In this document: piece by piece, positions 1 through 64,000 of the stretch
How the letters are laid out: each line of letters starts with the position of its first letter
Position numbering within the stretch: position 1 is the first letter of the stretch
DNA from: Amedibacillus dolichus DSM 3991
Lineage (GTDB): Bacteria > Bacillota_I > Bacilli_A > Erysipelotrichales > Erysipelotrichaceae
Assembly: GCF_000154285.1 (NCBI RefSeq)
Contig: NZ_DS483477.1
Coordinates: 372,001-436,000, forward strand
Direction of reading: 5' to 3'
DNA length: 64,000 nucleotides
The notes under the pieces: generated by a model
The model's database searches: none
What the model was told of the DNA's origin: nothing
The model's input: only the letters and a program-made list of their open reading frames with translations
Made by a program: the position numbers and the translations under genes

Positions 1-94
1 CGGTTGCCGTCATACTGTATTTTTCTAAGCTAGTCGAGCAAGCACTTACAATAAGTAAGAGAGCACTTGTAAAGAGTAATTTTAATTTTTTCAT
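1..94 (-). CDS. N-terminus of a lipoprotein (partial)
   Basis: The minus strand opens with ATG at 94 followed by a Lys-rich start, a hydrophobic stretch and IVSAC, a clear signal-peptidase II lipobox, with the lipidated Cys at about residue 19. Only 31 codons lie inside the window, so the mature protein and its function are unknown. A weak GGTGATG ribosome-binding site precedes it. Exported and membrane-anchored by inference from the signal. Confidence 0.6.
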   Translation of the reverse strand, partial: MKKLKLLFTSALLLIVSACSTSLEKYSMTAT

Positions 95-257
95 TTCATC
101 ACCAAACTGTATTATATCATGCCTGCTTTAAAAAGAAACAAGAAATGATAGGAATATTTTTAGAAAAATAGAAACTAATACTTGTTAAGTGAACATGATT
201 TTGTCCTAAAAGAAGTTAAACATTAGCACCAATCTTTTACCGATGCTTTTGTTTTGT

Positions 258-299
258 TAGATATTTTTCTATAGCTATCGAAGATGAGGCTATAAAATG
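258..299 (+). mobile_element. Degenerate right-end remnant of an IS1634-like element
   Basis: This stretch resembles the last bases of the intact element at 3213-3250: a T-run, then TAGCT, TC, AAGATGAG and TATAAAA occur in the same order with a few substitutions. No transposase precedes it. It may be the scar of an older related insertion, or the two ends may share a target-like motif. Confidence 0.35.
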
Positions 300-363
300 C
301 TCCAATTCTCTAGTATTTAAAGATCTTTTAGAGGTTTAGATAATTCGTTTATCCTTCAAGTAG

Positions 364-712
364 TTATCGTAATTGTTGCTCACTGATTTTTCTTATTTCG
401 CTTTCGTTTCTTGACCATTGATACTTTCCGTTTTCCAATCTCTTATATAATAGTGTAAAATTATCTTCTTTCCAATATAGGACTTTGAGATGATCATTTT
501 TTTCCACAAAACAGAAATAAAGCTTCAGACATAGAATCTAGTTTAAAGTACTGTTGTACAATGGAGGCAAAGACTTCTATGGATTTTTTCATATCTGTGA
601 ATCCAACCGCTAGATAAACATCAATGTTTCTTTCAAATTCATTAAGAATCATAAGCTGTTCAATATGGTTGTAAGCATTTCTTTTGGTACGAAATTTGAT
701 AATTCTATTCAT
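364..712 (-). pseudogene. IS66-family TnpB (Orf2) remnant, frameshifted
   Basis: The first 72 codons carry the IS66 Orf2 signature: YLAVGFTDMKKSI, then FKLDSMSEALFLFCGKK. Reading then stops. In the next frame the family sequence resumes as NDHLKVLYW and LLYKRLENGKYQW up to a stop at 364-366. The switch falls in a run of seven A on the coding strand (497-503), so one base has been lost or gained. In IS66 this protein is an accessory of the DDE transposase TnpC, of which I see nothing. Not functional as it stands. Confidence 0.8.
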
Positions 713-934
713 ACATCATTCTTTACTAAAACAGCGACAGTGAAATAATATGCTTCTTTTGTGAATACAGAATCGTTGTTTTCTACTATTAGAGGCGCGA
801 AGGAAATATCTTCGTCTTGAGATATCGTTTCACAAAGTTCATTTCTAATTCTTTTGACACTATTTCTTTACAGGTACTCCACTCAACCTACATTGTTGGA
901 TTCTTTCTATCCATTCCTGTTTCCTGACATGCAT
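709..934 (-). pseudogene. IS66-family TnpA (Orf1) remnant
   Basis: From ATG at 934 the frame reads MHVRKQEWIERIQQC then RLSGVPVKK and stops, matching the start of IS66 Orf1 (HTH-type accessory). Later frames stay partly open (FAPLIVEN...) and end in a TGA that overlaps the ATG of the TnpB remnant (ATGA), the usual IS66 coupling. An internal deletion and frame change have destroyed it. Confidence 0.6.
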
Positions 935-1062
935 ACTAGGTTCATTTATATTTATGGTTTTCACACTCCTTAGATACTTAAGTTAGAGTATTTTAACTTT
1001 AATCTAAGTATGTATTTTTTGTATGGATTGTTCAATCCACTTTTCATTTGATGCTTACTTTT

Positions 1063-1275
1063 ATTATAAAACGAATTTTAATAAAGTGCAGATTTCAAAA
1101 AGTATCTTGTATAAGGGTTAAACTTAAAACATTAAAAAAATAAAAAAGTGTTTTTGGGAGAATATCCATAAAACACTTAGTTTATCTATTTTTACATAGC
1201 TTTGAATATTTGAGCTGCTTTACATAGTATAACTTTTCAAGAAAAGAAATTTAATTCCTATATTTGTATGTATAC
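1063..1275. repeat. Left copy of ~213-bp direct repeat flanking the IS1634-like element
   Basis: The sequence from ATTATAAAACG to TGTATGTATAC recurs at 3242-3454 with a constant offset of 2179 and no difference that I can find. The two copies flank the transposase element exactly. Members of the IS1634/IS1549 group are known for long, variable target duplications, so this is most simply a target-site duplication. It contains a hairpin (1146-1154 with 1170-1178) that on the minus strand is followed by a T-run. Confidence 0.85.
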
Positions 1276-1419
1276 CGGGAGTTTAACAGCATATAATTAA
1301 CACAAAGTATAGAAAAGCCTTTTATATAATGTTTTTTTGTGCTTTTTTTGTCAATTTTCCTGTTTATAACTATCGTAATATATCGTAATATGTAATATAA
1401 TATATACAGGTGATGATAT

Positions 1420-3156
1420 ATGCGTGTTACAACTAGCAAATCAAAGAATTCTGAATCTTTTTACATCAATTATGCATACATAGGAAAAAATGGAAAAAAT
1501 ACCTCAAAAGTTTTTAAAAAACTTGGTACACTCAAGGAACTTTCTGAAAAATTAAACACAGATCGAGATGGTGTTATGGCTTGGGCAAAAGAACAAGCTA
1601 GGATTGAAACTGAAAAGCACAAATTAGAAAGTGAGAATGTATCCGTTGATTTTCATCCGAATCGTTTAATCAATTCTAATGAGCAAAGATCATTTAATTG
1701 CGGATATTTATTTCTACAATCTATTTGTAAGAGTCTTCGTTTCGATAATATTTGTCGAAATATAAAAACAAGACATAATTATGAATATAATCTTCAATCC
1801 ATTCTTCAAGATTTAATTTACGCTCGAATTTTGTCCCCTTCTAGTAAGAAATCCTCTTTTGAATTTGCGGAAAATTTATTAGAACAACCAAAATATGAGC
1901 TTCACGATGTTTATAGAGCGTTAAGCACATTATCTGTTGAATCTGACTTTATCCAAGCTGAACTATATAAAAATAGTCACTTCATTCATAATCGTAATAC
2001 TAAAATACTTTACTATGACTGTACAAATTATTTTTTTGAAATTGAAGAAGCAGATGAACTAAGAAAATACGGAAAAAGTAAAGAACATAGACCAAATCCT
2101 ATTATTGGCATGGGGTTATTCATGGATGCGGATGGTATCCCTTTATCTTTTGATATATATCCGGGAAATCAAAATGAACAACTCTCTTTAAAACCATTAG
2201 AAAGAAAAATTATATCCGACTTCGAATGTTCGGAATTTATTTACTGTTCGGATTCTGGATTAGCATCAAAAAGTAATAAAAAATTCAATAATACAAACGG
2301 TCGTCATTATGTAATTACTCAATCCTTAAAAAAATTAAACAAAGAGGATAGAGAAATAGCATTAAAACCTACACAATATAGAAAAATAGGAAGTACGAAA
2401 TTCATAGATTTAACTACTTTAAATGAACAAGATGAGGAAGTCATAAGTTCTATTTATTATAAAGAAGTTCCTATTGAAAGAAATGGTATTTGTGAAACAT
2501 TAATTGTTACATATTCTCCAAAATATAAAAGATATCAAAGAAATATTCGCAACGAACAAATTAAACGGGCAGAAAATATGATTTCTAACAATTCTAAATT
2601 TAAAAAGGAAAAAAGAAACCCAAACGATCCTGGAAGATTTATTAAAAAAACAGCTACAACAGAACATGGAGAGGCAGCAACTGAAACATATTATGAAATT
2701 GATGAAAGTGTAATTTCAAACGAAGAAATGTATGATGGATTTTACGCTGTAACAACCGATTTAGAAGGTGATATTTCAGAAATTATCAAAATAAACAAAC
2801 AAAGATGGCAAATTGAAGAGTGCTTTAAAATCATGAAAACAGAATTTGAAGCTAGATCCGTTTATCTTCAACGAGAAGATCGAATTAAAGCTCACTTTCT
2901 CATTTGTTTTGTCTCTCTAATGATATATCGTTTACTAGAAATTAAGTTAGAGAAAAATTATACAACTAGGACCATTATCAATACATTAAGGAATATGAAT
3001 GTATGTAAGATAGATGAATATGGTTATATCCCCACGTATACGAGAAACGATTTAACAGATAAATTACACGAATTATTTGGATTTAGAACAGATACAGAAA
3101 TCATAAAAAAATCAAAAATGAGAAGCATCATCAAAGAAAGCAAGATATTACGATAG
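1420..3156 (+). CDS. IS1634-family (DDE) transposase
   Basis: A 578-residue protein, the usual size for IS1634-type transposases. The catalytic core is recognisable: YYDCTNYFFEIE followed by NPIIGMGLFMDADGIPL and IYPGNQNEQ (first Asp region, near residues 198-255), YCSDSGLAS (second Asp region, near 285), and INKQRWQIEECFKIMKTEF (the YREK-like Glu region, near 465). An N-terminal region of about 100 residues precedes the core. AGGTGAT lies before the ATG. The frame is intact, so the element may still be active. Base composition is more AT-rich than the neighbouring chromosome. Confidence 0.9.
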   Translation: MRVTTSKSKNSESFYINYAYIGKNGKNTSKVFKKLGTLKELSEKLNTDRDGVMAWAKEQARIETEKHKLESENVSVDFHPNRLINSNEQRSFNCGYLFLQSICKSLRFDNICRNIKTRHNYEYNLQSILQDLIYARILSPSSKKSSFEFAENLLEQPKYELHDVYRALSTLSVESDFIQAELYKNSHFIHNRNTKILYYDCTNYFFEIEEADELRKYGKSKEHRPNPIIGMGLFMDADGIPLSFDIYPGNQNEQLSLKPLERKIISDFECSEFIYCSDSGLASKSNKKFNNTNGRHYVITQSLKKLNKEDREIALKPTQYRKIGSTKFIDLTTLNEQDEEVISSIYYKEVPIERNGICETLIVTYSPKYKRYQRNIRNEQIKRAENMISNNSKFKKEKRNPNDPGRFIKKTATTEHGEAATETYYEIDESVISNEEMYDGFYAVTTDLEGDISEIIKINKQRWQIEECFKIMKTEFEARSVYLQREDRIKAHFLICFVSLMIYRLLEIKLEKNYTTRTIINTLRNMNVCKIDEYGYIPTYTRNDLTDKLHELFGFRTDTEIIKKSKMRSIIKESKILR

Positions 3157-3175
3157 TTAGCTACATAAACAAAAA

Positions 3176-3221
3176 ACCTCAAAAAAGGCTTATTTAAAGC
3201 TTTTTCTTGAGGTATTTTTTT
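3176..3221 (+). terminator. Rho-independent terminator of the IS transposase
   Basis: The stem ACCTCAA...AAGGCTT pairs with AAGCTTTTTCTTGAGGT and is followed by a run of T. It lies 20 bases past the transposase stop, inside the element. Confidence 0.75.
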
Positions 3222-3241
3222 CTCTAGCTGTCAAAGATGAG

Positions 3242-3454
3242 ATTATAAAACGAATTTTAATAAAGTGCAGATTTCAAAAAGTATCTTGTATAAGGGTTAA
3301 ACTTAAAACATTAAAAAAATAAAAAAGTGTTTTTGGGAGAATATCCATAAAACACTTAGTTTATCTATTTTTACATAGCTTTGAATATTTGAGCTGCTTT
3401 ACATAGTATAACTTTTCAAGAAAAGAAATTTAATTCCTATATTTGTATGTATAC
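3242..3454. repeat. Right copy of ~213-bp direct repeat (target duplication)
   Basis: Identical to 1063-1275. Because it ends at the stop codon of the ATP-grasp gene, it preserves that gene's original 3' flank, including its terminator hairpin at 3325-3357. Confidence 0.85.
3325..3357 (-). terminator. Terminator of the ATP-grasp gene (copied in the left repeat)
   Basis: AAGTGTTTT pairs with AAAACACTT around a 15-base loop. On the minus strand it is followed by TTTTTATTTTTTT. The left repeat carries an orphan second copy at 1146-1178. Confidence 0.75.
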
Positions 3455-4633
3455 CTATCGAACCGCATCGTGCATAAATTCCAACATTTTATCTTCCTTT
3501 TCAAAACGTGCGATAATTACCTCATCGCCCATGGCTGTGGATAAAACTTGTGGAAGCCGTTGAATCATTATAATAGAATCGGAGTATTTGACTTTAAGCT
3601 CTGCAATACTGTATTGATATACATGATGATCTCTTCGACCTATGAAGCCGGAGGAGTAGCTGCGTATCTGTTTTTGCTTGATTTGATCATAACAAATCAT
3701 ATCTGCCCATAATTGATACACATTGCAGTTACATGCATAATTGATCATATCCGGCAGAAATCCTCCCGGAGGACGCATATTTACTTCTAAGCCGACAATA
3801 TCGCCTTTTTTACCAATCGCTTGATCCTCACTTAACCGGAAAAATTCAAAATGAAAAAATCTAGATTTTGTTTTAAATGCTTTGACAGTTCGTTCACCGA
3901 TTTCCATAATTTCTTTAGGAATATCAATGAGTGAATAACAGCCGCTTTCTTTCTGTTCATTAACAACGTCCATTAAACTATCGAGGTAACAATGGCTTGT
4001 AGTAAATAGCAATTCACAGTTGCTGTTTGTTAATCCATCAAATGAGAAACAGGTTCCTTTTACAAATTCTTCCATAATCATGATTGTTTCAAAGGGAGTC
4101 ATGAAGCATTGCTTTAATTCCTGAAGATTATTTATTTTATGGGTATCATTCGCTCCGACACCGATATCCGGCTTAATCACAATCGGAAAACCGACCTCTT
4201 GTGTAAACTCTATTGCGTCCTCTAAGGTAGTAGCTATGCGATATCTTGCAGTTGCAACATTCGCACGCCGAAAAGCCTCTTTCATTTTGGACTTGCATTG
4301 ATATTCGTCCATATGTTCGTAACAAAAGCCATTGGTTACATTAAAATCCTTTCGCAGCTTGGCATCTTGTCGCAGCCAATATTCGTTATTGGATTCAATC
4401 CAATCGATTTTACCATATTTGAAAGTGAAAAAAGCAACAGCTCGCAGCATCTCATCATAGTTTTCCATATTGCTTACTTTGTAATATTCCTGAATTACAT
4501 TTTTCAGTTCCGAAGATAATTCTTCATAAGGGGCATCGGATATTGCGAGGACATTTACACCATTGTTTTTTAAGCCTTGGCAAAAAAGCCAGTAGTTTTC
4601 AGGGAAATTAGGAGAAATAAAAACGAAATTCAC
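3455..4633 (-). CDS. ATP-grasp domain carboxylate-amine ligase-like protein
   Basis: About 392 residues. The N-terminal third is a Rossmann-like pre-ATP-grasp domain (FVFISPNFPENY start). The ATP-grasp fold follows: GFPIVIKPDIGVGANDTHK is the P-loop-like ATP-binding strand, IMIMEEFVKGTCFSFDG the second, and FFHFEFFRL with GLEVNMRPPGG the metal-binding Glu/Asn site. Such enzymes join a carboxylate to an amine or thiol using ATP. The substrate cannot be told. I choose the GTG at 4633 because a strong AAGGAGG lies 7 bases upstream; the longer reading from 4657 would put this site inside the gene. It stands alone, with an IS inserted directly after its stop. Confidence 0.8.
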   Translation of the reverse strand: MNFVFISPNFPENYWLFCQGLKNNGVNVLAISDAPYEELSSELKNVIQEYYKVSNMENYDEMLRAVAFFTFKYGKIDWIESNNEYWLRQDAKLRKDFNVTNGFCYEHMDEYQCKSKMKEAFRRANVATARYRIATTLEDAIEFTQEVGFPIVIKPDIGVGANDTHKINNLQELKQCFMTPFETIMIMEEFVKGTCFSFDGLTNSNCELLFTTSHCYLDSLMDVVNEQKESGCYSLIDIPKEIMEIGERTVKAFKTKSRFFHFEFFRLSEDQAIGKKGDIVGLEVNMRPPGGFLPDMINYACNCNVYQLWADMICYDQIKQKQIRSYSSGFIGRRDHHVYQYSIAELKVKYSDSIIMIQRLPQVLSTAMGDEVIIARFEKEDKMLEFMHDAVR

Positions 4634-4765
4634 AGACTCACCTCCTTGTGTGATCAATACGTCTTAATTGTATAAGATTTTAAAAATGAAGTCAAAAAGT
4701 ATAGCAAGATTTTCTTGGATAAATATAGAAAAACTGATACAATAAACAAAACGAGGAGACAGTTT

Positions 4766-5368
4766 ATGAAAAAAGTAATTCTTATAGCATTTGCGTTTGT
4801 TTTGCTTGCTTGCGGTGCAGTGGAAAATGAAAACGGAGCCTCTGCATGCGATAACGGAGGTGAGCAGGGCTGTACGCTTGAAGATTCATCTACTATAAAA
4901 CAGGAGCTTACCGATCAAAAGCCTTTTGAGAAAACGAATATTACTACTGTTTTTACGATGCTTGAAAATAAAGAGAGTGGAATTGTATATTTTGGTTTTT
5001 CGGATTGTCCATGGTGTCAAGAAGCATTACCGATTTTAAAGCAGGTACTAGAAGAACAGAAGCTAAATTGTTATTATGTGCAAACACGCGATGAAGAACG
5101 AAACTCTTTGCTGAAAGAGGAAGAAAAAGCAGACATCATGGAAAAGAGTATGGACTTCTTGCAGAGGGACGAAGAAAATAATCCGCAGCTTTATGTTCCC
5201 TTTGTAATTGTTATTGAAGAAGGAAAGGTAATAGATGGACATGTCGGTACTGTTGAGGGCTATGATACGAACGAGCGAAAAATGAATAAAGAAGAAAAAC
5301 AACAATTAAAAAATATTTATAACGCAATGTTTACAAGGTTAGTTGAAGGAAAAGAAGATAGGAAATGA
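4766..5368 (+). CDS. Lipoprotein with thioredoxin fold (CPWC active site)
   Basis: About 200 residues. It begins with MKKVILIAFAFVLLACG, a type-II signal with lipobox LLAC, so it is anchored outside the membrane. A low-complexity, Cys-containing linker follows. The thioredoxin-like domain has YFGFSDCPWCQEALPIL, where CPWC is the redox pair, and a cis-Pro region YVPFVIVIEEG. Family members act in disulfide exchange or as bacteriocin-transport accessory proteins; which one is unclear. GAGGAGA lies upstream of the ATG at 4766; the upstream ATG at 4715 has no such site and would bury the signal peptide. Confidence 0.8.
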   Translation: MKKVILIAFAFVLLACGAVENENGASACDNGGEQGCTLEDSSTIKQELTDQKPFEKTNITTVFTMLENKESGIVYFGFSDCPWCQEALPILKQVLEEQKLNCYYVQTRDEERNSLLKEEEKADIMEKSMDFLQRDEENNPQLYVPFVIVIEEGKVIDGHVGTVEGYDTNERKMNKEEKQQLKNIYNAMFTRLVEGKEDRK

Positions 5369-5371
5369 TTA

Positions 5372-5404
5372 GAACCCCAAAAGTAATTTTACTTTTGGGG
5401 TTTA
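5372..5404 (+). terminator. Terminator after the lipoprotein thioredoxin gene
   Basis: AACCCCAAAAGTAA and TTACTTTTGGGGTT form a near-perfect stem followed by T-rich sequence. It lies between two converging genes and may also serve the minus-strand xpt. Confidence 0.85.
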
Positions 5405-5433
5405 TTAAAATATAAGTCTTTTATAATATTCGC

Positions 5434-6009
5434 TTATTCTTCAACAAAGGTAATCATATCTTTATCTAAGGAAGCAATACGTGCTTGAGAATATACCGGA
5501 TAACCTAAGGCTTCTACTTTTTTCCGTCCCGGTTGGAAAGCTTTTTCAATGACAATTCCAATGCCGGCAACTGAAGCACCGGATTGCTCGATAATTTTTA
5601 TGCCGCCGATGCAAGCTTCTCCATTCGCCATAAAATCATCAATGAATAATACCTGGTCATCTTTGGCTAAATAATCCTTGGAACAGGTGATTTCATAATC
5701 AATGCCTTTTGTAAAGGAATGGATATTAGCAGTATAAACGTTGTCATCAACAATTTTAGATTTGCTTTTTTTCATAAATACTACCGGAACATGTAATAAA
5801 TATCCAAGCATTACAGATGGTGCAATCCCGCTTGTTTCAATTGTTACAACCTTGGTGATAGGGGTATCTTTAAAATGCTCCACAAAATCTTTCCCAAGCT
5901 CCATCATCAAATCCGGATCAATTTGGTGATTTAGAAAAGCATCAACCTTTAAAACATCTTTATTAAGAGCTTTGCCATATTTCACAATACATTCTTCTAA
6001 CCGTTTCAT
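5434..6009 (-). CDS. xpt: Xanthine phosphoribosyltransferase
   Basis: 191 residues, the family's usual length. It converts xanthine and PRPP to XMP in purine salvage. The PRPP-binding loop is visible as VLFIDDFMANGEA (about residues 121-133); the motif VVTIETSGIAPSVMLGYLL forms the purine/phosphate pocket. The reading frame starts MKRLEECIV, with AAGGAGA upstream. Firmicute xpt genes often have a guanine riboswitch, but I see none in the leader here; an ordinary promoter lies 40-70 bases upstream. Single-gene unit by spacing. Confidence 0.93.
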   Translation of the reverse strand: MKRLEECIVKYGKALNKDVLKVDAFLNHQIDPDLMMELGKDFVEHFKDTPITKVVTIETSGIAPSVMLGYLLHVPVVFMKKSKSKIVDDNVYTANIHSFTKGIDYEITCSKDYLAKDDQVLFIDDFMANGEACIGGIKIIEQSGASVAGIGIVIEKAFQPGRKKVEALGYPVYSQARIASLDKDMITFVEE

Positions 6010-6048
6010 ATGTTCTCCTTTACCTGATATCTTTTATATGTAACTATT

Positions 6049-6077
6049 ATTATAATGAAAACAAGAAGTATATGCAA
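6049..6077 (-). promoter_or_regulatory. Sigma-A promoter of xpt
   Basis: On the minus strand TTGCAT (6077-6072) and TATAAT (6054-6049) are separated by exactly 17 bases. The transcript would have a leader of about 35 nucleotides, too short for a purine riboswitch. Confidence 0.7.
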
Positions 6078-6114
6078 TGTGAATTCTAACAATTTGCATT
6101 TGTTTTTCATTTCC

Positions 6115-6134
6115 GTTCTATGATAAGATAGAAC
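6115..6134. promoter_or_regulatory. Palindrome in the EamA promoter region
   Basis: GTTCTAT and ATAGAAC are perfect 7-base arms around GATAAG, just ahead of the EamA start. The left arm overlaps a possible -10 (TATGAT), so it could be an operator. The partner regulator is unknown. Confidence 0.4.
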
Positions 6135-6151
6135 ACGAATGGAGGGAATGT

Positions 6152-7012
6152 ATGAAAAAAAGCTATGCGAATATTTTATTGGTTATCGTTACGATTATTT
6201 GGGGTGGAGGATTTATTGCGACAGATGGCGCACTTGATGCGTTATCACCATTTTATATCATGATGATTCGTTTTATGGGGGCAGCGATTCTTCCTTGTAT
6301 TTTGTGCTTTAAGAAGCTTAAAAATTTAGAGGAATATATTTGGAGGAGAGGATTGTTTGCAGGTGCTTTGTTGTTTTTGGCATTTTCCTTTCAAACGATA
6401 GGACTGCAATATACAACGCCGAGCAAGAATGCTTTTTTAACAGCAGTTAATGTTGTAATGGTGCCATACCTGTTGTGGTTATATATGCGTAAAAAGCCAA
6501 ACCAAAAAGAAGTGCTTGCAAGTATTGTGTGTGTAATAGGGATTGCTTTTCTAACATTAAAACCGGACGCTGTCGGATTGAATATCGGAGATATGTTATC
6601 CATTATATGTGCTTTTTTCTTTGCTACACACATGATCGTGTTAGAACGCTATTCCAGACATTGTGATGCCATCGTGATGACAGCATTGCAGATGCTTGGA
6701 GCTGGGATTTTATCAACAATCTGTGCTTTGTTGTTTGAAACACCACCTGCACAATTTGAATTATCTGCTGTCGGAAATCTTGCTTATTTAATCTTTATAT
6801 CTACCTTGTTAGCGTATTTACTACAAACCTTTGCACAACGTTTTACAACTGCAAACAGTGCTTCTTTGATTTTATCAATGGAGGCTCTATTTGCTACTTT
6901 ATTTTCCTTCTTGTTTTTACATGAAGAGCTGACATTGTATATGATTTTCGGTGCCGCCTTAATTTTTTGCAGTGTTATTTATATTGAGTATAAACCGAAG
7001 CAGCACACTTGA
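6152..7012 (+). CDS. EamA/DMT-family transporter
   Basis: 286 residues with ten predicted membrane helices arranged as two EamA repeats. The first starts with ANILLVIVTIIWGGGFIATD and includes PSKNAFLTAVNVVMVPYLLW; the second includes ALQMLGAGILSTICALLFE and ANSASLILSMEALFATLFS. Drug/metabolite transporters of this type export amino acids or related small molecules. The substrate cannot be read from sequence. GGAGGG precedes the ATG. It is closed by its own terminator. Confidence 0.85.
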   Translation: MKKSYANILLVIVTIIWGGGFIATDGALDALSPFYIMMIRFMGAAILPCILCFKKLKNLEEYIWRRGLFAGALLFLAFSFQTIGLQYTTPSKNAFLTAVNVVMVPYLLWLYMRKKPNQKEVLASIVCVIGIAFLTLKPDAVGLNIGDMLSIICAFFFATHMIVLERYSRHCDAIVMTALQMLGAGILSTICALLFETPPAQFELSAVGNLAYLIFISTLLAYLLQTFAQRFTTANSASLILSMEALFATLFSFLFLHEELTLYMIFGAALIFCSVIYIEYKPKQHT

Positions 7013-7019
7013 AAATACA

Positions 7020-7072
7020 GAAAATGATTGCTTTTGCTGAATGATGAGTTTTAAGCAATTCATTTTCTTTTT
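7020..7072 (+). terminator. Terminator of the EamA gene
   Basis: GAAAATGATTGCTT pairs with AAGCAATTCATTTTC (one bulged T) and is followed by TTTTT. Confidence 0.85.
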
Positions 7073-7287
7073 AATATAGTAATTGTAAAGATATTAAAGA
7101 TAAGGTAGATTGAAAAAATGTAGTAGGCTCAACTGCTTTTTGGTTTGCTTTTGAAAGATATGAAGAAATTGTTTATATAATGCGATAGGGACTTATTTGA
7201 AAATGAAAAGTAAGAGTATAGAAAAGGTAAGGAGACAACGACAACTAAGATATAAAAAAATAAATTGTACTTTTTTATCAAAAAAGT

Positions 7288-7310
7288 TTGTGATATAATT
7301 AACATGTTAA
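7288..7310 (+). promoter_or_regulatory. Hydrogenase promoter with Rex-like operator
   Basis: An extended -10 (TGATATAAT; TATAAT at 7294-7299) lies 40 bases before the hydrogenase start. Over it sits TTGTGAT-ATAA-TTAACAT (7288-7305), which matches 11 of 14 fixed positions of the Rex consensus TTGTTAA-N4-TTAACAA. A perfect palindrome TTAACATGTTAA (7299-7310) overlaps its right half. Rex blocks transcription until NADH is high, which suits a hydrogen-evolving enzyme. The remaining 7073-7287 shows nothing I recognise. Confidence 0.6.
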
Positions 7311-7338
7311 AAATTATACAAAGATTAGGGAGGATATT

Positions 7339-8787
7339 ATGTCATTATTTGAACATGAAGCGAGACAGTTTAAATTCGATGTTCTGCGAGAAGTCAGCAA
7401 ACGAGCATTTAACGGAAAAATCAATGAGGATACATGTGATGAAATTGCAGATTTACTGATTCCGGGAAAAAAAGCAGATTATCGCTGCTGTATTTATAAG
7501 GAAAAAGAAATTATTCGTCAACGTACACGTATGGCGTTAGGAAAATCACCGACACCGGTTGAAAATGATAACAAGGCACAGATTGTGCGTGTAATTGAAG
7601 CCGCATGTGATGGCTGCTCAATTAATAAAATTCAAGTTACCGATAATTGTCGTAAATGTATGGCAAAGGCTTGTGTTGCATCTTGTAAATTTGATGCTAT
7701 TCACATTGGTAATGAACGTGCTTATATTGATTACGATAAATGTAAGGAATGTGGTGCATGTAAGAATGCTTGTCCATTCAATGCGATTGTAGAAACTCCA
7801 CGTCCTTGTAAATTAAGTTGCCCGGTTGATGCGATTACAATCGGAGAAAATAAATTGGCATATATTGATGAAGAAAAGTGTATTAACTGTGGCGCATGTC
7901 AAGCGAAATGTCCATTTGGTGCTATTGAGGATATTTCATGGATGGTAAATGTGATTGAGGAATTGAATAAGGGAACAAAGATGTATGCTATTTTTGCACC
8001 TGCTATACAAGGTCAATTTGATAATGCAACTTTACCGCAGATTATCGAGGGAATTCGTCAGTTAGGATTTGCCGATGCCTACGAGGCTGCAATCGGTGCA
8101 GATGCAGTAGCTTGGTATGAGAAAGAAGATGCTAAAAAGCATAAAAAAGAAGGACAGAAGATTACGACAAGCTGTTGCCCAGCATTTGTAAATATGGCGA
8201 AGATTCACTTCCCAACGGTTTATGAATCAAATGTTTCTCATATGGTAAGTCCTATGATAGCAACAGCTCGTTATTTGAAGAAAATGGATCCTGATTGCAA
8301 GCTTGTTTTCATTGGACCTTGTGTAGCTAAAAAACAGGAAGTTCAGGGAAGTGAAGTTGACTACTGCATAACATTTGAAGAATTGGGAGCAATGTTTGTG
8401 TCAAAGCATATCGCTTTGGAGGCTGTTGAAGCTAAAGAGGGAATAGCTGCTTCTGCGCACGGACGTAATTTCTCTATTGGCGGTGGTGTTGCAAAAGCTG
8501 TGGCAACTGCTTTGCAAGAAAATCAAGATGAACCGGTAACAAGTGAGTACGCTGATGGTGGATTTGAATGTAAGAAAGCTTTATTGATGCTGAAGGTAGG
8601 TCGTTTTAATGCTGACGTATTGGAAGGAATGGCTTGTCCTGGAGGCTGTGTATGTGGTCCAGCAACTATTGAAAATCCAATTAAAGCAAAAGCGCGCATG
8701 ACGAAAGAAAATGCGGCAATTAAAGATAAAACCATAGCTTCGACATTAGAAGTATTTGATTTCTCTGATATTGATCTTCATCGCTAG
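7339..8787 (+). CDS. Monomeric [FeFe] hydrogenase, group B type
   Basis: 482 residues. It disposes of electrons from reduced ferredoxin as H2. The N-terminal half carries iron-sulfur motifs: a Cys cluster at about 90-116 (CDGC, CRKCMAKACVASC), CKECGACKNACP (135-146), CKLSCP (157-162) and CINCGACQAKCP (181-192). The H-cluster domain has L1 TSCCPAF (277-283), L2 GPCVAKKQE (326-334) and L3 EGMACPGGCVCGP (429-441). L2 has Gly where the well-studied group A enzymes have Met, and L3 lacks the GGG tail; both point to group B. The start ATG follows AGGGAGGAT. Likely Rex-controlled through the upstream site. Confidence 0.9.
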   Translation: MSLFEHEARQFKFDVLREVSKRAFNGKINEDTCDEIADLLIPGKKADYRCCIYKEKEIIRQRTRMALGKSPTPVENDNKAQIVRVIEAACDGCSINKIQVTDNCRKCMAKACVASCKFDAIHIGNERAYIDYDKCKECGACKNACPFNAIVETPRPCKLSCPVDAITIGENKLAYIDEEKCINCGACQAKCPFGAIEDISWMVNVIEELNKGTKMYAIFAPAIQGQFDNATLPQIIEGIRQLGFADAYEAAIGADAVAWYEKEDAKKHKKEGQKITTSCCPAFVNMAKIHFPTVYESNVSHMVSPMIATARYLKKMDPDCKLVFIGPCVAKKQEVQGSEVDYCITFEELGAMFVSKHIALEAVEAKEGIAASAHGRNFSIGGGVAKAVATALQENQDEPVTSEYADGGFECKKALLMLKVGRFNADVLEGMACPGGCVCGPATIENPIKAKARMTKENAAIKDKTIASTLEVFDFSDIDLHR

Positions 8788-8810
8788 GGAACTGATAAAG
8801 TTTTACAAAT

Positions 8811-8850
8811 ACCGCCATTGCTATGATGTTATAGTAATGGCGGTGATTTT
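8811..8850 (+). terminator. Hairpin after the hydrogenase gene
   Basis: ACCGCCATTGCTAT and ATAGTAATGGCGGT form a 14-base perfect stem followed by GATTTT. It ends right before the next ATG and covers the only possible ribosome-binding site (GGTGAT), so it may both terminate and limit translation of the next ORF. Confidence 0.75.
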
Positions 8851-9180
8851 ATGATGAGAATATATAGTATAAGACCATCTTTTTATAAGACGGTTCAGGT
8901 TTTTCCGCATGTATTGGAAGCGTTGACGGAGAAACAAATAGAGGATATCGTTGAAAACGTGGATATCTGTGAGCTAAAGGAAAGTGCAGAGAGCTTTTTT
9001 CAAGCTCAAATTTGCTTAGAGATGCAAGAAATATCTATGCGACATTCTGTAACTGGGAAGGTGTTTCGAATGCAATGCAAACAACAATATGTGGAAATTG
9101 ATGATGAAAGAAACCCTTTTTATATATTTTTAAAACGGAAATTCCGTTATATTTTTACATGTGCTTCGGATTTCATGTGA
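8851..9180 (+). CDS. Hypothetical protein
   Basis: 109 residues with no family I recognise. It is not membrane-spanning. It has four Cys, an acidic middle (IEDIVENVDICELKES) and a basic, aromatic tail (FLKRKFRYIFTC). Start is MM at 8851 or 8854; the weak ribosome-binding site lies inside the preceding terminator stem, so expression may depend on read-through from the hydrogenase gene. Function unknown. Confidence 0.5.
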   Translation: MMRIYSIRPSFYKTVQVFPHVLEALTEKQIEDIVENVDICELKESAESFFQAQICLEMQEISMRHSVTGKVFRMQCKQQYVEIDDERNPFYIFLKRKFRYIFTCASDFM

Positions 9181-9241
9181 AAAGGTATTGTCAAATTGTT
9201 CTAAAAATAGTAGAATGTAGTTACTGCGAGGAGGCTTATAT

Positions 9242-9457
9242 ATGGATTTATTAACTTCGATCGTCTTAACAGGTGTAGGTCTTGTGATTGGTGGCTTTTT
9301 AGGCTTTTATTTTACTAGAAAGAAATTTGAGAAAGAACTGAAAGAGAATCCACCTATTAATGAAAAGATGATTCGCGCAATGTTTTTGCAGATGGGAAGA
9401 AAACCTTCGGAAGCTCAGATTAAACAAATTATGAAGTCTGTAAACGCTAATAGATAA
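9242..9457 (+). CDS. yneF: YneF / UPF0154 family small membrane protein
   Basis: 71 residues. One N-terminal membrane helix (SIVLTGVGLVIGGFLGFYF) is followed by TRKKFEKELKENPPINEKMIR and MFLQMGRKPSEAQIKQIM, the conserved UPF0154 block. The family is near-universal in low-GC Firmicutes; its role is not established. GAGGAGG lies upstream. A terminator follows directly. Confidence 0.92.
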   Translation: MDLLTSIVLTGVGLVIGGFLGFYFTRKKFEKELKENPPINEKMIRAMFLQMGRKPSEAQIKQIMKSVNANR

Positions 9458-9481
9458 ACACGGAGAAGCTCCGTGTTTTAT
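9457..9481 (+). terminator. Terminator of yneF
   Basis: ACACGGAG and CTCCGTGT form a tight stem followed by TTTATTTTA. Confidence 0.85.
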
Positions 9482-9530
9482 TTTACTCTAACAGATATGT
9501 AAGAAATTCGGTCTTATATTAAGGATATGC

Positions 9531-9536
9531 TATAAT
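9531..9536 (+). promoter_or_regulatory. Extended -10 promoter of the GT51 gene
   Basis: TGC-TATAAT (hexamer at 9531-9536) is an extended -10 only 15 bases before the start codon; no good -35 is visible. Confidence 0.5.
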
Positions 9537-9551
9537 GTTAGCGGTGATGAT

Positions 9552-10241
9552 ATGAAGCTTTTGAAACGAATTATACTCCTTACGCTATTATTAGTGATGC
9601 TTGCTTCCGGTATATTTGTTGGAATTGGTTTTTTAAATTATAAAAAGACAACAGCGCAGTTACCGGTTGAGGAAAAAGTAGCGGAGCTGCAAAGTGATGA
9701 AAACTATGTGTCGAATAAAGATATCAGCCCATATTTGCTGAAGGCAACGATAGCTATTGAAGATCGCCGTTTTTATGATCATAGTGGTATTGATTATTTT
9801 GCGATGGTACGAGCATTTTTGTCAAATGTTTTTGCACAGGAAATTGTCGGTGGGGGAAGTACGATTACACAACAGTTGGCTAAAAATATGTATTATACAT
9901 ATCAACCGTCTTATATTCGCAAAATGAGTGAAGTATTTACTGCGTATGAATTAGAAAATAAACTAACAAAAGATACTATTTTGGAGCTTTATGTCAATAT
10001 TATAAATTATGGCGATAATCATATTGGGATACGAGCAGCTAGCTTAGGTTATTTTGGAAAGGAACCTAAAGATTTGACGCTGGACGAAGCAAGTCTTTTG
10101 GCTGGATTGCCGCAATCTCCGAACAACTATCAGCTTAGTAATCATAAAGAAAATGCGAGAAAACGACAAAAACAGGTTTTGCAAGCTATGGTCAGAGATG
10201 GATATATTATGGAAACGGAGGCTGAGGAATTGCTTGAGTGA
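9552..10241 (+). CDS. mtgA: Monofunctional GT51 peptidoglycan glycosyltransferase
   Basis: 229 residues: one N-terminal membrane helix, then a GT51 domain that polymerises lipid II into glycan strands outside the membrane. Motifs are all present: EDRRFYDHSGID (catalytic Glu near residue 73), GGSTITQQLAKN, RKMSEVFTAYELE and ILELYVNIINYG. There is no transpeptidase domain, unlike class A penicillin-binding proteins, and the length fits a monofunctional enzyme. GGTGATG precedes the ATG. The symbol is by family; a distinct local name may be used in Firmicutes. Confidence 0.85.
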   Translation: MKLLKRIILLTLLLVMLASGIFVGIGFLNYKKTTAQLPVEEKVAELQSDENYVSNKDISPYLLKATIAIEDRRFYDHSGIDYFAMVRAFLSNVFAQEIVGGGSTITQQLAKNMYYTYQPSYIRKMSEVFTAYELENKLTKDTILELYVNIINYGDNHIGIRAASLGYFGKEPKDLTLDEASLLAGLPQSPNNYQLSNHKENARKRQKQVLQAMVRDGYIMETEAEELLE

Positions 10242-10401
10242 TAAATGATGTCTAATGAAATTATCGTTTGTTGATGGTTTTTGTATTTTGCGCCGTATTA
10301 TAAAATTTCTGAAAGAGATAATTCTACAAAATCACTTTGTGTGAGAAATTAACTTTTTCACTTCACGTGAGATAAAAAATGGGGAATTTTTCAAAAAAGC
10401 A

Positions 10402-10430
10402 TTGCATTCATTTTTAAAATAGTATATAAT
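10402..10430 (+). promoter_or_regulatory. Promoter of tRNA-Leu
   Basis: TTGCAT (10402-10407) and TATAAT (10425-10430) are separated by 17 bases and lie 11 bases before the tRNA. Confidence 0.75.
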
Positions 10431-10441
10431 GTCTGAGCAAT

Positions 10442-10528
10442 GCCCGAGTGGTGAAACTGGTAGACGCAACGGACTCAAAATCCGTCGGTAGCGATACCGT
10501 GCCGGTTCGAGTCCGGCCTCGGGCACCA
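10442..10528 (+). tRNA. tRNA-Leu (anticodon CAA)
   Basis: 87 nucleotides with acceptor GCCCGAG/CTCGGGC, discriminator A and encoded CCA. The anticodon loop CTCAAAA sits in an ACGGA/TCCGT stem. A long variable arm marks a class II tRNA, and the T loop is GTTCGAGTC. Its 3' end is followed by a terminator and then by integrase remnants. Confidence 0.96.
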
Positions 10529-10538
10529 TTTGTAAATT

Positions 10539-10563
10539 AAGCCTTATTTAAAGGCTTTTTTTA
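10539..10563 (+). terminator. Terminator of tRNA-Leu
   Basis: AAGCCTT and AAGGCTT form the stem, followed by a run of T. Confidence 0.8.
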
Positions 10564-10600
10564 TACTCGATTTTTAATTTGGTGTAAATTTGGTGTAAAT

Positions 10601-10776
10601 TTATAGATTATTAAGTTTATCTACCATACTTTGTTGTGCTTCGTTAAACCAATGTCCATAAACATTATTTACCATTTCCACAGTGTGCCCAAGCCTTTTG
10701 GCTATATCGAATGGAGAAAAACCTAGATGAATTAGCAGGGAAACATGGGAATGTTTTTGTTTGCGTATTTTTGATT
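10601..10776 (-). pseudogene. C-terminal remnant of a tyrosine recombinase (phage/ICE integrase)
   Basis: Read on the minus strand, about 58 codons up to the stop at 10601-10603 give the end of an integrase: HSHVSLLIHLG (the His-x-x-x region of box II), then PFDIAKRLGHTVEMV, then NNVYGHWF with the catalytic Tyr. No upstream part or start codon exists. It abuts tRNA-Leu, a common attachment site, and is best explained as the leftover of a deleted integrated element. Tandem TTTGGTGTAAA copies at 10578-10602 lie just past the stop. Confidence 0.75.
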
Positions 10777-10780
10777 TGTT

Positions 10781-10993
10781 TTATTGGATTTCTTTTCCAT
10801 ATAGTGAATCTTTATGATGATTAGAACACTGAAAATAAGGTGGTTCATCATCTCCGATATCTAGTAAATAATCGGCTTCTTCGCCATAAATAAATGATGG
10901 CATCTTTTCTTCATGCCCGCAACGAATGCATTTCATTTCAATATATGAATCTTTGGCAATCAAAGATTCATCATAATCAACACAACAACTCAT
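10781..10993 (-). CDS. Small zinc-ribbon-like protein
   Basis: 70 residues with MKCIRCGHEEKMPSF, a C-x2-C knuckle, and a second Cys/His set near the end (FQCSNHHKDS), so metal binding is likely. GGAGGAA lies 10 bases before the ATG. It falls between integrase remnants and an IS, so it is probably cargo of the lost element. Function unknown. Confidence 0.5.
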   Translation of the reverse strand: MSCCVDYDESLIAKDSYIEMKCIRCGHEEKMPSFIYGEEADYLLDIGDDEPPYFQCSNHHKDSLYGKEIQ

Positions 10994-11073
10994 CTTTATT
11001 CTTCCTCCGCCTATCAGGAACCCAATAATCTACATATTCCGTATAATGACCACAATCACAAAGAAAAGGATCC
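10977..11073 (-). pseudogene. Fragment of a second Cys-rich small protein
   Basis: Upstream of the zinc-ribbon gene and overlapping its start by 17 bases, a frame without a start codon reads FFHTDPFLCDCGHYTEYVDY and runs into a Lys/Arg-rich end. It looks like the C-terminus of another CxC-type small protein, truncated upstream. Confidence 0.3.
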
Positions 11074-11358
11074 GTATGAAAAAACAGATATCAAGGTCTT
11101 TCTATGCTTAAATCTATCATTAAATGATTTCTTACCTTGAAAAGAGAAAGAAGGATTGTTGGGAATATAAAGATAATTGTAAATGGAGGCAAAAAGAAAA
11201 TAGAAGAAAATGATAGGAAGTTTACCAAGGTGTTGATGTGAACGATATATGAAGGAATTGATGCTAGAATAAAAACCGTATCAGTTAAATGTGAGAGTTA
11301 AAGCATCTTATGGTATACTGTCATAAATTATTAACACAGAAAGAAGAGGAATTTAATT

Positions 11359-11649
11359 ATGGCTAAACCTACATTTACAGATGAATTTAAACAAGGAGTT
11401 GTTCAGTATGTACTTGATCATCCTGATGAATCTAAACTTTCTATTGCTAAACGTTTTGACATTGCTGACAGTACTGTTCATAAATGGGTGAAAGATGCTG
11501 ATAAAAATAATGGTACTATTGTTTCCAGAGGTTCTGGTAATTTCTCTAGTGATGAAGCTAAAGAAATTGCTCGTTTGCGTAAGGAGCTTAAAGATACACA
11601 GGATGCGCTTGATGTCTTAAAAAAGGCTATTGGCATACTGGGAAAATAA
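11359..11649 (+). CDS. IS3-family transposase OrfA
   Basis: 96 residues: an N-terminal helix-turn-helix (LSIAKRFDIADSTVHKWVKD) that binds the IS ends and a C-terminal leucine-zipper coiled coil (ARLRKELKDTQDALDVLKKA). A slippery heptamer A-AAA-AAG lies at 11619-11625 in the right phase; slipping back one base enters the OrfB frame, which stays open from there, giving the fused OrfAB transposase usual in IS3 elements. Confidence 0.93.
   Translation: MAKPTFTDEFKQGVVQYVLDHPDESKLSIAKRFDIADSTVHKWVKDADKNNGTIVSRGSGNFSSDEAKEIARLRKELKDTQDALDVLKKAIGILGK
11619..11625 (+). promoter_or_regulatory. Programmed -1 frameshift site (A-AAA-AAG)
   Basis: The heptamer is in zero frame as TTA-AAA-AAG. After a -1 slip the reading continues as GYWHTGKITKQELYYQ into OrfB without a stop. 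Confidence 0.75.
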
Positions 11650-11717
11650 CGAAACAGGAACTTTATTATCAAATCAAAATAAAAAAGCAGAATGATAATA
11701 ATGCTTCGATTTCCGGT

Positions 11718-12536
11718 ATGCTCGATAAACTTAATGTCAGTAAATCAGGATATTATGATTATGTTAACAGAAAACCTTCTAAACAAAAAGTTAGAAAACA
11801 AGAACTCAGTAAAAAAATAAAAGCAATTCATGAAGAATCACATGAAATTTATGGAGCACCGAAAATAACTGTAAAACTGAATCAGTCAGGAATAAAAGTC
11901 AGCGAAAAATATGTGGGCAATATTATGCGTGAGATGGGTATTAAAGCCCATTATATCAGACCATGCACAATAACCACTAAGGACAGTGATTTTTCATCAA
12001 AACTGAAGAATATTCTAAAACGTAATTTCAATCCTGAAAAGCCGAATTCAGCCTGGTGTACAGATATAACCTATATTTGGACACAGGAAGAAGGATTTGT
12101 GTATCTGACAAGTATAATGGATTTATACTCAAGAAAAATAATAGCCTGGAAACTAACAAAAACAATGGAAGTAGAGGAAGTATTAAAATGTCTGGAAGAA
12201 GCAAAAAGGAGGAGAAAAACAGATAATCCGGTAGTAATACACAGTGACAGAGGTGTTCAATTCACATCAAAAAAATACTATAATCTAACGGTAGGAATGA
12301 TCGGCAGTTACTCTAAAAAAGGGAATCCATGGGATAATGCATGCATAGAATCATTTCATGCATTGATAAAAAGAGAATGGCTAAACAGAAAAAAGATAAA
12401 TGACTATTCAGAAGCTTATCAGATGGTATTTGAATACATAGAAGGATTTTACAATACAGTAAGAATACATTCTCATTGTGATTACCAATCTCCAAACAAA
12501 TATGAAAAAAACTACTACCAGAATAATTTAAACTAA
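11718..12536 (+). CDS. IS3-family transposase OrfB (DDE integrase domain)
   Basis: 272 residues from the first ATG, but the natural product is probably the OrfAB frameshift fusion. HTH_21-like region (KAIHEESHEIYGAPKIT) precedes an rve integrase core: WCTDITYIW (first Asp), VIHSDRGVQFTS (second Asp) and NPWDNACIESFHALIKRE (Glu). All catalytic residues are present, so it should be competent. Confidence 0.94.
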   Translation: MLDKLNVSKSGYYDYVNRKPSKQKVRKQELSKKIKAIHEESHEIYGAPKITVKLNQSGIKVSEKYVGNIMREMGIKAHYIRPCTITTKDSDFSSKLKNILKRNFNPEKPNSAWCTDITYIWTQEEGFVYLTSIMDLYSRKIIAWKLTKTMEVEEVLKCLEEAKRRRKTDNPVVIHSDRGVQFTSKKYYNLTVGMIGSYSKKGNPWDNACIESFHALIKREWLNRKKINDYSEAYQMVFEYIEGFYNTVRIHSHCDYQSPNKYEKNYYQNNLN

Positions 12537-12853
12537 AAATTGAAAATTCTTATATTTTAGTTGTCCGAAATCTTGACATAGTACCAAATCTTATTGTGCA
12601 AGGGCATTTCTAACGACGCTTAAGAAAAAGTAGGAAGAGGGGGAAAAAACGGTTGATGATAGATTTACAGTAAAAACTATAGTTGAGGGATATCTATCAC
12701 GTATATATATTTATACTATTGTATGTTGTTGTAATGTATTTAAGCGAAAGATGATTTACCAAGTGTTTTATAAAAAGTTGAAAAGGATATGTTCTAAACT
12801 GATCGGTGAAGAATGCTGTAAAAACTATTAAGAATGGTGGACAACAGTATTAA

Positions 12854-13075
12854 AATGTTTTGGTTGGCAAAAGCATAATTTTAGACGAGGAGGAATATGA
12901 GAGACATGGGAGAGAGATGGGGTATAGTGAAGAATTGAAAGAAGCGATAGAAAAGGGAATGAAACGAGTAATGGTGGATATACGATTACGGAATTCACCG
13001 TTCGAGCATGGGGAGATATGGAAGCTGTATGAAAGGTATCTAAAACAGGTAGGAGAGGATAGAGAAAAAGAGTAA
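12854..13075 (+). pseudogene. C-terminal remnant of a UPF0374/DUF402 protein
   Basis: After a stop at 12851 the frame reads SIILDEEEYERHGREMGYSE and later FEHGEIWKLYERYL, matching the last 65 residues of the DUF402 nucleoside di/triphosphatase family as I remember it. The first two thirds are absent. There is no ATG; only a TTG at 12860. The IS3 element lies 270 bases upstream, so a rearrangement linked to it is plausible. 12588-12853 holds nothing else I recognise. Confidence 0.55.
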
Positions 13076-13120
13076 AAAAAGAGAGAAGCAAAAAAAGTAG
13101 AAAAAAAGAAGAAAAAAAGA

Positions 13121-13149
13121 TTGACATAGAGAAAAGAATGATGTATTAT
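13121..13149 (+). promoter_or_regulatory. Promoter of the rRNA operon
   Basis: TTGACA (13121-13126), a 17-base spacer and TATTAT (13144-13149), followed by a leader of about 125 bases. Only one strong promoter is evident. Confidence 0.8.
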
Positions 13150-13195
13150 AAACAGGCACTCAACGAGAGATGCAAGAGACATCGGTCTTTGAAAA

Positions 13196-13209
13196 CTGAA
13201 CAGGAAAAT
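13196..13209 (+). other. 16S processing stem, 5' arm
   Basis: CTGAACAGGAAAAT pairs with ATTTTCCTGTTTGG at 14847-14860 (11 Watson-Crick pairs plus wobbles), bracketing the 16S gene as the expected RNase III stem. The preceding TCTTTGAAAACTGA recurs before 23S. Confidence 0.65.
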
Positions 13210-13276
13210 ACGTTGATTTCTAAGAGAAAAAAACAACCAAGAAAAAAAGGAAACGTCAAAGAACGTTTTGAGCTAA

Positions 13277-14819
<1,543 letters not shown>

Positions 14820-14846
14820 TAAGGAGAAAGTACAAAAGAAGAAAAG

Positions 14847-14860
14847 ATTTTCCTGTTTGG
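14847..14860 (+). other. 16S processing stem, 3' arm
   Basis: Partner of 13196-13209. The 16S-23S spacer (14820-15025) contains no tRNA gene. Confidence 0.6.
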
Positions 14861-14897
14861 TTTTGGAAGGCCGAAGCTTTCCAAAGTTCGATCTTTG

Positions 14898-14913
14898 AAA
14901 ACTGAATGACATC
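14898..14913 (+). other. 23S processing stem, 5' arm
   Basis: AAAACTGAATGACATC is perfectly complementary to 17935-17950, on the other side of 23S; expected RNase III stem. Confidence 0.75.
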
Positions 14914-15025
14914 AAAAACAAAAGATAGAAATATGTAAGGTCTAAGACGCAAGTTGAAGACTAAGATATTCACGAAGAGTAAAAGTTAAACAAACAGACT
15001 CAAGCGAAACCAAGAAGTAAGCAGT

Positions 15026-17932
<2,907 letters not shown>

Positions 17933-17934
17933 AA

Positions 17935-17950
17935 GATGTCATTCAGTTTT
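17935..17950 (+). other. 23S processing stem, 3' arm
   Basis: GATGTCATTCAGTTTT, partner of 14898-14913. Confidence 0.75.
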
Positions 17951-17968
17951 GAGGGAAAGACCTCAAGG

Positions 17969-18084
17969 ATCTGGTGATGATGGCGAAGTGGACACACCTG
18001 TTCTCATCCCGAACACAGAAGTTAAGCACTTCAGCGGCGACAATAGCTAAGCTTGCCTTAGTCAAGATAGCACATTGCCAGGTC
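17969..18084 (+). rRNA. rrf: 5S ribosomal RNA
   Basis: About 116 nucleotides: CTGGTGATGATGGCGAAGTG, the CCGAACACAGAAGTTAAGC loop and the closing ATTGCCAGGTCT that pairs with the start. It directly follows 23S. Confidence 0.93.
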
Positions 18085-18089
18085 TTATT

Positions 18090-18120
18090 GGGACACATTC
18101 TTGTGTCCCTCTTTTTTTTA
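18090..18120 (+). terminator. Terminator of the rRNA operon
   Basis: GGGACACA and TGTGTCCC stem with a 4-base loop, then a long T-run. A second hairpin AACACC/GGTGTT with T7 lies at 18137-18160, so termination is doubled. Confidence 0.9.
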
Positions 18121-18201
18121 TTTCTTTACTGCTTTTAACACCTTTAGGGTGTTTTTTTATTAAGGTCAAGTTTTTGTCTTTCAAATTAAGTTAGTTATTT
18201 A

Positions 18202-18330
18202 TTGGAAAATCAAGAAAATATCATTGAACGTAAAGTAAATAAACAAGTAGATAAAATCACAGAAGCATTTGAAAATATCAAGAGTAGGGATTGCGCAAAA
18301 ATAAAATCGTACTTAAAAATAGGAAAATGA
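18202..18330 (+). pseudogene. Short ORF fragment of unknown origin
   Basis: 43 codons between stops read ENQENIIERKVNKQVDKITE and then AFENIKSRD to a stop, with charged helical character. There is no start codon (TTG at best) and no ribosome-binding site. It resembles the tail of a lost gene. The rest of 18160-18545 shows nothing I recognise. Confidence 0.25.
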
Positions 18331-18545
18331 CCTAGGTATATTGTAAAGAAATTGATAAAAAAAAGCATTAGAAAGAAACTATATAACTATTGCACGAATG
18401 AAAACACAAGATACTAAATCAGAAAATTGATATCAACATCGTATTTTTTTAGACTATGAATAGTAATGTTTATTTAATTTTTTTAAAATAGGCTTCATGA
18501 TAGATAAGGTTGGAAAAGGAGATAGCTTTTTCATTTTATTCGAGC

Positions 18546-18551
18546 TATAAT
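18546..18551 (+). promoter_or_regulatory. -10 element of the aldo/keto reductase gene
   Basis: TATAAT 28 bases before the start codon; no convincing -35. Confidence 0.4.
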
Positions 18552-18578
18552 AAATACTGAGAAGAGAGGTTAGTATTT

Positions 18579-19715
18579 ATGGAAAAACGTAAATTAAATG
18601 AAAACTATACACCTTCACTTTTGGGCTTTGGGTGTATGCGATTTCCGGTGAATGCCGAAGGGAAAATTGATAGAAAAGAAGCAGAGAAAATGTTGGATTA
18701 TGCGATAACACATGGAGTAAATTATATTGATACGGCATTTCCATATCATAATCAAGAAAGTGAGCCATTTGTTGGAAAGGTTTTGAAAAAATACAATCGA
18801 GATTCTTTTTATTTAACTACGAAAATGCCCTTATGGTTTGTAAACAGCATAGAAGAAGCCGAAGCGATGTTTGAAAATCAGCTGCAGCGACTAGATGTTG
18901 ATTATGTAGATTTTTATTTACTGCATGCACTAGATAAAGAAAAGTGGGAGAAAACGAAACGATTGGGGATATTGGAATACCTCGATAAAATGAAAATGGA
19001 CGGAAGATTGCGGAATTTGGGCTTTTCCTTTCATGATGATTATGAAGTATTTGAAGAAATCATACAGGCATATCCGTGGGATTTTTGTCAAATACAATAT
19101 AACTATGTGGATCGAGAAGAGCAAGCTGGAGATAAAGGCTATGCATTAGCTGAAAAATTAGGAATTCCACTTATCATTATGGAGCCTATCAAAGGTGGCT
19201 CTCTTGCAGTGTTACCCAACGATTTGGCAGATAAGCTGAAGCAACATGCATCCAATCAAAGTATTTCCAGTTGGGCACTTCGTTGGGTAGCAAGTCATTC
19301 GAATGTAAAGGTTATTTTAAGTGGTATGTCCACCTTCGATCAGGTTGTGGATAATGTTAAAACATTTGCAAATTTTAAGCGCTTGACGATAGAGGAGGAA
19401 GCTCTTATTGAAGAAATAGCACATGAAATTAAAGCAAGAACCATGAATGGCTGCACAGGCTGTGAATATTGTATGCCGTGTCCGTTTGGAGTGAATATTC
19501 CTAAAAATTTTCGTATTTGGAATGATTTTTCGAAGTATGGAAACTATGCTGTTACACGAAAAGCTTATTATGAAGATTTAAAGCGTGAAGAGCGAAGTAG
19601 TATGTGTAAGCAGTGTGGGAAATGTGAAACCTTATGTCCACAGCATATTGCAATTCGTGATGATTTAAAGCGTGTAGCACAGGATATGGAAACAAAGATC
19701 AAATCACATGAATAA
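18579..19715 (+). CDS. Aldo/keto reductase with C-terminal [4Fe-4S] ferredoxin domain
   Basis: 378 residues. The N-terminal 280 form an AKR barrel: LGFGCMRFP, the catalytic Asp/Tyr region NYIDTAFPYHNQES, Lys in LTTKMP and His in FYLLHALDK. The C-terminus adds CTGCEYCMPCPFGVNIP and CKQCGKCETLCPQHI, two [4Fe-4S] motifs. This architecture is frequent in anaerobes and suggests electron flow between Fe-S clusters and a carbonyl substrate, which is unknown. GAGAGGT lies upstream; a terminator follows. Confidence 0.88.
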   Translation: MEKRKLNENYTPSLLGFGCMRFPVNAEGKIDRKEAEKMLDYAITHGVNYIDTAFPYHNQESEPFVGKVLKKYNRDSFYLTTKMPLWFVNSIEEAEAMFENQLQRLDVDYVDFYLLHALDKEKWEKTKRLGILEYLDKMKMDGRLRNLGFSFHDDYEVFEEIIQAYPWDFCQIQYNYVDREEQAGDKGYALAEKLGIPLIIMEPIKGGSLAVLPNDLADKLKQHASNQSISSWALRWVASHSNVKVILSGMSTFDQVVDNVKTFANFKRLTIEEEALIEEIAHEIKARTMNGCTGCEYCMPCPFGVNIPKNFRIWNDFSKYGNYAVTRKAYYEDLKREERSSMCKQCGKCETLCPQHIAIRDDLKRVAQDMETKIKSHE

Positions 19716-19743
19716 TAAGCCATGTGTTAATGTTGGAATGTAT

Positions 19744-19769
19744 GGAGAGGAAATGCTCTCCTTTTTTTA
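19744..19769 (+). terminator. Terminator of the aldo/keto reductase gene
   Basis: GGAGAG and CTCTCC with a 6-base loop, then T7. Confidence 0.85.
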
Positions 19770-19829
19770 TAGGCAAAGGCTGATACATAGAGCTTTTTTT
19801 CTAATATCCTAAGCATAGGAGGGAACAAC

Positions 19830-20072
19830 ATGAAAAGCTTAAGCGATTTGCCGATGCATGAAATAGGTCATATTGCTGAAATTGATAAGAATTTGAAACT
19901 TAGACGCAGACTGCTTGATTTAGGCTTCGTTAAAAATGAAAGTGTTGAACCGATACTTCAAAGTCCTTTTGGTGGAATGCGTGTTTATCGAATAAAAAAG
20001 GGTAAGATTGCCTTACGGGATAAGGATTGTAAACGAATTTATCTAAAGGAGGAAGGAGAAAAAAGATGCTGA
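19830..20072 (+). CDS. feoA: Ferrous iron transport protein FeoA
   Basis: 80 residues, one SH3-like FeoA domain: SLSDLPMHEIGHIAEI, RRRLLDLGF and SPFGGMRVYRIKKGKIALR. It modulates the FeoB permease on the cytoplasmic side. AGGAGGG precedes the ATG. The stop overlaps the start of feoB by 7 bases, so translation is coupled. Confidence 0.92.
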   Translation: MKSLSDLPMHEIGHIAEIDKNLKLRRRLLDLGFVKNESVEPILQSPFGGMRVYRIKKGKIALRDKDCKRIYLKEEGEKRC

Positions 20073-22165
20073 TTGATAAAATGATAGCAGCAAATGAAGA
20101 TATCAATACAATATACAAAGCAAATAAAAAAGGAGCAACGATCGCATTATTAGGAAATCCGAATGTTGGAAAAAGTACGGTTTTTAATGCTTTGACAAAT
20201 ATGAATCAGCATACCGGGAATTGGGCGGGAAAAACGGTAGCAATGGCTGAGGGTTACTATGTTTTTCGTGGACGAAGGAACCAAATTGCCGATTTGCCGG
20301 GGACATATTCTTTGATGCCACAGTCCAAGGAAGAGGAGGTTACACGGGATTTTTTGTGTAAGGAGAAAATTGATGTTTGTGTGGTTGTTTGTGATGCTAC
20401 TTTATTAGAAAGAAATCTGAACTTGGTTTTGCAAGTGATGGAAATTCACACAAATGTGATTGTTGCATTGAATATGATAGATGAAGCCATCGAAAAACAG
20501 ATTCAGATTGATGATCAAAAGCTTGCTGCAATGTTAGGCATCACAGTTGTAAAATTAAGTGCACGAAAAAAAGAGGGACTTCTTGAATTAATGCAGGCAA
20601 TCGAACATGCTATTCAACATGGTTCCACAAAGGATAGCTGTCATGTTGATTATGGAAATTTGGAACAAGCTATACTTTTGTTAAGTGAGAGTATATGCTC
20701 TGCTTCATTACCTAAGCGTTATTTAGCAATCCGCCTATTAGATCCAAAGGTTGAGCAAAGGGAGTTAGAGGATTATATTTTAAAAGAATCTAAAGCACGT
20801 GTGTTTGCTAAACGAGAAGAGATTTTACTAACGTTGAAGCTGGAGGAGGACTATGTCGAGTGTATCGTTAATAGCATTACAAATCGTGTAAAACAGCTAA
20901 CACAAGCATGTGTTTGTTATAAGAATAGTAGCTATGAACAAAGAGATGTAAAGCTAGATTCTTTTTTTACACATAAAGTTTGGGGATTGCTTAGTATGTT
21001 GGTATTGTTGGGTTGTATTTTTTGGATTACACTATCGCTGTCGAATATTCCAAGTGGGTGGTTATCTGAACGCTTTTATGAAATGGAAGCTCCATTAAAG
21101 GAGCTGCTTATGCAGCTTTCTATATCCGATACGATGATTCGTTTTCTTGTAGATGGGATATGGAAAACGTGCGGTTGGGTAATATCCGTTATGTTACCAC
21201 CGATGGCAATTTTCTTTCCGCTTTTTACGTTATTAGAAGATTTTGGCTATTTACCGAGAATCGCATTTTACCTAGATGGTATTTTTCAAAAGGTTCATGC
21301 GTGTGGGAAGCAGGCCTTAACGATGTGTATGGGGTTTGGCTGCAATGCAGTAGGAGTGGCAAATACAAGGATTATTGAAAGTCCAAGAGAACGCTTAATT
21401 GCGATATTAACAAATGTATTTATACCATGTAACGGACGTTTTCCTACGTTAATTACCATGATCTCGATGTTCTTTTTCGTAGCTTCTCCATGGAATCATG
21501 TCTTACAAAGTGCCTTGTTGATCGGAGTTATCCTGATTGGGGTAGCTATGAGCTTTGTGGTATCGAAGCTGTTGTCAAAAACCATATTAAAAGGAGTGGC
21601 TAGCTCGTTCGTATTAGAGCTTCCGCCTTACCGTAAGCCACAGCTTGGAAGTATTCTGGTACGTTCTTTATTCGACCGTACTTTATTTGTACTAGGGCGT
21701 GCAGTTAGTGTCGCGTTGCCTGCAGGTGGAATTATTTGGTTGTTAGCGAATATAAACATTGATGGAGTAAGCTTATTGGTGCATTGCGCCGATTTTCTTG
21801 ATCCTTTTGCACAACTGATGGGACTTGACGGTGTTATTTTATTCGCTTTCATTTTGGGCTTTCCTGCTAATGAAATCGTTTTGCCGATTATTTTAATGGC
21901 GTATTTATCCAATGGAGTCATGGTTGATATAAGCGACTTAACATTTGTAAAAGAGTTGTTTATTGCAAATGATTGGACCTGGGTAACCGCACTTTGTATG
22001 ATGCTATTCTCATTGGTACATTTTCCATGTGCGACAACGCTTTTAACTATAAAAAAAGAAACCGGTTCATGGAAGTGGACAATCCTTGCGTTTGTGATGC
22101 CAACGTTGATGGGAATTGCTTTATGTATGTTTGTAAATGGTTTAATGAAGTTCTTGTTTTTTTAA
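20066..22165 (+). CDS. feoB: Ferrous iron transporter FeoB
   Basis: 699 residues. The N-terminal GTPase has G1 LLGNPNVGKST (about 29-39), G3 DLPGTYSL and G4 NMID. The membrane half shows the Gate motifs MCMGFGCNAVGV and NVFIPCNGRFPT with their conserved Cys, and PLFTLLEDFGYLPR. It imports Fe2+, needed here for the many Fe-S proteins. Start ATG 20066 has AAAGGAGGA upstream within feoA. No Fur or DtxR box could be assigned with confidence. Confidence 0.95.
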   Translation: MLIDKMIAANEDINTIYKANKKGATIALLGNPNVGKSTVFNALTNMNQHTGNWAGKTVAMAEGYYVFRGRRNQIADLPGTYSLMPQSKEEEVTRDFLCKEKIDVCVVVCDATLLERNLNLVLQVMEIHTNVIVALNMIDEAIEKQIQIDDQKLAAMLGITVVKLSARKKEGLLELMQAIEHAIQHGSTKDSCHVDYGNLEQAILLLSESICSASLPKRYLAIRLLDPKVEQRELEDYILKESKARVFAKREEILLTLKLEEDYVECIVNSITNRVKQLTQACVCYKNSSYEQRDVKLDSFFTHKVWGLLSMLVLLGCIFWITLSLSNIPSGWLSERFYEMEAPLKELLMQLSISDTMIRFLVDGIWKTCGWVISVMLPPMAIFFPLFTLLEDFGYLPRIAFYLDGIFQKVHACGKQALTMCMGFGCNAVGVANTRIIESPRERLIAILTNVFIPCNGRFPTLITMISMFFFVASPWNHVLQSALLIGVILIGVAMSFVVSKLLSKTILKGVASSFVLELPPYRKPQLGSILVRSLFDRTLFVLGRAVSVALPAGGIIWLLANINIDGVSLLVHCADFLDPFAQLMGLDGVILFAFILGFPANEIVLPIILMAYLSNGVMVDISDLTFVKELFIANDWTWVTALCMMLFSLVHFPCATTLLTIKKETGSWKWTILAFVMPTLMGIALCMFVNGLMKFLFF

Positions 22166-22170
22166 GAAAT

Positions 22171-22225
22171 GAAAAAGCGTCTTAAACAATTGCTAAATAC
22201 GCTTTGTTTAAGACGCCGCTTTTTC
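22171..22225. terminator. Bidirectional terminator between feoB and the HAD gene
   Basis: GAAAAAGCG-TCTTAAAC pairs with GTTTAAGA-CGCCGCTTTTTC. Runs of A on the left and T on the right allow it to work on both strands for the converging genes. Confidence 0.85.
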
Positions 22226-22241
22226 ATTTGTGGTTAAGCTA

Positions 22242-23105
22242 CTAGCTTGTCTTTTGAAAGATATATTTATCAAGTGCTTTCGCAATTCCTGCCTCCATAT
22301 TGCTGTCGCATATATCAAAAGCAGCCTCTTTAACGATATTCATGGCATTTCCCATGGCGATGCTATGAGGGATTTGCTGCATCATGGATAAATCATTTTC
22401 AGCATCACCAAAACAAAGGATTTCTTCTTTGCTGATACCATTTGCTTCGGCTATTTTTAAAATGGCACTTGCTTTATTAACGCCTTTTGGCATAAGTTCA
22501 ATCCAACCTGGACCTACTTTTAATAAATCATAATCACGGAGCTCTTTTCGCATTTCCTCTAAATGCTTATCGAAAAAACGTTTTGTCTGAGTGAAAACGA
22601 CTTTATTGATGTCCTGCGTAAAGGTGTGCTCTTTATGTAATTCGATAAAATTATGCTTGGCACCCTTTAAACCGTAATCAGCAGGCTTTCGAAATAATAG
22701 ACTGTAAAGCAGTTTCTTAATTTTTAACCACCAGGAAATTTGATCGTACATGTCATAGCCACAAAAGTAGATTGCTTCACAACCGAAACGTTTTACAGTA
22801 CGACGGATTATTTGAGCATCTTTATCACATAATACTTGATCTACGAAATATTCCTTGTTTTTGTAGCTATAAATGATTTCACCGTTGATTCCCGCAACAT
22901 AGTTATTTCCATGTTGCTCCAACTGCAAGGGCTTTGTTACAAAATCAATTCCACTTTTATGTCTGCCTGTTGCAATAACTATAATAATTCCTTGCTTTTG
23001 CGCTTGGATAAGACGTTCTTTTGTTTTTTCATCAATCGTTTTATCATCGCGCAACAGTGTACCGTCAAGATCTGTTGCGATTAGCCTGATTTTCGGTATT
23101 TTCAT
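22242..23105 (-). CDS. Cof-type HAD-IIB phosphatase
   Basis: 287 residues. Motif I is IATDLDGTLL (nucleophile Asp), motif II IVIATGRH, motif III includes the Lys of GVNKASAILKI and motif IV is CFGDAENDLSMM. The large cap between motifs II and III marks the HAD-IIB (Cof) group, which hydrolyses sugar phosphates or flavin/pyridoxal phosphates. Substrate unknown. Single gene, GGAGC upstream. A second Cof paralogue is at 60495. Confidence 0.9.
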   Translation of the reverse strand: MKIPKIRLIATDLDGTLLRDDKTIDEKTKERLIQAQKQGIIIVIATGRHKSGIDFVTKPLQLEQHGNNYVAGINGEIIYSYKNKEYFVDQVLCDKDAQIIRRTVKRFGCEAIYFCGYDMYDQISWWLKIKKLLYSLLFRKPADYGLKGAKHNFIELHKEHTFTQDINKVVFTQTKRFFDKHLEEMRKELRDYDLLKVGPGWIELMPKGVNKASAILKIAEANGISKEEILCFGDAENDLSMMQQIPHSIAMGNAMNIVKEAAFDICDSNMEAGIAKALDKYIFQKTS

Positions 23106-23250
23106 AGATATGCTCCTTTCCTTCTATTGCTTTATAACACCTTAAATTTAAAATCGGGAAGCATCGATTATTTTATTTTTTTGTATGATAGAGCTTTTAT
23201 TTATTATAACATGCTTGTTAAAAATAGAAATATTAAATATATTGAAAGGG

Positions 23251-23283
23251 TAATAAAAAAGCTGTGTATTGCCACAGCTTTTA
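23251..23283 (-). terminator. Terminator of thl
   Basis: AAAAGCTGTG and CACAGCTTTT stem; on the minus strand it is followed by a run of T. Confidence 0.85.
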
Positions 23284-23292
23284 ATGATATGA

Positions 23293-24495
23293 TTAGCGTT
23301 TAACGATAACTGCAGTACCTTGTCCGCCTCCGATGCATAGAGAGGCAAGACCGGTCTTTGCATTACGTTTTACCATTTCATGAATTAAAGAAACAAGGAT
23401 ACGGTTACCAGATGCACCTACTGGATGTCCTAGTGCGATTGCGCCACCGTTTACATTTGTTTTTGCCATGAATGCTTCACGATCAATACCATGTTCTTCT
23501 ACTAATTCGTGAATAACACCAAGAGATTGAGCAGCAAATGCTTCGTTTAATTCAACCAATTCGATTTCGTCTAACTTCATATTTGCATTTTGAAGAGCAT
23601 GACGGATTGCAGGCGTAGGACCCAGACCCATAACCTTAGGATCTACACCACCCTGTCCAATGCCAACAATTTCGCAAATCGGAGTAAGGTTGTACTTTTC
23701 AACTGCTTCTTCACTAGCAAGCAATACGAAGCTTGCCCCATCATTGATACCGGAAGCATTCCCGGCAGTAACGGTTCCGTCTTTTTTGAAAGCAGGACGC
23801 AATTTAGCAAGCTTTTCTGGATTTGATTTACGATTTGGATGTTCATCTGTATCGAATGTAACAACTTCTTTGCGCAATTTTACTTCTACCGGTACAATTT
23901 CATCTTTGAAGCGTCCGCTATCCACAGCAGCGATTGCCTTTGTTTGAGAAGCGTAAGCAAATTCATCTTGCATTTCACGTGTAATACCATATTTATCAGC
24001 GATATTTTCAGCTGTAATACCCATGTGAATGTTATCGAATGCATCGGTAAGTGCATCGTAAATCATGTGGTCAACAACTTTGAAATCACCCATTTTATTT
24101 CCTGTACGAGTATTTGCAGGAATTAGATAAGGTGCACCTGACATAGATTCTACACCACCGGCAACAACGATATCATTGAAGCCTGTTTGAATAGACATAA
24201 CACCTTCCATTACTGTTCTTAATCCGGATCCACAAACCATATTTACAGAGTGTGCACATACAGTTTCAGGAATACCAGCTTTGATAGCCACCTGACGACC
24301 AACGTTTTGACCTAATCCAGCACCTAAAACGTTACCACATAAAACTTCATCAACATTTTCTGGTGCAACATTTGCATCTTCTAATAATGCTTTTACAACA
24401 GTAGCCCCTAAATCTGCAGGGTTAACGGTAGTTAATGAACCTAAGAAACTACCAATTGCGCTTCGTTTTGCGCTAACGACATAAGTTTTTTTCAT
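23293..24495 (-). CDS. thlA: Acetyl-CoA C-acetyltransferase (thiolase)
   Basis: 400 residues. It condenses two acetyl-CoA to acetoacetyl-CoA, the first step of butyrate synthesis. Cys88 in NMVCGSGLR is the acyl-bearing nucleophile; NEAFA, GHPVGASGNR and CIGGGQGTA carry the other catalytic groups. It faces the bcd operon, with which it shares the regulatory region but not the transcript. The promoter has a Rex-like box. The gene symbol follows clostridial usage. Confidence 0.95.
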   Translation of the reverse strand: MKKTYVVSAKRSAIGSFLGSLTTVNPADLGATVVKALLEDANVAPENVDEVLCGNVLGAGLGQNVGRQVAIKAGIPETVCAHSVNMVCGSGLRTVMEGVMSIQTGFNDIVVAGGVESMSGAPYLIPANTRTGNKMGDFKVVDHMIYDALTDAFDNIHMGITAENIADKYGITREMQDEFAYASQTKAIAAVDSGRFKDEIVPVEVKLRKEVVTFDTDEHPNRKSNPEKLAKLRPAFKKDGTVTAGNASGINDGASFVLLASEEAVEKYNLTPICEIVGIGQGGVDPKVMGLGPTPAIRHALQNANMKLDEIELVELNEAFAAQSLGVIHELVEEHGIDREAFMAKTNVNGGAIALGHPVGASGNRILVSLIHEMVKRNAKTGLASLCIGGGQGTAVIVKR

Positions 24496-24536
24496 TTTCT
24501 TTACCTGTCTTCCTTCCTTAAGAATATGGCATACAG

Positions 24537-24554
24537 ATGTATGCGTTCATACAT
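24537..24554. promoter_or_regulatory. Palindrome at the thl transcription start
   Basis: ATGTATG-CGTT-CATACAT, perfect 7-base arms, lies 4-5 bases downstream of the -10 and so covers the expected start of the thl transcript. An operator for an unidentified repressor is possible. Confidence 0.45.
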
Positions 24555-24558
24555 GAAT

Positions 24559-24609
24559 ATAGTAATTGTTTTCATGACGTTTGTCAACAGCTTGTGAAAT
24601 AATTCGTAA
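24559..24609 (-). promoter_or_regulatory. thl promoter with Rex-like box
   Basis: On the minus strand TTGACA (24587-24582) and TACTAT (24564-24559) are 17 bases apart. Four bases upstream of the -35 lies TTACGAA-TTAT-TTCACAA (24609-24592), 12 of 14 positions of the Bacillus Rex consensus TTGTGAA-N4-TTCACAA. The arrangement mirrors the bcd promoter. Confidence 0.6.
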
Positions 24610-24862
24610 GTGCTGCTCATAAAGGAAGATAATTCTGTATGGATATGAAAGGAAAACTGCGGGTTAAAGAGAATGTGAGATAGAGAAGATACATATTTAA
24701 TGCATATATATTAATATAGAAGAACAGAATAAGTGAAAATCGATACAGTAAGAAAATCTCATAATGAAAATAAAAAAACAAAGGTCATGGAATGGGATAC
24801 AGCAGCATCATTTTAATGTAACCGCTAACAACAATAGTTGTGAAAATAACAGTTAAAATAAC

Positions 24863-24914
24863 TTGTTAAAAATTTAACAATATTATTGACGCATAAACAT
24901 TTCAGTTATAAAAT
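24863..24914 (+). promoter_or_regulatory. bcd operon promoter with perfect Rex operator
   Basis: TTGTTAAAAATTTAACAA (24863-24880) matches every fixed base of the clostridial Rex operator TTGTTAA-N4-TTAACAA. Five bases later come TTGACG (24886-24891), a 17-base spacer and TAAAAT (24909-24914). Rex senses NADH/NAD+ and represses butyrate genes in Clostridia, so the operon should be induced when NADH accumulates. The stretch 24615-24860 shows no other feature. Confidence 0.8.
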
Positions 24915-25019
24915 TAGTAAGGATAGACGGCAATGAATATGTCCGTTTTCTGTCGAGAATCAATAAAAGGTTTATCTTTGTATTGATGATGTTCAGAAAA
25001 ATAAGGAGAGGAGATTTTT

Positions 25020-26159
25020 ATGGACTTCAATTTAACAGAACAACAAAAAATGATGAAAAAGCTATTTTCTGAGTTCGCTGAAAAAGAAGTGAAACCACTT
25101 GCTGGTGAAATTGATGAAGAAGAGCGCTTTCCAAGAGAAACTGTTGATAAAATGGTTGCTTGCAAGATGTTTGGTATTCCATTCTCAAGAGAATATGGCG
25201 GAGCTGGTGCAGATTACTTAAGCTACATTCTAGCAGTAGAAGAATTGAGTAAGGTTTGTGCTACGACAGGAGTAATTCTTTCTGCCCACACTTCCCTTGG
25301 AACGTTTCCAATTGATGCTTTCGGTACACCTGAGCAGAAAGCAAAATACTTACCTGATCTATGCTCCGGTAAAAAGCTTGGTGCATTCGGTTTAACAGAG
25401 CCTAATGCAGGTACAGATGCTGCCGGTCAGCAGACAACAGCGGTGAAAGATGGTGATGATTATATCATCAACGGTAGTAAGATCTTTATTACGAATGCCG
25501 GAGAAGCAGATATTTATGTTATCTTCGCTATGACAGATAAATCACAGGGTACTAGAGGTATTTCTGCATTTATCCTTGAAAAGGGTATGCCTGGCTTCAC
25601 AATCGGTAAACATGAAAAGAAACTTGGTATCCGTGCTTCCGCAACATGTGAATTGATTTTCAACAATGTACGTGTTAGTAAGGATCACCTTCTTGGACAG
25701 GAAGGAAAAGGCTTCAAAATCGCAATGCAAACACTTGATGGTGGACGTATCGGTATTGCAGCACAGGCTCTTGGTATTGCACAGGGAGCTATTGATGAAG
25801 CGGTTGCTTACGTAAAATCACGTAAACAATTTGGTCGTCCGATTGCTAAATTCCAGAATACTCAGTTCCAGTTGGCTGATATGCAGACAAAAACAGATGC
25901 AGCTCGCTTGTTAGTATATAATGCTGCAATGGCAAAAGAAAACGGACAGCCATATACATTTGCGGCTGCAGAAGCTAAATTGTTTGCTGCTGAAGTTGCA
26001 ATGGAAGTTACTACAAAAGCAGTTCAGCTATTAGGTGGTTATGGTTATACTCGTGATTACCCAGTAGAAAGAATGTTCAGAGATGCTAAGATTACTGAAA
26101 TCTATGAAGGTACTTCCGAAGTACAACGCATGGTTATCAGCGGTCAGATGTTGAAGTAA
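25020..26159 (+). CDS. bcd: Butyryl-CoA dehydrogenase (short-chain acyl-CoA dehydrogenase)
   Basis: 379 residues. It reduces crotonyl-CoA to butyryl-CoA with FAD. AFGLTEPNAGTDAAG and IFITNAGEADIY bind the flavin and substrate, RKQFGRPIAKFQ is the ACAD signature, and the catalytic Glu is in ITEIYEGTSEVQRM (near 367). With the EtfBA pair directly downstream it forms the electron-bifurcating complex that couples crotonyl-CoA reduction to ferredoxin reduction by NADH. GGAGAGGAG lies upstream. Confidence 0.95.
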   Translation: MDFNLTEQQKMMKKLFSEFAEKEVKPLAGEIDEEERFPRETVDKMVACKMFGIPFSREYGGAGADYLSYILAVEELSKVCATTGVILSAHTSLGTFPIDAFGTPEQKAKYLPDLCSGKKLGAFGLTEPNAGTDAAGQQTTAVKDGDDYIINGSKIFITNAGEADIYVIFAMTDKSQGTRGISAFILEKGMPGFTIGKHEKKLGIRASATCELIFNNVRVSKDHLLGQEGKGFKIAMQTLDGGRIGIAAQALGIAQGAIDEAVAYVKSRKQFGRPIAKFQNTQFQLADMQTKTDAARLLVYNAAMAKENGQPYTFAAAEAKLFAAEVAMEVTTKAVQLLGGYGYTRDYPVERMFRDAKITEIYEGTSEVQRMVISGQMLK

Positions 26160-26182
26160 GAGTGAGAAAGGAATGTAAGACT

Positions 26183-26971
26183 ATGAAGATTATCGTTCTT
26201 GTAAAACAGGTACCGGATTCAACTGAAATCCGTGTTGACAAAGTAACTGGTACACTTATTCGTGCAGGTGTTCCAAGTATCATTAACCCAGATGATTTAG
26301 CTGGTGTTGAAGCTGCATTGCAGTTGAAAGAAGAAAAGGGAGCTACGGTTACGATCGTAACTATGGGACCTCCAATGGCTGCCGATATGCTTAAGGAATT
26401 GTATGCTCGTGGTGTTGATGAATGTATTTTGGTTACAGACCGTGCATTTGCAGGTGCTGATACTTGCGCAACATCTTCAACTCTTGCCGCTGTGCTTGAA
26501 AAAACCGGATACGATTTGATTATTGCCGGTCGTCAGGCAATCGATGGTGATACTGCGCAGGTTGGTCCTCAGACTGCTGAACGTTTGGGTATCCCTCAGG
26601 TAACTTATGTTGATGAAATCATCGATCTTACCGATACGATTGTAACGGTTAAGAAATCTTTAGAAGACTGTGAAGAAATTTTGGAAGCTAAGTTGCCTTG
26701 TGTATTAACTACCTTAAGCGGTATGAATGAGCCCCGTTATATGAACTGTAACGATATCGTAGATAGCTTCTCAAAAGAAGTTAAGATCATGACATTTAAC
26801 GATTTGGGAATTGATGCTAGTCTTGTTGGTTTAGCCGGTTCTCCTACAAAGGTTCACCACACATTTACAAAAGAAGTAACTGCGGAAACAGAAACTTATA
26901 CATTGCCAGCTGGTGAAGCTGCAAAATTGATTGCTACTACATTAAAGGAAAAGCAATTGATTACGAAATAG
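26183..26971 (+). CDS. etfB: Electron transfer flavoprotein beta subunit
   Basis: 262 residues from ATG 26183 (MKIIVLVKQVPDSTEIRVD), chosen because AAAGG precedes it and family members start there; a GTG at 26162 is possible. The ETF signature is DLIIAGRQAIDGDTAQVGPQ (near residue 115). It binds the bifurcating FAD/NADH partner with EtfA. Third-codon usage matches the neighbouring highly expressed genes. Confidence 0.94.
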   Translation: MKIIVLVKQVPDSTEIRVDKVTGTLIRAGVPSIINPDDLAGVEAALQLKEEKGATVTIVTMGPPMAADMLKELYARGVDECILVTDRAFAGADTCATSSTLAAVLEKTGYDLIIAGRQAIDGDTAQVGPQTAERLGIPQVTYVDEIIDLTDTIVTVKKSLEDCEEILEAKLPCVLTTLSGMNEPRYMNCNDIVDSFSKEVKIMTFNDLGIDASLVGLAGSPTKVHHTFTKEVTAETETYTLPAGEAAKLIATTLKEKQLITK

Positions 26972-26985
26972 GGAGGTAACGAGAT

Positions 26986-28008
26986 ATGGCTAAATTTGAA
27001 GGATACAAAGATATTTACGTTTTTGTTGAACAGAAAAACGGAGAAATTGCAAATGTAGGATATGAGCTGATCTCAGAAGCTAGAAAGCTGGTTGCTTCTA
27101 TTCCTCACATGAACTTTGATGTTGTCGGTGTATTGCTAGGACACAATATTAAAGATAAAGCGAATGATGTTATTAAGCATGGTGCAGATAAGGTAATCGT
27201 TGTAGATGATGAATTATTAGCTACGTATTCTACACAATTCTATGCTGATGCATTGACACAGGTAATCAATGCATTTAAACCGGATTCATTATTAACCGGT
27301 GCAACGGTATTGGGACGTGATTTAGCACCACGTGTTGCTGCTCGATTGAATGCCGGATTGACTGCCGATGCTACAAAAATCGAAATGGATCCGGAAAAGG
27401 AAGATGAAGCATTACTGTTAGTAACTCGTCCAACCTTTGGTGGTAACTTGTTTGGTACAATTATCTGTCCGGATACACGTCCACAGATGGCAACAATTCG
27501 TCCAAATGTATTCTCAATGGATCCAGTTGATGAATCAAGAACTGGTGAAGTTATTGAATTCACTCCTGAATTTACAGATAAAGAAGCAAAAGTTGTTGTT
27601 AAAGAAGTCATTGAAAAAGTTGTTGAAGGTATTGATATCACAAAATGCGACATTCTTGTTGGTGCCGGACGTGGTGCAGAAGACTGCTTGGATATGGTAG
27701 CTGCTGTCGCAGAAGAATTAGGCGGAGCAATGTGTGCTAGTCGTGCGGTAGTAGATGATGGATTAGCTGATAAAGCAATTCAGGTAGGTCAGACCGGTAA
27801 GACGGTACGTCCTTCTCTATATATCGCTTGTGGTATTTCCGGAGCATGCCAGCATGTTGCCGGTATGGAAAAATCCGATATGATTATTGCAATCAACCGT
27901 GATCCTCAGGCTGAAATTTTCAGTATTGCAAATATGGGATTTGTCGGTGATGTAAAAGAAATCCTTCCTCTGTTGAAAGAAGAAATCATTGCTGCAAAAA
28001 AAGCATAA
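26986..28008 (+). CDS. etfA: Electron transfer flavoprotein alpha subunit
   Basis: 340 residues. The N-terminal ETF domain includes GADKVIVVDDELL; the C-terminal FAD domain has VGAGRGAEDCLDMV, VGQTGKTVRPSLYIACGISG and AINRDPQAEIF, all typical. With EtfB it delivers electrons to Bcd. GGGAGGT precedes the ATG, 14 bases after etfB. Confidence 0.95.
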   Translation: MAKFEGYKDIYVFVEQKNGEIANVGYELISEARKLVASIPHMNFDVVGVLLGHNIKDKANDVIKHGADKVIVVDDELLATYSTQFYADALTQVINAFKPDSLLTGATVLGRDLAPRVAARLNAGLTADATKIEMDPEKEDEALLLVTRPTFGGNLFGTIICPDTRPQMATIRPNVFSMDPVDESRTGEVIEFTPEFTDKEAKVVVKEVIEKVVEGIDITKCDILVGAGRGAEDCLDMVAAVAEELGGAMCASRAVVDDGLADKAIQVGQTGKTVRPSLYIACGISGACQHVAGMEKSDMIIAINRDPQAEIFSIANMGFVGDVKEILPLLKEEIIAAKKA

Positions 28009-28019
28009 TGTAACATATT

Positions 28020-28052
28020 CATAAACAAGAAGGAATTCCCTTCTTGTTTATG
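28020..28052 (+). other. Perfect 14-bp intercistronic hairpin (etfA-hbd)
   Basis: CATAAACAAGAAGG and CCTTCTTGTTTATG with a 5-base loop. No T-run follows, so it is more likely an RNA-stability or processing element than a terminator. Confidence 0.6.
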
Positions 28053-28082
28053 GCATTTAAAATAATAAAGGAGATCAAGAAA

Positions 28083-28922
28083 ATGAAAAAAGTTGGTGTA
28101 ATCGGCGCCGGTACAATGGGCCAAGGTATTGCAAATGCATTCGCTTCTAATGGATATGACGTAACTGTATGTGATATTAAAATCGAATGGGCACAGGGCG
28201 GTATTGATAAAATCGCTGGTAAAATGGATAAATTGGTTGCTAGAGAAAAAATGACTGCAGAAAAAGCTGCAGAAGTAAAGGCTAACCTAAAAGCCGGTGT
28301 ATATGAAGATCTAGCAGATTGCGATTTGATCGTTGAAGCTGTACTTGAAAAAATGGAAGTTAAGAAAGATTTGTTTACAAAGCTAGATGAAATCTGCAAA
28401 GATTCTTGTATCTTTGGCACAAATACATCTTCTTTATCAATTACAGAAATCGCAACCGGTATCAAGCACAATGTTATCGGTATGCACTTTTTCAACCCTG
28501 CTGACCGCATGAAGCTTGTTGAAGTTATTTCCGGTATCAATACTCCGGTAGAAACAAAAGAGGCAATCTTAGAAATTTCTAAATCTTTAGGAAAAACTCC
28601 TGTTGAGGTTGCAGAAGGTCCTGGTTTTGTTGTAAACCGTATTTTGATTCCTATGATCAACGAAGCTGCTTTTATCCTACAGGAAGGTATTGCTTCTGTG
28701 GAAGATATTGATACAGCTATGAAGCTAGGTGCAAATCACCCTATGGGGCCTCTTGCATTAGGCGACTTGATTGGATTGGATATCGTAGAAGCGATTATGG
28801 ACGTTCTATACAATGAAACAAAGGATTCTAAATATCGTTGCTGTACGCTAATTAGAAAAATGGTTCGTGGTAAAAAACTTGGTCAAAAGACCGGTGTAGG
28901 ATTCTACGACTATTCTAAATAA
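28083..28922 (+). CDS. hbd: 3-hydroxybutyryl-CoA dehydrogenase
   Basis: 279 residues from ATG 28083 (MKKVGVIGAGTMGQGIA), preceded by AAAGGAGAT; the open frame extends upstream without a ribosome-binding site. It reduces acetoacetyl-CoA to 3-hydroxybutyryl-CoA. Rossmann GAGTMGQG at 8-15, catalytic His in GMHFFNPADRMKLVEV with Glu, and Asn in FVVNRILIPMINEA are present. Confidence 0.95.
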   Translation: MKKVGVIGAGTMGQGIANAFASNGYDVTVCDIKIEWAQGGIDKIAGKMDKLVAREKMTAEKAAEVKANLKAGVYEDLADCDLIVEAVLEKMEVKKDLFTKLDEICKDSCIFGTNTSSLSITEIATGIKHNVIGMHFFNPADRMKLVEVISGINTPVETKEAILEISKSLGKTPVEVAEGPGFVVNRILIPMINEAAFILQEGIASVEDIDTAMKLGANHPMGPLALGDLIGLDIVEAIMDVLYNETKDSKYRCCTLIRKMVRGKKLGQKTGVGFYDYSK

Positions 28923-28937
28923 TTAAACAAACATTAT

Positions 28938-28980
28938 GTGAACCTATAATTGCATGCACTCATGAGAATTGTGGGTTCAC
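28938..28980 (+). other. Intercistronic hairpin (hbd-crt)
   Basis: GTGAACCTATAATT pairs with AATTGTGGGTTCAC (14 pairs, two of them G-U). CTTTTAAC follows, a weak tail, so partial termination or mRNA processing is possible. Confidence 0.5.
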
Positions 28981-29004
28981 CTTTTAACATAAGGAGAGTA
29001 TAAG

Positions 29005-29784
29005 ATGGAAACAATTTTAGTAAACGTTGAAGGACATGTGGCAACAATTACCATTAACCGTCCAAAAGCATTGAATGCTTTAAGCACTCAGGTTTTAACT
29101 GAATTAGATCAGGCACTTGATGAAGTGGCTGCCAATAAAGATGTATATGCACTTGTAATTACCGGTGCCGGTGAAAAAGCATTTGTAGCCGGTGCTGATA
29201 TTGCGGAAATGAAAGATAAAGATGTAAAAGAAGCTGCTACTTATGGTGAATTTGGAAACGCAGTATTCCGTAAGATCGAAACTTTCCGTTGCCCAGTTAT
29301 CGCTGCTATCAATGGCTTTGCATTAGGCGGAGGCTGCGAGCTTGCAATGAGCTGTGATATTCGTGTAGCAAGTGATAATGCTGTATTCGGTCAGCCGGAG
29401 GTTGGTTTAGGAATTACTCCGGGATTTGGTGGAACACAGCGTTTGGCACGTTTGGTAGGTGCAGGTATTGCAAAGGAAATGATTTTTACAGCACGTAATA
29501 TCAAGGCAGATCGTGCGTATGCTATCGGTTTGGTAAATAGTGTAGTTGCCGCAGAGGAATTGATGCCAACGGTTATGAAGATGGCAAATGGTATTGCAAA
29601 GAATGCTCCGATCGCTGTTGCTTATGCGAAAACAGCAATCAATGAAGGACTACAGAAAGATATTGATGGTGGTATCGCTGTGGAAGTAAGAGAATTTTCT
29701 AATTGCTTTGCTACAGAGGATCAAACATATGGAATGACTTGCTTCCTAGAAAAGACTAAGGAAAAGACATTCGCAAATAAATAA
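29005..29784 (+). CDS. crt: 3-hydroxybutyryl-CoA dehydratase (crotonase)
   Basis: 259 residues. It dehydrates 3-hydroxybutyryl-CoA to crotonyl-CoA. The oxyanion hole is in FVAGADIAEMKD and INGFALGGGCELAMSCD, with the two catalytic Glu in GGGCELA and FGQPEVGLGITPGFGG. AAGGAGAG lies upstream. Confidence 0.95.
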   Translation: METILVNVEGHVATITINRPKALNALSTQVLTELDQALDEVAANKDVYALVITGAGEKAFVAGADIAEMKDKDVKEAATYGEFGNAVFRKIETFRCPVIAAINGFALGGGCELAMSCDIRVASDNAVFGQPEVGLGITPGFGGTQRLARLVGAGIAKEMIFTARNIKADRAYAIGLVNSVVAAEELMPTVMKMANGIAKNAPIAVAYAKTAINEGLQKDIDGGIAVEVREFSNCFATEDQTYGMTCFLEKTKEKTFANK

Positions 29785-29831
29785 TGAGATGCAAAATATT
29801 TCGAATATCGAAATAGAAGGAGGAAATATCA

Positions 29832-31376
29832 TTGAGTAAAGTTATGTCGCTGGAACAAGCAGTCGCCATGATTCCGGATAATGCTACGGTTGGAGTTGGT
29901 GGATTTATCGGCTGTGGACACCCTCAAGAATTTTCGGTTGGGATTGAAGAAAGCTTTTTGAAAAGCGGACACCCTAACAATTTAACAATTATGTTTTCGG
30001 CTGGTATCGGTGATGGAACCGATAAGTTGGGATTGAATAAATTAGGTCATGAAGGCTTGCTGAAACGTATTATCGGTGGGCATTGGGGACTTATTCCAAA
30101 GTTGCAGAAAATGGTATTTGAGAATAAGGTTGAAGGCTATAACCTTCCATTAGGGACAATTTCATTAATGTTTCGTGATATTGCCGGACATCGTGCCGGA
30201 ACATTTACGAAGATTGGTCTTAAGACCTTTGTAGACCCTCGTATTGAAGGTGCAAAAATGAATGCACGTTCAACGGAGGATTTGATTGAGGTTGTTAATA
30301 TCGACAATGAAGAATGGCTGCGTTATAAACCGTTTCCGGTGAATGTTGCTTTAATTCGTGCAACTTATTGTGATGAGAACGGAAACGCAACAATGGAAAA
30401 AGAAGCTGCAACCTTGGATTCATTGGCAATTGCTCAGGCTGCAAAAAATTCCGGAGGTATTGTATTGTTACAAGTAGAAAAGGTAGTTGCAAATGGTACC
30501 TTAGATCCGAGAATGGTAAAAATTCCAGGTATTTATGTAGATGCGATCGTTGTTTCACGTCCGGAAAATCATATGCAAACCTATGCAGAACAATATAATC
30601 CGGCATTGAGCGGTGAAGTAAAGGTACCGGTGAATTCTATTGCACCAATGCCTTTGAATGAACGTAAGATCATTTGTCGTCGTGCCGCAATGGAACTTGA
30701 TCCTAATTGTGTTATCAACTTGGGAATCGGTATGCCGGAGGGTATTGCGAATGTTGCGAATGAGGAAGGACTTCCGGGATTGAAGCTGACTGTAGAAGCC
30801 GGAGGAATCGGAGGTGTACCGATGGCCGGTACGGCATTTGGTACTTGTACCAATCCGGACGCTATCATTGATCAGCCATATCAGTTTGATTTCTATGATG
30901 GCGGAGGCTTAGGACAGGCGTTCTTGGGCTTAGCTGAATGTGATAAAGACGGAAATATTAATGTCAGCCGTTTTGGACCTAAAATTGCAGGTTGCGGAGG
31001 ATTTATTAATATTACCCAAACCTCTCCGGTTGTTGTGTATTGCGGAACATTCACTGCCGGAGGTTTGAAAATTGCAATTGAAGATGGAAAACTGCAGATT
31101 TTAAATGAGGGACGTATCAAGAAATTCAAGGATAGCGTAGAGCAGATTACTTTCTCTGCCGAATATGCAACAGAAACAGGACAGAAGGTTATGTATGTAA
31201 CCGAAAGAGCTGTTTTTGAATTGCTAGATGGTAAATTGACCTTAACTGAAATCGCACCGGGTATTGACTTGGAAAACGATGTGTTAGCTCATATGGAATT
31301 TAGACCTGCTATAGCAGAAAACTTAAAATTGATGGACGAGCGTCTATTCCAACCGGAAATTATGGGATTGAAATAG
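29832..31376 (+). CDS. Family I CoA-transferase (fused alpha-beta; acetate/butyrate type)
   Basis: 514 residues, a single chain joining the two halves of class I CoA-transferases (propionate CoA-transferase / YdiF-like). Half one has VGVGGFIGCGHPQEF; half two has NLGIGMPEGIANVA and the catalytic Glu in LTVEAGGIGGVP. As last gene of the butyrate operon it most likely moves CoA from butyryl-CoA to acetate, releasing butyrate. The start is TTG, 8 bases after AGGAGG; an ATG at 29844 is the alternative. Confidence 0.88.
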   Translation: MSKVMSLEQAVAMIPDNATVGVGGFIGCGHPQEFSVGIEESFLKSGHPNNLTIMFSAGIGDGTDKLGLNKLGHEGLLKRIIGGHWGLIPKLQKMVFENKVEGYNLPLGTISLMFRDIAGHRAGTFTKIGLKTFVDPRIEGAKMNARSTEDLIEVVNIDNEEWLRYKPFPVNVALIRATYCDENGNATMEKEAATLDSLAIAQAAKNSGGIVLLQVEKVVANGTLDPRMVKIPGIYVDAIVVSRPENHMQTYAEQYNPALSGEVKVPVNSIAPMPLNERKIICRRAAMELDPNCVINLGIGMPEGIANVANEEGLPGLKLTVEAGGIGGVPMAGTAFGTCTNPDAIIDQPYQFDFYDGGGLGQAFLGLAECDKDGNINVSRFGPKIAGCGGFINITQTSPVVVYCGTFTAGGLKIAIEDGKLQILNEGRIKKFKDSVEQITFSAEYATETGQKVMYVTERAVFELLDGKLTLTEIAPGIDLENDVLAHMEFRPAIAENLKLMDERLFQPEIMGLK

Positions 31377-31379
31377 TGA

Positions 31380-31416
31380 TAAAACAGGGAGTCGAGAAAG
31401 ATTCCTTGTTTTATTT
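31380..31416 (+). terminator. Terminator of the butyrate operon
   Basis: AAAACAGGGAGTC pairs with GATTCCTTGTTTT, then ATTTTA. Confidence 0.8.
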
Positions 31417-31458
31417 TACTGTAAATCGCGATATAATGAATAAAAACGGAGGGATTGT

Positions 31459-32502
31459 ATGAAATATAGTTTTACTAATGATTACAGTGAGGGAGCACAT
31501 GAAAAGATTCTAGAGGCGATAGTGGAAAGTAATCGTAAGCAAAGTTCGGGATATGGGTGTGATGATGATTGCAAGGAAGCAGTTAAAAAAATAAAACGTG
31601 AATTGCAATATGAGGATTGTGATATTCATTTTCTTGTTGGAGGAACACAAAGCAATTTAGTAGTTATTGCAAATGCATTGCGTCCTCATGAAGCAGTAAT
31701 TGCGGTGGACAGCGGACATATCAATGTTCATGAAACAGGTGCAATTGAAGCAAGCGGACATAAGGTTATTGCGGTAGCGAGTGTTGATGGAAAGCTAACG
31801 TGTGAAGAATTGCGGAAGGCTTTTATTTTGCATAGTGATGAACACATGGTAAAGCCTAAAATGGTATATATCTCCAATGCAACGGAAGTCGGAACTGTTT
31901 ATTACAAACAGGAATTACAAGAGCTTTCTGCCTTGTGCCATGAATTAGGATTGTATTTATTTATGGACGGAGCAAGACTTGGCAGTGCACTAACAGCCAA
32001 GGATAATGATGTAACACTTTTGGATATTTGTCGTTATACTGATGTTTTTTATTTGGGTGGAACAAAAAACGGAGCTTTGTTTGGGGAAGCTGTCGTTATT
32101 ATAAATAAGGAATTAAAAAAGGATTTTCGTTATGTAATGAAGCAGCGTGGAGCGATGCTCGCAAAAGGTAGATTGTTGGGGATTCAGTTTGATAAGCTTT
32201 TTGAGGATCGACTGTATTTTCAGCTTGCAAAGCATGCGAATGATATGGCTCAAAAGCTTCAACAATGCTTTTTGAAAAATGGATATAAGTTATATGTAGC
32301 ATCAACAACAAATCAAATTTTCCCAATCGTTGATAAAAAGATATATCATCAATTACAAAAGCAATATGAATTTACGAAATGGTGTGATATAGATTTTGAG
32401 CATTATGCTTTGCGCTTGGTTACTTCGTGGGCAACTCCGCAAACAGCTGTTGATGAATTTTGTGCATATCTTACAAACATAACGGTTAAAACTGATGCAT
32501 AA
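31459..32502 (+). CDS. Low-specificity threonine aldolase-type PLP enzyme
   Basis: 347 residues of the beta-eliminating lyase/threonine aldolase family. The PLP lysine is in VFYLGGTKNGALFG (near 201); the His stacking on PLP is in VDSGHINVHETGA and the Asp in LYLFMDGARLGSAL. It cleaves L-threonine or related beta-hydroxy amino acids to glycine and an aldehyde. GGAGGGA precedes the ATG. The XRE-TPR regulator gene starts inside its last codons. Confidence 0.88.
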   Translation: MKYSFTNDYSEGAHEKILEAIVESNRKQSSGYGCDDDCKEAVKKIKRELQYEDCDIHFLVGGTQSNLVVIANALRPHEAVIAVDSGHINVHETGAIEASGHKVIAVASVDGKLTCEELRKAFILHSDEHMVKPKMVYISNATEVGTVYYKQELQELSALCHELGLYLFMDGARLGSALTAKDNDVTLLDICRYTDVFYLGGTKNGALFGEAVVIINKELKKDFRYVMKQRGAMLAKGRLLGIQFDKLFEDRLYFQLAKHANDMAQKLQQCFLKNGYKLYVASTTNQIFPIVDKKIYHQLQKQYEFTKWCDIDFEHYALRLVTSWATPQTAVDEFCAYLTNITVKTDA

Positions 32503-33727
32503 GATTGCAGGCTATTTAATTCGCTATCATCGAAATAAACAAGCGATATCACAAGAAGGCTTGTGCAAGGGTATTTGTGTAGTTTCATACTTATCTAAGA
32601 TTGAGCAAGGTCTTGTGCAGCCTAGCACAGAAATTATCAAACAACTGTTTCAGCGGCTTTCCTTAACCTATTTTGATGATCCTAAGCAGCTAAGGGAAGC
32701 AAGGTCTCTATTAGATTCTTTTTTTGAAAAGCTGGATATGCGTCAACAGCCGCAAGAGGAATTTCAAAAACTGAAAAAGCTAGAAAAATCCTTATTATGC
32801 TCTCCTTTGTGTGTTGATGTGCTTCTTGCAAATGCTTTTATGCTCGGCTTTGAGCAATTCACAGAATCACTTAAGGATAACATCAAAGAATATGCGAAAA
32901 ATCTTCATTCCTTAAAAGGAATTATGAATGAACAACAGCTATTTCTATACTATATGTTTTTTGGCTGTCTTGTATATGAAGTAGGTAAAGAGAGCATACA
33001 AAGCTTGAAGAAAGCAGGTATGTATCAACAAAGCAGCCATCAGCAGTTTCATTTAGGCTATCAATATTATTATCTAGGAAAACAAAGCAAAGCTGTGGAA
33101 TGTTATGGTAAAGCCTATTATCTTGCCAGTGAAGAAGGAAATGCTCCCTTGATGATGGAGGCAGCATTACATTTGGGAAATTGTTATTGTATGTATCAAC
33201 GAGATCAAGAGCTGATGTATAAGTATTATCATCGGTGTATAAAACTGGCAAAAGTAATTGGAAAAGAGGAGATACAGGCAGTTGTTTATTATAATATAGG
33301 CTCTAGCTTTTTGAGTTGGGGAATGCTAGAGGAAGCAAAAAGCTATTTGGAACGCTCAGTAGTATATTTAAATGATAATGATGATGAGCGAGTTTTATAT
33401 TATCAAAAATTAGCTTTGGTCTATTGTGAAATGGAGGCTGATGAAAAAATGAAGAAGGCTTTAGCGCAAGCGAAGCATGAAATGCATCAACAAACCTCAG
33501 ATTTATTTCGATATATGCAAATATTTGTAGAGTTGCATTGTGAGGAAACTACTCGATATCAAAAGGAGTATGTAGAAGCATTGGAGCATATTTGCTTTAA
33601 AGAGGATATGATTTCTTACGGTTTTCGTAATTTTCATATTCCGTATTTGATTTGCGCATATAAGAAACAAAGAAGGTATAAAGAGGCGTTGCAATTAAAA
33701 GAGGAAACAGATTGCAAGTTTTCCTAA
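32495..33727 (+). CDS. XRE-type regulator with TPR repeats
   Basis: 410 residues. The N-terminal HTH (GYLIRYHRNKQAISQEGLCK, VSYLSKIEQGLVQPS) covers about residues 4-55. The rest is helical with TPR-like repeats (SSHQQFHLGYQYYYLGKQSK and AALHLGNCYCMYQRDQEL). The architecture is that of the Rap/Rgg/PlcR-like peptide-sensing regulators, but I see no peptide gene next to it. The start overlaps the aldolase stop by 8 bases, so the two are co-translated. Ligand and targets unknown. Confidence 0.8.
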   Translation: MHKIAGYLIRYHRNKQAISQEGLCKGICVVSYLSKIEQGLVQPSTEIIKQLFQRLSLTYFDDPKQLREARSLLDSFFEKLDMRQQPQEEFQKLKKLEKSLLCSPLCVDVLLANAFMLGFEQFTESLKDNIKEYAKNLHSLKGIMNEQQLFLYYMFFGCLVYEVGKESIQSLKKAGMYQQSSHQQFHLGYQYYYLGKQSKAVECYGKAYYLASEEGNAPLMMEAALHLGNCYCMYQRDQELMYKYYHRCIKLAKVIGKEEIQAVVYYNIGSSFLSWGMLEEAKSYLERSVVYLNDNDDERVLYYQKLALVYCEMEADEKMKKALAQAKHEMHQQTSDLFRYMQIFVELHCEETTRYQKEYVEALEHICFKEDMISYGFRNFHIPYLICAYKKQRRYKEALQLKEETDCKFS

Positions 33728-33748
33728 TAAATCGAAAATAATATAAGT

Positions 33749-33797
33749 AAGACTCTATATTGGTGATTTATTTTCTCAAATATAGAGTCTTTTTTAT
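33749..33797 (+). terminator. Terminator of the aldolase-XRE unit
   Basis: AAGACTCTATA and TATAGAGTCTT with a large loop, then T-rich tail. Confidence 0.85.
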
Positions 33798-33838
33798 TGC
33801 TTATAATATTACTATAATAAATGCATGAGGTGATTTTC

Positions 33839-35065
33839 ATGAAAAAAACATTATGGAGCTTTGACTTTACAATTATTACCATAGGAACGATTATCAGCGC
33901 AATCGGCGGGGTGGCGATGAGCTTTGCATTATCATTGGTTGTTTTTGATGAAACGGCATCAACAATGCTAACGGGTCTTTTTACTGCATGTTCCTTTCTT
34001 CCATCAGTCTTGATTCCTTTGCTTGCGGCACCCTATGTAGATACGCATAATCGCAAAAAAATCATTGTTTATTTGGATTATTTCAGTGGCTTATGCTATT
34101 TTGCTTTTTTTCTATTTATTCAACGATATGCGTTTCAATATATTGCTTATATGTGCTTCTCCCTATTGGTTAATTCCATCAGTGCCATCTATTCTCTGGC
34201 ATATAACTCACTGTATCCGGATCTGATACCAAAAGGCTTTGCGCAAAAAGGGTATTCAATATCTTCGCTTATTTATCCGTCAATTACCGCAATTTTCACA
34301 CCGATTGCATCAATATTATATACACAATTTGGAATTGCTTATATTGTTTTAGGAGAAGGAATTTTATTATGGATTGCCGCAAGCTTGGAGCATTGCATTC
34401 GCTTTCAAGAAAAGCGTGAACAGGTGCAGGTATTTTCTTTTATGCAATACAAGGAAAATATTTTAGAGGGATTACAATATATTAAAAAAGAAAAGGGAAT
34501 TCGTAGTATTTACGAGTATATGGCTGTTACTAACGGTGCGGCAGAGGGACTCAATCTTATGAGCATGGCGCATTTTCAATCAAGTGATATATTGACAACA
34601 ACCATGTATGCCGGATTAACGACAGCTGAAATGCTGGGACGAATTTGTGGAGCTTGCTTTCATTATGTTGTGAAGATCCCAAATCATTTACGCTATCGGA
34701 TTGCGGTAATGGTGTATGGTGGTTATGAACTGTTGGATATGGTACTGCTGTTCATAGCTTATCCGCTTATGCTTGTGAATCGCTTTATCGCCGGCTTTTT
34801 AGGAATTAACAGTTTGAATATTCGAGAAGCGAGTACACAAAATTATATTCCCGCAGCCATGCGAGCAAGAGTCAGCGCTTTTTTCAATGTAATCGTTACA
34901 ATGTTTCTCATTGGCGGAAAACTAGTGGCAGGTGCTTTAGGTGAATGGCTTTCTTATCCATATATTGCTGCCGGTTTTGCACTACTGTCATTTTGCAGTA
35001 TTCTTATGCTTGTAGTTCGAAACAAAAAATATATTGCACCGATTTATAATCAAGAGCTTTCATGA
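33839..35065 (+). CDS. MFS transporter
   Basis: About 408 residues with twelve predicted helices and the motif-A-like loop PYVDTHNRKKIIVYLDY. Similar to macrolide-type MFS exporters; substrate unknown. I start at ATG 33839 because GAGGTGA lies 5 bases upstream; the ATG at 33821 would place that site inside the gene. A nitroreductase gene follows after 26 bases and is probably co-transcribed. Confidence 0.85.
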   Translation: MKKTLWSFDFTIITIGTIISAIGGVAMSFALSLVVFDETASTMLTGLFTACSFLPSVLIPLLAAPYVDTHNRKKIIVYLDYFSGLCYFAFFLFIQRYAFQYIAYMCFSLLVNSISAIYSLAYNSLYPDLIPKGFAQKGYSISSLIYPSITAIFTPIASILYTQFGIAYIVLGEGILLWIAASLEHCIRFQEKREQVQVFSFMQYKENILEGLQYIKKEKGIRSIYEYMAVTNGAAEGLNLMSMAHFQSSDILTTTMYAGLTTAEMLGRICGACFHYVVKIPNHLRYRIAVMVYGGYELLDMVLLFIAYPLMLVNRFIAGFLGINSLNIREASTQNYIPAAMRARVSAFFNVIVTMFLIGGKLVAGALGEWLSYPYIAAGFALLSFCSILMLVVRNKKYIAPIYNQELS

Positions 35066-35091
35066 TATAGTTTAAAGCAGGAGGGATAAAA

Positions 35092-35673
35092 ATGTTGAAA
35101 GATCTGTTGTTAAAGAATAGAAGCTATCGAGGATTTGATGAATCTCGTTTAATTACGAGAGCGGAACTGTTGGATTTGGTAGAGCATGCACGTTTGACAC
35201 CATCAAGTGTAAATATGCAGCCGCTTGTCTATGCACTCGTTTATGAAGCAGAGGAAGTAGCTAAGGTACAGGCTTTGACCAATTGGGCAAAGGCATTATC
35301 TATCGAATTGCCACATAAGGGAAAAAATCCAACCGCCTTTTTGGTTATTTGTCAGGATTTGCGTATTGCCAAACAACCGGAAGCATACGCACGCGATGTC
35401 GGTATTGTTGCACAGACGATGTTGCTGCGAGCTGTGGAAATGGGGCTTGGAGGTTGTATGATTGGTAATTTTTATAAGCAAAAGTTTTCGGAGGTATTGG
35501 AGCTTGAGGAGCATTATTACCCCCATTTGGTGATAGCACTTGGTAAACCAGATGAAAAAATCGTACTATATGATATTGAAAAGGGAGAAAGCACTCGTTA
35601 TTCGCGCGATGAAAAAGATGTTCATTATGTACCTAAACGGAAAACAAAGGATTTGATAATCGAAAAGCTATAA
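35092..35673 (+). CDS. Nitroreductase-family flavoprotein
   Basis: 193 residues. The start KNRSYRGFDES and ARLTPSSVNMQPLVYALV bind FMN; GIVAQTMLLRAVEMGLGGCMIG is the second FMN segment. These enzymes use NAD(P)H to reduce nitro groups, quinones or enoates. The physiological substrate is unknown. AGGAGGG lies upstream. Confidence 0.88.
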   Translation: MLKDLLLKNRSYRGFDESRLITRAELLDLVEHARLTPSSVNMQPLVYALVYEAEEVAKVQALTNWAKALSIELPHKGKNPTAFLVICQDLRIAKQPEAYARDVGIVAQTMLLRAVEMGLGGCMIGNFYKQKFSEVLELEEHYYPHLVIALGKPDEKIVLYDIEKGESTRYSRDEKDVHYVPKRKTKDLIIEKL

Positions 35674-36050
35674 CTGTATCATAAGATATATGCTTTAAAC
35701 GGAAACAAAGAATAATCTGATTTCTGTTTTTTAGCTTATTTTGTAATAAGTTTCTTATCCTATAACATCAGGATAAATGCGTGGCTGTTTGCCGTATGAT
35801 CAATGAGATAGCTTGCATGTGAGAGTTTTTTGTAAGCTGATGCTCTTTTGAAAACGCAAGATATCTTCAAAAAATATTCATAGGGTATCCTTATTTAAAG
35901 GGTACTTTTTTTGTGGCTTATTCACTGGGTACTGTATTAAAAAGTAGCAGATAAGGACATATTGCCACTCGTTTCTTGGTGCATGAATTTATAGAAATTA
36001 AGTATATACAAGATGAGATGATGAAAACTGTATTTTTATTCAATTTTACA
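35674..36050 (+). other. Intergenic region with a terminator
   Basis: The only clear structure is a hairpin GTATCCTT/AAGGGTAC at 35885-35905 followed by T7, which ends the MFS-nitroreductase transcript after a 3' leader of about 200 bases. A small stem TCCT-ATAACATC-AGGA lies near 35759. I see no ORF or known RNA family; the long untranslated tail could hide a small RNA. Confidence 0.45.
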
Positions 36051-36051
36051 A

Positions 36052-36101
36052 TAAACAGTAAATAACACTTGATAACAGTTATAAACTGTTATATACTGTT
36101 A
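36052..36101 (+). promoter_or_regulatory. Promoter and operator of the GntR-ABC operon
   Basis: TTGATA (36069-36074), 17 bases, TATACT (36092-36097). The spacer is filled by TAACAGT-TATAA-ACTGTTA (36073-36091), and further half-sites ACAGT/ACTGTTA flank it. This is the layout of YtrA-type autorepression. Confidence 0.7.
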
Positions 36102-36128
36102 ATAGAAAGGTGGGAGGTATTTCAGATT

Positions 36129-36500
36129 ATGAAAATTATTGTCAATACATCTTTAATGGTTCCTATTTATGAACAACTTGTTGATCAAATCAAGCTGCTT
36201 ATACGTAGGGGAGAATTAAAGGAAAATGATCATTTACCATCGGTTCGCGCATTGTCGAGAGATTTAAAAATAAGTGCTTTGACAGTTAAAAAGGCTTATG
36301 ATCTTTTGGAAGAAGAAGGCTTTACCATTACAGTTCATGGGAAAGGAACCTATGTAGCAGAAATCAATACGGAGTTGCTTTTAGAGGAACAAAAAAAAGA
36401 ACTGCAAATGGATTTTGAGAAAGCTATTCAAAAAGGACGGCGCTTTGGAATTGATGATGCGGATATGAAAGAGTTATTTGAGTTACTTATGGAGGACTAA
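36129..36500 (+). CDS. GntR-family regulator, YtrA type
   Basis: About 123 residues: a winged HTH (PIYEQLVDQIKLLIRRGEL, LPSVRALSRDLKISALTVKK) and a short C-terminal helix pair instead of an effector domain, the mark of the YtrA subgroup. The start ATG 36129 follows GGGAGGT. An apparent upstream start at 36069 is actually the -35 TTGATA. It precedes and probably controls the ABC transporter genes. Confidence 0.88.
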   Translation: MKIIVNTSLMVPIYEQLVDQIKLLIRRGELKENDHLPSVRALSRDLKISALTVKKAYDLLEEEGFTITVHGKGTYVAEINTELLLEEQKKELQMDFEKAIQKGRRFGIDDADMKELFELLMED

Positions 36501-36503
36501 ACA

Positions 36504-37355
36504 ATGTTAGAGGTTAAACGTTTACAAAAAGTTTATGATACATTTGAGCTTGATTGCTCCTTTACTGTGAAAAGTGGGCGTGTTACCGGCTTAATCGGAC
36601 AAAATGGTGCAGGAAAGAGTACGGCTTTCAAGGCTATTTTAGGATTGATTGCGAAGGATAGCGGAAAAATCGTTATGTTTGGTAAGGATATAGAGCAGTT
36701 TACGAATCAAGATAAGGAGCAAATAGGAGTTGCTTTGGCAGATTCCGGTTTTAGCGGATATTTGCGAATCAAAGATATTTTGCCGGTTTTACAAGCTATG
36801 TATGCTGAATTTGATAAGGAGTTTTTCTTACGACAAATGAAGCATTTTCATTTACCGATGGATAAAAAAATTAAAGATTTTTCTACCGGAATGAAAGCAA
36901 AGTTAAAGGTTTTGGTTGCTGTTTCACATCATGCTAAGCTTTTGATCTTAGATGAGCCGACTGCCGGCTTAGATGTTGTTGCCAGAGATGAGCTGTTGGA
37001 TATACTACGTGAATTCATGGAGAAAGATGAGGAGCGTGCCATCTTAATTAGCTCGCATATTTCTGCTGATCTAGAAACCTTATGCGATGATTTGTATATG
37101 ATTGATAACGGAAAGATAGTTTTACATGAGGATAGTGATGTGTTGCTAAGTGATTATGCGATTCTTAAGCTTGATAAACAACAATTTGATACCATTGATA
37201 AGCAATATATTCTTCGAGTGAAGAAGGAAGTCTATGGGTATCGCTGTTTGACAAATCAGAAACGGTATTATTTGGAAAACTATCCGGAAATGGTAATTGA
37301 AAAGGGAACGATTGATGATGTTATCTTAATGATGGTAAGGGGGAATGAACAATGA
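36504..37355 (+). CDS. ABC transporter ATP-binding protein (YtrB-like)
   Basis: 283 residues. Walker A LIGQNGAGKST (32-42), signature FSTGMKAKL, Walker B KLLILDEPTAGLD and switch His in LISSHIS. The signature lacks the usual LSGGQ. It starts 3 bases after the regulator and overlaps the permease gene by 4 bases. Probably exports a lipid, peptide or antibiotic; substrate unknown. Confidence 0.92.
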   Translation: MLEVKRLQKVYDTFELDCSFTVKSGRVTGLIGQNGAGKSTAFKAILGLIAKDSGKIVMFGKDIEQFTNQDKEQIGVALADSGFSGYLRIKDILPVLQAMYAEFDKEFFLRQMKHFHLPMDKKIKDFSTGMKAKLKVLVAVSHHAKLLILDEPTAGLDVVARDELLDILREFMEKDEERAILISSHISADLETLCDDLYMIDNGKIVLHEDSDVLLSDYAILKLDKQQFDTIDKQYILRVKKEVYGYRCLTNQKRYYLENYPEMVIEKGTIDDVILMMVRGNEQ

Positions 37356-38008
37356 AGGGATTATTGATAAAGGACATTAAGTTGACGTTGATGCAAAAAA
37401 GCTACTTTGGTATTGTTTTTGTCATTATGCTGGCATCATTTATATTTAGCAATGATGCTTCCCTTGGCTTAGGCTTTATGCCTTTGATCATGACCCTGTT
37501 TACGCTAAGCACGATCAGCTATGATGAATTCGATAATGGAAATTCGTTCCTATTTACCTTGCCGATTCAGCGTAAAGAGTATGTTGTTGAGAAGTATTGC
37601 TTCGGATTGTTGATGGGAAGTATAGCATTGCTAATTGCTCTTGTATGTGCCGGTGTGATTGCCAGTATGCAAGAAACATTATTTATTAAGGAACTTTTGA
37701 TGACAGCCTTTGTTATTGCTTTGCTAATGGTTGTTATGCTTTCGATTATGCTACCATTTCAATTATGCTTCGGTCCTGAGAAGGCGCGTATCGCTTTGCT
37801 TGCCGGTATCGGAATTGTAAGTGTTTTAGGAGTGCTTGTTGTAAAAGGGGCATCGTCATTATTCGGTGTTGATAGTATTGATCTTCTATCCTCTCTTTCT
37901 ACAATAAAAGCAGGTGTGTTGATGTGTGCGGCTGTTATTGTCGCTATTGTATGCTTGTTTATATCTGTCAAAATCAGTGTGCGTATTATAAAACGAAAAG
38001 AGTTTTAG
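37352..38008 (+). CDS. ABC-2 type permease
   Basis: 218 residues with six predicted helices in the ABC-2 arrangement. ATGA overlap with the ATPase gene shows coupling. It is the membrane half of the YtrA-regulated exporter. Confidence 0.85.
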   Translation: MKGLLIKDIKLTLMQKSYFGIVFVIMLASFIFSNDASLGLGFMPLIMTLFTLSTISYDEFDNGNSFLFTLPIQRKEYVVEKYCFGLLMGSIALLIALVCAGVIASMQETLFIKELLMTAFVIALLMVVMLSIMLPFQLCFGPEKARIALLAGIGIVSVLGVLVVKGASSLFGVDSIDLLSSLSTIKAGVLMCAAVIVAIVCLFISVKISVRIIKRKEF

Positions 38009-38110
38009 CTTTTCATAAGTAACAAAAAAAAGAAGCTGTTGCTATGGTTAGAGAATGCTTTTCAGATTCAAAAAATAACGAAAAGATAGTTTGCAAATCA
38101 TTTTATAGGA

Positions 38111-38148
38111 CAAAAGACATTGAGATTCCTTGATGTCTTTTTCTTATT
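38111..38148 (+). terminator. Terminator of the GntR-ABC operon
   Basis: AAAAGACAT and ATGTCTTTT stem followed by TCTTATTT. Confidence 0.7.
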
Positions 38149-38260
38149 TGGTTCGTGGGAAGGATTGAAAAAAATATGTTCATTTCGATTGCTTTATACT
38201 ATAATAAAACAGAAATGCTTTTGATAGGTGTCTTTTGCGATTGGTTAGGAGGTATGGATC

Positions 38261-38929
38261 ATGTATAAGATTATGATTGTTGAAGATGATAGTGTCATTG
38301 CCAATCAGATGAGCAAATTTTTATATACATGGGATTATCATGTGGAAATTGCAACCGATCTTAGAAATGTGATGAATGATTTCTCCAATATTCGACCGGA
38401 CCTTGTTTTCATGGATATCACGTTACCGTATAAAAACGGTTATTATTGGTGTGAAGAAATTCGTAAAGTGTCAAAGGTTCCGATTATATTTATATCTTCC
38501 GCTTCCGATAATATGAACATTGTTATGGCAATGAATGCGGGAGCTGATGATTATATTGCAAAGCCTTTTGATTTGCAAGTTTTAGTGGCAAAGCTACAAG
38601 CTTTATTAAGAAGAACCTATGATTTTGCTAACCAAATGAATTTCCTTGAATATGAAGGTGTACGTTTAAATATTGGGAATAATGTGGTTATATATGAAGA
38701 TAAAAGTGTTGAATTAACAAAAAATGAGGGGAAGATTTTAAAAATCCTATTGGAGCGTAAGGGGGAAATCGTTGAACGGGATACATTGATGGAATATCTA
38801 TGGCAAACCGATTGTTATGTTGATGATAATACACTTTCTGTAAATGTGAATCGTTTAAGAAAAACATTAGAGGAAATCGGTATTTGTGATTTTATTAAAA
38901 CAAAAAAAGGAATCGGTTATATAATATGA
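38261..38929 (+). CDS. OmpR-family response regulator (BceR-like)
   Basis: 222 residues. Receiver domain with phospho-accepting Asp in PDLVFMDITLPY (near 53) and Lys in IAKPFD; winged-helix DNA-binding domain with VELTKNEGKILKILLE and VNRLRKTLEEI. It overlaps the kinase gene by 4 bases. Together with the downstream ABC pair this is a bacitracin-type (Bce) resistance module by gene order. Confidence 0.92.
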   Translation: MYKIMIVEDDSVIANQMSKFLYTWDYHVEIATDLRNVMNDFSNIRPDLVFMDITLPYKNGYYWCEEIRKVSKVPIIFISSASDNMNIVMAMNAGADDYIAKPFDLQVLVAKLQALLRRTYDFANQMNFLEYEGVRLNIGNNVVIYEDKSVELTKNEGKILKILLERKGEIVERDTLMEYLWQTDCYVDDNTLSVNVNRLRKTLEEIGICDFIKTKKGIGYII

Positions 38930-39918
38930 GCAAATTTCATGTGTTTAAAAGATATTGCAAAGAGCGTATGCCGATAGGATTGCTTATAGGTGTTGTTGCA
39001 GCTATTTATATCGGTGTTTATTTTGTTTATAATGTGAATATCGAGCCTTTTATATATGCTACTTATCTTGTATTCCTTGTACTGTTTTTATACACTTGTT
39101 TTGATTTTTATCACTATTATAAGAAGCACGAGCAATTACATAGAATAAAAGCATCTATCCTATATTCTGATGATTTACCGAAACAAAGCTCTTTGATTGA
39201 TAGCGATTATCAAGCGTTGATTGCAACGCTTAAAAAAATCAATTATGAAAGTGATGGTGTTAGCAAACAGCAATTTCAAGAAATGGAGGACTATTTTACC
39301 TTATGGGTGCATCAAATAAAGCTTCCGATTGCGGCAATGAAATTATTGATTGAAACCGAGGAGACACCGGATCGAAAGCTATTGAAATCCGAGTTGTTAA
39401 AAATCAATCAATATTCCGATATGGTTTTAGCATATTTGCGCATGAAGAGTACAGATACCGATTATGTGTTTAAAACCTGTGAGTTAGATGAGCTTGTTCG
39501 TCAGGCAATTCGTAAATTTTCTTTTGAATTTATAAGAAAGAAGATTCGAATTGATTTTGATGAAACAAGAGAAAAGGTTTTAACAGATGAGAAATGGTTG
39601 GTGTTTGTGTTAGAGCAGTTATTATCCAATGCAATGAAATATACAAAGCAGGGAAGCATTCATATTTATGGACAGGATTCTACTCTATATATCGAGGATA
39701 GCGGTATTGGAATCGATCCTTCGGATTTACCGAGAGTGTTTGAGAAAGGCTTTACCGGATTGAATGGTCGTAATGATAAGCAAGCGTCGGGCTTAGGATT
39801 ATATTTGTGTAAAAGCATTATGAATAAACTATCGCATGATATGGAGATACAATCACAAATAAATAAAGGAACAAAGGTTATTTTACATCTTGAACATAAG
39901 GATTTGAGAGTAGAATAA
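38926..39918 (+). CDS. Intramembrane-sensing histidine kinase (BceS-like)
   Basis: 330 residues. Two N-terminal helices (IGLLIGVVAAIYIGVYFVY and ATYLVFLVLFLYTCFDFY) are joined by a very short external loop, so the kinase cannot sense a ligand alone. H box WVHQIKLPIAAMK, N box EQLLSNAMKYT, G1 IEDSGIGIDPSDLP and G2 GLGLYLCKS follow. Bce kinases sense flux through their ABC transporter, encoded next. Confidence 0.9.
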   Translation: MSKFHVFKRYCKERMPIGLLIGVVAAIYIGVYFVYNVNIEPFIYATYLVFLVLFLYTCFDFYHYYKKHEQLHRIKASILYSDDLPKQSSLIDSDYQALIATLKKINYESDGVSKQQFQEMEDYFTLWVHQIKLPIAAMKLLIETEETPDRKLLKSELLKINQYSDMVLAYLRMKSTDTDYVFKTCELDELVRQAIRKFSFEFIRKKIRIDFDETREKVLTDEKWLVFVLEQLLSNAMKYTKQGSIHIYGQDSTLYIEDSGIGIDPSDLPRVFEKGFTGLNGRNDKQASGLGLYLCKSIMNKLSHDMEIQSQINKGTKVILHLEHKDLRVE

Positions 39919-39924
39919 CCTTTT

Positions 39925-39998
39925 CTTACAAAAATGTTTGAAACGCGTTCAAAATGTAAGACAAATCGATGGTTCAAGTCTTTTGTTTCTTTTATACT
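39925..39998 (+). promoter_or_regulatory. Promoter of the Bce ABC genes with candidate BceR box
   Basis: Nested inverted repeats CTTACA...TGTAAG (39925-39960) and TTTGAA-ACGCG-TTCAAA precede a promoter with -10 TATACT (39993-39998) and no good -35, as expected for an activated promoter. BceR-type boxes contain TTACA/TGTAA half-sites. Confidence 0.55.
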
Positions 39999-40025
39999 AT
40001 GCTTGTAAATAAGGAGGAAATCACT

Positions 40026-40793
40026 ATGGGCTTATTAAAAGTAAAAAATATTAAGAAAATATATGCTACACGTTTTGGAAATCAGAAGGTAGAAGCACTG
40101 AAAAATGTATCTCTTGAAGTAGAGCAAGGAGAATATGTAGCAATTATGGGAGAATCCGGCAGTGGAAAAACGACACTGTTGAATATCTTGGCTGCACTTG
40201 ACAAACCAACCAGCGGCGAGATTTTGTTAAATGGAAAAAATATTGTAGAAATCAGCGATAAAGATATTTCGGCTTTCCGACGGGATCATTTAGGATTTGT
40301 ATTCCAAGACTTTAACTTATTGGATACTTTTTCTTTAAAAGATAATATTTTCTTGCCATTGGTGTTATCTAGAAAAAGCTATAAAGAAATGGAAAAGCGA
40401 ATGGCACCACTTGCTGATGATTTAGGAATTAGTGATATATTGGGAAAATATCCATACGAGGTGTCCGGTGGTCAAAAGCAAAGATGTGCAGTAGCAAGAG
40501 CCTTAATCACACAGCCGGAGCTGATTCTAGCTGATGAGCCAACAGGGGCGCTTGATTCCAAGTCAACGAATGATTTATTAACACTGTTTAATAAAATCAA
40601 TGAAAACGGACAAACCATCATTATGGTTACTCATTCGACATTAGCTGCCAGTCATGCCAGTCGAGTGTTATTTATTAAAGACGGAGAGGTTTTCCATCAA
40701 ATTTATAAAGGTGATAAAACCAATGAAGAGATGTATCAAAACATTTCCGATACCTTGACATTGTTAACAACAGGTGGTGTTAGCAATGAATAA
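40026..40793 (+). CDS. ABC transporter ATP-binding protein (BceA-like)
   Basis: 255 residues. Walker A GESGSGKTT, signature VSGGQKQR, Walker B LILADEPTGALD, H-loop VTHS. MacB/LolD-type ATPase. ATG 40026 follows AAGGAGG. Overlaps the permease gene by 8 bases. Confidence 0.92.
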   Translation: MGLLKVKNIKKIYATRFGNQKVEALKNVSLEVEQGEYVAIMGESGSGKTTLLNILAALDKPTSGEILLNGKNIVEISDKDISAFRRDHLGFVFQDFNLLDTFSLKDNIFLPLVLSRKSYKEMEKRMAPLADDLGISDILGKYPYEVSGGQKQRCAVARALITQPELILADEPTGALDSKSTNDLLTLFNKINENGQTIIMVTHSTLAASHASRVLFIKDGEVFHQIYKGDKTNEEMYQNISDTLTLLTTGGVSNE

Positions 40794-42777
40794 GCTTTTT
40801 TACCCTAGGCTTGCGATTACAAATATAAAAAAGAATAGCAAAACCTATTTTCCTTTTCTGTTGACATGCATTGTAACGATTGCTTTATTTTATGATATAT
40901 GCTCATTAGCCGGTAACAGTGGCTTGGATTCAATGCCGGGCTCTGCCGAAATGCGAATGATGCTGATGCTTGGTACGTATGTGGTAGGCTTTTTTGCAAT
41001 TATCTTTTTGTTTTACACAAATAGCTTCTTGATGAAACGTAGAAAAAAAGAATTTGGATTATTTACTATTTTAGGAATGGAAAAACGTCATGTAGCTTTC
41101 ATCATAGCTTATGAAACATTGATAACGGCATTGATTAGTCTTGTTTTTGGATTTTTGATCGGAATTTCTTTAGATAAGCTTTTATTTATGGCGATAGGAA
41201 AGATGTTTGATGCTGATATAACTCTTGGATTTTATATTTCCTCAAGTGCTATGAAATCCTCACTGGTTTTGTTTGGACTTATCTTTTTGTTTATGTATTT
41301 GAATTCTATTCGACAAATTAAACTTGCCAATCCAATCGAGCTTCTACATAGTACAGAATATGGAGAAAAAGAGCCTAAATCGAAATGGATCATGACTATT
41401 TTAGGAATCGTGTGTTTATTGATTGGATACTATATTTCTTTAACAACCCAAAATCCGATTACAGCGATGATACTATTCTTTTGTGCAGTTATCTTAGTTA
41501 TTATCGGTACCTATTTGTTATTCACAGCAGGAAGTGTAACGCTATTAAAAGCATTAAAAAAGAATAAACGATATTTCTATCAGCCAACACATTTTATTAG
41601 TGTTTCAGGTATGGTTTATCGTATGAAACAAAATGCAGCCGGACTTGCGAATATTTGTGTTTTATCAACAATGGTGTTGGTAATGATTTCTACGACCTTT
41701 TGCTTATGGATTGGGATTGATGATTTAATAAAGCAAAGATATCCAAGAGAAGTGATTGCTTATACCCATGCCAATGAAGAGGATATACAAACCATTCGCA
41801 AGGTATCGAATCAATTGTTGAAGGAAAAAGGACTTGAAAAAGAAAATGTATTGGATTATAGATATGTTGAATTTTCCGGATATCAGCAAGAACAATTTAT
41901 TAAAACGGATAGAAATAATACCTATGCCAATATGACAAATGATATTTGTACGGTATTAGTAACAGATTTAGAGGATTTTAATCGTAATATGAATACGCAT
42001 TACACCCTTGATGATAATGAGATATTGTTGTATGCAAATAGAACAGTATTTGAATATGATGAATTTGAGGTATTTGATTATAAATTTAAAATCAAAGAGC
42101 AGGTTGAGGAGTTCATGGGGAATGGCAATTCGGCAGCAAATGTCGCATCAGGATATTTTATCGTTGTAAAAGATGAGGCAATCGTCAATGATATTTATCG
42201 ACTGCAAAAGGAAGTATATGGAGATTATGCTTCGAACTTATATAATTATTATGGATTTGATATAGATGCATCGGATACTGCAATCGAGGATTATTCTCAT
42301 ACATTGGTGAAAAAGCTAGGAAATGTCGGACTTGAGGGCTATGATGTTGAATGTAGAACAATTAGCTATGCGGGATTTATTGCATTGTACGGAGGATTTT
42401 TATTCATCGGTATTTTCTTAAGTATTTTATTTATCATGGCTACAATTTTGATTATTTACTATAAGCAAATTACGGAAGGCTATGAAGATAAAGAACGATT
42501 TGAAATCATGCAGAAGGTAGGAATGGATCACAAGCTTGTAAAAAAATCAATCAATTCACAGGTCCTAACGGTATTCTTTTTACCACTAGTTACAGCGGTT
42601 ATTCATTTGGCATTTGCATTTCCGATTGTAAGTAAGCTGTTATCTATGCTGATGTTATCGGATATTGAGTTATTCATTTATTGCACAGTTGGGTGTATCG
42701 GAGTATTTACGATTGTTTATATTTTGATTTATTCAATTACTGCGAAGTCGTATTATTCTATTGTTAAGAGAGATTAA
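40786..42777 (+). CDS. Bce-type FtsX permease (BceB-like)
   Basis: 663 residues with ten predicted helices. A large extracellular domain of about 200 residues (near 310-510) separates helices 7 and 8, the hallmark of BceB permeases that remove antimicrobial peptides from lipid II intermediates and signal to the kinase. The ligand is not deducible. ATG 40786 has AGGTGG upstream. Confidence 0.9.
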   Translation: MNKLFYPRLAITNIKKNSKTYFPFLLTCIVTIALFYDICSLAGNSGLDSMPGSAEMRMMLMLGTYVVGFFAIIFLFYTNSFLMKRRKKEFGLFTILGMEKRHVAFIIAYETLITALISLVFGFLIGISLDKLLFMAIGKMFDADITLGFYISSSAMKSSLVLFGLIFLFMYLNSIRQIKLANPIELLHSTEYGEKEPKSKWIMTILGIVCLLIGYYISLTTQNPITAMILFFCAVILVIIGTYLLFTAGSVTLLKALKKNKRYFYQPTHFISVSGMVYRMKQNAAGLANICVLSTMVLVMISTTFCLWIGIDDLIKQRYPREVIAYTHANEEDIQTIRKVSNQLLKEKGLEKENVLDYRYVEFSGYQQEQFIKTDRNNTYANMTNDICTVLVTDLEDFNRNMNTHYTLDDNEILLYANRTVFEYDEFEVFDYKFKIKEQVEEFMGNGNSAANVASGYFIVVKDEAIVNDIYRLQKEVYGDYASNLYNYYGFDIDASDTAIEDYSHTLVKKLGNVGLEGYDVECRTISYAGFIALYGGFLFIGIFLSILFIMATILIIYYKQITEGYEDKERFEIMQKVGMDHKLVKKSINSQVLTVFFLPLVTAVIHLAFAFPIVSKLLSMLMLSDIELFIYCTVGCIGVFTIVYILIYSITAKSYYSIVKRD

Positions 42778-42926
42778 ATCTAGTGATTTTACGCTTTAGG
42801 AAATTAAATTATAAATATATAAAAAACGAATAGAATGAAACCAGATACTAGAATCTTAACTGGCATTATGTGTCTTTCTGATAGAAAAAATAGTTTTAAG
42901 ATGATAACTTCTAAATTAGTGAAATA

Positions 42927-42972
42927 AAAAGAATCTCTCATCTAAATAGTCTTTAGAAAGAGATTCTTTTTT
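42927..42972. terminator. Bidirectional terminator between converging genes
   Basis: AAAAGAATCTCT and AGAGATTCTTTT stem with flanking A- and T-runs. Confidence 0.85.
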
Positions 42973-42990
42973 ATATTGTAATCACATCAT

Positions 42991-44865
42991 TTATTTTTTA
43001 GCCTCATCAGATTGCACAGTATAAATGAATTTTACATCACTTTGAATGTCATTATTAACTTTTGTAAATGTTTTGTATTCGTCTGATAATTGAATTAAAC
43101 GATCAGCTTTATCACCTGCATTTTTTAGTATCGTAGAAAGAGAGGAAATATTTTGAATACCGTCTTTATCAAATTGCAGCATTCCTTTCTGTAAAGCAAC
43201 TGCACCATCTGCCAACTTACCGATTGCTTGCTTGATTTGGGTGTTTGCTTGATAAAGTGTATTTGTGGATTGATTCATAAATACAAGTGCATTATTTACT
43301 TTTGTACTTCCATCACTTAACTGTTTTGAACCAGCAACAAACTGCTTTAATAGATTAGGAAGATTAGCAGTCTGTTTTTGAATCATAGCTAAGCCTTGTT
43401 TTAATTGCTCATTACCTTTACTGAATTCATTGATAGCACTATTTAATCCGCTTATAACACTCTCATTCATTTGTTTAGATAACACATTTAATTCATTCAT
43501 ATCTTGTGCGATTACTGCGAGCTTTGCCTCTAAGATATTCATGCCTTGTGCTAACTGCTGAAGGTTATTGGTAAGCTCTTGGATTTGGGTGTCCAATTGA
43601 GCTTTAATATTTTGCAGAGTAGCTTTTTGTTCTTCTTGTGTTTCTTTTGCAATCGCTGTTTCTAGCTGTTGGGAAATTCCTATAAAGGATTGGACACGAG
43701 TTTGTAATTGCACCTGTAATTGTTTCATGCTGCTTTGTAAAGCTAGCAGCTCTTGTTGTTGTGTGGTTAAGTCCGTTTGTAAAGCATTTAGCTTTTTATT
43801 GATTTCGCTATTTGGATCGCTGCTAACTTCCACACTTTGCTTTAAAGTCGCAATACCTTGATCCAGTGCTTGTGTTGCACTGCTTAAGGAAGAAAGCTTA
43901 TCTAACAAAGTAGTAATGGATTGAAAAGATTCGCTTTGCTTTGCTAAAGTTTGAATTCCTTGATCAAGTGTTTGATATTGTTTGGCAAGGGTACCTGTTC
44001 CTTCTAACAGCTTAGCGATGCCACTATCAAATTGTCGATAGCTAAAAGATAACTGATTACTTCCTGATGCCAATTCACCGCTGCCATTTACTAATTGGGA
44101 AGAAGCGTTTTGTAATGTTTGTAGTTGTGAACTGATGTCATTAAAGCGACTATCGAAATCAAGATCACTTTCTTCTAATAGTTTTGGTGTAGCCATTGCA
44201 TAGATTGGCAGAGATTCGAATTTTTCGGTGTTATAACGAATGGTGATTGTATCAAAATCTTTTAACAATGCATTCTTATCAAGGCTTTCATATAACCCGG
44301 GAGCTGCTACTGCAACGATTGCATTGCTTTTACCATTGGAGACAACTTTTCCGTTTGTTACCTGTATTTCACTATTGCCATCGGTTGGTAAAACAGAAGC
44401 AAGTGTTACAACAAAGGGAGTATATAAATCTTCATGTTTATCTAAGTTTTCTAAATGAATTTTGATTTCGACAGTACCTTTCTTTCCTTTTAGTTTTTGA
44501 GGAGTTATTGACTCTCCATTTAAGGAATAGCTAATGTTCATTTTTATAGGTAATTCTTTAGAAGAGGTACCTTCATAATAAATGTCATGTCCTTGGTTAT
44601 CCCAAACAAGAGTTTCACCATTTTGTTTGAAGTTTTCATCACCATTCACATTTTGAATGTTTTTAAGATTGCTGATATCACGAATTTGTTTTTCACCATC
44701 GGCCTTTAGCTGATCTCCGACAATGACTTCTTTTAAAGATCCGTTTTCGTGTAATGTTATATATACGGTTTCATCTTTTTCATAAGCATATACCGGTGTT
44801 ATAAGACTGCCTGCCATACCTGCACATAAGGATAATGTTATAAGTGTTTTATATTGCTTTTTCAT
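42991..44865 (-). CDS. Secreted coiled-coil protein partnered with an MMPL transporter
   Basis: 624 residues. A signal peptide (LITLSLCAGMAGSLITPVYA) leads to a beta-rich region with a VEIKIHLENLDKHEDLYTPF block of about 200 residues, then about 380 residues of Gln/Leu/Ser-rich helix with repeats such as LVNGSGELASGSNQL and LSDGSTKVNNAL. These repeats resemble YhgE/Pip-type coiled coils. Its gene overlaps that of the MMPL transporter by 4 bases (ATGA), so the two probably form one envelope machine. I do not recognise a characterised homologue. Confidence 0.75.
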   Translation of the reverse strand: MKKQYKTLITLSLCAGMAGSLITPVYAYEKDETVYITLHENGSLKEVIVGDQLKADGEKQIRDISNLKNIQNVNGDENFKQNGETLVWDNQGHDIYYEGTSSKELPIKMNISYSLNGESITPQKLKGKKGTVEIKIHLENLDKHEDLYTPFVVTLASVLPTDGNSEIQVTNGKVVSNGKSNAIVAVAAPGLYESLDKNALLKDFDTITIRYNTEKFESLPIYAMATPKLLEESDLDFDSRFNDISSQLQTLQNASSQLVNGSGELASGSNQLSFSYRQFDSGIAKLLEGTGTLAKQYQTLDQGIQTLAKQSESFQSITTLLDKLSSLSSATQALDQGIATLKQSVEVSSDPNSEINKKLNALQTDLTTQQQELLALQSSMKQLQVQLQTRVQSFIGISQQLETAIAKETQEEQKATLQNIKAQLDTQIQELTNNLQQLAQGMNILEAKLAVIAQDMNELNVLSKQMNESVISGLNSAINEFSKGNEQLKQGLAMIQKQTANLPNLLKQFVAGSKQLSDGSTKVNNALVFMNQSTNTLYQANTQIKQAIGKLADGAVALQKGMLQFDKDGIQNISSLSTILKNAGDKADRLIQLSDEYKTFTKVNNDIQSDVKFIYTVQSDEAKK

Positions 44866-46934
44866 GCTTGTTTACCTCCTTTAAAACCCTTGGTTGTTTT
44901 TAATACAATTTTATCAAATACGATTAACAACGCTGGTAAAATAATCATAACGGTGCCCATAGAAATGATTGCTCCTCTGGATAATAGGGTACAAATAGAT
45001 GCAATCATATCCAATTTTGAAATAAAGCCTACACCACAGGTTGCTGCAAAGAAACAAAGCGCACTGACAAAGATAGAATCACAGCTTTCCTTTAAGGCAT
45101 CGCCAACCGCTTGCTTTTTCTCCACGCCGCTTTTTCGTAAATTTAAATAATTGTTCGTTAATAAAATAGCATAATCAATCGTAGCGCCTAACTGAATGGT
45201 GCCTATAACGATGGAAGCGATGAATGGTAGTGTCGTTCCTAAATAAAAGGAAATCGCCATATTTGCCATAATCGCAAATTCAATAACCGCAACTAAGATA
45301 ATCGGTAATAAGAAGGATTTTAAAACAAAAATCATAATAATCAGGATTACCGCGATTGAAATAGAATTTACAACTTGGAAATCATGATCGGCAATTTCTA
45401 CCATATCCTTCATCAATGCACCTTCACCGGCAACGATGCCATGAGCATCATAGCGTTTTACGATTTTATTAACCTCATCAATCTGAGCATTTAATTCATT
45501 GGTGGCAGTTTCATAAGTGGAATTGATTAAGATTGCTTGATAATCTCCGTTTTGATAGATGCTTCGAATGGATTGCGGAAGCATGCTTTCACTAATTCCA
45601 TATTCAGAGAATAAAGCACTGCTTAATGTCATATCAATACCATCTAGTGCATTTAGCTCCTTACTTAATTGTTCGATTTCAGAAGGCTTTAAGGAATCAT
45701 CTACTAAAATGATTGATGGGCTGACAATATGATAGGTTTCTTTTAATTCTTCATTGGCTATACTTGAGGAAAGATCATCGGGTAGTGATTTATTTAAATT
45801 GTAATATACCTCTGTATTGGCATTTCCATAAAGTGCAGGAACACATAAAATTATAAATACCAACAGAATTTTACGGTAATGTTTAACAGTAAAATCACTG
45901 ATACGCGAAATAGAAGGCAGCCATTTTACATGTGCTGTTTTTTGTAATAGGGGATCAAACAGTAATAAATATGCCGGGAAAATGACAAGTACACTGAAGA
46001 TTCCGAAAATAACACCCTTCGCCATAACAAGTCCGATATCAGCTCCTAAGGTTAAGGACATCGTACAAAGCGTTAGAAAACCGGCAATAGTAGTAAAGGA
46101 ACTGCCTGCAACCGATAAGGTGGTTTCCTGAATGGCAGCACTCATAGCTTCGTTGTTTGTTGCGTACAATTGCTTTGATTTTTCATATTTGTGATAAAGA
46201 AAAATCGAAAAATCGGTTGTAACACCCAATTGCAAAACGGCACTGATAGCTTTGGTAATATAGGAAATTTCTCCTAGAAAATAATTTGTTCCCATATTAT
46301 AAAGAATAGCTAAACCGATATTTCCTAATAGTAACAAAGGGGCAAGCCAAGAATCTAAGGAAAGCATTAAAACAATCAGGCATAAGACAACCGCAGCAGC
46401 GATGTAAATCAAGATTTCCTGATCTGCAATTTGCTGTGTATCAAGTACCATGGCAGACATTCCGCCGATTTTACAATGTTTGTCGGTTATAGAACGCATT
46501 TGCTCTACGGCTGCCAAGGTTTCATCAGATGAGATGGAATCGTGGAAGGTAACAAGCATGAGCTGAGAATCTCCCTTACTTACCTTTTCCGCAATGTTTT
46601 CCGGAAGCATTTGAATAGGGAAGGTGGTACCGGTAATATCACTGACGGATATTGCTTTTTCTACTCCTTCAATCGTTTTGAATTCTTCCTCTAAGGCAAG
46701 AATTTCTTTGGGTTTCATTCCATCAACAATTACTGTTGAAAAGGAACCCATATTGAAATCTTCTGTTAGAATATCCTGACCTTTCATTGTTTCGATATCA
46801 TCTGGTAAATAGACAAGGATATCATAGTTGATTTTTGTTGCTTGCATGCCAAGTACAGCGGGAATTAGAGCAAACAGGCTGCACAAGACAATGAATAACT
46901 TATGTTTACAAATAAAAGATGCAACTTTTTTCAT
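44862..46934 (-). CDS. MMPL/RND-family transporter
   Basis: About 690 residues with twelve predicted helices in two repeats: one helix, a large external domain, then five helices including the sterol-sensing-like blocks AVLQLGVTTDFSIFLYHKY and IGTIQLGATIDYAILLTN. It probably exports lipids or drugs using the proton gradient. Start ATG 46934 follows AGGAGGAG; the longer reading from 46991 would overlap promoter and operators. It is divergent from the TetR gene, which very likely represses it. Confidence 0.9.
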   Translation of the reverse strand: MKKVASFICKHKLFIVLCSLFALIPAVLGMQATKINYDILVYLPDDIETMKGQDILTEDFNMGSFSTVIVDGMKPKEILALEEEFKTIEGVEKAISVSDITGTTFPIQMLPENIAEKVSKGDSQLMLVTFHDSISSDETLAAVEQMRSITDKHCKIGGMSAMVLDTQQIADQEILIYIAAAVVLCLIVLMLSLDSWLAPLLLLGNIGLAILYNMGTNYFLGEISYITKAISAVLQLGVTTDFSIFLYHKYEKSKQLYATNNEAMSAAIQETTLSVAGSSFTTIAGFLTLCTMSLTLGADIGLVMAKGVIFGIFSVLVIFPAYLLLFDPLLQKTAHVKWLPSISRISDFTVKHYRKILLVFIILCVPALYGNANTEVYYNLNKSLPDDLSSSIANEELKETYHIVSPSIILVDDSLKPSEIEQLSKELNALDGIDMTLSSALFSEYGISESMLPQSIRSIYQNGDYQAILINSTYETATNELNAQIDEVNKIVKRYDAHGIVAGEGALMKDMVEIADHDFQVVNSISIAVILIIMIFVLKSFLLPIILVAVIEFAIMANMAISFYLGTTLPFIASIVIGTIQLGATIDYAILLTNNYLNLRKSGVEKKQAVGDALKESCDSIFVSALCFFAATCGVGFISKLDMIASICTLLSRGAIISMGTVMIILPALLIVFDKIVLKTTKGFKGGKQA

Positions 46935-46950
46935 TCTTCTCCTCCTTTTC

Positions 46951-47030
46951 TGACCATTGGTCATTAGGTATTCTATTACTAAAATGACCAATAGTCAATA
47001 GTCTACTCATATAAAATTGACGATACGTCA
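46951..47030. promoter_or_regulatory. Divergent promoters with three TetR-type operators
   Basis: Three 13-base inverted repeats of the form TGAC-N5-GTCA lie at 46951 (TGACCATTGGTCA), 46985 (TGACCAATAGTCA) and 47018 (TGACGATACGTCA), 33-34 bases apart. The MMPL promoter (minus) is TTGACT (46998-46993), 17 bases, TAGAAT (46975-46970). The TetR promoter (plus) has TTGACG at 47017-47022 and an extended -10 TGATAAAGT. Each -35 overlaps an operator. Confidence 0.75.
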
Positions 47031-47070
47031 TTTATGTGATAAAGTTAGCATAAAGTAGGGTGATAAAGCT

Positions 47071-47688
47071 ATGTTAGAAAAAGAAGAAAAAACTAAAGTA
47101 AGTTTAAAAAAGGAGGATAAAAAGCAGCGATTATTAGATGCAGCATATCATTTATTTGTAGAAAAAGGGTTTCGAGATACAACAATTCAAAATATTGTCG
47201 ATTATGCCGGTGTTGCAAAGGGGACATTTTATTTATATTTTAAAGATCGCTATGATATTCAAGAGCATGTCATTGCCGCACAGGCATATCAATTATTCCA
47301 GCATGCCATTGAAGCAATTGCAATACAATGTCCGGATAGGTTTGAAGATCGTGTGATTATGGCAGTCGATCATATTATTGATGAATTGATGGAAAATCGT
47401 GATTTATTGCATTTAATACGTAAAAATCTTTCAGCAGGGTTATTTGAACCTAAATTGGTACGATTGTTAGAGACACAAAATTCTGAATTCATTAAGGTGT
47501 TTGAACAGGATTGTAAAGCTTCGAATATTCCTATCTCAAATCCTCAGCTTATGCTGTTTATGATTATCGAATTGGCAGGTTCTTCTTGTTATAACTGTAT
47601 CTTGCATGGACAGCCGATGGATATTATGGAGTATAAACCGTATTTATACAAAGCGATTAAAGCAATATTACATATGGAGGAATTATAA
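47071..47688 (+). CDS. TetR/AcrR-family regulator
   Basis: 205 residues. N-terminal HTH (RLLDAAYHLFVEKGFRDTTI, AGVAKGTFYLYFKDRYDI, about 20-70) and a helical ligand domain of unknown specificity. Divergent from the MMPL operon with palindromes between, so a local repressor. Confidence 0.92.
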   Translation: MLEKEEKTKVSLKKEDKKQRLLDAAYHLFVEKGFRDTTIQNIVDYAGVAKGTFYLYFKDRYDIQEHVIAAQAYQLFQHAIEAIAIQCPDRFEDRVIMAVDHIIDELMENRDLLHLIRKNLSAGLFEPKLVRLLETQNSEFIKVFEQDCKASNIPISNPQLMLFMIIELAGSSCYNCILHGQPMDIMEYKPYLYKAIKAILHMEEL

Positions 47689-47771
47689 GAATTTTATAAA
47701 TTGATTATTATGAAGAGGGTGCTGAATCAGTAATTACTGTTCCAGGTAAACCTGAGTGTTAGACTTGTAGT

Positions 47772-48110
47772 ATGTTTAATTTGGCAATATATGATAATCC
47801 TAAATACGATCAATTGATAAATACAAAGAATTATATGAGAGTTTGGAGTTTTCATGAAAACTATTTTCTACAAAAAGCACATATTAAATTTAAAACGCTA
47901 GGTGGAAAAAATATACCGTTAAATTATCTTTTGCTTTGTAAAGAATGTCATCAAGAGAGTTGCGATTTTGATGATCGTTATTTTTATGCTTATATTTGCT
48001 ATATGAGAAAAAACAAATATAAGATTATTGAAAAACGAAATAGACGATTTATGCAAGCAATCTATGAAATAGTATATCAGATGAATAAAAAATATACCGA
48101 CAATAGATAA
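47772..48110 (+). CDS. Hypothetical protein
   Basis: 112 residues, basic and rich in Tyr, with CKECHQESCDFDD near the middle, perhaps a metal site. No family recognised. No good ribosome-binding site precedes the ATG, and a short frame upstream (47700-47761, YYEEGAESVITVPGKPEC) looks like gene debris. Real gene status uncertain. Confidence 0.4.
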   Translation: MFNLAIYDNPKYDQLINTKNYMRVWSFHENYFLQKAHIKFKTLGGKNIPLNYLLLCKECHQESCDFDDRYFYAYICYMRKNKYKIIEKRNRRFMQAIYEIVYQMNKKYTDNR

Positions 48111-48130
48111 AGGTGTTGAAAAATTATCTT

Positions 48131-48293
48131 TAAACGTTAAAAAAGGGATTGCATATTAGTAATTTTTCTTTACACACATGTGCTGTAGGGATTGTAGATG
48201 GTATGAAAAAGCTAGATTTAAAACAATTATCAAAAGAGGAGTTTGTGAAAATGAAGTCTGAATTTTCTGAATACAATATTTGTGTTGATTTCT
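48131..48293 (+). pseudogene. Short ORF fragment
   Basis: An open stretch without start codon reads FSLHTCAVGIVDGMKKLDLK and then QLSKEEFVKMKSEFSEYNI to a TGA. It resembles the C-terminus of a lost gene. From 48294 to the rnf promoter near 48594 I see nothing else. Confidence 0.25.
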
Positions 48294-48593
48294 GAAAAAT
48301 CTTTAGTAGAGAACTGGAATTTTCTACTTTTTTCATTTGGAAATGAGATTCTAGCCAGTTGATATAATGATGAGACTAATTTTATACTACCAATCAATAT
48401 GATAAGAATTAAAGTGTGGTTTCATCAATATGTAAATAGGGTTTATACCTAATCTACTATAAAAGTAAAATCTGTTTTTCTTAAAACTACTGTATGCTAT
48501 CTGCGAATATGGTATAAGAAAACACATATCATCTTTTCGTTATGTTTTTAGAAAAACAGAAAATAATTCTTTATTCTTATGTGGGTGAAATGT

Positions 48594-48599
48594 TATAAT
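48594..48599 (+). promoter_or_regulatory. -10 element of the rnf operon
   Basis: TATAAT 57 bases before rnfC; the -35 region (TTATTC) is poor, so the promoter may need help. A TTGT...ACAA motif lies downstream at 48620-48636. Confidence 0.5.
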
Positions 48600-48655
48600 A
48601 CTTTTGATATGTGGTTTTGTAAAGAAATCACAAATGGAAAGGAAAGGTGAACAAA

Positions 48656-49948
48656 ATGTCATTGTTTAAAGGACCAATGCGCCAGCACATCGAAGGCTTT
48701 AAAGGACTGACAAACAAAAAAGACGTTCTGGAAGTTCAGCCTGGAAAGGAAGTTTGTATTCCTTTGGTATGTGGTGCTGTAACTAACATTGATATTCTTG
48801 TCAAAGAAGGCGACCATGTTTGTATCGGCACAAAGATCGCACAGTGCAATGAAGGTAACGTGGTTCCGATTTATGCAAGTGTTTCCGGTACGGTAAAGGG
48901 AACAAAGAAACTTATGCATGCTTCTCTTCGTCCGCAGGAGCATTTGGTGATTGAAAACGATGGAAAGTATGAGAAGATCCAATCGTTTGAACCGGTAGAT
49001 TATGAAACTGCCGATCGTGAAAGCTTGATTGATTTCATGATGAATGCCGGTATTATCGGCTTAGGTGGTGCAGGTTTTCCGTCTTATGTAAAATATAAAT
49101 TTGCAAAAGATGTGAAAATGCTGATTATCAATGCGGTAGAATGTGAACCGTTTATTACAGCGGATTATCGCACGATTCAGGAAAATGTGAAGGAATTTCG
49201 CACCGGTGTTCTTGCAATGCGAAAAATGGCAATGGCAAAGGAAGTGTCGATTGCTATTAAAAAGACGCATCAGGATTTGATCGATTTTGTAAATGAAGCC
49301 TTTAAAAACGATGAAGGTGTTAAGGCAGTAGGTGTTCCTGATGTATATCCGATGGGTTGGGAGCGTGTGCTTGTTCGTGAGCTGCTGCATAAGGAATATG
49401 AGAAATTGCCTATTGAGGTAGGTGCAATCGTGAATAATGCAGAAACGGCAATCGCCTTTGGTGAGGCATTGCTGTATGGACAAGCAATTACACATCGTAT
49501 TTTAACGGTCAGCGGGCATGGCGTAAAAGAACCGCAGAACGTAAAGGTTCCTGTTGGTGTTGCGGCAAGTGAAGTCGTTGCGGCATGCGGTGGCTATGCT
49601 TTTGATGAAGTGAAGCTGATTGCCGGTGGACCGATGATGGGAAAAACGATCGTGAATGATCAGTTTGTGATCGATCGTAACATGAATGCTTTAACGGTTT
49701 TGGAAAATAAACCATACGACAGCATTTCTTGCTTGCGTTGTGGGCAGTGTAGCGATCATTGTCCGGCAGGACTTCAGCCGGTTCGTATTGCACAGGCAGT
49801 GAAAACGAACGATAAGAGTGCAATGGAGCGTTTGTGTGCGATGGATTGTATCGAATGTGGTCTTTGTACCTATATTTGTCCATCACGCTTAGATGTTACG
49901 GAAAATGTACGTAAAGCGAAACGCCAGTTGGCAATGGCAAAGAAGTAA
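48656..49948 (+). CDS. rnfC: Rnf complex subunit RnfC
   Basis: 430 residues from ATG 48656 (MSLFKGPMRQHIEGFKGLTN), after AAAGGTGA. RnfC holds the NADH/FMN-binding domain (NAGIIGLGGAGFPSYVK, INAVECEPFITADYR) and two [4Fe-4S] motifs near the end (CLRCGQCSDHCP, CIECGLCTYICP). The Rnf complex couples electron flow from ferredoxin to NAD+ to export of Na+ or H+. First gene of the operon. Confidence 0.95.
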   Translation: MSLFKGPMRQHIEGFKGLTNKKDVLEVQPGKEVCIPLVCGAVTNIDILVKEGDHVCIGTKIAQCNEGNVVPIYASVSGTVKGTKKLMHASLRPQEHLVIENDGKYEKIQSFEPVDYETADRESLIDFMMNAGIIGLGGAGFPSYVKYKFAKDVKMLIINAVECEPFITADYRTIQENVKEFRTGVLAMRKMAMAKEVSIAIKKTHQDLIDFVNEAFKNDEGVKAVGVPDVYPMGWERVLVRELLHKEYEKLPIEVGAIVNNAETAIAFGEALLYGQAITHRILTVSGHGVKEPQNVKVPVGVAASEVVAACGGYAFDEVKLIAGGPMMGKTIVNDQFVIDRNMNALTVLENKPYDSISCLRCGQCSDHCPAGLQPVRIAQAVKTNDKSAMERLCAMDCIECGLCTYICPSRLDVTENVRKAKRQLAMAKK

Positions 49949-49961
49949 GGGAGGTTAAAGC

Positions 49962-51470
49962 ATGAAATATATCTTTAATGTATCGCCGAACTTACGCCAG
50001 AAGCAAAGCACTCAAAAAATTATGCTGGAGCTGACGATTGCATTGCTAATCGTATTTGGTTTCTCTTTAGCATATTATTTTCAAGCCTATGGCATGGATT
50101 ATGTTATACGTGCACTTGTTTTAATGGCATGTTCGGTTTTGACAGCACTTGTAACGGAGGTGGCATTTGCCTTCTTCATGAAAAAAGGTGTAAAATTTGA
50201 TTTGAAGTATGTAGGAAAATTTTTAAATAGCAGCTTTGGGTGGATTACCGCTATTATCCTTGTATTGATGACACCGATCAGTATTCGCCCATTTGCGTTG
50301 ATTGTTTCTACATTCTTGTGTATTCTATTCGGAAAGCTGTTGTTTGGCGGATTCGGTAACAATATCTTTAACCCGGCAGCAGTCGGAAGAGCAATTATTT
50401 TTGCGACTTTTATGGGAGCTACTACCGATGTTGTTACAACGGCAACACCGACTACTACGATTGCGACAGAATTTAACTGGCTTGTATTGGACAGTGATTT
50501 GATTACGGAAATGATGGACGCAATCGGCGGCTTGGGTACTTTATTTACCGGTTGGTATCCCGGGGCACTTGGAGAAACGAGTGCTTTATTGATTTTGATT
50601 CTAGGAGTTATCTTAGCAATTCGCAAGGTTATTGATTGGCGTATACCTACGATTTATTTGGGAAGCATTTTTGTTTTAACAGCAGCCATTGCGTTGTTTA
50701 GAGGAGTTGGAAGCTATGGAAATCTTCCTGGTTTTATTTGGTATCCACTTGTTCATGTTTTAACCGGTGGTGTCGTATTCGGTGCGGTGTTTATGCTGAC
50801 CGATCCGGTTACTTCGCCAACGAGTGCGCAAGGTAAAACGATCTTTGCTTTGGGTGCTGCGATCATTACTGTTTTGATTCGTATTAAGGCAAATCTTCCG
50901 GAAGGTTGCTTATACTCTATTTTAATGATGAATATGCTGACACCGATGATTGAAAGAGCGCTTGACGGTAAGCAATTGGCTCTTCGCAAGAAAGCTGCTT
51001 TCATGTTCGGTGGTGTAGCGATTGTTGGATTAGGAAGTGTTTTGCTTGCCGCAAGTGCGGTGCAGGCAAAGGAGCCGGATCCAAAAGTATTTGTCGCAAC
51101 CAGTGATGCGGAAACACAAAAATTCGATGCGCGTATTGATGCAAGCGTAGATAATGGTGATGGTACGACAACCTTTACGGTTGCGGCACAAGGTTACCAT
51201 AGTCTTGAGGACGCAAGTCAATACAATATTTTTGAAATCATTGTGAATACAGAAAATAAAACAATTGTTTCTGTGAAACCGACAACGATCGTTGATACGG
51301 AGTATGTCGGAGATAAGATTTTAGATGAAGGATTCCTTGCTCAATTCAACGGACTTGATTTGAGTGCAGATGTCAGTGTAGAAAGAAATGATGCTGTAAC
51401 AGGTGCTACCTATTCTGCACGTTCCACTGTACGTGCTGTTCAGGAAGTACGCAGTGCATTAGGATATTAG
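49962..51470 (+). CDS. rnfD: RnfD fused to a C-terminal FMN-binding domain
   Basis: 502 residues, against roughly 300-350 for ordinary RnfD. Residues 1-345 are the membrane subunit, with a flavinylation-type Thr in DVVTTATPTT (Thr162) and FMLTDPVTSPTS. A further membrane helix leads to about 130 extra residues with the FMN_bind fold of RnfG, ending in DAVTGATYSARST (Thr483 in TGAT). The extra domain would lie outside the membrane. GGAGG upstream. Confidence 0.9.
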   Translation: MKYIFNVSPNLRQKQSTQKIMLELTIALLIVFGFSLAYYFQAYGMDYVIRALVLMACSVLTALVTEVAFAFFMKKGVKFDLKYVGKFLNSSFGWITAIILVLMTPISIRPFALIVSTFLCILFGKLLFGGFGNNIFNPAAVGRAIIFATFMGATTDVVTTATPTTTIATEFNWLVLDSDLITEMMDAIGGLGTLFTGWYPGALGETSALLILILGVILAIRKVIDWRIPTIYLGSIFVLTAAIALFRGVGSYGNLPGFIWYPLVHVLTGGVVFGAVFMLTDPVTSPTSAQGKTIFALGAAIITVLIRIKANLPEGCLYSILMMNMLTPMIERALDGKQLALRKKAAFMFGGVAIVGLGSVLLAASAVQAKEPDPKVFVATSDAETQKFDARIDASVDNGDGTTTFTVAAQGYHSLEDASQYNIFEIIVNTENKTIVSVKPTTIVDTEYVGDKILDEGFLAQFNGLDLSADVSVERNDAVTGATYSARSTVRAVQEVRSALGY

Positions 51471-51482
51471 GAGGTAAGAAGC

Positions 51483-51992
51483 ATGAAAAAGATTATTCAT
51501 TTAACTGTATTCTTAGCTCTGATTGCCGGATTGGCAGGTGCTGCATTGGGCTTTGCGAACAATATGACAGCACCGGTTATTGCTGCAAATGACCTAAAGG
51601 CTGAGGAAGAAACCTTGCGTGTTATTTATCCTGATGGAGAATTTGAAATTGTCGATCAGGGAGTCAGTGATACCATTGAAAAGATTTTTAGGGTTGATGG
51701 GAAAAACTATATCTTTAAAATGAAGGTAAGCGGATATAAGGACGGAACCAGCTTTTTAGTTGCCTTAAATGATGATGGTACGATTTATGACTATGTTGCG
51801 ATCAGCAACGGAGATACCAACGGTATTGGTAGCAAGGTTACTGAAGATGATTTCCGTAATACCTTAAAAGGTGCTGATGCGACAAGCGATGAGCTATTAG
51901 ACGATACGATTGCCGGTGCTACGGTTTCCAGTAAGCCGGTACTGGAGGGTATCAAAGAAGCTGCAGATTATCAAGTAGACAGTTTAAAGTAA
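51483..51992 (+). CDS. rnfG: Rnf complex subunit RnfG
   Basis: 169 residues: one N-terminal helix and an external FMN_bind domain. The flavinylation site is AGATVSS (Thr147). The family carries covalent FMN attached by ApbE, which is not encoded in this window. AGGAGG lies upstream. Confidence 0.93.
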   Translation: MKKIIHLTVFLALIAGLAGAALGFANNMTAPVIAANDLKAEEETLRVIYPDGEFEIVDQGVSDTIEKIFRVDGKNYIFKMKVSGYKDGTSFLVALNDDGTIYDYVAISNGDTNGIGSKVTEDDFRNTLKGADATSDELLDDTIAGATVSSKPVLEGIKEAADYQVDSLK

Positions 51993-52007
51993 GGGGAGGA
52001 ATGAAAT

Positions 52008-52667
52008 ATGAATCGTAAAGAAAATTTTACTGCAGGTTTCATTCGTGAAAACCCTGTATTCTCATTATACTTAGGATTGTGTTCAACACTTGCGATCACA
52101 ACCTCATTGAACAATGCGATTGGTATGGGTGTTGCCGTTATCATCGTATTGATTATGTCCAATGTTATTATTTCCTTAGTTCGTAACATTACACCTAATG
52201 AAATTCGTATTCCGGTGTATATTGTTATCATTGCAACTTTGGTAAAGGTTATTCAGATGCTGATCAAGGCGTATGCACCTAGCTTGGATAGTGCTCTTGG
52301 TGTATTTATTCCTTTGATTGTAGTAAACTGTATTATCCTTGGCCGTGCTGAAGCATTTGCCAGCAAGAACGGTGTCTTTGATTCCGCACTTGATGGACTT
52401 GGTATGGGACTTGGTTATACAGCCAGCATTATTTTGATGTCTTTGATTCGTCAAGTCATTGCTACCGGTGTGATTAGCTTTAATAATCCATTCGATGCGG
52501 CACAGACATTCTTCTCCTTCCGTATTATTCCGGAGGATTTCACGATTTCAATGTTTACTCAGCCATTTGGTGCTTTTGTTACCTTTGCATGTTTGGCCGC
52601 AGGACTTTCTGCCTATAAAACACATAAGGAAAATAAAGCAAAACAGCTGGAAAAGGAGGCGAAATAA
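52008..52667 (+). CDS. rnfE: Rnf complex subunit RnfE
   Basis: 219 residues with six helices and the Cys-bearing half-helices of the NqrD/RnfE family (GLCSTLAITTSLNNAIGMG, IVVNCIILGRAEAFASKNG). It forms the membrane Fe-S and ion path with RnfA. Confidence 0.94.
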   Translation: MNRKENFTAGFIRENPVFSLYLGLCSTLAITTSLNNAIGMGVAVIIVLIMSNVIISLVRNITPNEIRIPVYIVIIATLVKVIQMLIKAYAPSLDSALGVFIPLIVVNCIILGRAEAFASKNGVFDSALDGLGMGLGYTASIILMSLIRQVIATGVISFNNPFDAAQTFFSFRIIPEDFTISMFTQPFGAFVTFACLAAGLSAYKTHKENKAKQLEKEAK

Positions 52668-52670
52668 TCC

Positions 52671-53252
52671 ATGAATTGGTCAGAATTATTTGTCATGTTG
52701 ATTACGTTTGTCTTTATTAACAACGTTGTATTAAATCAGTTTTTAGGTATGTGTCCGTTTATGGGGGTTTCCAAGAAAAGCAGTTCTGCTCTTGGTATGG
52801 GAGCAGCGGTAACCTTTGTTATCGTAGCTGCAAGTATTGTTACCTATGGACTATATTATCAAGTATTAGAACCACTTGGCTTGGAGTACATGGATCTGAT
52901 TACCTTTATCCTTGTCATTGCGGCTTTAGTTCAGCTCGTAGAAATGATCATCAAAAAGCTAAGTCCTGCATTGTATAAAGCACTTGGTGTGTATTTGCCA
53001 CTAATTACTACCAACTGTGTGGTATTGAATGTAACGTTAAATAACATCAGTGCAAAATACAATTTTATTGAAATGCTGACATATTCGATTGCAATTCCGG
53101 TTGGCTTTACTTTGGTATTATATATTTTCTCAACTATTCGCGAAAGACTAGATGCGGCGAATACTCCGGCTTCTTGGAGAGGCAACCCGATTGCTTTGAT
53201 TGTTGCAGCGATCATGGCGCTGGCATTCAGCGGTTTGATGGGCTTGGTGTAA
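52671..53252 (+). CDS. rnfA: Rnf complex subunit RnfA
   Basis: 193 residues, six helices, homologous to RnfE with inverted topology. Cys motifs FLGMCPFMGVSKK and LPLITTNCVVLNVTL are present. Three bases after rnfE. Confidence 0.94.
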   Translation: MNWSELFVMLITFVFINNVVLNQFLGMCPFMGVSKKSSSALGMGAAVTFVIVAASIVTYGLYYQVLEPLGLEYMDLITFILVIAALVQLVEMIIKKLSPALYKALGVYLPLITTNCVVLNVTLNNISAKYNFIEMLTYSIAIPVGFTLVLYIFSTIRERLDAANTPASWRGNPIALIVAAIMALAFSGLMGLV

Positions 53253-53253
53253 T

Positions 53254-53424
53254 ATGAACTTTGTTATGCCGGTTGTGTATCTTGGAATTTTAGGCGGTGT
53301 GTATGCGCTTGTCTATTATTTGAATCACAAGACACCACTTCCAAAGGGCTGTGAAAATTTAAAGGCAGAGTGCTCAGGGTGCCATGATAAATCCTGTTGC
53401 AATCACCCTGCACATGATCAATAG
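53254..53424 (+). CDS. 56-residue Cys-rich membrane protein within the rnf operon
   Basis: ATG at 53254 starts one base after the rnfA stop. It reads MNFVMPVVYLGILGGVYALV, one membrane helix, then a cytoplasmic tail with five Cys and two His in ECSGCHDKSCCNHPAHDQ. The tail could bind a metal or Fe-S cluster. It resembles the small FeoB-associated Cys-rich membrane proteins in style only. It lies between rnfA and the very short rnfB and may be a novel accessory subunit. Confidence 0.7.
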   Translation: MNFVMPVVYLGILGGVYALVYYLNHKTPLPKGCENLKAECSGCHDKSCCNHPAHDQ

Positions 53425-53441
53425 GAAAGGGGACTTGTATA

Positions 53442-53756
53442 ATGACTATTATAACTGCTGTCGTTATGATGCTTGTACTAGGTGCTATTCTCGGTTTGGG
53501 TTTAGGTATTGCCGATCGTTTCTTAGCAGTAGAAACAGATGAGCGTGTTGAAAAAGTAAGCAGTATGCTTCCAAACTATAACTGCGGTGGCTGTGGCTAT
53601 GCCGGTTGCTCCGGTTTAGCAGAAGCTCTTGTCAATGGCGAAATTACGGTCGTAGGTACTTGTAAGCCATGTAAGGCAGATCAAAAAGCAGCAATTGCTG
53701 AGTATTTGAATACGACACCGGGACCAGACGGAAAATGTCTGAAGGTAAAGGCATAA
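53442..53756 (+). CDS. rnfB: Short RnfB (membrane anchor plus one Fe-S domain)
   Basis: 104 residues. A membrane helix is followed by the RnfB Fe-S motif LPNYNCGGCGYAGC with further Cys at CKPC and KCL. Ordinary RnfB proteins continue with ferredoxin-like domains to about 260-330 residues; here the stop comes right after the first domain and a terminator follows. No frame-shifted remainder is visible downstream. AAAGGGGA precedes the ATG. Confidence 0.85.
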   Translation: MTIITAVVMMLVLGAILGLGLGIADRFLAVETDERVEKVSSMLPNYNCGGCGYAGCSGLAEALVNGEITVVGTCKPCKADQKAAIAEYLNTTPGPDGKCLKVKA

Positions 53757-53762
53757 TTGCTT

Positions 53763-53795
53763 GGGCTGTGGATTTATCCATGGCTCTTTTTCTTT
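53763..53795 (+). terminator. Terminator of the rnf operon
   Basis: GGGCTGTGGA and TCCATGGCTC form an imperfect stem followed by TTTTTCTTT. Confidence 0.65.
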
Positions 53796-53838
53796 ATTCA
53801 TAATTGAAAGAGGAAGCAAATTCTTATATACTTAAGAC

Positions 53839-55059
53839 ATGGAACAAAAATTGCTATTAAAGCCGGATATTAAACAAAAATCAAATTTTCATTCTGCTAG
53901 AGAACAGGCGCTTCAGATTTTGCAAATGAATCAACAGGATTTACAGATGTATATTCGAGAACAAGCTGATCACAATCCGTTTTTGGTGATGAATACGATT
54001 GGAGAGGACAGCGATATATTTGATGTATACTCTCCGAAGCAAAGCTTAAGCGATACTTTGTACGATCAACTATGCTATATCGAGAAGCCCTACAAAGAGG
54101 AGATTGTGGATTATTTGCTTTCTCGACTCAATAGTAATGGGTATTTCAAGATTAGCCTTGAGCAGCTTATTTTAGGAAGTTGTTTTTCGCAGAAAGAGAT
54201 CATAGAAACAATCGCTGTTTTACAGCGCTTAGAACCGATTGGTTGTTTTTGCTTTAACTTAAAGGAAAGCTTGCAAATCCAATGTGAGATGCATGAGGAG
54301 GCTTGCAGTGAAACCGGATATATTTTATGTGATTATTTAGAGGATTTGGCGTTTCATCGCTTTGCACAGGTGGAAGTGAAAACAGGTCTTTCTTTAGAAG
54401 AAATCGAAGAAGGCTTTGCTTTTATTCAAGGACTGAATCCTAAGCCTGCTTCAAATTATGCAACACAATCGGCCGTAATTCTTCCGGAAATCAGAGTTAA
54501 GCTTGTACAAGGACATTTGGTATTGGAAACAGTGCAGGAGATATTTCGTTTGCAGTTGGAAGAAGATATGGGGACACATCATGAATATTTAAAAAGACAG
54601 CGTAAGGAAGCTACGCTGATTATGAATAGTATTCAAAAACGAAAGATGACCATAATGCAGATCATGGAGTTTTTGGTGGATAAACAAAAGGCTTTCTTTT
54701 TAGAAAAGAAACCATTATGCTATTGCACTTTACAAGATGTCAGTAAAGCATGTGGTTTGCATGTTTCAACGATTTCAAGAGCTATTCAAAACAAAAGCTT
54801 TGAGTTTCAAAATAATTATTATCCGATTAAATATTTACTTGTGCATGGTGGTGATAAAGCTCATCACAGCCAAGAAATCAAAAGCAGAATCAAAGCATTG
54901 ATTGATAATGAGGATAAGCAGCGTCCATATAGTGATGAGCGTTTGCGAAAGCTTTTAGAAAAGGAAGGTATTCGGATTTCCAGACGTACGGTTAGCAAGT
55001 ATCGCGAGGCTTGCTTACTTTTTAACGCATCGCAAAGAAAACAAAGAGAGGGAAGCTAA
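53839..55059 (+). CDS. rpoN: RNA polymerase sigma-54 factor
   Basis: 406 residues. Region I is Gln/Leu-rich (QALQILQMNQQDLQMYIREQ). The core-binding region II-III follows, with the HTH VSKACGLHVSTISRAIQNK. The RpoN box reads ISRRTVSKYREACLL near the C-terminus. It recognises -24/-12 promoters and needs an AAA+ activator, which is encoded two genes downstream. Its stop overlaps the ATG of the next gene by one base. Confidence 0.93.
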   Translation: MEQKLLLKPDIKQKSNFHSAREQALQILQMNQQDLQMYIREQADHNPFLVMNTIGEDSDIFDVYSPKQSLSDTLYDQLCYIEKPYKEEIVDYLLSRLNSNGYFKISLEQLILGSCFSQKEIIETIAVLQRLEPIGCFCFNLKESLQIQCEMHEEACSETGYILCDYLEDLAFHRFAQVEVKTGLSLEEIEEGFAFIQGLNPKPASNYATQSAVILPEIRVKLVQGHLVLETVQEIFRLQLEEDMGTHHEYLKRQRKEATLIMNSIQKRKMTIMQIMEFLVDKQKAFFLEKKPLCYCTLQDVSKACGLHVSTISRAIQNKSFEFQNNYYPIKYLLVHGGDKAHHSQEIKSRIKALIDNEDKQRPYSDERLRKLLEKEGIRISRRTVSKYREACLLFNASQRKQREGS

Positions 55060-55559
55060 TGAAAGCGGAAATTAAACTTATACGGGTTGATAATCGATTG
55101 GTTCACGGACAGGTAGGAATGTCTTGGACTAATTCTTTAGATGTAGATACGATTGTTGTAATTGATGATGAGGGAGTGAATGATATTTTCTCTCAAAAGT
55201 TAATGATGAGTATTGCTAAGGCAGCCGATGTACAGCTGCGCTTTTATAGCATCGAGGATTTCATGGAGGTTATTTTTAAAAACGAAAGCAGTCAAAAGTT
55301 GTTTATTGTTGTAAAAACCATTCAGATTGCTAAGCAGTTGGCACAGCGAGGACTACCTGCCCAACGCTTGAATTTGGGGAATATTCATTATGAGCGAGGA
55401 CGAATGCCATTTAATAAAAAGGTGTATTTAACCAAAGAAGATGTTGAAGATTTAAACTATTTGAATCAAAAGGGGTACTCTGTCTTTTATCAAGATGTTC
55501 CGGGCTCACCGATTGAAAAGATTGAAGAATTGCACTATGAAAGCTTGATAAGGAGGTAG
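55059..55559 (+). CDS. PTS EIIB, mannose family (first copy)
   Basis: 166 residues. The phosphorylated His is in VDNRLVHGQVGMSW (near 18). It lies between rpoN and the LevR-type activator, away from EIIC and EIID, and is more diverged than the second EIIB at 58354. A sensory role in the regulatory unit is as likely as transport. Confidence 0.85.
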   Translation: MKAEIKLIRVDNRLVHGQVGMSWTNSLDVDTIVVIDDEGVNDIFSQKLMMSIAKAADVQLRFYSIEDFMEVIFKNESSQKLFIVVKTIQIAKQLAQRGLPAQRLNLGNIHYERGRMPFNKKVYLTKEDVEDLNYLNQKGYSVFYQDVPGSPIEKIEELHYESLIRR

Positions 55560-55562
55560 AAT

Positions 55563-58283
55563 ATGGATATTCGTGAGCAGCTTTTAAATGAATTACAGAA
55601 ACGTTGTAGGGAGCATGGCTTAGAGGAAAACGAGATTTTTACGGCAGCTTCTTTGAGTGAAACCTTACAGCTAAGTCGTAATACCGTATCGCAATACTTA
55701 AATGAATTTGTTAAAAAGGGCGTGCTTGTGAAAATCAATTCTCGTCCGGTATATTTTTTTGATAAGAAAAGTATGGAAACAGTATGGGATACTACCATAA
55801 CTCAAAATATCTTTTCATCATTTGAAGAATTGGAAGCCTCTAGAGAAAAAGATTTTGAAAAATTAATTGGTTATCAGGGTTCTTTGCAAACAGTTGTGGA
55901 GCATTGCAAGGCAGCTGTTTCTTATCCTGATAACGGACTTCCGGTTTTATTGTATGGAGCTACGGGAAGTGGAAAAAGCTTTTTAGCAGCACTTACCTAC
56001 CAGTATGCATTGCATCACAAGATTGTAAAATCACCTGCAAAATTCATTACAGTGAATTGTGCGGAATATGCGAACAATCCCGAGCTTTTAACAGCGAATC
56101 TATTTGGCTATGTAAAAGGTGCCTATACTGGTGCAGAGGAAAATCAAGAGGGCTTATTAAGCTTAGCGAATGAAGGTGTATTGTTTTTAGATGAAGTACA
56201 TTGTTTAGAAGCAAAGTGTCAAGAAAAGCTATTCCAATATATGGATAAAGGAATTTATCATAAGGTTGGAGATAATGAAAAGTGGTATCGCTCCAACTGT
56301 CGTTTGATTTTTGCTACGACGGAAAATCCACAAACCACATTATTGAAAACATTGCTTAGAAGAATACCGATTACAGTTGTTGTTCCTAGTTTAAAGGAGC
56401 GCCCATTACAAGAAAAGCGTGAACTTATTTATTCAATGTTTATGAATGAAAAAAAACGAATCCAAAAGGATATCTTTATTTCCAATTTAGTATTTCAAAC
56501 TCTATTGGATTTTACCTTTGTAGGAAATGTCGGAGAAATGGAAAATTCCATAAAGGCAATCTGTGCCGGAGTTTTCGTGAAAAAGGAACAAGACGCACTT
56601 AATATTCATTTTCTTGATTTACCGTCTTATTTCTTTAAAACGATGAAATCCGTACAGATGAAAACATACGATCGAGAAAGCGAAACGATGCTTCCAATTG
56701 AGGAATTGCATGGAACAAAAAAAGCGGCTACTCCGTTGTTGTTGCTATATGAACGGATTTTAGGTGTGCATAAGAAAAATGATGATTTTTTACAAGGGAT
56801 TGAACGCTGTCGTTTATTGATTCAAAACTTCATTGATTATATGTTCTTTAAGGAAAAATACAATGTTGTAAGCTCCAATGAGGATTTTCTTTTAAAGATG
56901 CTAGATAAGATCTATTCTATTATCATGAATAAATATTCTTTGGCAGTATCGAATAATCAAATAAAAATCTATTCTAAGTTTTTCGTTGAATATACGAAAA
57001 ATGTAACCGATGCAAAGATTTGGATTGCAATGCACCAAGAAGAAGTTACCTTGTTTCATAATAATTTACAGGATTATTATCCAAGAGCATATCGCATAGC
57101 AAATGAAGTCGTAGAAAATGTAGAATTGAATCTTGATGTAGAATTAGATGAAATGATTGTAATTATTTTAACATTATCCTTTATTGATATTGATCAGGAT
57201 ACCAATAATGGCCGCATCGGTTTGATTTTATGTCATGGGTATTCCACTGCTAGTTCGATTTCTGATACTGCCAATCACATGCTTGGTTCTCATGTATTTG
57301 ATGGTATTGATATGGAGCTTAGGATATCAATTGATAAGATCGTTCAGTTGGTAGATGATTATTTAAAACAAAAAGCACCGATACAAGAGCTGATGCTTTT
57401 GGTTGATATGGGAAGCTTGGAAAAAATTTACGAGAAGTTAGCGCCTTTATCGGATTGCAATATCGGTTTGATTAATCGTGTATCTACTGCTACGGCATTG
57501 GAAGCCGGAAATATGATGAAACAGGGAAGAAATGTCAAAGCCATTTTGGAGGCTTTAAAAAATAATAATGTGATTTCTACTCATTTTATCGAAGGAAAGA
57601 AGCGAAAGGAAGCTATTTTAACTGTTTGTGCAACCGGATTTGGTACGGCAAAGAAAATCAGTGAATTGATTATTACCTCGCTTCCTCGTACGATTGAGCT
57701 GGAGGTCATTCCTTACGATTATCAATCCCTTTTGGAAAATGGATTAGAGGATATGATTTTTTCGGAATATAACGTGCAGCTTATGGTAGGAACACTTGAT
57801 CCTGAGGTCAAAGGCATTCCTTATATGGCGATGGAAAGTATTATGACAAATGATGAGGCACAGGAACTTTATCAGCTGATTGGAAAGTATCTAGATGCAA
57901 ATGAACTGGAACAATTTAGTAAAAATATCATGAAGAACTTTACGCTTTCCAATATTGTAAATCATTTGACGATTTTGAATGCGGAAAAGGTGATGGAGGA
58001 CGTAGAAGATATTGTAACGGATTTGGAAGAACTGCTGGAAAAGAAGCTTTCGCCAACAACCAAGGTAGGTTTGTACGTGCATATCAGCTGTTTGATTGAG
58101 CGTATGATTTTACGCCAAGAGATTACCACGGTGGAGGGCTTTGATGCACTTTTAGGAGAACATGGGGATATTATCATGAAAATGAAACATGTATTTAGTG
58201 GCGTAGAAATGCGTTATAGTGTCGAAGTTCCGTATCCGGAAATGTATTATATATTAAATTATTTTAAAATTAGCGACAATTAA
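55563..58283 (+). CDS. LevR-type sigma-54 activator with PRD and EIIA domains
   Basis: 906 residues. Order: winged HTH (about 25-60), AAA+ domain (95-330) with Walker A GATGSGKS (132-139), GAYTGA loop (186-191) that contacts sigma-54 and Walker B GVLFLDE, a PRD (about 430-545), an EIIA-Man-like domain (GRIGLILCHGYSTASS with its His), an EIIB-like segment and a second PRD. PTS-dependent phosphorylation should tune its activity to sugar supply. It starts 4 bases after the EIIB gene. Confidence 0.93.
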   Translation: MDIREQLLNELQKRCREHGLEENEIFTAASLSETLQLSRNTVSQYLNEFVKKGVLVKINSRPVYFFDKKSMETVWDTTITQNIFSSFEELEASREKDFEKLIGYQGSLQTVVEHCKAAVSYPDNGLPVLLYGATGSGKSFLAALTYQYALHHKIVKSPAKFITVNCAEYANNPELLTANLFGYVKGAYTGAEENQEGLLSLANEGVLFLDEVHCLEAKCQEKLFQYMDKGIYHKVGDNEKWYRSNCRLIFATTENPQTTLLKTLLRRIPITVVVPSLKERPLQEKRELIYSMFMNEKKRIQKDIFISNLVFQTLLDFTFVGNVGEMENSIKAICAGVFVKKEQDALNIHFLDLPSYFFKTMKSVQMKTYDRESETMLPIEELHGTKKAATPLLLLYERILGVHKKNDDFLQGIERCRLLIQNFIDYMFFKEKYNVVSSNEDFLLKMLDKIYSIIMNKYSLAVSNNQIKIYSKFFVEYTKNVTDAKIWIAMHQEEVTLFHNNLQDYYPRAYRIANEVVENVELNLDVELDEMIVIILTLSFIDIDQDTNNGRIGLILCHGYSTASSISDTANHMLGSHVFDGIDMELRISIDKIVQLVDDYLKQKAPIQELMLLVDMGSLEKIYEKLAPLSDCNIGLINRVSTATALEAGNMMKQGRNVKAILEALKNNNVISTHFIEGKKRKEAILTVCATGFGTAKKISELIITSLPRTIELEVIPYDYQSLLENGLEDMIFSEYNVQLMVGTLDPEVKGIPYMAMESIMTNDEAQELYQLIGKYLDANELEQFSKNIMKNFTLSNIVNHLTILNAEKVMEDVEDIVTDLEELLEKKLSPTTKVGLYVHISCLIERMILRQEITTVEGFDALLGEHGDIIMKMKHVFSGVEMRYSVEVPYPEMYYILNYFKISDN

Positions 58284-58309
58284 TTGCGATAAAGTGTGCT
58301 CGACAGAAG

Positions 58310-58325
58310 TTGGCATACTTTTTGC
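58310..58325 (+). promoter_or_regulatory. Sigma-54 (-24/-12) promoter
   Basis: TTGGCATACTTTTTGC has GG at 58312-58313 and GC at 58324-58325 with exactly ten bases between, the fixed spacing of sigma-54 promoters. It lies 27 bases after the activator gene and 28 before EIIB. Confidence 0.88.
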
Positions 58326-58353
58326 TATATATAGGTTGTCAGGAGGTGGAAGT

Positions 58354-58818
58354 ATGCCAAACATTTTATTAACAAGAATAGACAATCGTTTGGTACATGG
58401 ACAGGTTGGGGTTACCTGGACAAAAACGATTGGCGCAAATCTTATTGTGGTAGCTGACGATGCTGTTGCACAGGACAAGATGCAGCAGTCCTTGATGACG
58501 GTTACCGCAAAATCATCAGGTGCCGGTGTGCGTTTCTTTTCCGTTGAAAAAACAGCGGCAATTATCGGAAATGCTGCTCCGGAACAGAAAATCTTTATCG
58601 TCTGCAAAACTCCAAAGGAGGTACGTCGTCTTGTAGAGCTTGGTGTTGAGTTAAAGGACATCAATGTAGGGAATATGCATTTCTCTGAAGGGAAAAGACC
58701 TCTTTCCAAAAAAGTATATGTAGATGATGCAGATATGGAAGATTTGCAATTCTTAGCAGCTAAGGGTTTGAATGTATATATTCAAGATGTACCCGGAGAT
58801 TCTAAAATAACTATTTAA
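58354..58818 (+). CDS. PTS EIIB, mannose family (second copy)
   Basis: 154 residues from ATG 58354 (MPNILLTRIDNRLVHGQVG), after AGGAGGT. It passes phosphate from EIIA to the incoming sugar. First gene of the sigma-54-driven operon; an upstream start would overlap the promoter. Confidence 0.92.
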   Translation: MPNILLTRIDNRLVHGQVGVTWTKTIGANLIVVADDAVAQDKMQQSLMTVTAKSSGAGVRFFSVEKTAAIIGNAAPEQKIFIVCKTPKEVRRLVELGVELKDINVGNMHFSEGKRPLSKKVYVDDADMEDLQFLAAKGLNVYIQDVPGDSKITI

Positions 58819-58839
58819 TTGAAAAGGAGATGAAAAAAT

Positions 58840-59646
58840 ATGGAGATTACGTTAATACAAGGACTCATGCTGTCCGTTATGGCGGTCATTGTAGGCCTTG
58901 ATTTCTTTCTAGAAGCGTTCTTCATTTTCCGTCCGTTGATTGTTTCAACCTTGACGGGATTGATTTTAGGAGAGCTGGAAACTGGTTTAAAGGTTGGAGC
59001 TCTTATCGAATTAGCATTTGCAGGTTTAACACCTGCCGGTGGAACACAGCCACCAAACCCGGTATTTGCAGGCTTAATGGGCACAGTATTGGCACATACA
59101 ACCGGTGCTTCTCCAGAAGCGGCTTTGGGATTGTGTTTACCATTTTCATTTTTAGGTCAGTATGTTATTCTATTCTATTATTCTGCCTTCTCTTTCTTTA
59201 TGGGAAAAGCCGATAAAGCGGCAGCTGAAGCGGATACCAAAGCACTTGCACGTATTAACTATACAACGATGGCTATTGTTTCATTAAGCTATGGATTGTT
59301 GGCATTCCTATGTACGTATGTTGCTCAGCAACCAATGATCAGCTTTGTCAATGCACTTCCGGAGGTTATTACACATGGTTTGGAGGTAGCAGGTAATATC
59401 TTGCCTGCTGTTGGTTTTGCAATGCTGCTGCGTGTTATGATGAAAGCAAAATACGCACCTTATTTTATTGCAGGTTTCTTAATGGCTTGCTTCTGCACAA
59501 TGCCGAATTTACTGCCGGTTGCATTACTTGGTGCAATCTTTGCACTTATTGACTTCTTCTCTGCGAAACAACGTAAAGAAGAAATTGCTGAAGCACTTGC
59601 AAATGCAGATGTAAATGGAGGAGGTAACTCAAATGTCGGAATCTAA
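58840..59646 (+). CDS. PTS EIIC, mannose/sorbose/GalNAc family
   Basis: 268 residues, about seven helices. FAGLTPAGGTQPPNPVFAGL and EAALGLCLPFSFLGQY are family signatures; GGTQPPNP resembles the N-acetylgalactosamine/sorbose branch, so the sugar may be an amino sugar or hexose. Overlaps EIID by 14 bases. Confidence 0.9.
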   Translation: MEITLIQGLMLSVMAVIVGLDFFLEAFFIFRPLIVSTLTGLILGELETGLKVGALIELAFAGLTPAGGTQPPNPVFAGLMGTVLAHTTGASPEAALGLCLPFSFLGQYVILFYYSAFSFFMGKADKAAAEADTKALARINYTTMAIVSLSYGLLAFLCTYVAQQPMISFVNALPEVITHGLEVAGNILPAVGFAMLLRVMMKAKYAPYFIAGFLMACFCTMPNLLPVALLGAIFALIDFFSAKQRKEEIAEALANADVNGGGNSNVGI

Positions 59647-60433
59647 AAAGCTAACTAAAAAAGATATAACGATGCTGGGACTTCGTTCTTCCTTTTTACA
59701 AGCATCTTTTAACTATGAACGTATGCAGGCCGGTGGATTTACATGGGCAATGCTTCCATTATTGGAAAAGATACATGGTAATGATAAAGAAGGTTTGTCT
59801 GAAGCAATGAGTGATAACCTTGAATTTATCAACACACACCCTAATCTAGTGGGCTTCTTGATGGGACTTATGATGTCATTGGAAGAAGGAGGCAAAGAAA
59901 ATCACGGAGCTATCAAGGGCTTGAAGCTTGCATTATTTGGTCCGATTGCCGGTATCGGCGATGCGATTTTCTGGTTTACGATTCTTCCAATCGTTGCAGG
60001 AATTTCTTGTTCCTTTGCATCACAGGGTTCTGTTTTAGGACCGATCATTTTCTTTCTAACCTATGTTGTGATTTGGGTACTTCGTATCGTATGGACACAT
60101 TTGGGGTATAACTTAGGTACAAAATCAATTGATATTATTACGGAGAACTCAGAAACGATTGCAAACTCTGCAACTATTCTTGGAATAACCGTTATCGGTG
60201 CATTGATCGCAAGCTATGTAAAGATCAATCTGTTGCCGGTTATTAAGGTTGATGGCGGTATTGAGGTTGCATTACAAGCTGACTTCTTCGATCGTATCTT
60301 CCCAAATCTATTGCCAATGTGTGTAACTCTACTGTTGTTTTATCTACTAAAGAAAAAGCAAGTAAATCCGGTTGTATTGATCATTGGTATCATTGTATTA
60401 TCAATCCTTGGATCTTGGGTAGGATTGTTATAA
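59633..60433 (+). CDS. PTS EIID, mannose family
   Basis: 266 residues from ATG 59633 (MSESKKLTKKDITMLGLRSS), after GGAGGAGG. SSFLQASFNYERMQAGG and GPIAGIGDAIFWFTILPI are diagnostic. Completes the membrane complex. No free EIIA gene is present in the window, so it must be encoded elsewhere. Confidence 0.92.
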   Translation: MSESKKLTKKDITMLGLRSSFLQASFNYERMQAGGFTWAMLPLLEKIHGNDKEGLSEAMSDNLEFINTHPNLVGFLMGLMMSLEEGGKENHGAIKGLKLALFGPIAGIGDAIFWFTILPIVAGISCSFASQGSVLGPIIFFLTYVVIWVLRIVWTHLGYNLGTKSIDIITENSETIANSATILGITVIGALIASYVKINLLPVIKVDGGIEVALQADFFDRIFPNLLPMCVTLLLFYLLKKKQVNPVVLIIGIIVLSILGSWVGLL

Positions 60434-60441
60434 AAGTATAC

Positions 60442-60472
60442 AAAGGGATTGAGCGAATGTATCGATCCCTTT
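60442..60472 (+). terminator. Hairpin after EIID
   Basis: AAAGGGAT and ATCCCTTT stem, followed by CGTTATAT without a good T-run. Read-through into the HAD gene is likely. Confidence 0.45.
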
Positions 60473-60494
60473 CGTTATATGGAGGATATCAATT

Positions 60495-61265
60495 ATGATA
60501 AAGGCAGTATTCTTTGATATAGATGGCACCTTGCTTTCCTTAAAAGACAATAGCTTTCCTGATAGTGCTCGTTTTGCGCTAACGCAGCTAAAGAAAAAAG
60601 GAATAAAAATTTTTATCGCTACTGGCAGACATTTGTCGGAAATGAAGTCTTTGGCGATTATGGAACTTCCTTTTGACGGATATGTGTTGTTAAACGGGCA
60701 GCTTTGTTTAGACGCAAATAAAAAAGTTTTATGCTCTTACCCGATTTTTCAAGAGGACAAGCATATACTTGTTGAGCTTTATGAGAAAAAGGACATTCCT
60801 ATTATTTTTGTTGAGCAGGAAAGCCTCTATATCAATATGTCCAATGAGATAGTAGAGGCAGCTCAAAGAACCATCGCTTTGCCAATTCCTCCGATTGCTG
60901 CTTATAGTGGAAATCCTATTTATCAAGCGACAGCTTTTGTAAACAAAACGGAATGTGAACAAATCATGAAGCATCTTCCACATTGTAAAATGATGCGTTG
61001 GAATGATGTTGGTGTTGATATTATATCCAATCAAGGTGGTAAGGCAATCGGAATGGCACAAATTTTAAAACATTATCATTTACAAAGAGATGAGATTATG
61101 GCCTTTGGAGATAATGAGAATGATATGGATATGTTAGCCTTTGCAGGTCTAGGCATTGCTATGGGAAATGCTTTGGATATTGTGAAGAAGGTTAGCGATG
61201 ATGTTACGGATACCGTAGATGAGGACGGTATTTATCACGCTTTACAAAAATATCAGCTGCTTTAA
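60495..61265 (+). CDS. Cof-type HAD-IIB phosphatase
   Basis: 256 residues. Motif I FFDIDGTLL, motif II IFIATGRH, motif III with Lys in NQGGKAIGMAQIL, motif IV AFGDNENDMDML. It follows the PTS genes after 61 bases and may act on sugar phosphates they produce; that link is inference. GGAGG upstream. Confidence 0.9.
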   Translation: MIKAVFFDIDGTLLSLKDNSFPDSARFALTQLKKKGIKIFIATGRHLSEMKSLAIMELPFDGYVLLNGQLCLDANKKVLCSYPIFQEDKHILVELYEKKDIPIIFVEQESLYINMSNEIVEAAQRTIALPIPPIAAYSGNPIYQATAFVNKTECEQIMKHLPHCKMMRWNDVGVDIISNQGGKAIGMAQILKHYHLQRDEIMAFGDNENDMDMLAFAGLGIAMGNALDIVKKVSDDVTDTVDEDGIYHALQKYQLL

Positions 61266-61332
61266 CCCTTTCTAAGCTGATAAACGCTAAAAATCTAAGT
61301 GCTCTTTTTTGCTTATAAGGGCTGTAATAGTG

Positions 61333-61378
61333 AAAACAAGACATGAAAATGCAAATTACTTTTGATGTCTTGTTTTGC
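61333..61378 (+). terminator. Terminator after the HAD gene
   Basis: AAAACAAGACAT and ATGTCTTGTTTT, a perfect 12-base stem; T's within the stem end. Confidence 0.75.
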
Positions 61379-61531
61379 TTGTATGGGGATATGGAAAATA
61401 AAAGGATAGGTAAAAGATATTTGAAAATATAGGATAAGCAATCATACAGTTTATGTATAGACTAGGACTTTTCGCTGTCTTTTCTTGCTGTACATTCGCT
61501 TAGAAGATGCACCAAACACGAAAATATTTGT

Positions 61532-61605
61532 TATAATGAAAGCAAGCAAAGTGTAGGAACTCGCAGCATCGGCTGTTACCGGTGTAGGAGCAAAGTGTTA
61601 TTTCG
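61532..61605 (+). promoter_or_regulatory. Promoter and possibly structured leader of the patatin unit
   Basis: TATAAT (near 61532) opens a leader with the hairpin CATCGG-CTGTTA-CCGGTG and the repeated word AGCAAAGTGT on both sides. It does not match a riboswitch class I know. 61379-61530 shows nothing else. Confidence 0.35.
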
Positions 61606-61630
61606 ATTTCTTATATACAGAGGTGAGGTT

Positions 61631-61876
61631 ATGCTTGATCAGAAAACTTTTTTTGTTGTTCGTGCTTGGAGAAGCAATGTTTACTTTTTAAATAGGAAGC
61701 ATACAGCAGCTTTTATGGAATTTTTTGGCAGTGTCGTACAAGCTTGTATAGTACGCTGTCATCAGTTTAAAAAGCTTTCCGGTATCGGAAATAAAGTGTT
61801 TGTAAAAATAACTCATGGGATATTTGCGCAAAGCTTAGAAACGAATACGGTAAGTAGATTGGAGCTTTGTGTATGA
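61631..61876 (+). CDS. Small conserved-looking protein coupled to the patatin gene
   Basis: About 81 residues from ATG 61631 (MLDQKTFFVVRAWRSNVYFL), after AGAGGTGAGG. Basic, no membrane helix. Its TGA overlaps the ATG of the lipase gene (ATGA), strong evidence that it is translated. I do not recognise the family. Confidence 0.55.
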   Translation: MLDQKTFFVVRAWRSNVYFLNRKHTAAFMEFFGSVVQACIVRCHQFKKLSGIGNKVFVKITHGIFAQSLETNTVSRLELCV

Positions 61877-63075
61877 AACGCGTTCTTGTTTTCGGCGGCG
61901 GAGGAAGTAAGGGAGCCTATGAAATCGGTGTTTGGAAAGCCTTAGACGAATTGGGATTACATTTTGATGCCGTATGTGGAACAAGCATCGGCGCTTTGAT
62001 TGGAACTATGTATGTGCAGCAGGATTACGATAAGCTTGTTGAACTATGGGAGAAGATTGATGTAGAAGATGTGATTGCCAGTGGGATAAATTTGGATTTC
62101 GATATGGACTTGCTCATGTCGCAAAAGGGAAAATATAAGGAGCTATTAGCTGGATATGTACAGCATAAGGGTGCTGATATTCGTCCCTTCAAAGAAATGC
62201 TTACCAAGCTTTTTGATGCAGATAAATTCTTTTCCAGTGATATTGATTTTGCTTGCATGTGTGTTAATGTAACAAAGCGTAAGGCTCAAAGAGTCTTTAA
62301 GAAGGATATGGACGCAGATAATGGAGTAGATTGGTTGTTGGCAAGCAGTGCTTGCTTTCCGGCTTTTCCGATGCATATTATCAAAGAGGAAAAGTATATT
62401 GATGGAGGGTATTCCTCTAATGTTCCGATTTCCTTGGCGAAAGCAATGCATGCAGATATGATCGTGGCAGTAGATTTGAAGTATGAGCCAAAGAAACGTC
62501 ATAAATCTACAAAGTATTTGATGTATATACAGCCACATGTTCCACTAGGTTCTTTTTTGTATTTTGATCAGACGCGTATTTTGCGCAACCGAACCCTTGG
62601 TTATCTTGATACTATGAAAGCTTTTCAACGTTATGAAGGTACCATTTATACCTTTTACCATGAAGAAAAGCTATTGTATTATGAAGAAGCTATAAAAGGA
62701 AGCTGCAAAGAAATTGCTGACTATATGAAAGGCTTATGGAAACAAGTGGAGCATGAGCGCTATCCTTATCTTGCGATATTGGAAATGATTGCCTATGATT
62801 TTCAACTGGAAGATAGCTGTATTTATCATATTCAAGAGCTTGTTGAACACTGCTTAGATGTTGTTGATAACAGTATGTATCATGGAAAGAAAATCGACAA
62901 GGAGCGTTTGAAAGAAATGATAAAGATGCGTACGATATCAACGAAAAAGGAGAGTATTTTAGTTATGCTTGCCTATTTAAAGGATAATCATGAACAGCCT
63001 AAGCTTTCACGTCTTATGAAAGAAACATATATTAAAGCTTTTCTTCTTTATCAGCTACAAAAAAAGGTACTGTGA
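61873..63075 (+). CDS. Patatin-like phospholipase family protein
   Basis: 400 residues. Oxyanion hole FGGGGSKGAYEIG (8-20), nucleophile elbow GTSIGA (Ser near 41) and catalytic Asp in YIDGGYSSNVP. The first 230 residues form the lipase domain; the remaining helical region is of unknown role. Likely an intracellular acyl hydrolase (no signal peptide). ATG 61873 with GGAG 8 bases upstream. Confidence 0.9.
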   Translation: MKRVLVFGGGGSKGAYEIGVWKALDELGLHFDAVCGTSIGALIGTMYVQQDYDKLVELWEKIDVEDVIASGINLDFDMDLLMSQKGKYKELLAGYVQHKGADIRPFKEMLTKLFDADKFFSSDIDFACMCVNVTKRKAQRVFKKDMDADNGVDWLLASSACFPAFPMHIIKEEKYIDGGYSSNVPISLAKAMHADMIVAVDLKYEPKKRHKSTKYLMYIQPHVPLGSFLYFDQTRILRNRTLGYLDTMKAFQRYEGTIYTFYHEEKLLYYEEAIKGSCKEIADYMKGLWKQVEHERYPYLAILEMIAYDFQLEDSCIYHIQELVEHCLDVVDNSMYHGKKIDKERLKEMIKMRTISTKKESILVMLAYLKDNHEQPKLSRLMKETYIKAFLLYQLQKKVL

Positions 63076-63097
63076 CAGATAAGTCAAGCTCTAAGAC

Positions 63098-63141
63098 AAA
63101 AAAATACACCCAATTCCATAAGGAAGAAGGTGTATTTTTTT
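63098..63141 (+). terminator. Terminator after the patatin gene
   Basis: AAAAAAATACACC and GGTGTATTTTTTT, a perfect 13-base stem. A -10 TATAAT follows at 63144-63149, only 7 bases before the next ATG. Confidence 0.85.
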
Positions 63142-63155
63142 GGTATAATTTATGT

Positions 63156-63258
63156 ATGACAAGTACTCAAATTAACCAAGAAAATTATACAGCATATCAG
63201 CCACATATGCTACTAGATTTTAATTTTTCTTTTCAAAACGATGTTCTTAAAGATGATT
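63156..63258 (+). pseudogene. ORF start interrupted by the IS3 element
   Basis: ATG 63156 opens MTSTQINQENYTAYQPHMLL and continues for 34 codons until the IS3 end. The style (Tyr-x-x-x-Gln-Pro near the start of a transposase) recalls IS1182-type transposases, but I cannot confirm it. The remaining part of the gene would be beyond the IS, outside the window. Confidence 0.45.
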
Positions 63259-64000
63259 TGGTACTATGTCAAGATTTCGGACAACTAAAATATAAGAATT
63301 TTCAATTTTTAGTTTAAATTATTCTGGTAGTAGTTTTTTTCATATTTGTTTGGAGATTGGTAATCACAATGAGAATGTATTCTTACTGTATTGTAAAATC
63401 CTTCTATGTATTCAAATACCATCTGATAGGCTTCTGAATAGTCATTTATCTTTTTTCTGTTTAGCCATTCTCTTTTTATCAATGCATGAAATGATTCTAT
63501 GCATGCATTATCCCATGGATTCCCTTTTTTAGAGTAACTGCCGATCATTCCTACCGTTAGATTATAGTATTTTTTTGATGTGAATTGAACACCTCTGTCA
63601 CTGTGTATTACTACCGGATTATCTGTTTTTCTCCTCCTTTTTGCTTCTTCCAGACATTTTAATACTTCCTCTACTTCCATTGTTTTTGTTAGTTTCCAGG
63701 CTATTATTTTTCTTGAGTATAAATCCATTATACTTGTCAGATACACAAATCCTTCTTCCTGTGTCCAAATATAGGTTATATCTGTACACCAGGCTGAATT
63801 CGGCTTTTCAGGATTGAAATTACGTTTTAGAATATTCTTCAGTTTTGATGAAAAATCACTGTCCTTAGTGGTTATTGTGCATGGTCTGATATAATGGGCT
63901 TTAATACCCATCTCACGCATAATATTGCCCACATATTTTTCGCTGACTTTTATTCCTGACTGATTCAGTTTTACAGTTATTTTCGGTGCTCCATAAATTT
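63258..64000 (-). mobile_element. IS3-family insertion sequence, copy 2 (partial, inverted)
   Basis: Matches copy 1 from its right end TGGTACTATGTCA inward, with one silent change that I noticed (GCC for GCT in the codons for SEAYQ). It runs off the window. Opposite orientation to copy 1. Confidence 0.93.
63309..64000 (-). CDS. IS3-family transposase OrfB (partial)
   Basis: The last 230 or so residues of the same protein as at 11718, including all three catalytic acidic residues. The N-terminus is outside the window. Confidence 0.93.
   Translation of the reverse strand, partial: IYGAPKITVKLNQSGIKVSEKYVGNIMREMGIKAHYIRPCTITTKDSDFSSKLKNILKRNFNPEKPNSAWCTDITYIWTQEEGFVYLTSIMDLYSRKIIAWKLTKTMEVEEVLKCLEEAKRRRKTDNPVVIHSDRGVQFTSKKYYNLTVGMIGSYSKKGNPWDNACIESFHALIKREWLNRKKINDYSEAYQMVFEYIEGFYNTVRIHSHCDYQSPNKYEKNYYQNNLN

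Follow-up and report, generated by a model that had tools for sequence, protein, structure and literature searches.

Does the short open reading frame (ORF) between rnfA and rnfB of Amedibacillus dolichus DSM 3991 encode a genuine protein, and which part could such a protein play in an Rnf complex whose RnfB carries no Fer4 domain? A sequence-only reading of this locus had described a Cys-rich membrane protein which, together with the short RnfB, may replace the lost ferredoxin domains or mature the membrane Fe-S site. The operon was analyzed within a window of 64,000 nucleotides (G000:C2:372001-436000), in which the genes follow the order rnfC-rnfD-rnfG-rnfE-rnfA-ORF-rnfB.

The ORF between rnfA and rnfB

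The ORF starts with ATG and ends with TAG; one base separates it from the rnfA stop codon (53250-53252) and 17 bases from the ATG of rnfB at 53442, exactly as had been read before. The features of the operon, all on the + strand, are:

48647..49948, +, rnfC
49962..51470, +, rnfD, 502 aa, with an additional C-terminal FMN_bind-like domain
51483..51992, +, rnfG (FMN_bind)
52008..52667, +, rnfE
52671..53252, +, rnfA (TIGR01943, above cut-off)
53254..53424, +, microprotein gene, provisionally named rnf-linked Cys-rich membrane protein, 56 aa (sequence, homologues, selection)
53263..53328, +, predicted single transmembrane helix, residues 4-25 (AlphaFold2, pLDDT about 90)
53323..53343, +, conserved juxtamembrane linker N24-x2-T27-P28-x-P30 (165-homologue alignment)
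53350..53397, +, putative metal-binding motif C33-x6-C40-x2-C43-x4-C48 (165-homologue alignment)
53424..53432, +, Shine-Dalgarno-like ggaaagggg of rnfB, its first base being the last base of the ORF (sequence reading)
53442..53756, +, rnfB, 104 aa, one helix and a single PF04060 FeS domain, without Fer4 (Pfam)

The product of ORF 53254-53424, MNFVMPVVYLGILGGVYALVYYLNHKTPLPKGCENLKAECSGCHDKSCCNHPAHDQ, contains five Cys (33, 40, 43, 48, 49), in agreement with the sequence-only reading, and four His (25, 44, 51, 54), where only two had been counted. The AlphaFold2 model consists of the one helix already recognized, followed by an unstructured tail, which would be compatible with folding only around a metal. 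Among 165 homologues Lys and Arg are almost missing ahead of the helix and amount to 2.3 per protein behind it; according to the positive-inside rule the tail should therefore be cytoplasmic.

Conservation is concentrated in the linker (N24 92%, T27 91%, P30 100% of 165 distinct homologues) and in four of the Cys (C33 85%, C40 99%, C43 100%, and C48 93% with alignment gaps in the other sequences), unlike C49, which is not conserved. These seven residues are identical throughout an alignment of 28 homologues, which omits L008, a homologue lacking C33. The first Cys is dispensable, and the three-Cys core reads C-x2-C-x2..7-C across the homologues. Had relatives failed to conserve the ORF or these Cys, the sequence-only reading would have been contradicted; this was checked, and the opposite was found for the ORF and for C33, C40, C43 and C48.

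Homologues with 29-85% identity were present in 39 of 60 searched genomes, the own genome counted, and were always read from an open frame. In all 30 loci that were read out the ORF adjoins rnfA and starts within a few bases of its stop codon, and rnfB lies 3' of the ORF wherever the contig extends far enough. The pN/pS values of 0.15-0.27 against the closest relatives, which drop to near 0 in very close pairs, resemble those of rnfA and rnfB. The ORF is under purifying selection and is a genuine gene. With E values up to 10 admitted, Pfam yielded nothing for its product, NCBIfam gave a single sub-threshold match (CrgA, E 0.26), and a PDB search with the family profile gave no match. Furthermore, the open-access literature searched contains no description of the family, which is an undescribed one tied to Rnf with Fer4-less RnfB.

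The C-terminal FMN_bind-like domain of the window's RnfD (residues 426-495) scores 21.2 bits, just below the Pfam cut-off of 22, and carries a GATYSARST flavinylation-like motif (window 49962-51470), and RnfD reaches 535-714 aa in L069, L070 and L073. In several related rnf operons the proteins at the RnfG position are very large (650-1114 aa) and perhaps contain multiple FMN-binding domains:

L192 5614-8661, very large RnfG-position protein
L193 332-3676, very large RnfG-position protein
L112 3176-5128, very large RnfG-position protein
L115 3674-5683, very large RnfG-position protein

Association with RnfB lacking Fer4 domains

Among 392 genomes of the phylum the microprotein was found in 113 and RnfA in 131, both together in 112 (Fisher p about 1e-76, kinship of the genomes being ignored), and the association spans about 18 families. 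A scan of genome contigs with a narrow alignment gave matches only in Erysipelotrichales or Firmicutes/Bacillota. One genome, G261, carries a homologue (L176 3151-3387) with no RnfA or RnfB detected, and its congeners do possess rnf genes. In E. coli, the one case outside the phylum that the analysis covered, no ORF separates rsxA from rsxB, the two genes overlapping.

That the RnfB of the window is short had been noted before and was confirmed; its only domain is PF04060. Across the 392 genomes the ORF lies immediately upstream of 95 RnfB genes, whose frames measure 92-135 aa save two of 183 and 187 aa; one frame (G200) could not be read. The two longer proteins (G268, G405) are no exceptions, since they carry tandem PF04060 without Fer4, an unusual layout seen at L067 5125-5688 and L068 3782-4333. 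Fer4-bearing RnfB of 260-267 aa occurs in four genomes (L102-L105; Fer4 was assigned by Pfam in L102 and by Cys motifs in the other three), where rnfA directly adjoins rnfB and no tail-bearing homologue turned up in a sensitive profile search. The microprotein is also missing from seven RnfA-positive genomes of apparent NQR type, three of them assigned by inspection of the NqrF-position gene beside the RnfA/NqrE homologue and four by similar scores together with no RnfB match. The link with a short RnfB, for which the sequence-only reading had suggested a look at rnf operons with short rnfB, is strongly supported: every inspected genome with Fer4-less Rnf, as judged by frame lengths for the listed genes and by sequences for the inspected loci, contains the microprotein or a divergent copy, and no inspected Fer4-bearing or NQR-only genome does.

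Eight apparent absences (G116, G170, G219, G223, G256, G267, G283, G361) were rejected after divergent copies in situ (G219, G267, G283), miniature copies of about 34-40 aa (G116, G223, G256, G361) or a copy in trans (G170) had been found. The miniature form consists of the helix and C-x2-C-x2..3-C, in some cases with an additional upstream Cys. In total, the microprotein is encoded away from the detected rnfB in 11 genomes (G260, G348, G400, G357, G253, G234, G197, G338, G339, G350, G170), and several of these trans copies adjoin an aspS/comEB/lspA-like or phosphoglucomutase-like gene, the neighbors being named by sequence resemblance. In G260 a single detected copy, in trans, accompanies two rnf operons that both encode a short RnfB, and some f9 genomes (Izemoplasma-like, as far as their lineage can be inferred) contain extra rnf operons without a copy of their own. 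Such trans and shared copies are more often the behavior of an accessory factor than of a subunit.

In a tree of RnfA and RnfE the Fer4-less Rnf form one clade (ultrafast bootstrap 76, weak support), within which relocated and miniature copies are nested. Consequently, the link between this gene and the short RnfB is one evolutionary transition, maintained over roughly 18 families, and not many independent ones.

As a side observation, paralogues of the microprotein occur near CsoR-type repressor genes (L067 3812-4348, PF02583 confirmed; L083 1508-4351), in the latter case also near genes apparently for copper transport, which hints that the role in metal handling may be a wider one.

Proposed role and competing explanations

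In characterised Rnf the route leads from ferredoxin via the C-terminal RnfB clusters and a mobile FeS domain to the [2Fe-2S] cluster between RnfA and RnfE (PMC12174285, PMC9588780); the C-terminal RnfB clusters are missing in the window's Rnf. We propose, at what we judge to be even chances, that the microprotein is a membrane-anchored iron/Fe-S accessory protein dedicated to Rnf with Fer4-less RnfB. Its helix would dock on the Rnf membrane core, and its tail, on the cytoplasmic side, would bind either Fe(II) or an Fe-S cluster that is labile, thereby delivering or safeguarding iron for the [2Fe-2S] site of RnfA/RnfE, for the one FeS domain that RnfB has, or for both. In this it might act as NqrM does in Na+-NQR and RseC in other Rnf, with homology to either not detectable. 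This role is favored by the relocated copies, by a Cys core in which C33 can be lost and the spacing ranges from x2 to x7, and by the activity of Thermotoga maritima Rnf with its one-cluster RnfB; from these points and from the shared copy in G260 we infer that, of the two functions suggested by the sequence-only reading, maturation fits better than replacement. Against an accessory role stands the observation that NQR and Fer4-type Rnf of this phylum, which have homologous membrane cores, lack the microprotein as well as a recognisable NqrM or RseC (NqrM having been sought in part of these genomes), so cluster insertion there apparently proceeds independently of the microprotein. A gene that mostly stays within the operon would suit a structural subunit as well, and the association with Fer4-less RnfB counts as just one transition on the tree.

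Such a subunit, the seventh of the complex and redox-active, would bind an Fe-S cluster in its tail or dock ferredoxin next to the single RnfB cluster and thereby substitute for the Fer4 domains. The restriction of the microprotein to Fer4-less RnfB, its position between rnfA and rnfB with usually coupled translation and its near-invariant Cys speak in favor of this explanation; the trans copies in 11 genomes, the two operons sharing one detected copy in G260, a Cys number and spacing too variable for a fixed electron-transfer site and the acceptance of ferredoxin by T. maritima Rnf with its one-cluster RnfB (PMC7414866) oppose it, leaving it somewhat unlikely. We also consider it unlikely that the microprotein (35-80 aa) is an obligatory seventh component whose Fe-S cluster in the Cys tail takes part in electron entry, the short RnfB and the microprotein forming a two-microprotein input module in place of a polyferredoxin subunit. 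A small metal- or redox-sensing or regulatory protein, which would tune Rnf expression or protect Rnf without building it, appears quite improbable: RseC of C. ljungdahlii has been interpreted as a regulator (PMC9124969) and the paralogue of G405 adjoins a CsoR-family repressor, but the microprotein has 56 aa without a DNA-binding domain, its membrane anchor is invariant and it tracks rnf across about 18 families.

Weak PF12669 matches of 6 out of 20 diverse homologues (best 22.7 bits) and of three miniature forms might point to a FeoB-associated type of protein, with a general function in iron handling, that resides in rnf operons by happenstance. We regard this as very improbable, since the scores remain under the 27-bit cut-off, the window ORF itself is not matched, the genome already contains PF12669-type genes beside feoB-like genes, and the microprotein is nearly absent from genomes without Rnf. 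Finally, the ORF is short and tightly packed, as would be expected for a non-functional spacer or coupling ORF; the chance of this is negligible, being already contradicted by the purifying selection seen in pN/pS and further by the near-invariant Cys and the retention of relocated copies.

The accessory role deserves attention because insertion of the membrane [2Fe-2S] cluster into RNF/NQR pumps is poorly understood, and the literature searched yielded no general Rnf maturation factor; the microprotein is a directly testable candidate. The analysis also draws attention to a large group of Rnf, hardly studied so far, that has a one-domain RnfB and occurs in gut Erysipelotrichales and their relatives; expression or purification of this Fer4-less class should include the microprotein gene.

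Comparison with NqrM, RseC, PF12669 proteins and Thermotoga maritima Rnf

NqrM, which is required for NQR maturation (PMC12174285), resembles the microprotein in that one helix at the N-terminus precedes a tail with Cys, and in being encoded with an RNF/NQR-type complex. However, its Cys are arranged differently (SCGG, then C-x-C-x3-C or C-x2-C), and it serves NQR, whereas the microprotein goes with rnf. Membership in the NqrM family (PF04400, DUF539) was rejected: there was no Pfam match, an HMM built from seven NqrM database sequences, recovered from plasmid-collection records with an NqrM-like query, reached a non-significant best E of 0.005 in a search space of only the 28 homologues, and hhalign gave a probability of 14%, confined to the helix region. 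NqrM itself gave no match over the cut-off in 60 relatives, three f2 Fer4-type genomes included, and none in 20 NQR-bearing or related genomes (0/20). Three inspected NQR operons from NQR-only genomes contained no microprotein. The NQR-like operons at L181-L187 show the order NqrB/C/D/E/F with no NqrA-like gene within the stretches fetched, the identity of NqrF being checked by Pfam on L183.

RseC is, like the microprotein, tied to Rnf function, and both can be encoded in trans. It contacts RsxB and RsxD, and its CX2CX5C is the functional part, holding an O2-sensitive Fe-S cluster in vitro (PMC11729352); Rnf-dependent autotrophy of C. ljungdahlii needs RseC (PMC9124969). The core of the microprotein is usually CX2CX4C (x2 to x7 in variants), and the first Cys is dispensable in both proteins. 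The layout, however, is inverted: RseC (159 aa) has an N-terminal Cys domain, two helices and a C-terminal domain, the microprotein (56 aa) one helix and a C-terminal Cys tail. With non-significant HMM matches, among them 2.0 bits over 13 residues for the homologue profile against E. coli RseC, membership in RseC/MucC (PF04246) was rejected. In the phylum sample RseC was essentially undetected, the PF04246 matches being weak and mostly in the helix region, with two genomes only (G278, G162) over the cut-off. Fer4-type genomes gave no PF04246 match, and a clean alternation of RseC and the ORF within the phylum was therefore not seen.

The nearest Pfam family is FeoB_associated (PF12669), a weak resemblance below the cut-off: the best homologue scored 22.7 bits against a gathering score of 27. 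Its members (motif Cx3-5Cx2-3Cx6-8C, PMC8749426) are likewise tiny, with one helix and a Cys tail. In the window's genome, however, PF12669-type genes are feo-linked and separate from the microprotein gene, which resides in the rnf operon and not beside feoB. These genes encode two tiny Cys-rich membrane proteins besides the microprotein, each next to feoB-like genes, one above the PF12669 cut-off (43.6 bits) and one below (24.1 bits):

G000:C2:177102 (L274), tiny Cys-rich membrane protein beside a feoB-like gene
G000:C17:14186 (L275), tiny Cys-rich membrane protein beside a feoB-like gene

A further close system is T. maritima Rnf, considered here from published descriptions, whose RnfB (10.56 kDa, one predicted cluster) is a one-cluster protein as in the window, and which accepts ferredoxin (PMC7414866). 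Its operon is reported as rnfCDGEAB, with rseC elsewhere in the genome (PMC9124969). Since Rnf with a one-cluster RnfB accepts ferredoxin there, replacement of the Fer4 domains is not strictly required.
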